Shown in pieces: positions 1-28,086 of a stretch of 28,086 nt of DNA (within the stretch, counting starts at the first letter, position 1; each line of letters starts with the position of its first letter). This DNA is from a virus: IMG/VR virus record IMGVR_UViG_3300011116_000551, positions 1-28,086 of that record; one strand, given 5' to 3'. Below the pieces are notes generated by a model. It was not told where the DNA came from, made no database searches, and worked only from the letters and a program-made list of their open reading frames with translations. The position numbers and the translations under genes are program-made.

Positions 1-305
1 TCACCAGATTGAACCAAAGCGGTTGCCTGTGCTGACCTAACTTCTTTGGAAGCTTGGGCTTGCTGTAGGGCAAGAGCTTGTTTTTCTTGGAGTTGACGAG
101 TCCGTACAGCATTACTTTCAGCTTGGAATCTTTCGTTTTCTAATTGAATAAGCCTGTTTTGATATTCCTGCTGTTGCCTAATTGCGTTGCTTTGGGCTTG
201 TGCTTGTTGATTAGCAAAATCACTTTGAGATTGATATTGGGCATAGCTTTGGGCAATACCGACAGCAAGACCTATCCCTGCAAAAGCTAAAGCTGGACTA
301 CACAT
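1..305 (-). CDS. Internal virion protein B (T7 gp14-like), N-terminal part
   Basis: Partial gene cut by the window edge; about 101 residues are visible. The start ATG overlaps the stop of the preceding gene in an ATGTGTAG arrangement, and GAGG lies about 9 nt upstream as a ribosome binding site. The protein opens with MCSPALAF, a short Ala/Gly hydrophobic segment, then a Gln/Ala/Glu-rich stretch likely to be helical or coiled coil. T7 gp14 also begins MC plus a hydrophobic segment; it is an ejected internal core protein that forms part of the trans-envelope channel. The assignment rests on this composition and on position directly after the gp13-like gene. Sequence similarity alone would be weak. 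Confidence 0.75.
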   Translation of the reverse strand, partial: MCSPALAFAGIGLAVGIAQSYAQYQSQSDFANQQAQAQSNAIRQQQEYQNRLIQLENERFQAESNAVRTRQLQEKQALALQQAQASKEVRSAQATALVQSG

Positions 306-732
306 TATTTTTTATCCTCACAAACTCGTAAAATGTTTCTCCATTTATACCAAAATTTTCCTTTTTGCTTATAATTGAAAAGCCCAACCAACGCAACCAC
401 TTAATGTGTAGGGTGTTCTTTTCGTGTATAAAGTTAAATAAAACTGGCTTTAATTCAAGCAAATAGTTAAGCCACTCTTTAGAAGCCTTTAGAAAGGTAT
501 GTTTCACCTGTAACACCTTGTCAGTACCCATCATCCACACAACTCCTACGTCCTTTTGAGGGCATAAACCGAACAAACCAATAGGTTCTCCGTATACACA
601 AATAGTATAACAAGGGTTACTTAGCCATACACTAGTCATTAATGCAACATCCGGCTTGGCTGGGGAGTTTGCTTTAAGTTCTCGAAGGTCTGCTTTGCGA
701 AGTCTAGGAGCTATATACTTTACGTCTGGCAT
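298..732 (-). CDS. Internal virion protein A (T7 gp13-like), GNAT-like fold
   Basis: A 144-residue protein when started at the ATG giving MPDVKYIAPRLRKADL; AGAAAG lies about 6 nt upstream. The frame is open further upstream to 813, but that start would overlap gp12 by 47 nt, so the internal ATG is preferred. Near the middle is a WMMGTD segment followed by FLKASKEWLNYLLE and a terminal KWLRWLGF. This is the layout of phage gp13-like proteins, whose fold resembles N-acetyltransferases. In T7, gp13 is needed for virion maturation. Whether this protein binds acetyl-CoA is unknown. It sits between gp12 and gp14 as in T7, which supports the call. Confidence 0.8.
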   Translation of the reverse strand: MPDVKYIAPRLRKADLRELKANSPAKPDVALMTSVWLSNPCYTICVYGEPIGLFGLCPQKDVGVVWMMGTDKVLQVKHTFLKASKEWLNYLLELKPVLFNFIHEKNTLHIKWLRWLGFSIISKKENFGINGETFYEFVRIKNNV

Positions 733-766
733 CAAGGTCTTTCTAACTACAACCCCATTAGAATAA

Positions 767-3700
767 CTAGCCAATACGTTTTGATCTTGCACTATACAGA
801 GCCTCCCACTCAAGGCTTAACAAGGCACAAGGATAAGGGGCATCATTTAGTATGCTTACCTTTACATCATCAGACTTGCAAAATACAGGGAATTTAAAGG
901 CTCCATCTTCCATGTGCATATAATCAAGATTAGTTGGCCCAACTCCTAAATAATTAGGTACAAAATTGTATAGATAAGTGTAGTTGTAAGTATCCCTATA
1001 TTTTGGTGCTACTAGGATTTGAAAGAAACGGCTATTATCGTACAGCATAATTCCGTTCTTAAGCTGTAGCCTTCCGTCTGCAACAGCGGATTGTCCCTTA
1101 CCCGAACTCGCCCGAAGAACAGGACGGCTCAATTCATAAATCATTGAATAAGGAGAGCCAACAAACCCTGTGCTTGATGCTGTCATAACTTTTTTTACTA
1201 TTAATCTATTGTTAAAAACAGTAATAGGAGAGCTAGACCCATTAGGGCCACCTGCTTGTCCAGAAACTTGAAAACAATAATAAGTTTCGTAACTGACTCC
1301 ATCTGAATCAACAAATTGATATGGAGATTTATTTAACAAAATTCCAGTTGTTCCAAAATTAAAAGCAGTATTGTAGCTTGGAACAAGGATGCCATTAATA
1401 TATGGAAAATTTGTAACAGAGCGTTGAAAAGAGAACTGGCCTGTATACAAAGAACCATAAAATACTATTCTAAAATAAATTGTTTTTTCTTCAGCACCCC
1501 CATTTAGTAAAAGCGGAGCATTTAAAGAAAAGTCCAAATTTGAAACTCCAGTTGCCGATCTTGTTTCAGTATCTAGTGTAGTAAAATTATAATTGTCTAA
1601 GCTATATTGCAAAGCAGATACTACTGAACCTCCAGCAGTTTTATTTATAAAAAACCCACCAATACCATTTAAATGCAAACTTTCATATTTACCCAAAGTA
1701 AGTGAAAAACTGATAAATTGATTAGAAGAAATAGATAAATTTAAAGTAGACTTAAGGTTTCCTATGCCTGTTAGAGAATAGCTGGCATATCCAGACCCAG
1801 AAGTATTGGGAGTAAATGAAGATGTAAACCCAGAGCCTATGTTAAATTCATTTATTTTTAAATCATAATCCCTAGAAAATGAAGAAGTATATATTGAACT
1901 GGGTGTTGAGACAAAGCCTGTTGAATTAGAGTACCGAAGATTATAATTGTTATAGGGGGTTGCTACCGATGTCTTAATAGAATCTGGAATAGGAATAGTT
2001 AAATTATTTAAAGTAATAACTGAGAAATTTCCATCATTATTTGAAATACTAGAATTGTATGTAAAATTAGAAGTTTTGTAATCAAGTAACACTTGAAAGC
2101 TGGAATTTGCTACATTATCTTTTTTATTAACATTTAAATCTACAGCCACTATACGAAGCTCTGTATCATAGGAAACGGAAGTCGAAAGGCTTTCGCTCTC
2201 TGTAATAAAAAAAATCTTGTTTTGCTGTGCATAACATAATTTTACATTATTCCCTTTTCCAAAAGACCACTTTGACCAAGCAGATTGAATTTTTTCATCT
2301 CCAGAATAAAAAAACTTATATATGCCTACTTCGTGTTTATCTGTGTCTCCTACAGCAAAGAGAATTGAAGATATATCTGAACCGGCAAATTGAGTTATTT
2401 TTCCTTTTAAATAAGTAGGAACATTCGATGTAATATCTATTCCGTCTAGCAGAATTGTATTTGGGTTAATAAAATATTCTTGGACACTTGAAAAGTTATT
2501 TTTATTAACAGAAAAGTAAATTTTATTTCCAATGACTTGAGGTTCTACATTGACATCCATATCAAAAGAAGTTGTTTGCTGTAAGGAAACGCTTTTTGTG
2601 GTCAATTCTCCATCTGATTGTAAAGAAAACTGCAACCCATCAGCAAACAGCACTAATCTATCATAAAAAGGCACAGCATGGTACAAAATACCAATTTCAG
2701 TTGTAGAAGAGGTTATATCAATAGGGTTGCTATCCAGCACTTGAGAAACTGTACTTTTAAAGAAATTAAAAAACTCTCCAGCTTGACTTAAAATAACTGA
2801 TTCACCTGCCAAAAATCCCAGCCTGTTCTTAAAAAAGAATACGTTATTAATAGGTTTTCCTACAAAACTAGGGTTTGGGTTAGAATCTAAATCTCCAGCG
2901 TCCCGGCTACCCCAAGAAGGGGCTGTATAGGCTTTAGTCCCACTACTTCCACCTCCAAGTGTGTAGGTTGCTGTCGCCCCGTTTAAAGGAGTGAATAAGA
3001 AATTATTAGAGTCTAGTTTAACAATAGCATGGGGCATTGTAGCCGAATCCAGTTTATATTGAATCCCCGGCCCACCCGTTTCTGCCCATGTTCCTTCATT
3101 TACTGCGTGGATGCCTACTGGAGAACTATTAATAGTACCAACTAAAAACTCTCCTGTATAATTGCTGTTGTGTTTAACATAGTATTCATCTCCTTCTGTA
3201 TCTGGGATACCCGTAATTTTTGCTATAAAAGAGTGAGGAGCAATAGTGGGTAAGTCAGTAAAATTCTGAACATTGTCTTTTACGCTATAAAAAATAGTTC
3301 CAGCATATCCGTCATCTACAAGAATTTTAAAGTCTATAACAGAATTTTGAATAATAACATTTGAACCAGAAACAGCTATTCTACCATAAGTTCCAAATCC
3401 ATTGGCGATGCCAGCATTTAATTTTGTAGCTATATCGGTTGCAATCGTTGTTGGAACTCCACCTATAGAGCCGGAGGGTAAATTCCAAGCATCACTACTA
3501 CCGCTTGCAGAAGCATAGACAACATTATTTGTTCCCACAACTCTAACGCTCCAACTAATGTCTCCCTCTGGGGCTTGTTCTGAATGTCCAGTATAACCAG
3601 TCTTAACAACAACCATGCCTTGAAAAACCTGCGTACCTCCAATACCAGCAGTAGCTCTTGGAGAAACGTCTGCTGTTAAAGCTGTTGTTTTATTTGAATT

Positions 3701-4201
3701 TACTAAAAATGTGTAATCAGCAATCGAAAGGGTTTTAATTTTTCTGCCCAACAATTCAGTAGTTAGGCCAGAAAGATATGAATTAATACCTGCTTGGCTT
3801 AACCCAGAATAAATAATATTTTTTTCATTCCCTGCGACATCAAAAATCTTAATAGATTTGGTATTGTCTATTGAATTATTGAATACAATTCCAAAATAAT
3901 CCTCTAGTTCTGTTGTAGAAATTTTAAAGTATTTTATTGGAGTCAGCTTTTGATAAATTGTAATCCCAGAAGGATTCGCTGTTGAAGCCCCGCTAACAAT
4001 ATCGTAATTAATTTCTTTTATTAATTCAGTAGGAGGTCGTTTTATAAGACCATCTACAACGCTAGATAGGCCATTAATTTGTTCCGATGCTTGGGTAGTA
4101 AGTTTAAAAGCATCAGCTTGCTGTGAAACTCCAGAAATAAGATTAGGTACACTTGTCCTAATAAGGTTCCGTGAGGCTCCCTTAACGTCTGCTATTCCCA
4201 T
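767..4201 (-). CDS. Tail tubular protein B (T7 gp12-like nozzle)
   Basis: A 1144-residue tail nozzle protein. The first 60 or so residues carry the typical gp12 start: NLISGVSQQ followed by an EQINGLSSVVDGLIKRPP block. The C-terminal 90 residues (YDNSRFFQILVAPKYRD and onward) also look like gp12. T7 gp12 has 794 residues, so this protein is about 350 longer. The extra length seems to lie in the centre to C-terminal half (roughly residues 640-1010), which is rich in Ser, Asn, Phe, Tyr and Thr and is noticeably AT-rich at the DNA level. It may form extra surface domains for receptor binding or fibre docking (inference). It starts 3 nt after the gp11 stop. Confidence 0.93.
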   Translation of the reverse strand: MGIADVKGASRNLIRTSVPNLISGVSQQADAFKLTTQASEQINGLSSVVDGLIKRPPTELIKEINYDIVSGASTANPSGITIYQKLTPIKYFKISTTELEDYFGIVFNNSIDNTKSIKIFDVAGNEKNIIYSGLSQAGINSYLSGLTTELLGRKIKTLSIADYTFLVNSNKTTALTADVSPRATAGIGGTQVFQGMVVVKTGYTGHSEQAPEGDISWSVRVVGTNNVVYASASGSSDAWNLPSGSIGGVPTTIATDIATKLNAGIANGFGTYGRIAVSGSNVIIQNSVIDFKILVDDGYAGTIFYSVKDNVQNFTDLPTIAPHSFIAKITGIPDTEGDEYYVKHNSNYTGEFLVGTINSSPVGIHAVNEGTWAETGGPGIQYKLDSATMPHAIVKLDSNNFLFTPLNGATATYTLGGGSSGTKAYTAPSWGSRDAGDLDSNPNPSFVGKPINNVFFFKNRLGFLAGESVILSQAGEFFNFFKSTVSQVLDSNPIDITSSTTEIGILYHAVPFYDRLVLFADGLQFSLQSDGELTTKSVSLQQTTSFDMDVNVEPQVIGNKIYFSVNKNNFSSVQEYFINPNTILLDGIDITSNVPTYLKGKITQFAGSDISSILFAVGDTDKHEVGIYKFFYSGDEKIQSAWSKWSFGKGNNVKLCYAQQNKIFFITESESLSTSVSYDTELRIVAVDLNVNKKDNVANSSFQVLLDYKTSNFTYNSSISNNDGNFSVITLNNLTIPIPDSIKTSVATPYNNYNLRYSNSTGFVSTPSSIYTSSFSRDYDLKINEFNIGSGFTSSFTPNTSGSGYASYSLTGIGNLKSTLNLSISSNQFISFSLTLGKYESLHLNGIGGFFINKTAGGSVVSALQYSLDNYNFTTLDTETRSATGVSNLDFSLNAPLLLNGGAEEKTIYFRIVFYGSLYTGQFSFQRSVTNFPYINGILVPSYNTAFNFGTTGILLNKSPYQFVDSDGVSYETYYCFQVSGQAGGPNGSSSPITVFNNRLIVKKVMTASSTGFVGSPYSMIYELSRPVLRASSGKGQSAVADGRLQLKNGIMLYDNSRFFQILVAPKYRDTYNYTYLYNFVPNYLGVGPTNLDYMHMEDGAFKFPVFCKSDDVKVSILNDAPYPCALLSLEWEALYSARSKRIG

Positions 4202-4204
4202 AAA

Positions 4205-4795
4205 TTAAACTAGATAACGCCTGTGGGCAGTTACTTTAGCTACATCGTATTGATTAAAAATATTGTGGTTTGCTGTCTCGTCCTCTGAATCCTGCAAAGC
4301 CATAAGAGCCGTGGTTTCTTCTTCAGCACTAAAAGCCGAGCCTGTAGCGTCTCCGATCATTCTTTGTTGAAACAAACGGGCAGACCTAACTACAATGTAA
4401 TATCTGGCCTGTTCTGGAAGGTCTGTAAAAGGCAACAAATAAACAACTTCGCCTTTAAATGGAGCAGTAAATAGGAATGTTCTATTTTTCTTGTCGTAAA
4501 GCCTGTTTCCTCGCTGAACAACATCAATGCTAGAGTATTCTCTAGTGTCTACATCGACTCGTACTACATTGGAAGCTAGAACAACTTCATTAGTACCACT
4601 AGGAGTGAAAACAACGCCTTTTTCAGTATTCCAATTCCATCCTTTGATCTGCGTTGCACGATCTACTTCTTGAAGGATAAGTTGAGCAATCCGAGTATCG
4701 GCGGTAGAGGCATTAATACTATTGACAGGAGACTCACCAATGGTGGTCAGCATCGTGTTGATTGCATCAAGCTCTGTGGAGGCAATTACTGGCAT
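4205..4795 (-). CDS. Tail tubular protein A (T7 gp11-like adaptor)
   Basis: A 196-residue protein, the same length as T7 gp11. It begins with STELDAINTMLTTIGESPVN, the signature of the gp11/gatekeeper family, followed by ADTRIAQLILQEVDRATQIKGWNWNTE. The protein forms the ring between portal and nozzle that closes the head-tail junction. It precedes gp12 by 3 nt, so the two are probably translationally coupled. A 133-nt gap with a hairpin separates it from the capsid gene. Confidence 0.95.
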   Translation of the reverse strand: MPVIASTELDAINTMLTTIGESPVNSINASTADTRIAQLILQEVDRATQIKGWNWNTEKGVVFTPSGTNEVVLASNVVRVDVDTREYSSIDVVQRGNRLYDKKNRTFLFTAPFKGEVVYLLPFTDLPEQARYYIVVRSARLFQQRMIGDATGSAFSAEEETTALMALQDSEDETANHNIFNQYDVAKVTAHRRYLV

Positions 4796-4851
4796 AGGGG
4801 TAATTTAGACAAAAAAGAGACCGCCAGCCAAGCTTAAATTCACTTCACTCG

Positions 4852-4877
4852 CCAAAGGGAAACACAATAACCTTTGG
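4852..4877 (-). terminator. Hairpin between capsid and gp11, terminator-like
   Basis: A perfect 7-bp inverted repeat, CCAAAGG / CCTTTGG, with a 12-nt loop lies between the capsid stop and the gp11 start. T7 has its main late terminator at the same place, where partial termination gives a capsid excess over tail proteins. On the minus strand no T-run follows directly; a T6 run occurs about 40 nt downstream (4811-4816). Function as an attenuator is therefore an inference from position. Confidence 0.4.
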
Positions 4878-4928
4878 TTTGTCGAGGATGTGAACAGCTT
4901 GACTGACGGCCCCTAGAGTACCTAATTA

Positions 4929-5951
4929 TTAGGCAGACCGAACTTCGTAAGACGCTTCGGGACGGAGAACTCCATGTCCAACTGCGTACTTAGCAACCAT
5001 CAAGGTCGCCTGTCGTTCAATCTGGTATTCGCTCTCAACACCCACATCGAGAAGCTTGACGCAACCCGTGGAGGCAGGATGGAACACAATCGCTTGCGTG
5101 TTCGCATAGTTGAGGCGGCGTGAACCACCAGAGGCTTGCTCTGGAATCGAGGTATCAGCCGACAAGTCCGTAGAAGGAATGTTGTTGCTCTTCACGATGG
5201 TTGCACCACCGATCATAGCGACCTTTCCTTGCTCGAACACGCCAGTTACACCAGTATAAGGAGCCTTGAAGTCACCCTTTGTGAGGGCATCAATCAAGAG
5301 CCAGTACTGGGCAGGACGAACAGCGATGTATCGGCTATCCGAAGGAACATCACGCTCATCTAGGCGACGCAAGCCAGTCAGAACCGCACTTGCTAGAACA
5401 GCACCATCGGTTCCAGAGTTAGCAGTTACAACTGAATTGGCGTTAGCCGCAAAACTATCGGAAGTTCCAGAATCTCCGTCTGGGCCGTTAGTTCCGAAGT
5501 TATTGGCTTGGCGAGCAGCCGAAACAATCGTTTGTGCAACAGCCCGATCAAAGGCTTTTGCCAATGCACGACCAATTTCGCTGGAGTAGATGGAACGCAC
5601 ATCATAGTGGTTCATCGCTTCGTCAATGCTTGCCAGCAACACAGAGGAGGTCAGCAATCCTTCGATTGTGATTACCTTCTCAACGTGCGACATATTGTTG
5701 AGGTAGTTCGTACCTTCGATGACTGAATCACCGGGGGTATGATATTTAGTCACAGCCGTTCCGACCACGGGGAACTGAGCAGATTTGCCGTTCTCAATGG
5801 TGCGGGTCGTTGTGAGGTCTTTAAATAAAGCTTCAGTCTCAAAAGTCGTCAGCACTTCGCCAGCGAACTTCTTAAGAAAAAGCTCCGTTTTATCGCTTCC
5901 TGCGGGTAGATTAGCACCCGGGCGAGCGAGAGTATTAGTAGCTAGAGCCAT
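4929..5951 (-). CDS. Major capsid protein (T7 gp10A-like)
   Basis: A 340-residue HK97-fold capsid protein, close to the 345 residues of T7 gp10A. Family hallmarks are FLKKFAGEVLTTFETE near residue 26, GKSAQFPVVG near 55, HVEKVITIEGLLTSSVLL near 88 and IDEAMNHYDVRS near 108. The N-terminal arm is Ala/Gly-rich. A Gly/Asp/Ser/Asn-rich insert near residues 148-180 probably maps to a surface loop (inference). AGAAAGGG lies 8 nt before the ATG. The lysis cassette is inserted between this gene and the scaffold gene, which differs from T7. Confidence 0.97.
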   Translation of the reverse strand: MALATNTLARPGANLPAGSDKTELFLKKFAGEVLTTFETEALFKDLTTTRTIENGKSAQFPVVGTAVTKYHTPGDSVIEGTNYLNNMSHVEKVITIEGLLTSSVLLASIDEAMNHYDVRSIYSSEIGRALAKAFDRAVAQTIVSAARQANNFGTNGPDGDSGTSDSFAANANSVVTANSGTDGAVLASAVLTGLRRLDERDVPSDSRYIAVRPAQYWLLIDALTKGDFKAPYTGVTGVFEQGKVAMIGGATIVKSNNIPSTDLSADTSIPEQASGGSRRLNYANTQAIVFHPASTGCVKLLDVGVESEYQIERQATLMVAKYAVGHGVLRPEASYEVRSA

Positions 5952-6117
5952 ATTAGTAGCCCTTTCTTTTGTTGTGTTGAAGCCCGATTAAATCACACGA
6001 TTCAAAACGAACTCCAACAATTCTTGGTTGTTCGCTCTGGTATATCAATCTGTTGCACCAGCGATTGTCCTCCGCAGAGGGTCGGGGCTTCGGAAAGCTT
6101 TTCCAAAACTTGAGTGT

Positions 6118-6402
6118 TTATTTACTAGATTGAGGAGTTTTGTCAAGCCCTTCTTTAGCGTCAGCCCCTACAGAACCAGCATACCATCCTTCGGGAATCT
6201 TTATCTTGTTCTGGCTTAATGCCCAATGCTCACCATCCCAAACATAAACTTGCCCAGTTACATTCGGCCCAATACGGACAAACCCACCAGACTCATCTAC
6301 GAATACTACCTTTTTTGAGTCTGTTAAACTCGCACACCCTGTCGTTAAAAGCCCTACGAATATAAAGAGGCGGGGGAGAGCCATCAGAAGCTTTAACTTC
6401 AC
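6118..6402 (-). CDS. Small lipoprotein of the lysis cassette, candidate o-spanin
   Basis: A 94-residue protein starting at a GTG preceded by a strong GGAGG 7 nt upstream. Residues 1-25 form a lipoprotein signal peptide with the lipobox LLTTGC. The mature part carries VYVWDGEHWAL and KIKIPEGWYAG, a pattern I know from lipoproteins in podovirus lysis regions. The frame is open further upstream, but the earlier start has no ribosome binding site. The N-terminal third is encoded inside another frame of the preceding membrane-protein gene, as in Rz/Rz1 pairs. Anchoring in the outer membrane and a role in outer-membrane disruption are inferred; it lacks the proline-rich linker of classical Rz1. Confidence 0.65.
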   Translation of the reverse strand: MKLKLLMALPRLFIFVGLLTTGCASLTDSKKVVFVDESGGFVRIGPNVTGQVYVWDGEHWALSQNKIKIPEGWYAGSVGADAKEGLDKTPQSSK

Positions 6403-6478
6403 GGACAGCCCTCCCCGCCAAAGCGGATACCCAAGCTTGCACAAGATAGGCAAGGGCTTGAAATATCGCTAACCACAC
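6293..6478 (-). CDS. Short membrane protein, candidate inner-membrane spanin partner
   Basis: A 61-residue frame beginning at GTG 5 nt after the holin stop, with AAAGAG 8 nt upstream. Residues 2-20 are hydrophobic (WLAIFQALAYLVQAWVSALA) and the rest is basic and polar, ending KKGSIRR. It overlaps the downstream lipoprotein gene by 110 nt in a different frame. The order holin, N-terminally anchored protein, overlapping lipoprotein matches phage lysis cassettes. The cytosolic or periplasmic part is short for an Rz-type protein and has no clear coiled coil, so it could be a holin accessory protein or a chance frame. Confidence 0.45.
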   Translation of the reverse strand: MWLAIFQALAYLVQAWVSALAGRAVREVKASDGSPPPLYIRRAFNDRVCEFNRLKKGSIRR

Positions 6479-6483
6479 TATTG

Positions 6484-6675
6484 TTACTCTTTGTTCTTGA
6501 GGGACAACCTTGCCCCAGTATAGCCAAGTGCAACAAGGGCAGTAGTGGCTACCCCTAGAATCTGTTGCCAAGCTCCTTCTGCGGGAATGAGACCGCTGGC
6601 TGATACAGCACCAATAATCATGGCGACTACGGACAACCAGAACTCTGTAGTTTTGTAACCTGCTTTATTTTGCAT
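6484..6675 (-). CDS. Holin-like protein
   Basis: A 63-residue protein with two predicted membrane segments (about residues 11-29 and 36-54) separated by a short loop, and a charged KNKE tail. This is the layout of small class II holins, which form holes in the inner membrane to time lysis. A strong AAAGGAG lies 7 nt before the ATG. It follows the scaffold gene by 11 nt and precedes the spanin-like pair. T7 has its holin (gp17.5) next to the terminase genes, so the location here is unusual. Confidence 0.75.
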   Translation of the reverse strand: MQNKAGYKTTEFWLSVVAMIIGAVSASGLIPAEGAWQQILGVATTALVALGYTGARLSLKNKE

Positions 6676-6686
6676 ATATATCTCCT

Positions 6687-7442
6687 TTAGTTGAATACAT
6701 TAGACCTGCCAAGCTTTTCTTCGACATCCCTTCGGTATGCCTTATCAGCTTTATATTTCGGGTTCTTCATGGCTTCAACAACTTCTGCCGTGCTTCTAAA
6801 TACATCAGTTGGGCCAGAAATCCTAGTATCTCCAGCTAGAAGCCTTGGTTCCCGACCACCAATACCGCTTTTAAAGCGAGCATACATACCTTTAACAGCA
6901 AAAGAGGCTTGCTCTTTATTACCGCTGGAAACGGCTTGATTATAGATATTCAAGTCATCTTCAGACAGATTTTCACTTGCCCACTCACTCATAGCTTTAA
7001 ATTCAGTTTCACCGCCTACTTCAGAGATAATAGCATTAGACTCAGCTTGCTGGGTTGCTTCAAAGCCCTTCATATACTGATCGACATACTCTTTAGGGAT
7101 ACCTTTAGAAGCCAATTCAGTATAAGTCTCATCAGAGAGTTTCCCGTTAGAGAAGTACTCTTCGCTGTACTTTTGGAAGCCAGCTACAGGCTGTTGACCA
7201 TCTTGAGGCTGTTCTGTCTTGGTTGCATCTTGTTTAGGCTGGCTGAATCGTTTCTCTAATTCAGAATAGGATTTAGCCATTTCTTCTGGAGATTTAAACT
7301 TCTCTGGAAGCCAAGTAGGACGAACCTCTTGAGTAGTTGTTTGTACTTCCTGCTGGATAAGACCGCCACCTCTAGGGTCAGCAACAGGCTGATTAGGTGC
7401 GTCAGCAGGTATTTGAGTTACGGGTGTGCTAACTGCTTGCAT
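6687..7442 (-). CDS. Capsid assembly scaffold protein (T7 gp9-like)
   Basis: A 251-residue, acidic, Gln/Glu-rich protein. The WLPEKFKSPEEMAKSYSELEKRF block near residues 43-66 is typical of podovirus scaffolds. The C-terminus (YRRDVEEKLGRS) resembles the helix by which scaffolds bind the capsid protein. The N-terminal 40 residues are Pro/Gln/Thr-rich and probably disordered. The leader contains GGAGTAAACACACA before the ATG, part of a repeated leader type in this genome. It lies directly after the portal gene, as in T7. Confidence 0.92.
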   Translation of the reverse strand: MQAVSTPVTQIPADAPNQPVADPRGGGLIQQEVQTTTQEVRPTWLPEKFKSPEEMAKSYSELEKRFSQPKQDATKTEQPQDGQQPVAGFQKYSEEYFSNGKLSDETYTELASKGIPKEYVDQYMKGFEATQQAESNAIISEVGGETEFKAMSEWASENLSEDDLNIYNQAVSSGNKEQASFAVKGMYARFKSGIGGREPRLLAGDTRISGPTDVFRSTAEVVEAMKNPKYKADKAYRRDVEEKLGRSNVFN

Positions 7443-7469
7443 TGTGTGTTTACTCCTTTGTTGTGTTGT

Positions 7470-9056
7470 TTACTGACTAGGTTGAACCTGTGGCCTATTC
7501 TGGCTAAATGCTTGAGCTAGTCCAGCTTTAAATTCTGGGCTATCGTTAGCAATTTGACCAGCAGTTGCAATCGCTTGAGGGCCAAGAGCTTCAGTCATTC
7601 GAGCCATCATTTCATTTCGATTAGCTCCTTGAGCTTCTTGAGCTACTGCTTGTTGATCTTTAATCAATCCTTCAGTATCAATACCAAGGCTTGTAGCCCT
7701 TCTAGTTAGGTAGTTGTCCATGTTAATGAATTGAGCAAGCCCCTGTGGGCCTAGAATTTGGGCGATGCCTTGTACAAATAGGTCTAGCTTGTTCAAGTCA
7801 CTAGCTCTTCCTAAAGCGTCCACACCAGTAGTAACGACTGGCCTAATGATCTTATTGTCAATCTTGGGTAGCCTGTTCTGTCGTTGCATCCTATCCATAA
7901 TCCGTGAAACCAGAGGCAACTGAAACTCTTGGGAAAGGACGCTATAAGCACCACCCAAGGCTGTTTCGATTTCATTTGAAAGATAACGGATTTCTTCAGC
8001 AGTTACTCTCTCTGCATTACGAACAGCAGAAGCATTAAGCAAGAAAGCATAACCAAGACGCAGGGTAATAGCTTCCATGACGCTCTGAGCAATACGAAGG
8101 TCTGCTTGTTTCTCTACTTGCAAGCAAGCTACGTCATTCCTGTCGCCTGTAATGATTGCACCATTACGAGCCTCTGCCAGCATTTTCTTATTGGTTACTC
8201 CGTTAGGACGCACCAAAAACACTACTTTAGCAGAAGCAGAAGAAGCCTCTACGACTGATTGGGTAAGAGCCTCAAGAGACCTCAAATCACCAAGATACTC
8301 TTCTACAAACCCACGGCCATAATCTTCACCATCGACCCGTATAAACCGCAGAGGAATCCAAGGTAGCTTATCTAAATCATATTCACCCTCAGAGCCGGGG
8401 ATAATTGCATCTTTAATTGTTTGGTAGACGTACCATTTATCGTCTTTTCGGTGAATACAAGTAAACAATTCAATGTTAGGCTCATTAGACTCGCTGGGAG
8501 GGACTAGTTTCTTGGCTTCATCGGGAAGAGCCGTAACAGACAGCTTTTCACGGGTAACAATGTCGAGAACATTACCAAATGAATCACGCTTAACGACATA
8601 GTTCTCTAGTCGAAATACACGCAACCCCCCAGAAGATGGGAGATACAACAAACAATTACCGCCAACTAGCAAGTGACGGAGAGCTTCAAAGGTAGCCACA
8701 CGAACAGCAGAGGTCTCAATGTCAGTCATAATGGCTTTTTCGACACCCGCCAATGCTTTTTCCATTTCTGCTTTTAAAGTCTGGTCTCCTTGGAGCTTTT
8801 TAAATTTAAATTCATCAATAGAAAACTTAAAGAAAGGCTGATTAGGAGGAAGCAAGGCCAAAAGAAGCTTGCTAGCCAAGTTGTTTACTCCTCTGGCCCC
8901 AATTCCTTGAAAGGGTGTGCTGTACTCTGTAGATGAGCCGTGACCAGAAGGAGGAACTAAAGTAGGAATAGTCAACTCGGAGCAATCCCTCGCCCTGTCT
9001 AGGTAGGTACTACGAGCCAGTTCTAATTGAGAATATAATGATTTTCCTGTTTTCAT
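7470..9056 (-). CDS. Portal (head-tail connector) protein (T7 gp8-like)
   Basis: A 528-residue protein (T7 gp8: 536). It begins LYSQLELARSTYLDRARDCSELTIPTL, the standard podovirus portal start, then TPFQGIGARGVNNLASKLLLALLPP. The dodecameric portal sits at one capsid vertex and is the channel for DNA packaging and ejection. The C-terminal 50 residues are Gln/Ala-rich, as in relatives. The ATG has GGAG about 12 nt upstream, rather far, in the same leader that holds the short duplicated LGLS reading frame. Identification is very secure. Confidence 0.96.
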   Translation of the reverse strand: MKTGKSLYSQLELARSTYLDRARDCSELTIPTLVPPSGHGSSTEYSTPFQGIGARGVNNLASKLLLALLPPNQPFFKFSIDEFKFKKLQGDQTLKAEMEKALAGVEKAIMTDIETSAVRVATFEALRHLLVGGNCLLYLPSSGGLRVFRLENYVVKRDSFGNVLDIVTREKLSVTALPDEAKKLVPPSESNEPNIELFTCIHRKDDKWYVYQTIKDAIIPGSEGEYDLDKLPWIPLRFIRVDGEDYGRGFVEEYLGDLRSLEALTQSVVEASSASAKVVFLVRPNGVTNKKMLAEARNGAIITGDRNDVACLQVEKQADLRIAQSVMEAITLRLGYAFLLNASAVRNAERVTAEEIRYLSNEIETALGGAYSVLSQEFQLPLVSRIMDRMQRQNRLPKIDNKIIRPVVTTGVDALGRASDLNKLDLFVQGIAQILGPQGLAQFINMDNYLTRRATSLGIDTEGLIKDQQAVAQEAQGANRNEMMARMTEALGPQAIATAGQIANDSPEFKAGLAQAFSQNRPQVQPSQ

Positions 9057-9074
9057 AATTATATAATACTCCGT

Positions 9075-9131
9075 TTACTTTTGTAGTGGATTTACAACAG
9101 GTAAACTTAAAGATAATCCTAGCTGGGACAT
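9075..9131 (-). pseudogene. 18-codon truncated duplicate of the start of the next upstream gene
   Basis: A short frame encoding MSQLGLSLSLPVVNPLQK begins 3 nt after the stop of the 152-codon gene at 9135-9593. That gene begins MPALGLSRSLP, and the DNA before both starts shares TAATTTATG. The two segments align over about 40 bp with a few changes, so this looks like a tandem duplication of a 5' end whose second copy was cut short. It might also serve as a leader peptide for the portal gene 18 nt downstream. Translation is not proven. Confidence 0.4.
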
Positions 9132-9134
9132 AAA

Positions 9135-9593
9135 TTATGAGATTGTAAGTGTTCCCCCAGTTGTGGGGGTTCCGAAAGTACTGCCCAGTAACCAACCAGA
9201 AATAGGAATTGAAGTATGAGGGTGTGTAGGGTGGTAGTAAAAAATATCCATATAAGGAGTTCCATCATCAACCCATCCAACATAAACAACCCATTTTGAG
9301 TTTCCAGTAGCAAATCCTCCGTAAGTTTCGGGCCAAGAAGCGTGGTGAACCATTCCCAATCCGTTATAAAAACCCGGACTAGTTGTGGTTTCTCCACTTG
9401 AATACCAACTATTATTGTTATGACGAATAAGAGAATTAGCACCAGAAAAAGAAAACCCATTTGACGATGTAGTTGTTTGAGAAAAAGTAAGTGTGATCGA
9501 GCTTGAAGATAAAGGCAAGTCAGTAGGGACAACAACATCAGACCCAAATAACGACATTGTGGGTAAACTTCTGGATAATCCTAAAGCTGGCAT
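9135..9593 (-). CDS. Hypothetical protein, possible virion surface protein
   Basis: A 152-residue protein starting MPALGLSRSLP. The LGLSxSLP opening is one I associate with small phage structural proteins encoded near portal and capsid genes. The remainder is rich in Ser, Thr, Gly, Trp and Tyr with WYSSGETTTSPGFYNG and WVVYVGWVDDGTPYMDI, which suggests a beta-rich fold such as a lectin or SPRY-like sandwich (inference). There is no signal peptide or catalytic motif. It stands between a small lipoprotein gene and the portal gene. Function is unknown; a decoration or fibre-type protein is a reasonable guess. Confidence 0.7.
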   Translation of the reverse strand: MPALGLSRSLPTMSLFGSDVVVPTDLPLSSSSITLTFSQTTTSSNGFSFSGANSLIRHNNNSWYSSGETTTSPGFYNGLGMVHHASWPETYGGFATGNSKWVVYVGWVDDGTPYMDIFYYHPTHPHTSIPISGWLLGSTFGTPTTGGTLTIS

Positions 9594-9596
9594 AAA

Positions 9597-9746
9597 TTAA
9601 AACTTTCCATAATTAGGGTCGCTTGCGTAGAACAAAGGAACATCTGGATATTTTGTATATTCTTCATCGCTCTGTGATGTTTTATCAGAGCAGGAAGTCA
9701 GTAGCAACCCTAAAAGTAAGGCAATAAAAGCCTTTTTACTAGACAC
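9597..9746 (-). CDS. Tiny lipoprotein (49 residues), missed by size filters
   Basis: A GTG-started frame encoding 49 residues. It begins MSSKKAFIALLLGLLLTSC, a compact lipoprotein signal peptide with the lipobox LLTSC (Cys19), followed by a 30-residue polar tail rich in Ser, Asp, Tyr and Pro. AAGG lies 7 nt before the GTG. The start overlaps the stop of the upstream gene in GTGTCTAG, the same kind of overlap seen between the gp13 and gp14 genes. It fills what would otherwise be an empty 140-nt gap. Outer-membrane anchoring is predicted. A role in lysis or superinfection exclusion is possible but not shown. Confidence 0.65.
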   Translation of the reverse strand: MSSKKAFIALLLGLLLTSCSDKTSQSDEEYTKYPDVPLFYASDPNYGKF

Positions 9747-10008
9747 TAAAAGCCTTGTAAGCAATAACTTTCCCAGTCAATAATTGTACGGCTGTAAAGG
9801 TTCCAAAGATGGTAAGACCTTTTGGGTATGTAACTGCTGATGTAGTGTAAATGCTACCAGTAGAACCAGCAGACCAGTTGGATGCGGTTAAAGTCGTAAA
9901 TGTGGTATCCTCAAGCATGGTAATAGCACAATAGTTTTTGTTAGTTCCAGCAGTTGTGTTGCTGATGTATTCAGCACCATACTGACCTAAAGATTCGTAA
10001 TCTAGCAT
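9739..10008 (-). CDS. Hypothetical small protein, probably virion-associated
   Basis: An 89-residue protein. ITMLEDTTFTTLTASN followed by TYPKGLTIFGTFTAVQLLTGKVIAYK is a pattern I recognise from short proteins near the head genes of many tailed phages. It looks like a single small beta-barrel. No signal peptide or membrane segment is present. GGAGAA lies before the ATG. Its place upstream of the portal gene and downstream of the polyproline protein suggests a head decoration or head-fibre component, which is inference only. Confidence 0.7.
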   Translation of the reverse strand: MLDYESLGQYGAEYISNTTAGTNKNYCAITMLEDTTFTTLTASNWSAGSTGSIYTTSAVTYPKGLTIFGTFTAVQLLTGKVIAYKAFSV

Positions 10009-10023
10009 TTTAATTCTCCTTTA

Positions 10024-10242
10024 TTAACTAGGGACGTTTACGCCACTCAAATCTTCTTGTTGATTGGAAATTACCAAAGCTCCTCGGCCTCTCCTACGAT
10101 AATCTTTACGCTGTGAAGCCCTAGCTGACTCAGAAGGAGCAATTTCTTTAGCCATCTGCACAGGAGCAGGAGGGGGTGGAGGCGGGGGTGGCGGTGGCGG
10201 GATAACTGGTGCTGAATAACCTCCTCCTCCTCCCATACACAT
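10024..10242 (-). CDS. Polyproline small protein, conserved podovirus type
   Basis: A 72-residue protein: MCMGGGGG, then about 11 prolines in a row (residues 15-25), then a charged region with QRKDYRRRGRGAL and a short acidic tail. Small proteins with a Gly run, a Pro run and an RRGRG-like motif are common just before the connector genes of podoviruses; their role is not known to me. The Pro run would stall ribosomes and probably needs EF-P. GGGAG lies about 9 nt before the ATG. MC followed by Gly could be a modified N-terminus. Confidence 0.75.
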   Translation of the reverse strand: MCMGGGGGYSAPVIPPPPPPPPPPPAPVQMAKEIAPSESARASQRKDYRRRGRGALVISNQQEDLSGVNVPS

Positions 10243-10246
10243 AAAT

Positions 10247-10462
10247 TTATCTCCCTATTTCCTGTTGATCGTCAAATTTTGATTGTAAAAATCTTACAAT
10301 TTGACGCTGACCACTATAAATCCAAATATCCCGATCAGATTCACTAGAATCTGGACATCTTTCGGGAACCATTTGGTGCAACACATCTAGTAAAGTTTTA
10401 GAGACTTTTGGAAATTCGTCAACATTTTTCTCACTTTTACTGATAATTTTATAGCCAGCCAT
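10247..10462 (-). CDS. Hypothetical protein
   Basis: A 71-residue protein beginning MAGYKIISKSEK. A strong AAAGGAGG lies just before this ATG; a start 7 codons upstream is also open but would place the binding site inside the gene. The start overlaps the end of the previous gene by 14 nt. Residues 45-65 contain DIWIYSGQRQIVRFLQSKF, a short helix-rich segment. I recognise no domain. It sits at the end of the nucleotide-metabolism block and just before the structural block. Confidence 0.65.
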   Translation of the reverse strand: MAGYKIISKSEKNVDEFPKVSKTLLDVLHQMVPERCPDSSESDRDIWIYSGQRQIVRFLQSKFDDQQEIGR

Positions 10463-10823
10463 AATCCTCCTTTGGCAAGTCATCCAACTCCTTTGGTAAC
10501 AAGCCTTTGTCTATTCTATGTTTTGTCTCTATCATCGCTCCTATATTCCACAGCGTAGCTACGTCATGTCTTTCGTCTCTCATTCCAGCAAGATGTTTTG
10601 TTAAATGACGTAACGCAGAGTCAGCATACCTACTCAATGGCTGGCCTTTTTCCCAGTTGCGAGAAGCATATTTCTTGGCTCCTTCTTCCAGTTGCCTAGC
10701 CCACATAAACAAAGCGTAGGGAGGAAGTAAATCAAACCTGCCCTTATTCTCGTTGGTATCCCTAACAGAACCAGTATCAAAGTTCTGCCGTTTACCAGAA
10801 TCTTTAACGACTACATCACTCAT
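10449..10823 (-). CDS. dATP/dGTP diphosphohydrolase-type protein (DUF5664-like)
   Basis: A 124-residue protein. The chain GRFDLLPPYAL, LEEGAKKYASRNWEKGQPLSRYADSALRHL and a later ATLWNIGAMIE matches the small all-alpha phage family annotated as DUF5664 or dATP/dGTP diphosphohydrolase N-terminal domain. The E-E-G-A-K-Y and R-H residues are the likely metal and nucleotide site. Members are thought to cleave dNTPs to monophosphates and pyrophosphate, which shapes the dNTP pool during replication. It overlaps the DUF4406 gene by an ATGA, and this pair recurs in phages. The family call is firm; the exact substrate is not. Confidence 0.75.
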   Translation of the reverse strand: MSDVVVKDSGKRQNFDTGSVRDTNENKGRFDLLPPYALFMWARQLEEGAKKYASRNWEKGQPLSRYADSALRHLTKHLAGMRDERHDVATLWNIGAMIETKHRIDKGLLPKELDDLPKEDYGWL

Positions 10824-11122
10824 TCATGTTCTCCCAATGTCAAGATATTACACTCCCGTGCAACCAAAGCCTCTAGTAAAGCCCCGGCACTCTTCTCAAA
10901 CCCCGGAAGGAATACAATACGATCAGAGTTTAAAAGGTTCTTAATATCTTCCTTTAGATACATAAACCTTGGTAGAGTAGTATCTCCATTAAAGTTCTCT
11001 GCTGGGTTACGAACAATGTACCCTTTAGCTCTTAATTCAGTAGCTTTAGCGTGAAATGCTGGGTAGTTACACTCTGGTAAGCCAGTCATCGCTCCGCTTA
11101 TGTATACACTTAAGGTTGCCAT
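10820..11122 (-). CDS. DUF4406 protein, nucleoside deoxyribosyltransferase-like
   Basis: A 100-residue protein. It begins with VYISGAMTGLPECNYPAF, then LRAKGYIVRNPAE, and later YLKEDIKNLLNSDRIVFLPGFEKSAGALLE. These are the hallmarks of DUF4406, a Rossmann-like family related to nucleoside 2-deoxyribosyltransferases. The S-A-G-A-x-x-E segment corresponds to the catalytic Glu region of that superfamily. It may remove or exchange bases on (deoxy)nucleosides or nucleotides, but the substrate is unproven. GAGG lies 7 nt before the ATG. The start overlaps the end of the exonuclease gene. Confidence 0.8.
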   Translation of the reverse strand: MATLSVYISGAMTGLPECNYPAFHAKATELRAKGYIVRNPAENFNGDTTLPRFMYLKEDIKNLLNSDRIVFLPGFEKSAGALLEALVARECNILTLGEHE

Positions 11123-11853
11123 AATATTACCTCATTGTTTTTGTATTCACCTTTTCTCAAGATGCGGGAAACCCTAGCTTGCACCAAGGCTTCTGATTCT
11201 GGAACTCCTTCTTTAACATAAGCCTTAAGAACCTTGTCCCATAGCCCTTTAGAGCCAACAGGCCCAAGTATCTTTTCAGCGGTCTTTGGGCCACAGCCTA
11301 CCAGACCTGTATAGCCGTCGGTTTGGTCGCCCGTAAGGGCTTGGAATAGATGCCACCAATCGGCTTGTTCTTTGTTCACCTCAATCACCCCTTCTTCAGC
11401 CTTGTGGGGGTTATAATGCTTTGCTGGGAGCTGTTTAAAGTCCTTATCCTCGCCAACAACAATAGCTTTCCCATCTAGCTCAGTAGCCCAGATACCCAGC
11501 AAATCGTCTGCCTCTAGGGTTGGTTGCATCTCAGCCTTATACTCTGCAACCAGCCATTCTCTAACCCTAGGGTAAAGAAGGGGTTTTCTGATCTTCTTAC
11601 GGCTCTCCTTGTAGGTAGGAAGAATCCTTTTTCTCCAGTTGGTGCTATCGGACAAAGCTACTTTGATACTATCGGCTTTTAGCTCTTCCTTTAACTCAGC
11701 GATAAAGGCAGTAATGGTCTGCGTAGCTGTTTTGACATCTCCGTGGAGAGTCCACATATCGTTGCCCCAATCACAGGGGTATTCATTGGTAATGGTATGC
11801 CAGAAGGCAAGCCAATCCCCGTCTATTAGTATTGTGTTTTTTGTGTTTTTCAT
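11110..11853 (-). CDS. 5'-3' exonuclease (T7 gp6-like, FEN/PIN fold)
   Basis: A 247-residue flap-type exonuclease. Metal ligands are visible: D11 and D13 in ILIDGDWLAF, E114/D116/D117 in LEADDLLG, D136 and D138 in VVGEDKDFKQLP, and D176 and D179 in LTGDQTDGY. GLVGCGPKTAEKIL (residues 183-196) is the helix-hairpin-helix DNA-binding segment. In T7, gp6 removes RNA primers and degrades host DNA to nucleotides. A homing endonuclease gene is inserted between this gene and the DNA polymerase. The A-rich leader and AAAAACAC codons start within 5 nt of the upstream stop. Confidence 0.93.
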   Translation of the reverse strand: MKNTKNTILIDGDWLAFWHTITNEYPCDWGNDMWTLHGDVKTATQTITAFIAELKEELKADSIKVALSDSTNWRKRILPTYKESRKKIRKPLLYPRVREWLVAEYKAEMQPTLEADDLLGIWATELDGKAIVVGEDKDFKQLPAKHYNPHKAEEGVIEVNKEQADWWHLFQALTGDQTDGYTGLVGCGPKTAEKILGPVGSKGLWDKVLKAYVKEGVPESEALVQARVSRILRKGEYKNNEVILWQP

Positions 11854-11857
11854 AAAT

Positions 11858-12238
11858 TTAGTATTTTACTTTTTTCAAACTTTTAATTTGCACAGCATAT
11901 TGGGCTTTAGTATGAGCATCCTTTGAGGAGGCGTGTTTAATAAACAATCTAGCTTGCTCCTTTTTCTCACGCAGAAATGGACATAGACTTTTGATAGTGT
12001 TGACGGCATTTTTTCCGAATACCCGAAAATAAAAGTAATTTCTCCAATATATATTTTTCTTGTTGTTTCTATCTTTTGAAAAGCTCCCTCCATACAATCT
12101 ATGAAAAGTTTTAACAACTTTCGGGTAGCAAGATTTAATACTGACAATCCTAGCACCACATTTTGATATATGGATACAGCCTTCTCCATCAAAGTAACCA
12201 GCAAGATACGAAAGTTCAATTTCACTAGGTTTTTTCAC
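11858..12238 (-). CDS. LAGLIDADG homing endonuclease, free-standing
   Basis: A 126-residue basic protein. LAGYFDGEG at residues 12-20 is the LAGLIDADG helix with the catalytic acidic residue, followed by the usual CIHI strand. The C-terminal part (LCPFLREKKEQARLF) also fits single-motif LAGLIDADG enzymes, which act as homodimers and cut long DNA sites to spread their own gene. It starts with GTG directly after the DNA polymerase stop. There is no sign of an intron or intein in the polymerase, so it is a free-standing homing gene. It is richer in Lys and AT than its neighbours, which suggests recent arrival. Confidence 0.85.
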   Translation of the reverse strand: MKKPSEIELSYLAGYFDGEGCIHISKCGARIVSIKSCYPKVVKTFHRLYGGSFSKDRNNKKNIYWRNYFYFRVFGKNAVNTIKSLCPFLREKKEQARLFIKHASSKDAHTKAQYAVQIKSLKKVKY

Positions 12239-14077
12239 TCAATGTGTCTCTGCCCAATTAAAGCCGATTTTAAACTCTCCGTCAAGAGGGCAACGGAACT
12301 TAAAATCCTTACCAGCTTGACGAATAGAGGCCACCGCTGTATTGCCCACTAACTCCTCAATTCCAGACTTTGCCTCAATCTGCAACTCATCGTGAATGTG
12401 GGCGACAATTCCGTAGTCTTTAGCAAACCCAAAGCCCTGTGCTTCTAGTGATCTTACTAAATTGATTGTGGCTTTCTTCATAATCAAAGCCCCTGCTGAC
12501 TGAAGAAGTACATTTAGAGAAGCGTGAGCAGAACGGACGGGTAAATGTCTGCCATCCAGACCAATCAAGTAGCCCCTTTGGTTTACTGCTAACTCAACGG
12601 CATCCTTAAGCCTTTTAATGGCTGGAAGCTTAGTCTGAAACTGGTCAATAATCTTTCTGCCTTCCCTTTCTCCTTTATTGATGATACTACCAATCTTGGC
12701 TGGCCCTGCTCCGTACAAGAAGGCGTAGATAAAGGTCTTGGCATCGTTGCGTGTAGGAAGCCCAGAAGCTTGTTGATTGGCTGTGTGAATGTCGCCCTCA
12801 AGAAGCACCTTGGCGTAGCTACCTCCGTCATAAGGAGCCATGAAGTGAGCCAAGCACCGCAACTCAATCCCGCTGGCATCTGCTCCAATTAACTTAAACC
12901 CATTTGTAGCTACAAAGAGGCTACGGCACTCTTCACCATAAGCAGACCCTACTCTTGGGACTTGAGCCATGTTTGGCCCTCGGTGTGTGCAACGACCTGT
13001 TACAGCCCCATTAGTGATTACTCTGCCGTGCATACGACCATCAGCTTTAACCAACTTCATCCAAGCTTCGTTACCCTCTGCAAGCTGGCCTAGTCGCTTC
13101 GATACTAGTAAGTATTCTAGTAGTGGCTTGGCCTCTGCAAATCCCATCCTTTCAAGAGCCGTAAGCACTTGTTCGTCAACTTTGGGTTTGCCATCTGGTG
13201 TAAACTCTTGGGGCTTCCAGCCTTTTTTGATGAAGCGGTTTGCAATCTGGTCTCTGCTTCCGGGGTTAAACGGGATGATTTTCTTTTTCTTGCCACCTTT
13301 AACAATGTCCTTTGCCTTGTAACCAGCCTGTACTGCTGACTTCTTTGTTGTCCATTCTTTTCCGTCTTGTGTTACCCATAAGGTAGACTTCATCTCTTCC
13401 TCATCTGGAGGAAACACAGCTTGCATATTCGCCTCGATCTCTGCCCTCTTCTTCTGAAGTACGGCACAAAGAGCTTCAGCTTTCGTGTGGTCAAACTTGA
13501 AGCCATAAGATTCTTGATTCTGCATAATCTTTGCAAACTCATGCTCTAGTTCGACACTAGCTTTAGATGGGTTCTTGGTCTGGATAAGCCTGTAAAGCTT
13601 CAAGGTAACGGCTACATCTTGTACGCAATAGTCCTCCATCGCTGGAGTCCATACCTCAAAGCTATTGTTCTCCTTGAAGTCACCCTTCTGCAATCCAATA
13701 CGGATACCCCAAGCCTTTAGAGAATGGGAACCAATCATCTCTTTGGGAAACCCATCGTTAAGCCTAGAGAAGTCATTCTCCTTTAGGTCGGGCCAAATGA
13801 GCCTAGTCAGTACTAAAGTATCCTCTATCACCTTTGGCGGTGTGAACCAACTATAGAGCTTCTTAAGAACCAGCAGGTCAAACCCGATTATGTTGTGTCC
13901 GATAATCCTGTCGGCACTAGCTAGTTTTGTGATACCAGCTTCAATAGAGTTGCCGTTTGGCTGTTGGTTGTACCTTGTGGTTGCACCAGAATCCATATCT
14001 GTAATTACCAAACAATGAATCTTGGTAGTCTTTTCGACTAGATGATCTGATTCCAAGTCAAATACAAGTGTTTTCAT
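12239..14077 (-). CDS. DNA polymerase, family A (T7 gp5-like)
   Basis: A 612-residue replicative polymerase (T7 gp5: 704). The proofreading domain has D7 and E9 (FDLESD), D67 (HNIIGFDLL) and the Y150/D154 pair. The polymerase domain has motif A around D400 (GADASGIELR), motif B with K447 and Y455 (AKTFIYAFLYGAG) and motif C H562-D563 (IHDELQ). Y455 corresponds to T7 Y526, the residue linked to efficient dideoxynucleotide incorporation. The shorter length suggests a reduced thioredoxin-binding insertion. The gene starts from the conserved AGGTAAAACACAAC leader and follows the primase-helicase stop by 17 nt. Confidence 0.97.
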   Translation of the reverse strand: MKTLVFDLESDHLVEKTTKIHCLVITDMDSGATTRYNQQPNGNSIEAGITKLASADRIIGHNIIGFDLLVLKKLYSWFTPPKVIEDTLVLTRLIWPDLKENDFSRLNDGFPKEMIGSHSLKAWGIRIGLQKGDFKENNSFEVWTPAMEDYCVQDVAVTLKLYRLIQTKNPSKASVELEHEFAKIMQNQESYGFKFDHTKAEALCAVLQKKRAEIEANMQAVFPPDEEEMKSTLWVTQDGKEWTTKKSAVQAGYKAKDIVKGGKKKKIIPFNPGSRDQIANRFIKKGWKPQEFTPDGKPKVDEQVLTALERMGFAEAKPLLEYLLVSKRLGQLAEGNEAWMKLVKADGRMHGRVITNGAVTGRCTHRGPNMAQVPRVGSAYGEECRSLFVATNGFKLIGADASGIELRCLAHFMAPYDGGSYAKVLLEGDIHTANQQASGLPTRNDAKTFIYAFLYGAGPAKIGSIINKGEREGRKIIDQFQTKLPAIKRLKDAVELAVNQRGYLIGLDGRHLPVRSAHASLNVLLQSAGALIMKKATINLVRSLEAQGFGFAKDYGIVAHIHDELQIEAKSGIEELVGNTAVASIRQAGKDFKFRCPLDGEFKIGFNWAETH

Positions 14078-14091
14078 GTTGTGTTTTACCT
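14075..14091 (-). promoter_or_regulatory. Conserved leader before DNA polymerase
   Basis: The 17 nt ending in the polymerase ATG (AGGTAAAACACAACATG) are identical to those ending in the SSB ATG. AGG is the likely ribosome binding site, and the A/C-rich spacer should be unstructured, favouring initiation. Confidence 0.6.
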
Positions 14092-14094
14092 AGC

Positions 14095-15690
14095 TTATTC
14101 CAACTCTTCTGGCACTTCAATCTCTGAATCGGGTATAGCAATCTCCTTGAGCCGACCTGTTTCCTTGCTATACTCAAGACGGCAACTAATACCAGTCTCT
14201 CCAGTAAACCTATTCTTAAGGATACGGATACTAGTAATGTTCCTATCGTTGCCTTCAGCTTGCTGGTCACGCTCTAGGCCAATCACTATGTCGGATAACT
14301 GGGCAATACCAGCAGAACCTCGAAGCTGTGACAGGCTTGTGGTTGCACCATCTTCATGCCCCCTGCCTTCTGGACGCTTAAGGTGAGATACAAGAATCAT
14401 CCCAATCTTAAGCTCTTCCACAAGACTACGGAGCTTGGTCATGGTGTTGTCAATAAGCCTACGCTCGTCTCCGTCACCCATACCAGACACTACAATGCTC
14501 AAATGATCTAATACGATGTACTCACACCCACAGCCCCTTGCCATGTAGCGAACCCTATTAAGAAGGTTATCTGAATCCAGCGACCCAAAGTGGTCATAGG
14601 TAAAGAACTTCTGGCTAATCGTACCATTGAATAAGTTCTTTAGCTCATCGGCTGTTACGCTGTCTGGCTTTATATGCAACGGCTTGCTTGCTTCAATCGC
14701 CAAGATTCCTAAAGCAGTTCGCCTTACCGACTCCTCAAGAGCTATGTAACCAATAGTCTTGTCGTTGCGTAGAAGCCAATGGGCAATTTCCCTACAAAAC
14801 TGGCTCTTACCAATACCAGAACCAGCACAAATGGTAACTAACTCGCCCTTACGGATTCCGTGGGTCATAGCTGATACACCAGCATAAGGGTAGGAAACAG
14901 ACTCTTGTAAGTCTATTTTTGTAATATAATCCCAAAGCTCGTTGCCCCCTACAATTCCATCTGGCCTAAACTCTTTAGCACTCCATATAGCATCAATAAT
15001 CTCTGGCCCTCTGCCAGCAACAAGTAGCTCGTTAGCATCCTTCATCTGCAACGAAGCAATCCTAGCTTTCCCCGGACTCAACAAAGATGCACATTCCTTT
15101 GAAGCCTTCTTACCTGCTTCATCCATATCGAACATAAACACGACTTTCTCAAACTTCTCAACCCAATCAATATTTCTACGAAGGGCCTTGGTAGCCGATT
15201 GAGCACCAGTAGGGATGGATACTACAGGCCACTTGTTGCCTTGAGCTTGGGATACAGAAAGGCAATCAATCTCACCTTCAGTAATAACAAGCATCTTTCC
15301 ACCATCCCTAAACAAGTGCTGTCCGAATAAAGTCATCTCCGAAGCATCCCCAAGAATCATAAAGTCCTTGTTGGGAAAGCGTAGCTTCTGGGCTACTGGG
15401 TTGCCTTCTTTATCTTTGTACTCAGCGATCTGAACAGGCTTTCCGTTAAAGTCTCCGAGCTTGTAACCGAACTTCTGGCAAGTCTCCATGTGGATGTTGC
15501 GTTTTGTCAAAGCAGTAACATTACCTTCTATTAAGTTAGCCATATAGATATTTGGTTTCTCCTTTATCTCCCCGTTGCTTTTAGAATATGCCGAACAAGA
15601 GAAGCAGTAAGCTGACCCATCAGAATACTCTGCACGGGCATCTGATGAGCCACACTTACTACACTCTGTATGTCTTATAAAGTCAGCCAT
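14095..15690 (-). CDS. Primase-helicase (T7 gp4-like)
   Basis: A 531-residue bifunctional protein (T7 gp4A: 566). An N-terminal zinc-binding domain carries C10, C13, C29 and C32. The TOPRIM primase core has E138/E140 in LVITEGEID and D188/D190 in FMFDMDEAGKK. The helicase domain has a Walker A (GSGIGKS, residues 290-296), a Walker B (YIVLDHLS, D395) and HLKRPEGRGHEDG further on. An acidic C-terminus (EVPEELE) would contact DNA polymerase, as in T7. It unwinds DNA at the fork and makes primers. It overlaps the endonuclease gene by 16 nt. Confidence 0.96.
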   Translation of the reverse strand: MADFIRHTECSKCGSSDARAEYSDGSAYCFSCSAYSKSNGEIKEKPNIYMANLIEGNVTALTKRNIHMETCQKFGYKLGDFNGKPVQIAEYKDKEGNPVAQKLRFPNKDFMILGDASEMTLFGQHLFRDGGKMLVITEGEIDCLSVSQAQGNKWPVVSIPTGAQSATKALRRNIDWVEKFEKVVFMFDMDEAGKKASKECASLLSPGKARIASLQMKDANELLVAGRGPEIIDAIWSAKEFRPDGIVGGNELWDYITKIDLQESVSYPYAGVSAMTHGIRKGELVTICAGSGIGKSQFCREIAHWLLRNDKTIGYIALEESVRRTALGILAIEASKPLHIKPDSVTADELKNLFNGTISQKFFTYDHFGSLDSDNLLNRVRYMARGCGCEYIVLDHLSIVVSGMGDGDERRLIDNTMTKLRSLVEELKIGMILVSHLKRPEGRGHEDGATTSLSQLRGSAGIAQLSDIVIGLERDQQAEGNDRNITSIRILKNRFTGETGISCRLEYSKETGRLKEIAIPDSEIEVPEELE

Positions 15691-16064
15691 TCCTGCGGAA
15701 TTACTTTCTCACTCCAGAGGAACCCGTTTGTCGTTGACCACTCTCCGTAGGTGGTTCGGGACTTCTTGTTTAGACGAGCTGTAGACTTGGAAAAAACCAA
15801 TCGAATGTCTAAACTTGGGTCTTGCTTCTTTAGGAGGAGTAACTTGCTCCTGTCCTGCGGAGTGAACCAACCCTTTCCTTCGATCAGTACTCCGTTTGGC
15901 AGTATAAAGTCTGGTATGTAATGACATATTCTTTGATATTTTAGTCGAATAGTTTCGTAGCCAAACTGCACCCCAGCCTTTTCAAGCTGGGACGCAATCT
16001 GGACTTCGAGACTGCTTCTATATTTAGAAGTCCTCTGGTAGTTCGGGCGTTTTGCTCGTAACAT
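15675..16064 (-). CDS. Endonuclease I, Holliday-junction resolvase (T7 gp3-like)
   Basis: A 129-residue enzyme (T7 gp3: 149). The catalytic set of T7 gp3 (E20, D55, E65, K67) appears as E20 (SSLEVQI), D52 (YIPDFILPNG), E62 and K64 (LIEGKGW). It cuts branched DNA, resolves packaging intermediates and helps break down host DNA. The start is supported by AAGGAG 7 nt upstream inside the SSB gene, with a 41-nt overlap. The T7 basic C-terminal tail is missing here, which explains the shorter length. Confidence 0.94.
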   Translation of the reverse strand: MLRAKRPNYQRTSKYRSSLEVQIASQLEKAGVQFGYETIRLKYQRICHYIPDFILPNGVLIEGKGWFTPQDRSKLLLLKKQDPSLDIRLVFSKSTARLNKKSRTTYGEWSTTNGFLWSEKVIPQEWLTL

Positions 16065-16665
16065 TTGAGGACTCCTTGGGTTTGGTTAGTTCTGGGAATG
16101 TTTCGCCTTGAGCTACAAAGCCCTCTTCTTCCGAAGAGAAGCCGAAGCTTTCAAAGCTAGAGCCACCAGAAGAAGGCTCTTTTAGGTCGATCACTTGCAC
16201 GGCACGGAGACGGAGGGTAACCCCAACTCCCAATGCGGGTACAAACCAAGGACTAGCTTCACAACCAATCTTGATTGTAGAGCCCCCACCAATCAGCTTG
16301 TCGCAAGGCGAGCCTTTGCTGTCGAACAGGGCGGGACGCATCTCGATGCTCTCCCCGTTCTTGGTCTTTACTTTAGCTGGCAGTTTGAAGTTGATCTCCA
16401 GCTTGTCGCCTTCCTCGTTCTCTTTCCAAGGGTAGTCTGCGAGCTTGAGCTTATTCTTCTTCTGCTGTTTGCAAGTCTCCTCGTAGTATTCTTTGAGGAG
16501 TTGTTTTACTGACTGAACAAACGAACTGGCTTCTTCTTTAGAAACTAAAAGTTTCGTAGAATAAACACCATCTTCGTTGAATTTAGTATCTGCTCTGTTG
16601 AGCTTTGGGTACATCGCCACCCCCTTTGGGCTGGTCAAACGTACACGATTATACTTCTTGTCCAT
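16024..16665 (-). CDS. Single-stranded DNA-binding protein (T7 gp2.5-like)
   Basis: A 213-residue OB-fold protein. It begins NRVRLTSPKGVAMYPKLNRADTKF, a typical gp2.5-family start, and ends in an acidic tail closing with an aromatic residue (PELPEDF). In T7 this tail binds polymerase and helicase and competes with DNA for the OB cleft. The protein coats single strands and promotes annealing. It starts from the AGGTAAAACACAAC leader and overlaps the endonuclease gene, so the two are probably coupled. Confidence 0.93.
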   Translation of the reverse strand: MDKKYNRVRLTSPKGVAMYPKLNRADTKFNEDGVYSTKLLVSKEEASSFVQSVKQLLKEYYEETCKQQKKNKLKLADYPWKENEEGDKLEINFKLPAKVKTKNGESIEMRPALFDSKGSPCDKLIGGGSTIKIGCEASPWFVPALGVGVTLRLRAVQVIDLKEPSSGGSSFESFGFSSEEEGFVAQGETFPELTKPKESSNVTSKTPELPEDF

Positions 16666-16679
16666 GTTGTGTTTTACCT
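16663..16679 (-). promoter_or_regulatory. Conserved leader before SSB
   Basis: The same AGGTAAAACACAACATG sequence as before DNA polymerase. Related A/C-rich leaders occur before the GATase (AAGGAAAAACACAATATG) and scaffold (GGAGTAAACACACAATG) genes. Confidence 0.6.
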
Positions 16680-16697
16680 TTCTGTGTTTTGGTGTGT

Positions 16698-16943
16698 TTA
16701 GTTATCCCCTGCTTGGGTCACCAATGAAAACCCCGGCAGGTTCGGCTGAAGGTTATCGTTATCATTCACAAAGTCAAGACGACCAGAAAGCTCAAAACCG
16801 CTACCTTTTAAGAATTGTTGGAAGCCTTCAAGGACTTCAAAAATATCCTTGGCTTCAAATTCAATAGTGGTTTTTGCTCTAGGAAACCCAAAAGTTTCCC
16901 CTTTCTCGGTGTCCTCACTCGTGAATGTGTATTTTGTTGTCAT
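16698..16943 (-). CDS. Conserved phage hypothetical protein
   Basis: An 81-residue protein between RNA polymerase and SSB. The core TTIEFEAKDIFEVLEGFQQFLKGSGFELSG is one I recognise from small proteins at the same place in other marine or freshwater podoviruses and myoviruses, without known function. It has an amphipathic helix in the middle, a beta start and an acidic, Asn-rich C-terminus. It begins 1 nt after the RNA polymerase stop and is separated from SSB by 32 nt carrying the SSB leader. Confidence 0.75.
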   Translation of the reverse strand: MTTKYTFTSEDTEKGETFGFPRAKTTIEFEAKDIFEVLEGFQQFLKGSGFELSGRLDFVNDNDNLQPNLPGFSLVTQAGDN

Positions 16944-16944
16944 A

Positions 16945-19203
16945 TTATTTAATAAGATACTTACTATGGATTATCTGGTCAATGGGAAAACCCCCATAGC
17001 AAGGCTCTAAAATGAAGTTAGTAGGCAAACTAATAGATGAAGCTACTTCCGTCTTTAAAGCTTTGAGTAAAGGATTTTTAAATATGTCCCTCATAGTTTC
17101 TGCCACAACTTTCCTCATAGCAGGTACACGACTTGCATGACAACCAAAACAATCGTGAATTGTAAAAAGGCTGTTGATGTTTTCCTTATTCATTCTATCA
17201 ACGGAAATATGAACAAGGCTGGCATCGAGGCTGTGAATGAAGTTCGGGGCAAAGCTGTTTATCTGTGCGTCCTTGTCAACCCTGCTGGTTACCTTGTTGG
17301 TTAAGTTCATGTACCTAATTGTGTCACCAATACGCAACTTGACGGACTTGGACTTGCTTACGAAGTAGGGCTGGTAGACAGGAAAACCAGACGGACTAGA
17401 CCACACCATAGGACAGCCATTGTCCGTTGGTATTTTAGCTAGTTGCTTCAGCCAAGCCATAGTTTCCTGTGGGGCTTGTACCAGTTCGCCAAGTACCTTG
17501 ATTATCAAATCAGCTAGGTAAAGCCCTTGGACTATAGAGCAGTTAGTTTGTTCCATTAGCTGTTGGGACATTCCATACCTAGATACCCCATACGGAATGG
17601 TCATAACGGGCCTCTTTACTAGCTTCCTATTGCATCCGTGGTGCAACCAAAAGGTAGCCATCTCCCCCGGAGTACCCAATAGGTTGTGTTGTACCTTTAG
17701 AGCTATAACCCCGTAGATGTCCTTGGGTACATCGCTGGGTAGGACATTGGTAAGTAAAGCTGTTTCAGCATCGCCTGTAAGTAGGGAAAGAATCTGTAAG
17801 CCGTTGCTCGTAGCATCTAAGCATACTGGGAACCTCTCTGCTCCTTTAACCCACGCAAAGCACCACCTTAAGAATTGCCACGGCTCGTCTGCTTCATGCC
17901 ACCACCTGCACCCGTAGGGGTCAGCAACAACCTTTCTAATGTCGCTATCATGCAATTCAGCCCATGCCACACGCTCCTCGTAGCTAACCTTGTCGCATCC
18001 GAAGTGGGCAGAACCAGCTACCTTGAACCAGTACTTACCCTCCTCAGTCAAAGGCACGGCTTCGTTAAAGTCTCCCAAGGCTTTTGATATGTCATCCCTC
18101 TGTGGCCCAATATGGGTCGGTAGGTAATAGACTCGTCCTCTAAAGTCTAATTGCACAGGTAAGTAGTAGGGCTGGCCTTGGAGTTCTTTAGCCATGAGAA
18201 TCTGTTGGGTAATAAAGTAACCCCTAGCTCTGTTCCACACATTGTAGGTATGCGACCTCCACATTCCTTTAATTCTGTCCTTGGCTTGATCTGGGGTAAG
18301 AGCATCCAAGTTCTCCCTAATCACTTCCTTATGGCAGTTCACGGGTTCCCCATTAATCTCTAGGCCGTTCTTGTAGTAAGTATCCAGCACCTCCAGCACA
18401 TCCGTATTAATCCTCCAAGCCACCTGTTGCATAGCTTGTACGCAATTACGGACGCTTTCTGGCTGGGTCTTGTAAAGGGCTTCCTGCTTCTTTGACCTGC
18501 ACTTAACCCAAAAGGCGTGAGGGTCTGAACCAGCCTCTACCCTTGGGAGCATAAGAGGCCGTAGTACTTCAGTTCCTTCAAACTCTTTCATCCATTCAGC
18601 ACAAGACTTGGATGCAACAATGTAGTTAAGTCTAGCCTTACCAGTTCTTGTTGTGACTACCTCACACAGCCCTGTGCTTTTAATAAAGAGTTCAATAAGT
18701 ACACCACCTATAGATGCTTTCTCAATCGTACTCCAAGCACTAGTCTTATTCTTCATGCCCCGAAAGGCGGTCTGCATCTTGTGTCGATGCCCCTTGCGTA
18801 GCTTCATTCTTCTCTTGATCGAGTTCCATTCTCTGCTGGGGCTTTCCTTGAGCCTAGCCTCATGCTCTACAAGCCTACCTAATTCAAAGGCTACAGAAGC
18901 AAAGGTTCTCTGGGTAGAGATGCCATTCAAGACAGCCCGACAGGTAAGGGCCGAAAGCTCCAGAGGCTTTAGTTGCACCATTAAGGCAACTGACTTGTGC
19001 TTGGGGCCGGGAGAAGTCTGGGCCTTATCAATCCACAAGGCTATGGTTTCAGCTACAGAAGCAACTGAGTGGCGTAGCAAGAAGCCTTGACCACCAGACA
19101 AACTCTCCCTGCCAGTCGAGACATTCCTAGCCTTGGCTTTGTCTCTCTTTAGCTGGGCTTCGTATACTGCCTTATGGTCTAGTTGTGTTTGCGTTAAACT
19201 CAA
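16945..19203 (-). CDS. Single-subunit DNA-directed RNA polymerase (T7 gp1-like)
   Basis: A 752-residue phage RNA polymerase (T7: 883). Active-site residues are present: D463 in CLDATSNGLQ, K530 and Y538 in LVKRPVMTIPYG and D684 in TIHDCFGCHA, matching T7 D537, K631, Y639 and D812. LDFRGRVYYLPTH near 352 and FAPNFIHSLDASL near 651 are further family blocks. It transcribes the phage middle and late genes from its own promoters, which I could not identify. The start appears to be TTG overlapping the previous stop (TTGA); there is no good alternative. The shorter length comes mainly from the N-terminal domain. Confidence 0.96.
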   Translation of the reverse strand: MSLTQTQLDHKAVYEAQLKRDKAKARNVSTGRESLSGGQGFLLRHSVASVAETIALWIDKAQTSPGPKHKSVALMVQLKPLELSALTCRAVLNGISTQRTFASVAFELGRLVEHEARLKESPSREWNSIKRRMKLRKGHRHKMQTAFRGMKNKTSAWSTIEKASIGGVLIELFIKSTGLCEVVTTRTGKARLNYIVASKSCAEWMKEFEGTEVLRPLMLPRVEAGSDPHAFWVKCRSKKQEALYKTQPESVRNCVQAMQQVAWRINTDVLEVLDTYYKNGLEINGEPVNCHKEVIRENLDALTPDQAKDRIKGMWRSHTYNVWNRARGYFITQQILMAKELQGQPYYLPVQLDFRGRVYYLPTHIGPQRDDISKALGDFNEAVPLTEEGKYWFKVAGSAHFGCDKVSYEERVAWAELHDSDIRKVVADPYGCRWWHEADEPWQFLRWCFAWVKGAERFPVCLDATSNGLQILSLLTGDAETALLTNVLPSDVPKDIYGVIALKVQHNLLGTPGEMATFWLHHGCNRKLVKRPVMTIPYGVSRYGMSQQLMEQTNCSIVQGLYLADLIIKVLGELVQAPQETMAWLKQLAKIPTDNGCPMVWSSPSGFPVYQPYFVSKSKSVKLRIGDTIRYMNLTNKVTSRVDKDAQINSFAPNFIHSLDASLVHISVDRMNKENINSLFTIHDCFGCHASRVPAMRKVVAETMRDIFKNPLLKALKTEVASSISLPTNFILEPCYGGFPIDQIIHSKYLIK

Positions 19204-19487
19204 ATGAGCTTCTTTGCTTTAGCAATCTTTTTAGCTGACTTCCAAACCTTGTCATCATCCTCAACGGCTACACGCACCAGCTTCCTGTGTTCATCCGTAT
19301 CGGTGTCAACTTGGTAAGCCCCTAGTGGTGAGCTTGCCCAAACATCGTTGCACTCCACATAACGAAGAGGACATTCCTTATCCTTGACCGCTTCAAAGGT
19401 TGCAACTCCATTAATGTATTGAGCCGTTTCAGCATCGCCGTGACTCATATAATAAACATCCCTAAACGGGACTTCGATGGTACTCAT
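19200..19487 (-). CDS. Hypothetical protein upstream of RNA polymerase
   Basis: A 95-residue protein with no family I recognise. The N-terminal half is mixed polar (IEVPFRDVYYMSHGDAETAQYI), the middle has YVECNDVWASSPLGAYQVDTDTDEH, and the end is a Lys/Ala-rich helix (WKSAKKIAKAKKLI) that could bind nucleic acid. Its ATG overlaps the stop of the 58-residue gene (ATGA) and its own stop overlaps the RNA polymerase start (TTGA), so it belongs to a tightly coupled early operon. Confidence 0.7.
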   Translation of the reverse strand: MSTIEVPFRDVYYMSHGDAETAQYINGVATFEAVKDKECPLRYVECNDVWASSPLGAYQVDTDTDEHRKLVRVAVEDDDKVWKSAKKIAKAKKLI

Positions 19488-19660
19488 TTGCTTAAATATA
19501 AGCTGGCTTCTCGAAGGCTGTCGAATGATTTCAGCAGACGCTCGTGGATGCGAGGCTTAAAGATGCCTGTTTCAAGTATCTGTTCAAAGACTCCCCACTT
19601 CTGAATGAAGCGACCATAGGAATCTGTGAGTTGCTTTATGAATTTATGAGTCTTTGTCAT
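19484..19660 (-). CDS. Small early protein (58 residues)
   Basis: A frame missed by size filters, encoding 58 residues that begin MTKTHKFIKQLTDSYG. It is basic and aromatic, with FIQKWGVFEQILETGIFK and HERLLKSFDSLREA, which looks like two or three amphipathic helices. No family is recognised. It overlaps the preceding membrane-protein gene by 17 nt and the next gene by ATGA. Tight packing in an otherwise unused interval is the main support. Early T7-like genes here often encode host-takeover proteins, but that role is only a possibility. Confidence 0.6.
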   Translation of the reverse strand: MTKTHKFIKQLTDSYGRFIQKWGVFEQILETGIFKPRIHERLLKSFDSLREASLYLSK

Positions 19661-19817
19661 TGTATTTTCTAATTTCTAGTTCTTCTTTTATTCCTTCTAC
19701 AAATCTTTCTCCTAACCACAAGAGAAAACACAGAAGCAATAAGCCAACTCCTAGCCCTAAAGAGCCACAGAATATTAGCACTAGGTAAATTGCTAGGTCG
19801 CCTAGAGTTTTGCACAT
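19644..19817 (-). CDS. Small membrane protein (57 residues)
   Basis: A short frame that starts in a TAATG overlap with the preceding gene. It encodes MCKTLGDLAIYLVLIF followed by Gly/Leu-rich hydrophobic sequence, giving one long or two short membrane segments over residues 8-36, then a charged cytoplasmic-type tail (ERFVEGIKEELEIRKYN). The tail is a likely amphipathic helix. I recognise no family. Small membrane proteins among the early genes may act in superinfection exclusion or membrane changes; this is inference. Confidence 0.6.
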   Translation of the reverse strand: MCKTLGDLAIYLVLIFCGSLGLGVGLLLLCFLLWLGERFVEGIKEELEIRKYNDKDS

Positions 19818-20056
19818 TACTTAAGCTCCCTCTCAACAACTGACCAGCCAAGCTCCATAAAGATTCTCTTGAGCCTTCCGTTCACTTCGCTGTTGTCGCC
19901 TACTACCTGCACAAGTTTACGCTTGTTTTGGGGCTTCCACACAGAAAAGCCCGAAGGAACAACCCATGTACTTCCTTCTGGGTGTGTATGAATCCGATCA
20001 GCAAGTTCAAGCATAGCCATTGTGCTAGGTTTCTGCTCAACACCATTGGTAATCAT
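19817..20056 (-). CDS. Hypothetical early protein
   Basis: A 79-residue protein. STMAMLELADRIHTHPEGSTWVVPSGFSVW is followed by KRKLVQVVGDNSEVNGRLKRIFMELGW, a mixed alpha/beta composition without a known motif. The ATG overlaps the end of the upstream gene by ATGA-type coupling, and the stop overlaps the next ATG (TAATG). Function unknown; position suggests an early gene between integrase and RNA polymerase. Confidence 0.65.
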   Translation of the reverse strand: MITNGVEQKPSTMAMLELADRIHTHPEGSTWVVPSGFSVWKPQNKRKLVQVVGDNSEVNGRLKRIFMELGWSVVERELK

Positions 20057-20292
20057 TGTGCTACCTGTTTCCCTTTAAGTTGGTTAATGGTTTCCTTGCC
20101 AATCAGTCTAGCTGAATCGACTTGGGTACAAATCAGTTGAAGTTCTTTCCAAAACCCATTTGGAAGAGCCAAGTTCATTTTCTTTAGGTTTTCTAGGGCT
20201 TGACCTAGCAAGTCATCCTGCCACTCAAGTCTCCTACTGGTTTCAATTTTCACTATATCTACCTCCGTTGTTATTGCTTCTAGTTGTTTCAT
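20053..20292 (-). CDS. Hypothetical early protein
   Basis: A 79-residue helical protein starting MKQLEAITTEVD. The start is chosen because this ATG forms an ATGA overlap with the stop of the 44-residue gene; an in-frame ATG 10 codons upstream would overlap that gene more. The sequence is Leu/Lys/Glu-rich (LLGQALENLKKMNLALPNGFWKELQLI) and probably all-helical. The end overlaps the start of the next gene. No family recognised. Confidence 0.65.
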   Translation of the reverse strand: MKQLEAITTEVDIVKIETSRRLEWQDDLLGQALENLKKMNLALPNGFWKELQLICTQVDSARLIGKETINQLKGKQVAQ

Positions 20293-20423
20293 TTTCGGCA
20301 GTTGTCCTCGTCCCATTTGCATTGTCTACGAATCTCGTCATCCCATTCCTCTTCTTCTTTAGTCCATACTCGAATCGGATTAGGCTTTTTAGATTCTGGC
20401 TTGGCTTGTGTTTGGTTATCCAT
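20289..20423 (-). CDS. Small acidic protein (44 residues)
   Basis: A short frame beginning 1 nt after the integrase stop and ending in an ATGA overlap with the next gene. It encodes a charged peptide: MDNQTQAKPESKKPNPIRVW, then TKEEEEWDDEIRRQCKWDEDNCRK. The C-terminal half combines Trp, acidic residues and two Cys separated by six residues. This perfect fit between two genes is the evidence that it is real. The acid-rich character resembles small phage inhibitors of host enzymes or DNA mimics, but it may equally be an unremarkable early peptide. Confidence 0.6.
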   Translation of the reverse strand: MDNQTQAKPESKKPNPIRVWTKEEEEWDDEIRRQCKWDEDNCRK

Positions 20424-20424
20424 A

Positions 20425-21408
20425 CTAAGCCTCTAATGCTCCTACTGCTTCCAGTAAGTTTGTTGGGGCTAGGTGTGCGTACCGCATTGTCATCTGAATT
20501 GTTTTATGACCCAACCATTCTTTGACAACTACAATCGGAACGCCTCGTTGAACAAGTCTGCTTGCACAGGTATGACGAAGGGAATGAGGGACAAACTCTT
20601 TGTCGTCCGTCAAGCCCATTTGATCTCGTATGCTTGTCCAAGCCCTGTTCACCTCGAACTGCTTAATGTGACCAAAGGGGCTGTCTCCTCCAACCTCCAT
20701 TAGCTCGTTCATAACAATAACAAGGCCAGTAGTCATAGGGATGCTCCTGCTTTCCCCACTCTTGGTGTCCCAGAATGTGACCACCTTGTTTGTCCAGTTG
20801 AAGTCAGCCCAAGTCAGCTTCAAAGCTTCCCCAACTCTTGCCCCTGTATAAAGCAAGAAGATGAACAAAGGCTTCAGCTTGTCACTTACCTTGGATAAGA
20901 TTACACCCTCTTCCTCGCCGGTAATGTAGCGGATTCTGCCTTTGGTTTCCTTCTTGATTGGAAAGATAAACCTTTTGGTTACCAATCCTCTTTCAAGAGC
21001 AAACCGAAGCATACGACTTAAGCAAGACAGCTTGCGGTTTATGGTCGCATCAGAGTTACCTAGAGCTTTTAAGGATACCACCCAGTTGTCTAGGTCTCCT
21101 TGAGTGAAGTGAGCTACGGGCGTACTAGCACCAAAGTAACGCACCACATGGTCGCTGTTAAGCTTGCTTGTGTTTTCACTCTTAGCTCCTTTCCAAACAA
21201 GCGTGTAGGTCTGGTCTTTGAGTTCTTGCCAAGTCGTAAGGTTTCTTTCGGTCTCTGGCAAAGGCTTACCAGCTAGACAAGCCCTGCGTAAGTCCATTAG
21301 GTAACCCTCGGCTTGCGTCATAGAACCGAAACGCCTTCGTATACGCTTGCCTTTGGTTGTGAAGGATACATTAAATGAATCCCCTGCTGATTGAATGGAG
21401 CCGTTCAA
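20425..21408 (-). CDS. int: Tyrosine site-specific integrase
   Basis: A 327-residue tyrosine recombinase. The catalytic set is complete: R191 (YTGARVGEAL), K216 (DTKSGESRSI), H275 and R278 (HSLRHTCASRL), H301 (LGHKTI) and the nucleophile Y310 (MRYAH). The N-terminal 55 residues resemble the AP2-like arm-binding domain and residues 57-155 the SAM-like core-binding domain. It would insert the phage genome into the host chromosome and make it temperate. The start is TTG overlapping the preceding stop, with AAGGA about 9 nt upstream. The repeat-rich attP-like region lies directly upstream, as in integrase-bearing marine podoviruses. Confidence 0.95.
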   Translation of the reverse strand: MNGSIQSAGDSFNVSFTTKGKRIRRRFGSMTQAEGYLMDLRRACLAGKPLPETERNLTTWQELKDQTYTLVWKGAKSENTSKLNSDHVVRYFGASTPVAHFTQGDLDNWVVSLKALGNSDATINRKLSCLSRMLRFALERGLVTKRFIFPIKKETKGRIRYITGEEEGVILSKVSDKLKPLFIFLLYTGARVGEALKLTWADFNWTNKVVTFWDTKSGESRSIPMTTGLVIVMNELMEVGGDSPFGHIKQFEVNRAWTSIRDQMGLTDDKEFVPHSLRHTCASRLVQRGVPIVVVKEWLGHKTIQMTMRYAHLAPTNLLEAVGALEA

Positions 21409-21575
21409 AGTACGATTCCTTTCATGTACTCAACGACATACTTTAAGTAGCCGACAAGCATTTCAGTTCCCTTCCACATGACAACATCATTCGGTTTCTT
21501 ACCAGCCGATATGCTGTTCTCGTATAAGAGGCGTAGGTTGTAGTAGTTATCTTTGGTTATTGCTATGTGTTTCAT
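21405..21575 (-). CDS. Small protein upstream of integrase
   Basis: A 56-residue protein beginning MKHIAITKDNYYNLRLLYEN, with KPNDVVMWKGTEMLVGYLKYVVEYM. It is aromatic and basic, probably helical. A GTG 7 codons upstream is also possible, but that start lies inside the first 13-bp repeat. Its stop overlaps the integrase start (TTGA), so both are coupled. Size and position next to integrase and attP would suit an excisionase or a regulator, but there is no clear winged-helix or helix-turn-helix pattern. Confidence 0.6.
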   Translation of the reverse strand: MKHIAITKDNYYNLRLLYENSISAGKKPNDVVMWKGTEMLVGYLKYVVEYMKGIVL

Positions 21576-21589
21576 ATCCGCTGAACATA

Positions 21590-21680
21590 AACGCACAGGT
21601 AATTTAAAGCAAAGGGAAAAACACTCTGTTTGAAAAATATAAGCACATCTTATAAACGCACAGGTAAAACGTACAGGTAA
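21590..21680. repeat. Three 13-bp direct repeats, likely integrase arm sites
   Basis: AACGCACAGGTAA occurs at 21590-21602 and 21655-21667, and AACGTACAGGTAA at 21668-21680. The second and third copies abut exactly. Short direct repeats next to the integrase gene and a tRNA-like core are the usual form of arm-type binding sites in attP. Confidence 0.6.
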
Positions 21681-21699
21681 TTGCCAGCCAGTTGTGGCT

Positions 21700-21738
21700 C
21701 ACTATCATAAATCACTATCATATATATCTATCATATAT
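21700..21738. repeat. Three tandem 13-bp repeats containing CTATCATA
   Basis: Three consecutive 13-mers (21700-21712, 21713-21725, 21726-21738) share CTATCATA in fixed phase, followed by a very AT-rich stretch and an 8-bp hairpin (TTATTTAT/ATAAATAA, 21747-21765). They could be excisionase or repressor sites in attP, or origin iterons. Confidence 0.55.
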
Positions 21739-21920
21739 ATATCTTCTTATTTATTTCATAAATAAAGTAGTATTCTATATATCATATATTATTCTATTTA
21801 TCTTTTTATATTCCTTACAGAGCAAGAAGGATGGATTTTTCTGGATTTTCAACACAAGGGGTAGTGGTGCTGGTTTGGCTAGGCCACTAGCGGTTGTGGT
21901 TGCATTAGGCATCTAGGCAC

Positions 21921-21955
21921 AAAAAAACGAGGGAAGGGAATCGAACCCCGCCCCC
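21921..21955 (-). terminator. Strong intrinsic terminator that resembles a tRNA T-arm
   Basis: On the minus strand a 10-position stem (GGGGGCGGGG with CCCTTCCCTC; seven G-C pairs, two G-U, one mismatch) closes the loop TTCGATT and is followed by G and seven T. It lies 19 nt after the stop of the last gene of the amidoligase operon, so it should end that transcript. GGTTCGATTCC is also a canonical tRNA T-loop with flanking stem, so the same DNA may be the tRNA-derived att core. Confidence 0.75.
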
Positions 21956-21973
21956 GCTTGTTGCATCAATTCT

Positions 21974-22246
21974 TTATAGTGCTGAAAGGTACTTTTTTAA
22001 TACCTTAAAATCTTCGAGTGATACTTTTTTCACTTCTCCAACTTTAGATATGATTTCACCGCCCTGCCAATAGCCTCCGCCATTGGCGGGTTCGGCATCA
22101 TCATAGCCATACCAAGTTTTTGCAATATGGTCGGCATACTTTAACGGGTTGCCATCAGTCTTGAATATGAACTTTGTCGTGTGTTCATACTCGCCGTGTT
22201 GTTCTTCAAGTTCCGCTAAATAGTGTTTTTCGATTGTGTTTTTCAT
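21974..22246 (-). CDS. Small protein in the amidoligase/GATase operon
   Basis: A 90-residue protein, MKNTIEKHYLAELEEQHGEY and onward. The middle has KYADHIAKTWYGYDD and the end has SKVGEVKKVSLEDFKVLKKYL. I have a vague memory of similar small proteins in phages and accessory loci, but no named family. A strong AAAGGAG stands 8 nt before the ATG, better than those of the genes before it, so it may be made in larger amounts. It is the last gene before the terminator. It could be a partner or the substrate peptide of the amide-forming enzymes (inference). Confidence 0.7.
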   Translation of the reverse strand: MKNTIEKHYLAELEEQHGEYEHTTKFIFKTDGNPLKYADHIAKTWYGYDDAEPANGGGYWQGGEIISKVGEVKKVSLEDFKVLKKYLSAL

Positions 22247-22262
22247 TTCTATTTCTCCTTTT

Positions 22263-22367
22263 TTATTTGTGGTTTTTTATGTAGCTGACTAGCCCCAAAA
22301 AGAGCCAGCCTAGCACGATAAGAATTTTGACCCCTGCCCATAGGTCGTTTTGGTTTTGTTGCATCAT
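22263..22367 (-). CDS. Micro membrane protein (34 residues), second copy type
   Basis: A very short frame starting in an ATGATG overlap with the GATase stop. It encodes MMQQNQNDLWAGVKILIVLG and then WLFLGLVSYIKNHK: a short polar Gln/Asn N-terminus, one membrane helix (about residues 10-29) and a basic C-terminus, so the tail is expected on the cytoplasmic side. It has the same plan as the 33-residue gene at the head of this operon. Translational coupling and conserved layout support it, though length alone would not. Confidence 0.6.
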   Translation of the reverse strand: MMQQNQNDLWAGVKILIVLGWLFLGLVSYIKNHK

Positions 22368-23089
22368 TCCCAAGCCCCTTCCGTATTGTGAAAGGATTGC
22401 TGTTCCCATTTCTTAATACTATCGGCCTCAATAAGCCTCTCCACGGCATCATCATCGTCAATCGGGACAACGCCCCCAGAGGAGGGAATGATTTGCACGG
22501 GCGAGCGTCCGTAGTAAGAGGGCGGGCAAGTATAGGAACCAGTTTTCCACCAGTCATGGCAGTTTTTGTAAGAGCTGTTGGAGTACCAAACACCCCCCGC
22601 CCAATGTCCAGCGGTTTCATTTATGATGATGAATTTTCCAGTATAATTGAGGAAACATAACTTTGACCCCTTGGCATACTCGTGAAGCATTTCGACTAGT
22701 GGAGGTGTGATTCCTCCCGTATCCCTCACGAGTGGTTGCATCACTTTTTGGTTGAAGTGCCAAGTATCAGATCGTGTTGGCTTGTCGGCGGTGGATATTG
22801 GCAAACACCCGTTATGAATAAAGGCAAGCCCCTTGGATATATTGAACGGGTGGCAGTTTTCCAAATCTGTAGCCCCGTGCGTCTTTATTCTAGCGTGTAT
22901 GATAGCGGTATGTTTTTCTAGGGTCATTACCTTGTCAATCCACTCTCCCGCCTTCATCGTGCGAAAAGTGCGTAGGCGTTGCCCGTCTGCCCAAGCTATA
23001 CCGAACCCGTCGGGATTACTTTCGGCTGAGTTTTCAAGATTCTTACGGCTGATTTTTGCGTTCTTAGTTTTTACGATTGCTATGCACAT
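22364..23089 (-). CDS. Class II glutamine amidotransferase (Ntn hydrolase)
   Basis: A 241-residue protein with the full N-terminal nucleophile layout: C2 exposed after Met removal (MCIAIV), NPDGFGIAW at residues 25-33, HARIKTHG at 65-72, HPF at 80-82, HNG at 92-94 (oxyanion hole) and SDTWHF at 107-112. Such domains hydrolyse glutamine and pass ammonia to a partner synthetase. This one has no synthetase domain of its own. The gene lies 32 nt after the amidoligase gene with AAGGA and the A/C-rich leader before its ATG, so the amidoligase is the natural partner. The C-terminal 80 residues hold a Cys/Trp/Tyr-rich segment of unknown role. Confidence 0.88.
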   Translation of the reverse strand: MCIAIVKTKNAKISRKNLENSAESNPDGFGIAWADGQRLRTFRTMKAGEWIDKVMTLEKHTAIIHARIKTHGATDLENCHPFNISKGLAFIHNGCLPISTADKPTRSDTWHFNQKVMQPLVRDTGGITPPLVEMLHEYAKGSKLCFLNYTGKFIIINETAGHWAGGVWYSNSSYKNCHDWWKTGSYTCPPSYYGRSPVQIIPSSGGVVPIDDDDAVERLIEADSIKKWEQQSFHNTEGAWE

Positions 23090-23121
23090 ATTGTGTTTTT
23101 CCTTTTTGGTTGGTTGTTTAG

Positions 23122-24087
23122 TTACTCCTCAGAACCTTCCGTATTCATCCCGCTTGCGTTGTTATCGGGATAAAACTTCCGCTTTCTAGCCATAAACCAT
23201 TCTTTAGCCTCCTGCGGGATTTCGCTACAATTCATCATAGCGTCAATCGTGGGAAGCGTGTTACGGCTTGCCCCAATGCAAAGGCTTACCCAATGTTTGA
23301 TTTTATCGGCTGAAGTTGTCCCGTTTAAGAGCCTTACTTCAATCGTCCCGTGTTCGGTGTAGGCTTTCCAATTAATTGCCATATAGCGGTCATACTCTTC
23401 GGGATTGACCCCTTCGACATTCAAACGGCAATAGCTATTCCCAAGCCTAGAAGGAGGAACGGCAAGTTTAAGCCAAGGGAGAGCAGAGACTAGGCGATGG
23501 TATCTTCTCCAAGCGGTTGCACGGCTGACATTCCGCTGGTCAAGGTGAAGGTGCAATCCGCAAGTCTTATTCACTTGGGCTTGTGATAGTGATAAAGCGT
23601 GGCAAAACTTTTCCAGCCTGTTTTCACTCACACCCCGCACATAAACCACATTAGCTTCTAGCCCCATATATCCAGAAGGCGGGCAAATAGAGCCGTCACT
23701 CCCAAGGGCGATGAACTTGCTAGTGCGTAGTGGTTGCGTGTTCACATTACGGGGAATAAAAAACTCAATTTCAACGCCTACAAATTCCCCTTGGTGACTC
23801 TGAATGTTTAATAAATCTCTAATTCCAAGCTCCCGTTTCATCACGGGAACGACAGGGCGATGAACTTTCCTCTTCTCCTGCGTAGCAGACCAAAGCCAAG
23901 CCCCCGCCCGTTGGAAGCTTGGGATATGTCTTTGGGGAAGTCCTACTGGATAATCGGTGGAGTCAAAGCGTAGTTGACGGGCTACAAATTTAAGTTTCCT
24001 CCCAATCTGCATTTTTAATTCTAGGGGATGCTGATTTATATCCAGACCGCCCCAACGTAGTGCCTTTTTGTATAGTGTGTTTTTCAT
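23122..24087 (-). CDS. Putative amidoligase (glutamine-synthetase-like fold)
   Basis: A 321-residue protein. After a basic N-terminal region of about 100 residues come the motifs of the phage and bacterial amidoligase family (Amidoligase_2): GVEIEF (104-109), GSDGSI (129-134), GLEANV (142-147), CGLHLHLD (176-183) and HGTIEVRL (246-253). The Glu, His and Arg residues in these blocks match the metal and ATP sites of the glutamine synthetase-like superfamily. The family is predicted to join a carboxylate to an amine or ammonia using ATP. Adjacent GATase supports ammonia as the nitrogen source. The substrate is unknown: candidates are a peptide, a cell-wall component or a host protein. Confidence 0.85.
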   Translation of the reverse strand: MKNTLYKKALRWGGLDINQHPLELKMQIGRKLKFVARQLRFDSTDYPVGLPQRHIPSFQRAGAWLWSATQEKRKVHRPVVPVMKRELGIRDLLNIQSHQGEFVGVEIEFFIPRNVNTQPLRTSKFIALGSDGSICPPSGYMGLEANVVYVRGVSENRLEKFCHALSLSQAQVNKTCGLHLHLDQRNVSRATAWRRYHRLVSALPWLKLAVPPSRLGNSYCRLNVEGVNPEEYDRYMAINWKAYTEHGTIEVRLLNGTTSADKIKHWVSLCIGASRNTLPTIDAMMNCSEIPQEAKEWFMARKRKFYPDNNASGMNTEGSEE

Positions 24088-24094
24088 TGTGTTT

Positions 24095-24196
24095 TTATTT
24101 CTTTCTATTTGTTAGGACATAAACCGCACCCCAGAAAAACCCCGCCACACAGCAGAGAATCCCGAAGGAGAGGAGAGTCCAGATTTCGTTTTGCAT
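24095..24196 (-). CDS. Micro membrane protein (33 residues) heading the amidoligase operon
   Basis: A very short frame encoding MQNEIWTLLSFGILCCVAGF and then FWGAVYVLTNRKK: a five-residue polar start, one membrane helix (about residues 7-28) and a basic end. The ATG lies only 6 nt after the -10 box, so the transcript is probably leaderless or nearly so; no ribosome binding site is visible. It ends 8 nt before the amidoligase gene. The second micro membrane protein in the operon shares the Q-N-[ED]-[IL]-W start, which supports both as genes. Confidence 0.6.
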   Translation of the reverse strand: MQNEIWTLLSFGILCCVAGFFWGAVYVLTNRKK

Positions 24197-24202
24197 AAGT
24201 TG

Positions 24203-24231
24203 AAAGTAGTCGGGAGTGGTAAGAGTGTCAA
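24203..24231 (-). promoter_or_regulatory. Sigma70-type promoter of the amidoligase operon
   Basis: A perfect -35 box TTGACA (24226-24231), a 17-nt spacer and a weak -10 box TACTTT (24203-24208) lie directly before the first gene. The -10 ends 6 nt before the ATG. Activity in the lysogen, independent of phage RNA polymerase, is inferred. Confidence 0.65.
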
Positions 24232-24824
24232 GGGATATTTATCTCTTTATAAAAAGATATTTAGTGTGTTTTTGGATAGAGGATAGCGGACAACGGCATC
24301 GATCATTTCTAGGGGCATTTACGGCTCACCTTGTCGATTTGAGTTTTTGGCAAGCGAAAAAGAGTGATAGAGAATGATAGTAGGTTTGTTAATGGTTTGC
24401 CTATGCTTTTCTAATGTTTACAAGGTATAATAAAAAAACGAATTAAAACTCTTTTTGCGTCACGATTGCGGGCGTTGAACCTTAAGCAAAAGCAGAAAAA
24501 CTCCCTTGCCCCCGGCATCGACCCCGCTTGCCCCCGGTGCGAGTGGGGAATAGGTTGCATTGGCTGTGTAAACATTCTCAATCTCTTTACCTGCGAGGGA
24601 GAGCCTGTCCAGATTGCCCAAAGTTTGCCCGATATTTTCCTTGTTTCATCCATCGTGCAACGGCTGGGGCTGATAGAGCCTCGACACGACCTCGACCGCC
24701 CAAAAAAACGCCCGACCCCCTATGGGGGGAAAACGCACCAGTAATTCACGTTAATACTCTCTCAGATTTTTTCACCAAAATCTTAACCCCCCTATTAGCC
24801 AGCCTTCTATCGTATTACACCCCC

Positions 24825-24853
24825 TTTACAAACCCGCTTGTAACCAGTATTGT
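24825..24853 (+). promoter_or_regulatory. Sigma70-type promoter of the plus-strand gene
   Basis: TTTACA (24825-24830), a 17-nt spacer and TATTGT (24848-24853) lie before the ATG at 24860. The -10 ends 6 nt before the ATG, exactly as for the amidoligase operon on the other strand. Confidence 0.65.
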
Positions 24854-24859
24854 ATCCGT

Positions 24860-25132
24860 ATGAAAACACTATTAATTGCCTTAACCTTACTAACCGCAAC
24901 CCTACAGGCTGAAGATAACTGGTCAGAGTTCTTGGGTGTCTCCCATCAGTCCAGAGGCACGACTACAATCGTCAATAACACAGCTTTTACCAGCACAGGT
25001 GTAGTTACTAAAGTCCGTGACACCTATTTTGGTGCTGGTGGAATCACTATTAAGCAGGGCGACAGCTATTATGGCCCTCGTACATATACGACCAAAGTTG
25101 GTAGTGATTACTTTGGTAGCGGGTCTAGGTAA
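24860..25132 (+). CDS. Secreted repeat protein, candidate lysogenic-conversion gene
   Basis: The only plus-strand gene, 90 residues. Residues 1-17 (MKTLLIALTLLTATLQA) form a Sec signal peptide with an A-x-A-like end. The mature part, from about residue 45 on, contains three units of about 14 residues with the pattern [TI]-K-x-x-x-x-Y-[FY]-G: TKVRDTYFGAGGIT, IKQGDSYYGPRTYT and TKVGSDYFGSGSR; a fourth, weaker unit precedes them. Short beta repeats of this kind occur in small envelope proteins of Gram-negative bacteria. Own promoter, opposite direction and a host-like secretion signal suggest a moron expressed from the prophage. It converges on the minus-strand operon with an 8-bp overlap. Confidence 0.75.
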   Translation: MKTLLIALTLLTATLQAEDNWSEFLGVSHQSRGTTTIVNNTAFTSTGVVTKVRDTYFGAGGITIKQGDSYYGPRTYTTKVGSDYFGSGSR

Positions 25133-25433
25133 TAAACCCCTTAGTAAAACTAGGGTTGTCCTTAAGCACTTGCCCTAGTGTTGCCTCAAGGGTCTTAATG
25201 TCCCGTTCAGTCAACTTAATCTCATAAAGGAAGTTTATGGCTTCTAGCACTTCATGTAGCAAAGTCAGTTGCTTGCTTTGTGGGTCTTGAAGGCTGTTAA
25301 TAAGAATCTGAGTCTTGGGGTATGTCTGGCAGATACCGAACATATCAGAGGAACCTTCGCTCCCCATAAGCTTTTTATATGCAGAAGTGGAGTCGTACTC
25401 TACGACCTCAAACTCCAACGGGCCTATCTTCAC
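25125..25433 (-). CDS. Conserved phage protein with an HExxE motif
   Basis: A 102-residue protein. QLTLLHEVLEAINFLYEIKLTERDIKTLEATLGQVL resembles small phage proteins with a zincin-like helix; many relatives have HEVLHA, here HEVLEA. With H-E-x-x-E only one of the two His ligands is kept, so metalloprotease activity is doubtful. The start is GTG overlapping the previous stop (GTGA). It is the last of four packed small genes. The N-terminal part (MKIGPLEFEVVEYDS) looks like a beta strand pair. Confidence 0.72.
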   Translation of the reverse strand: MKIGPLEFEVVEYDSTSAYKKLMGSEGSSDMFGICQTYPKTQILINSLQDPQSKQLTLLHEVLEAINFLYEIKLTERDIKTLEATLGQVLKDNPSFTKGFIT

Positions 25434-25567
25434 TTGCCTTCTGCGAACCCGCCAGTTTTGTTTTTCATCTTCTTGTAAATCTTAAGGTCAATCGTAGAGT
25501 TCTTTTTGCTACGGCTAATGCCTAGCTTCTTGCGTCTGTTGATATTGTAATACAGACCTTTTTTCAT
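25430..25567 (-). CDS. Small basic conserved phage protein (45 residues)
   Basis: A frame missed by size filters. It encodes MKKGLYYNINRRKKLGISRS followed by KKNSTIDLKIYKKMKNKTGG and a short tail. Proteins beginning MKKGLYANIxxRRKxG are very common in diverse tailed phages and cyanophages, always 40-60 residues and strongly basic, without known function; nucleic acid binding is plausible. It overlaps the genes on both sides (ATGA before, GTGA after). Recognition of the family makes this call firmer than its size suggests. Confidence 0.75.
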   Translation of the reverse strand: MKKGLYYNINRRKKLGISRSKKNSTIDLKIYKKMKNKTGGFAEGK

Positions 25568-25710
25568 TTGTTACGGCCTTTTGAGTAAGCAATAGCAAGA
25601 ATTTGAGCCATGCTACGCTTTTTACCATTAGCACCTTTAGCTTTACCTTTTTTCTTATTGTCGGCCATAAGTTCTTTAATGTTCTTTTGAATGTTGAGTC
25701 CTAAAGGCAT
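25564..25710 (-). CDS. Small basic protein (48 residues)
   Basis: A frame missed by size filters, starting MPLGLNIQKNIKELMADNKK, then a Lys/Gly-rich linker and RSMAQILAIAYSKGRNK. It is very basic. The RSMAQILAIAYS ending, an R-x-x-x-Q-x-x-A-I-A-Y-S pattern, is one I associate with small conserved phage proteins. The start lies 2 nt before the preceding stop region ends, and the stop overlaps the next start (ATGA). Function unknown; nucleic acid binding is possible. Confidence 0.7.
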   Translation of the reverse strand: MPLGLNIQKNIKELMADNKKKGKAKGANGKKRSMAQILAIAYSKGRNK

Positions 25711-25712
25711 TG

Positions 25713-25961
25713 TTAATCCCTTCTGCTTGTTGCTCCGCTACATTTCCATTTAGACCTACTCAATCGAAGAGGGCTGTTAGGATTTCTAGCGGAAGCTGGA
25801 AACTTTTTCATCTGGCCTAAACTTCTAGCACAATAGCTGTCTCCTTTGCTTGTACCGGGAGAGATTGTGTAGCCTTTAGCTCCGTAACTAACCTTATTCT
25901 TACGACCAGTTTTCTTGTTAATAACGAGCTTAGAAAACTTCTTTCCGCTTGCTGGTTGCAT
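25713..25961 (-). CDS. Small basic protein, DUF6321-like
   Basis: An 82-residue basic protein. KKTGRKNKVSYGAKGYTISPGTSKGDSYCARSLG and a C-terminal LSRSKWKCSGATS resemble, from memory, a family of short phage and giant-virus proteins with the pattern GxxYCxRS...LSRxKWxC (around DUF6321). Two Cys flank a Lys/Pro-rich middle and could bind zinc. It is the first of four packed small genes and follows the repeat-rich intergenic region that probably carries their promoter. Confidence 0.72.
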   Translation of the reverse strand: MQPASGKKFSKLVINKKTGRKNKVSYGAKGYTISPGTSKGDSYCARSLGQMKKFPASARNPNSPLRLSRSKWKCSGATSRRD

Positions 25962-26008
25962 AAGCTATAAGTCTTAAAATAACTTTATTCATTTGTAAAG
26001 GACATATA

Positions 26009-26133
26009 TATGATTAATCATACATTGGTTATGTAAAAGTATGATTGAAGTTTAGAATAGGTTATTACTTACTAGTATTTTTTTAAAGAATGTATATCTA
26101 TGATTAATCTCATTATTCTAATATATGATTAAT
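26009..26133. repeat. TATGATTAAT repeats including a perfect palindrome
   Basis: TATGATTAAT occurs at 26009-26018, 26099-26108 and 26124-26133, with a variant TATGATTGAA at 26040-26049. The first copy extends to the 14-bp palindrome TATGATTAATCATA (26009-26022). Palindrome plus half-site copies upstream of an operon resembles a set of operators for a dimeric DNA-binding protein. Confidence 0.55.
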
Positions 26134-26136
26134 ATA

Positions 26137-26182
26137 TATACCCCCTTACCCCCATAAAGTGACCTTAAACTATACCCCCTTA
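26137..26182. repeat. Direct repeat TATACCCCCTTA, two copies
   Basis: TATACCCCCTTA is present at 26137-26148 and 26171-26182, 34 bp apart, with ACCCCC repeated again just after the first copy. The repeats are C-rich islands in AT-rich DNA and lie next to the TATGATTAAT cluster. Confidence 0.5.
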
Positions 26183-26314
26183 AGATTCGTTTAAGTAAGG
26201 AGAATCAGATCGTCTCCCTCTACTATACAGACAATTCCCATAAGGGAAAACTATAAACTATTAACTATAAACAACTTAAGTATAGGCTTGTAACTAACTT
26301 CTCTTTATATTGTG

Positions 26315-27106
26315 TTACCCCGTAGGGGAGCCACCAGATAACCTACTAAAAGTCTTATATTCATCATTGTAGCGGTTGATAAGCCCTTTACCAAAGAGGT
26401 CTCCCCACCTGCCTGTCTGGGTGTTACCATTAGCCATCTTGATGCTGTCTGTCTTGTTCCAGTAATGGGTCTTGTCGTAAAGCTCTCTGGCTTGCCGTAG
26501 CTTGGTGTGGAACTCCCCAGCACTCATCCCATTCAAAACCTTAAGGGCTTCTGGTGTGATGTCTTTACGGCTGTACTCGATCTTGTCAGAGCCTAGCCCC
26601 ACAGCGTTAAGGATGGCTCTAGCCCCAGAATCACCCCTCATGTGGGCTACGGACATAATAGCTCCAATCATGCCAGCATCGGTTACATTAGGTAGACCTA
26701 CGACCTTAAGCTTTGAAGAAAGCTGACCTGCTACAGCATTGGTGGCCTGTTCGCTATTAGCACCGAACTTCTGGACAGCTTGGCTCACCTCTTTGTAGCC
26801 GGGGTTGCCCTCTCGGAAGCCAAAGGTCTCTTTACGGCCAGATTGGACGGCTGAAACACCTTCTGCTTTCATAATGGCCTTTGCAGAGTCTCGGATGATG
26901 CCTGTAAGGGAATCTACTTGGTCGCTATTTAAGTTCACTTTTAAGGCCATTGTAGGCTCATTTTGAGGCATTGTGGAGGCTTTTTGGGGAACCTGTGGTT
27001 GGGTAGGGGTAGTTTGAGGGGCTTTAGGGGTGGGTAGGGGAGCACTAAAGGAGGGAGCAGGGCGTTCCCACTTCATTGTAGTCCTGTTAAGAGTCCACTC
27101 TGACAT
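26315..27106 (-). CDS. Hypothetical protein after terminase, possibly muramidase-like
   Basis: A 263-residue protein from the ATG; a GTG 4 codons upstream overlaps the terminase stop and is also possible. The first 50 residues are Pro/Thr/Gln-rich and probably disordered. The rest contains GFREGNPGYKEVSQAV, MSVAHMRGDSGARAILNAVG, then an [RQ]ARELYDKTHYW block and a final LFGKGLINRYNDEYKTF. The last 110 residues weakly follow the layout of GH108/PG_binding_3 lysozymes (H-x-RG-x-x-GA, aRxxYD, F-x-x-G-x-x-NR). No other endolysin is visible in the window. A virion-associated protein is the alternative. Confidence 0.6.
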   Translation of the reverse strand: MSEWTLNRTTMKWERPAPSFSAPLPTPKAPQTTPTQPQVPQKASTMPQNEPTMALKVNLNSDQVDSLTGIIRDSAKAIMKAEGVSAVQSGRKETFGFREGNPGYKEVSQAVQKFGANSEQATNAVAGQLSSKLKVVGLPNVTDAGMIGAIMSVAHMRGDSGARAILNAVGLGSDKIEYSRKDITPEALKVLNGMSAGEFHTKLRQARELYDKTHYWNKTDSIKMANGNTQTGRWGDLFGKGLINRYNDEYKTFSRLSGGSPTG

Positions 27107-27110
27107 AACT

Positions 27111-28086
27111 TTATACACTCATCCAAGTTTGTTGTTTACGTTTCTTTCCAAACACTCCTTCAGCAAATTTAGTCAGCTCTTCGTCTAAAAGTCGATCTTT
27201 TTGTTCGATCAATGCCAAGTCTGTATCTCTGCCCATTTGCTCGACCCAGTATTGCACAGCCATAGCTAAAGCATCTAGCCTATCGTCATTGGACAATGCA
27301 CCCCTATCCCTTGTGATACGGCTCATCTGGTAGAACAGGCTGTATTTAAGGGCGGTGTCTAATCCCCTTGTGTCGCAATCGGCATAGTCTTTTCGTACTA
27401 GATCAGAGTCTACAATAAGCTTATGGCTACTCATGACAGGCTCCAACACATCAATAATACGAGCTTCCTTTTGCTTGCTATGTCGAACTTCCTCTATGTT
27501 GCACGGGTGTATTTTGGCGAACACAGGCTTGATAAGGCTGGTAAACATACCACCACCAAAGTTTTCTTCGATGATTACGGCATTAACACCATGCTTCTTG
27601 GCTACTTCAGCCAGAGCCTCTAGGCTTTTAGGGCTATAACCTTCCATTAAACCCCCTATTTCGGCCAAGAATAGCTGGCCGTGGAGCATTTTAACCACCG
27701 CATAGGCTGTTTCATCCCTGCCCTTTCCAGAGGGGTCTATGCTCATGCAACAACCATCGTATTTAACCCAAGGCTCTACGATGCTCATTGGCCTGTAAAA
27801 CCTGTCTCCGTTAAGGCCGACATTGGGTAATTCGTTCCAAGCCAGCTCTGGGCTAGATGCCCATACCGCTTTCTGTGGCCCCATATCGGGATTAAGGGTC
27901 ATTACGATCAAGTCAGACAGCTTGAGAGGATACCTATTCTGGTCGGATAGGCTTGTGTTTAGCTGGAACTGCAAGGCAAACCCAGAACGACCATAACTGG
28001 CCTCTCGCTCCATAAGGTCGGCTTCGCTGAACCGCTGGGGGTCTGTGGGCTTGCCTAACAGTGTGGGGTCGTTGGGCAACTCGTCA
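27111..28086 (-). CDS. Terminase large subunit (T7 gp19-like), C-terminal part
   Basis: Partial gene; the frame stays open to the window edge (residues DEL precede the first possible start), so the ATPase domain lies outside. The visible 324 residues start at DELPNDPTLLG, a conserved stretch after the ATPase core, and include the RNase H-like nuclease domain. Its metal residues are the Asp in CMSIDPSGKGRDET, the Glu pair in VIIEENFGGG and the Asp residues in NDDRLDALAMAVQYW. The enzyme packages DNA into the capsid through the portal and cuts the concatemer. The C-terminus (KKRKQQTWMSV) is basic. Confidence 0.95.
   Translation of the reverse strand, partial: DELPNDPTLLGKPTDPQRFSEADLMEREASYGRSGFALQFQLNTSLSDQNRYPLKLSDLIVMTLNPDMGPQKAVWASSPELAWNELPNVGLNGDRFYRPMSIVEPWVKYDGCCMSIDPSGKGRDETAYAVVKMLHGQLFLAEIGGLMEGYSPKSLEALAEVAKKHGVNAVIIEENFGGGMFTSLIKPVFAKIHPCNIEEVRHSKQKEARIIDVLEPVMSSHKLIVDSDLVRKDYADCDTRGLDTALKYSLFYQMSRITRDRGALSNDDRLDALAMAVQYWVEQMGRDTDLALIEQKDRLLDEELTKFAEGVFGKKRKQQTWMSV

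Follow-up and report, generated by a model that had tools for sequence, protein, structure and literature searches.

The locus described here is probably an exchangeable slot in a temperate T7-like phage, currently occupied by a glutamine-dependent amide ligase of two subunits. Pairs of an amidoligase and a glutamine amidotransferase (GATase) are a known and widespread phage accessory, present in phiEco32, LUZ24, Marvin, the OM43 phages and Arthrobacter phages, and the version studied here, two genes with a 321-aa ligase, is perhaps the smallest natural one. What is new is a minimal ligase that lacks a Cys-rich N-terminus, a locus in which neither a COOH-NH2 ligase nor a cyclotransferase was found, and a slot bounded by edge genes. 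The enzyme classes, the intact predicted active sites, the near-obligate pairing and the purifying selection are strongly supported by sequence comparison and structure models.

The window, meaning the whole stretch of DNA that was analysed, is an entire virus record of 28,086 bases; it is a linear fragment, and contigs of relatives from the same group measure 38-39 kb. As the first-pass annotation had proposed, the phage is T7-like: the window encodes a single-subunit RNA polymerase (16945-19203), a T7-type SSB, endonuclease I, a 5'-3' exonuclease and a tail tube protein. Adjoining the locus is a tyrosine integrase (20425-21408, minus strand; PF00589 99.3 bits, phrog_1 209 bits), from which we read the predicted lifestyle as temperate. 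Among the genome contigs searched, no bacterial chromosome yielded a close relative (best 37% identity), so it is from the integrase alone that lysogenic expression of the pair is deduced. A T7-type phage promoter motif was also considered and set aside, since the direct repeats yielded no convincing promoter family; one such repeat family, D6, is located at gene starts (leader AAAACACAAYATG).

The amidoligase and its predicted glutaminase partner

The upstream gene of the pair (23122-24087, minus strand) encodes a 321-aa protein that PF12224, its predicted fold, its invariant residues and its dN/dS place among the GS/GCS-like carboxylate-amine ligases. The earlier call of an amidoligase, made from the letters of the sequence, is borne out by a profile search, in which Amidoligase_2 (PF12224) matches at 60.9 bits against a cut-off of 22, with the motifs present; the protein also matches phrog_2443, 'amidoligase enzyme'. 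The structure model, predicted as a single chain, has a mean pLDDT of 72, and its residues from about 97 to 300 align to the GS and YbdK folds. Glutamine synthetases give the best match (Z 12.8, rmsd 3.3, 168 residues, over 97-279), and YbdK, a GCS-type ligase, reaches Z 10.4, so that the modelled fold is glutamine-synthetase-like. Foldseek by itself was weak for this protein (best E 7e-3), and the fold was settled by VIA realignment. The predicted active site of the GS/GCS-type catalytic fold retains its acidic, His and Arg residues; G104, E106, E108, D131, E144, G177, H179, N239, E250 and R252 are invariant in 35/35 sequences, and a dN/dS of 0.06-0.11 indicates strong purifying selection. 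All 74 relatives whose ligase is longer than 340 aa carry at least two CxxC motifs in the N-terminal part, a Cys-rich region with a weak resemblance to zinc fingers of the LIM and treble-clef kinds. The ligases of the window group and of L017 measure 311-321 aa and are without this region, and the window therefore carries the minimal form. With only two genes, a ligase lacking the Cys-rich region and no third enzyme detected, reconstitution should be easier.

The downstream gene (22364-23089, minus strand) encodes a 241-aa protein assigned to the class II glutamine amidotransferases of Ntn type, with Cys2 as the predicted nucleophile, on the basis of PF13230, a GlmS-like fold and its motifs. 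This too had been proposed from the sequence, and the profile GATase_4 (PF13230) agrees, at 29.4 bits against a cut-off of 23. The pLDDT of the model is mostly above 90 for residues 1-175 and below 50 for the C-terminal 60 residues. It matches the glutaminase domain of GlmS (1xff, E 3.3e-7) and also PurF and EgtC, indicating that the modelled fold is GlmS-glutaminase-like. The RxxTHG, HNG and Asp motifs are in place (C2, R67, T70, H71, N93, G94, D108); 31 of 32 sequences have Cys2, all have R67, T70, N93 and G94, and D108 is conserved. The single GATase with Ser2 instead of Cys2 is that of L120, where an upstream ligase was likewise not detected. The GATase is also under strong purifying selection (dN/dS 0.05-0.07).

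These fold matches bear on an alternative in which the two enzymes form a gamma-glutamyl add/remove pair like EgtA/EgtC of ergothioneine synthesis, the ligase linking an amine to glutamate or some other acid, and the Ntn amidohydrolase stripping or transferring the glutamyl group, with no supply of ammonia. YbdK among the ligase matches, the EgtC structures 4zfk and 4zfl among those of the GATase, and the cyclotransferase that accompanies amidoligases in LUZ24 and in Bacillus phages would all suit such a pair. However, the ligase matches are headed by glutamine synthetase, and the best GATase matches, in structure and sequence alike, are GlmS and PurF, which are ammonia-producing glutaminases. 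The NCBIfam EgtC profile (TIGR03442) scores the GATase at a weak 20.5 bits, far below its cut-off of 218.65, which indicates a similarity of fold only and not an EgtC equivalog. Moreover, no gamma-glutamyl cyclotransferase (PF06094) was found in six contigs of the window group, while controls matched in 9 of 14 genomes. We consider this alternative unlikely, and continue with the glutamine-dependent amide ligase as the preferred reading.

Searching viral contigs with an alignment of the GATase returned 142 relatives, of which the best 80 were kept; pairing was counted over unique loci, from viral contigs and from phages in databases, whose readable upstream region was 600 nt or longer. An amidoligase lies directly upstream, on the same strand, in all 82 unique loci found through the GATase (drawn from the best 80 of the 142 and the database phages), and a ligase profile used without iteration left the count unchanged at 82/82. 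The spacing between the two genes is -34 to +77 nt in nearly all loci, and the frequent stop/start overlaps suggest coupled translation. Among 22 bacterial or MAG contigs, the ligase is upstream of the GATase in most; several of the apparent cases without a ligase are ORF-start artefacts, and L104 and L120 are ambiguous. The first-pass annotation had held that homologues occurring without a GATase would speak against its operon. In the 82 loci with readable upstream DNA the GATase always comes with a ligase, but the reverse fails, as amidoligases in Porphyromonas and Bacillus phages have no adjoining annotated GATase. Seen from the GATase side, the pairing is therefore close to obligate. The first-pass annotation was also right to compare the pair with those treated by Iyer and colleagues.

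The slot, its edges and its cargo

The earlier description gave the locus its own promoter and terminator, and both are recognizable in the window and in its relatives. The predicted promoter (24197-24235, minus strand), called by its consensus match, is of host sigma-70-like type, TTGACA-17-TACTTT, and ends about 8 nt ahead of the first ATG. Of 9 aligned sequences, 8 keep the pattern TTGACA-17-TAnnnT, the exception being L002, which lacks the -35 hexamer, and most relatives have TATCTT as the -10 element where the window has TACTTT; this weak -10 explains why the element is absent from the listing of an automatic scan. An intrinsic terminator hairpin closes the locus (21918-21968, minus strand), with a predicted RNA fold of -21.8 kcal/mol (z -3.4). 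L122 and L002 fold in the same way, and an alignment of 8 sequences shows the hairpin in relatives, with a both-sided change in L122. Reading 21925-21965 as a tRNA/tmRNA att site was rejected, as no tRNA was found there, Rfam matches were sub-threshold and the terminator fold is kept in relatives. The apical loop of the hairpin resembles a T-loop.

Between these signals, the enzyme genes are flanked by two short genes for single-span membrane proteins. The left edge is formed by tm33 (24095-24196, minus strand; 33 aa, its membrane span judged by eye from the sequence), which none of the 9 readable relatives lacks, not even L122 with its different cargo, and a search with tm33 gives matches almost confined to this phage group. 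The right edge is formed by tm34 (22263-22367, minus strand; 34 aa, MMQQNQNDLWAGVKILIVLGWLFLGLVSYIKNHK), whose start region is common in relatives. Its start had been placed at 22409; 22367 is the most likely position, where the start and the stop of the GATase gene overlap in an ATGA, an arrangement that relatives share. With dN/dS of 0-0.25 for tm33 and 0.07-0.15 for tm34, mostly below 0.2, both are judged to be real genes.

The cargo between these edges can differ. L122, whose genes neighbouring the slot are 94-98% identical to those of the window and whose integrase is on L155, the opposite end of that contig, retains tm33 and tm34 together with the promoter region and the terminator, but has a DUF932 gene (86 bits) and a GP88 gene (89 bits) between tm33 and tm34. 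The stop of GP88 and the start of tm34 overlap, as would be expected of a genuine junction. Among 11 typed group members, 10 have the ligase and GATase (two of them only partly sequenced) and one has DUF932 and GP88; the alternative cargo is thus represented by a single contig, for which an assembly error is possible, though the two flanks, like the tm34 overlap, are consistent with the contig. DUF932 and GP88 are possible functional equivalents of the ligase/GATase pair, and the slot with its alternative cargo indicates that phages carry the pair as an optional item that can be exchanged.

Comparison of the window with two relatives points the same way. The ligase and GATase share 90% and 93% amino-acid identity with those of L002, whereas the RNA polymerase shares 50% and the integrase 58%; for L006 the values are 83% and 93% for the enzymes as against 95% and 98%. 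The closest cassette, that of L002, therefore belongs to a phage whose polymerase is only 50% identical, which argues that the cassette passes from one phage to another. At the DNA level, identity with L002 is about 0.88 up to 22240 and less than 0.45 just beyond it, with a similar drop upstream of 24205, so that the exchanged segment includes tm33 and tm34, and dS is 0.8-1.8 in the enzymes against 0.36-0.51 in the backbone genes measured. The contrast in identities, the sharp drops and the higher dS of the enzymes indicate that cassette alleles have been exchanged. Taken together, these comparisons strongly support a cargo slot of which tm33 and tm34 are the conserved edges, and a cassette that travels from phage to phage.

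The locus had first been described as a membrane-linked unit of five genes, in which tm33, tm34 and the 90-aa protein p90 (21974-22246, minus strand) would work with the enzymes. Part of this description stands: all fully readable relatives that have the ligase keep the order tm33-ligase-GATase-tm34, the two membrane proteins are under purifying selection, and the L002 exchange takes in both. However, p90 is a sporadic second cargo, found in only one of the 9 readable close relatives (L004), and so falls outside the unit; its position is taken in L002 and L159 by two small Cys-rich ORFs. The membrane link does not hold either, as an unrelated gene pair stands between tm33 and tm34 in L122, where both persist, and they are therefore not tied to the enzymes. 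Nor were counterparts of tm33 or tm34 found in distant loci with the pair; the absence of a membrane partner is another observation that the first-pass annotation had said would count against it. L122 and the gene distribution led us to reject tm33, tm34 and p90 as parts of the system, and a joint five-gene function is very improbable. The exchangeable slot with a two-enzyme cargo remains the preferred description.

Proposed chemistry, targets and related phage cassettes

In the chemistry that we propose, the class II GATase would split glutamine through its N-terminal Cys2, exposed by removal of Met, and the ammonia would be handed to the GS/GCS-fold ligase encoded upstream, which would activate a carboxylate with ATP and convert it to an amide. 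The two proteins would presumably form a physical complex for the transfer of ammonia, and the host-type promoter of the locus would drive their expression, possibly in the lysogen. Passages in PMC10580990, citing Iyer et al. 2009, and in PMC5498523 propose for related phage cassettes a modification of the cell wall and the exclusion of other phages; the role in exclusion or host fitness suggested by the first-pass annotation is an older hypothesis from this literature. The substrate may be an envelope precursor, for example a peptidoglycan stem-peptide carboxylate, whose change would alter the host surface against other phages; this is the leading guess, and we hold it tentatively. No gene for a precursor, a transporter or a cell-wall function was found linked to the pair, and we found in the literature no published experiment on the chemistry of phage amidoligase/GATase pairs, their action on peptidoglycan or exclusion. 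More generally, the slot, with its edges, promoter and terminator, might circulate two-gene modules, of which the ligase/GATase module would protect the lysogen or the infected cell by a glutamine-dependent modification of the host, a proposal that we likewise put forward only as a possibility. In PADLOC-DB, the models of known anti-phage defence were unmatched by the ligase, the GATase, p90 and the DUF932 and GP88 proteins of L122, and a known defence system was accordingly set aside.

The same enzyme class would also be compatible with a target inside the cell: during host takeover the pair might modify a nucleic-acid component, or a protein of the host or of the phage. The CxxC motifs that precede the catalytic domain in the long relatives are consistent with such a target, and in other phages the pair has replication or regulatory neighbours (primase/helicase in MEP402, a ParB-like protein in Arthrobacter phages). 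The window ligase, however, is without the Cys-rich N-terminus, and its pair adjoins the integrase, away from the replication genes. We regard this target as rather doubtful. The Cys-rich N-termini of the long ligases, which point to protein or nucleic-acid targets, were counted against our best explanation.

Among known cassettes, those of the LUZ24/phiEco32/RIO-1-like podoviruses resemble the window in having Amidoligase_2 directly upstream of a class II GATase (gp18-gp19 in LUZ24) and in their proposed role (PMC5498523, PMC3890496). They are larger, with a COOH-NH2 ligase, an ATP-grasp/RimK-like ligase and a gamma-glutamyl cyclotransferase, and comprise seven genes in PSA-HP1 (PMC5498523, PMC3890496). 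No COOH-NH2 ligase (PF14395) was found in the window and five relatives, whose contigs are possibly incomplete, while the LUZ24 positive control matched; the RimK-like profile PF08443 had no match in the window group, but it equally missed LUZ24's own annotated enzyme. LUZ24 gp18 is unmatched by the profile of the window ligase clade.

The OM43 phages MEP401 and MEP402 (PMC10580990) have a GATase 42% identical to that of the window, with the ligase directly upstream and a short overlap. They differ in a ligase of about 550 aa with an extra N-terminal part, and in that their pair adjoins replication genes, no counterpart of tm33 or tm34 was found and no integrase is annotated in the stretch read. 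Podovirus ctgrD200 (MW202733) shares the order integrase, amidoligase, GATase, small ORFs and RNA polymerase, whereas its GATase is 25% identical, its ligase has 518 aa, its pair is on the opposite side of the integrase and a counterpart of tm33 or tm34 is not established. Arthrobacter phage Ottawa has a ligase/GATase pair (65-66), and Marvin a GATase with a large ORF upstream (gp105-gp106); both are actinobacterial phages of distant sequence, at about 27-29% identity.

Variable positions in the ligase/GATase locus

The cargo position between the two membrane-protein genes tm33 and tm34, which holds the amidoligase and the glutamine amidotransferase (GATase) in other phages, is filled in the relative L122 by a DUF932 and GP88 gene pair (L122:9636-11340; phrog_12094 and phrog_1392), possibly a functional alternative to ligase and GATase. 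The site of the gene for the 90-residue protein p90 (window 21974-22246, minus strand) is a second variable position within this locus, being occupied in relatives by two small Cys-rich (CxxC) ORFs (L002:7843-8198 and L159:670-1122). Some loci (L035, L070 and L108) carry at least two amidoligase-like ORFs next to a single GATase gene. In a GATase relative at L120:6001-6951, the nucleophile Cys is replaced by Ser and no amidoligase was detected upstream; this protein is likely a non-glutaminase offshoot.

DNA near the integrase operon

The locus is set apart from the integrase operon by approximately 170 nt of mainly non-coding DNA (21804-21971), which retains 84% identity to L002, the relative with the closest cassette, whereas the surrounding genes retain 50-60%. 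This region is possibly attP or a regulatory region. The AT-rich stretch at ~21600-21800 is a common start or end point of several independent contigs in the phage group (L005/L157; L122/L155, of which L155 is the opposite end of the L122 contig; L007; and L156), and may mark genome ends or attP. One of the contigs ending there overlaps itself by exactly 123 nt, which is probably the assembler k-mer.

A shared leader and accessory genes

The leader AAAACACAAYATG (repeat family D6; 14075-14096, 16663-16684 and 23087-23108) lies directly 5′ of the DNA polymerase, SSB and GATase gene starts, and is possibly a translation-initiation signal of this phage. A gene on the plus strand (24860-25132), opposite to its neighbours, encodes a 90-residue product in which a signal peptide is apparent by eye; it is 92-98% identical across close relatives and 53% identical in L002, and seems to be a secreted accessory protein. 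A 126-residue ORF (11858-12238, minus strand) that, by eye, resembles LAGLIDADG homing endonucleases is located between the genes for the exonuclease and the DNA polymerase.
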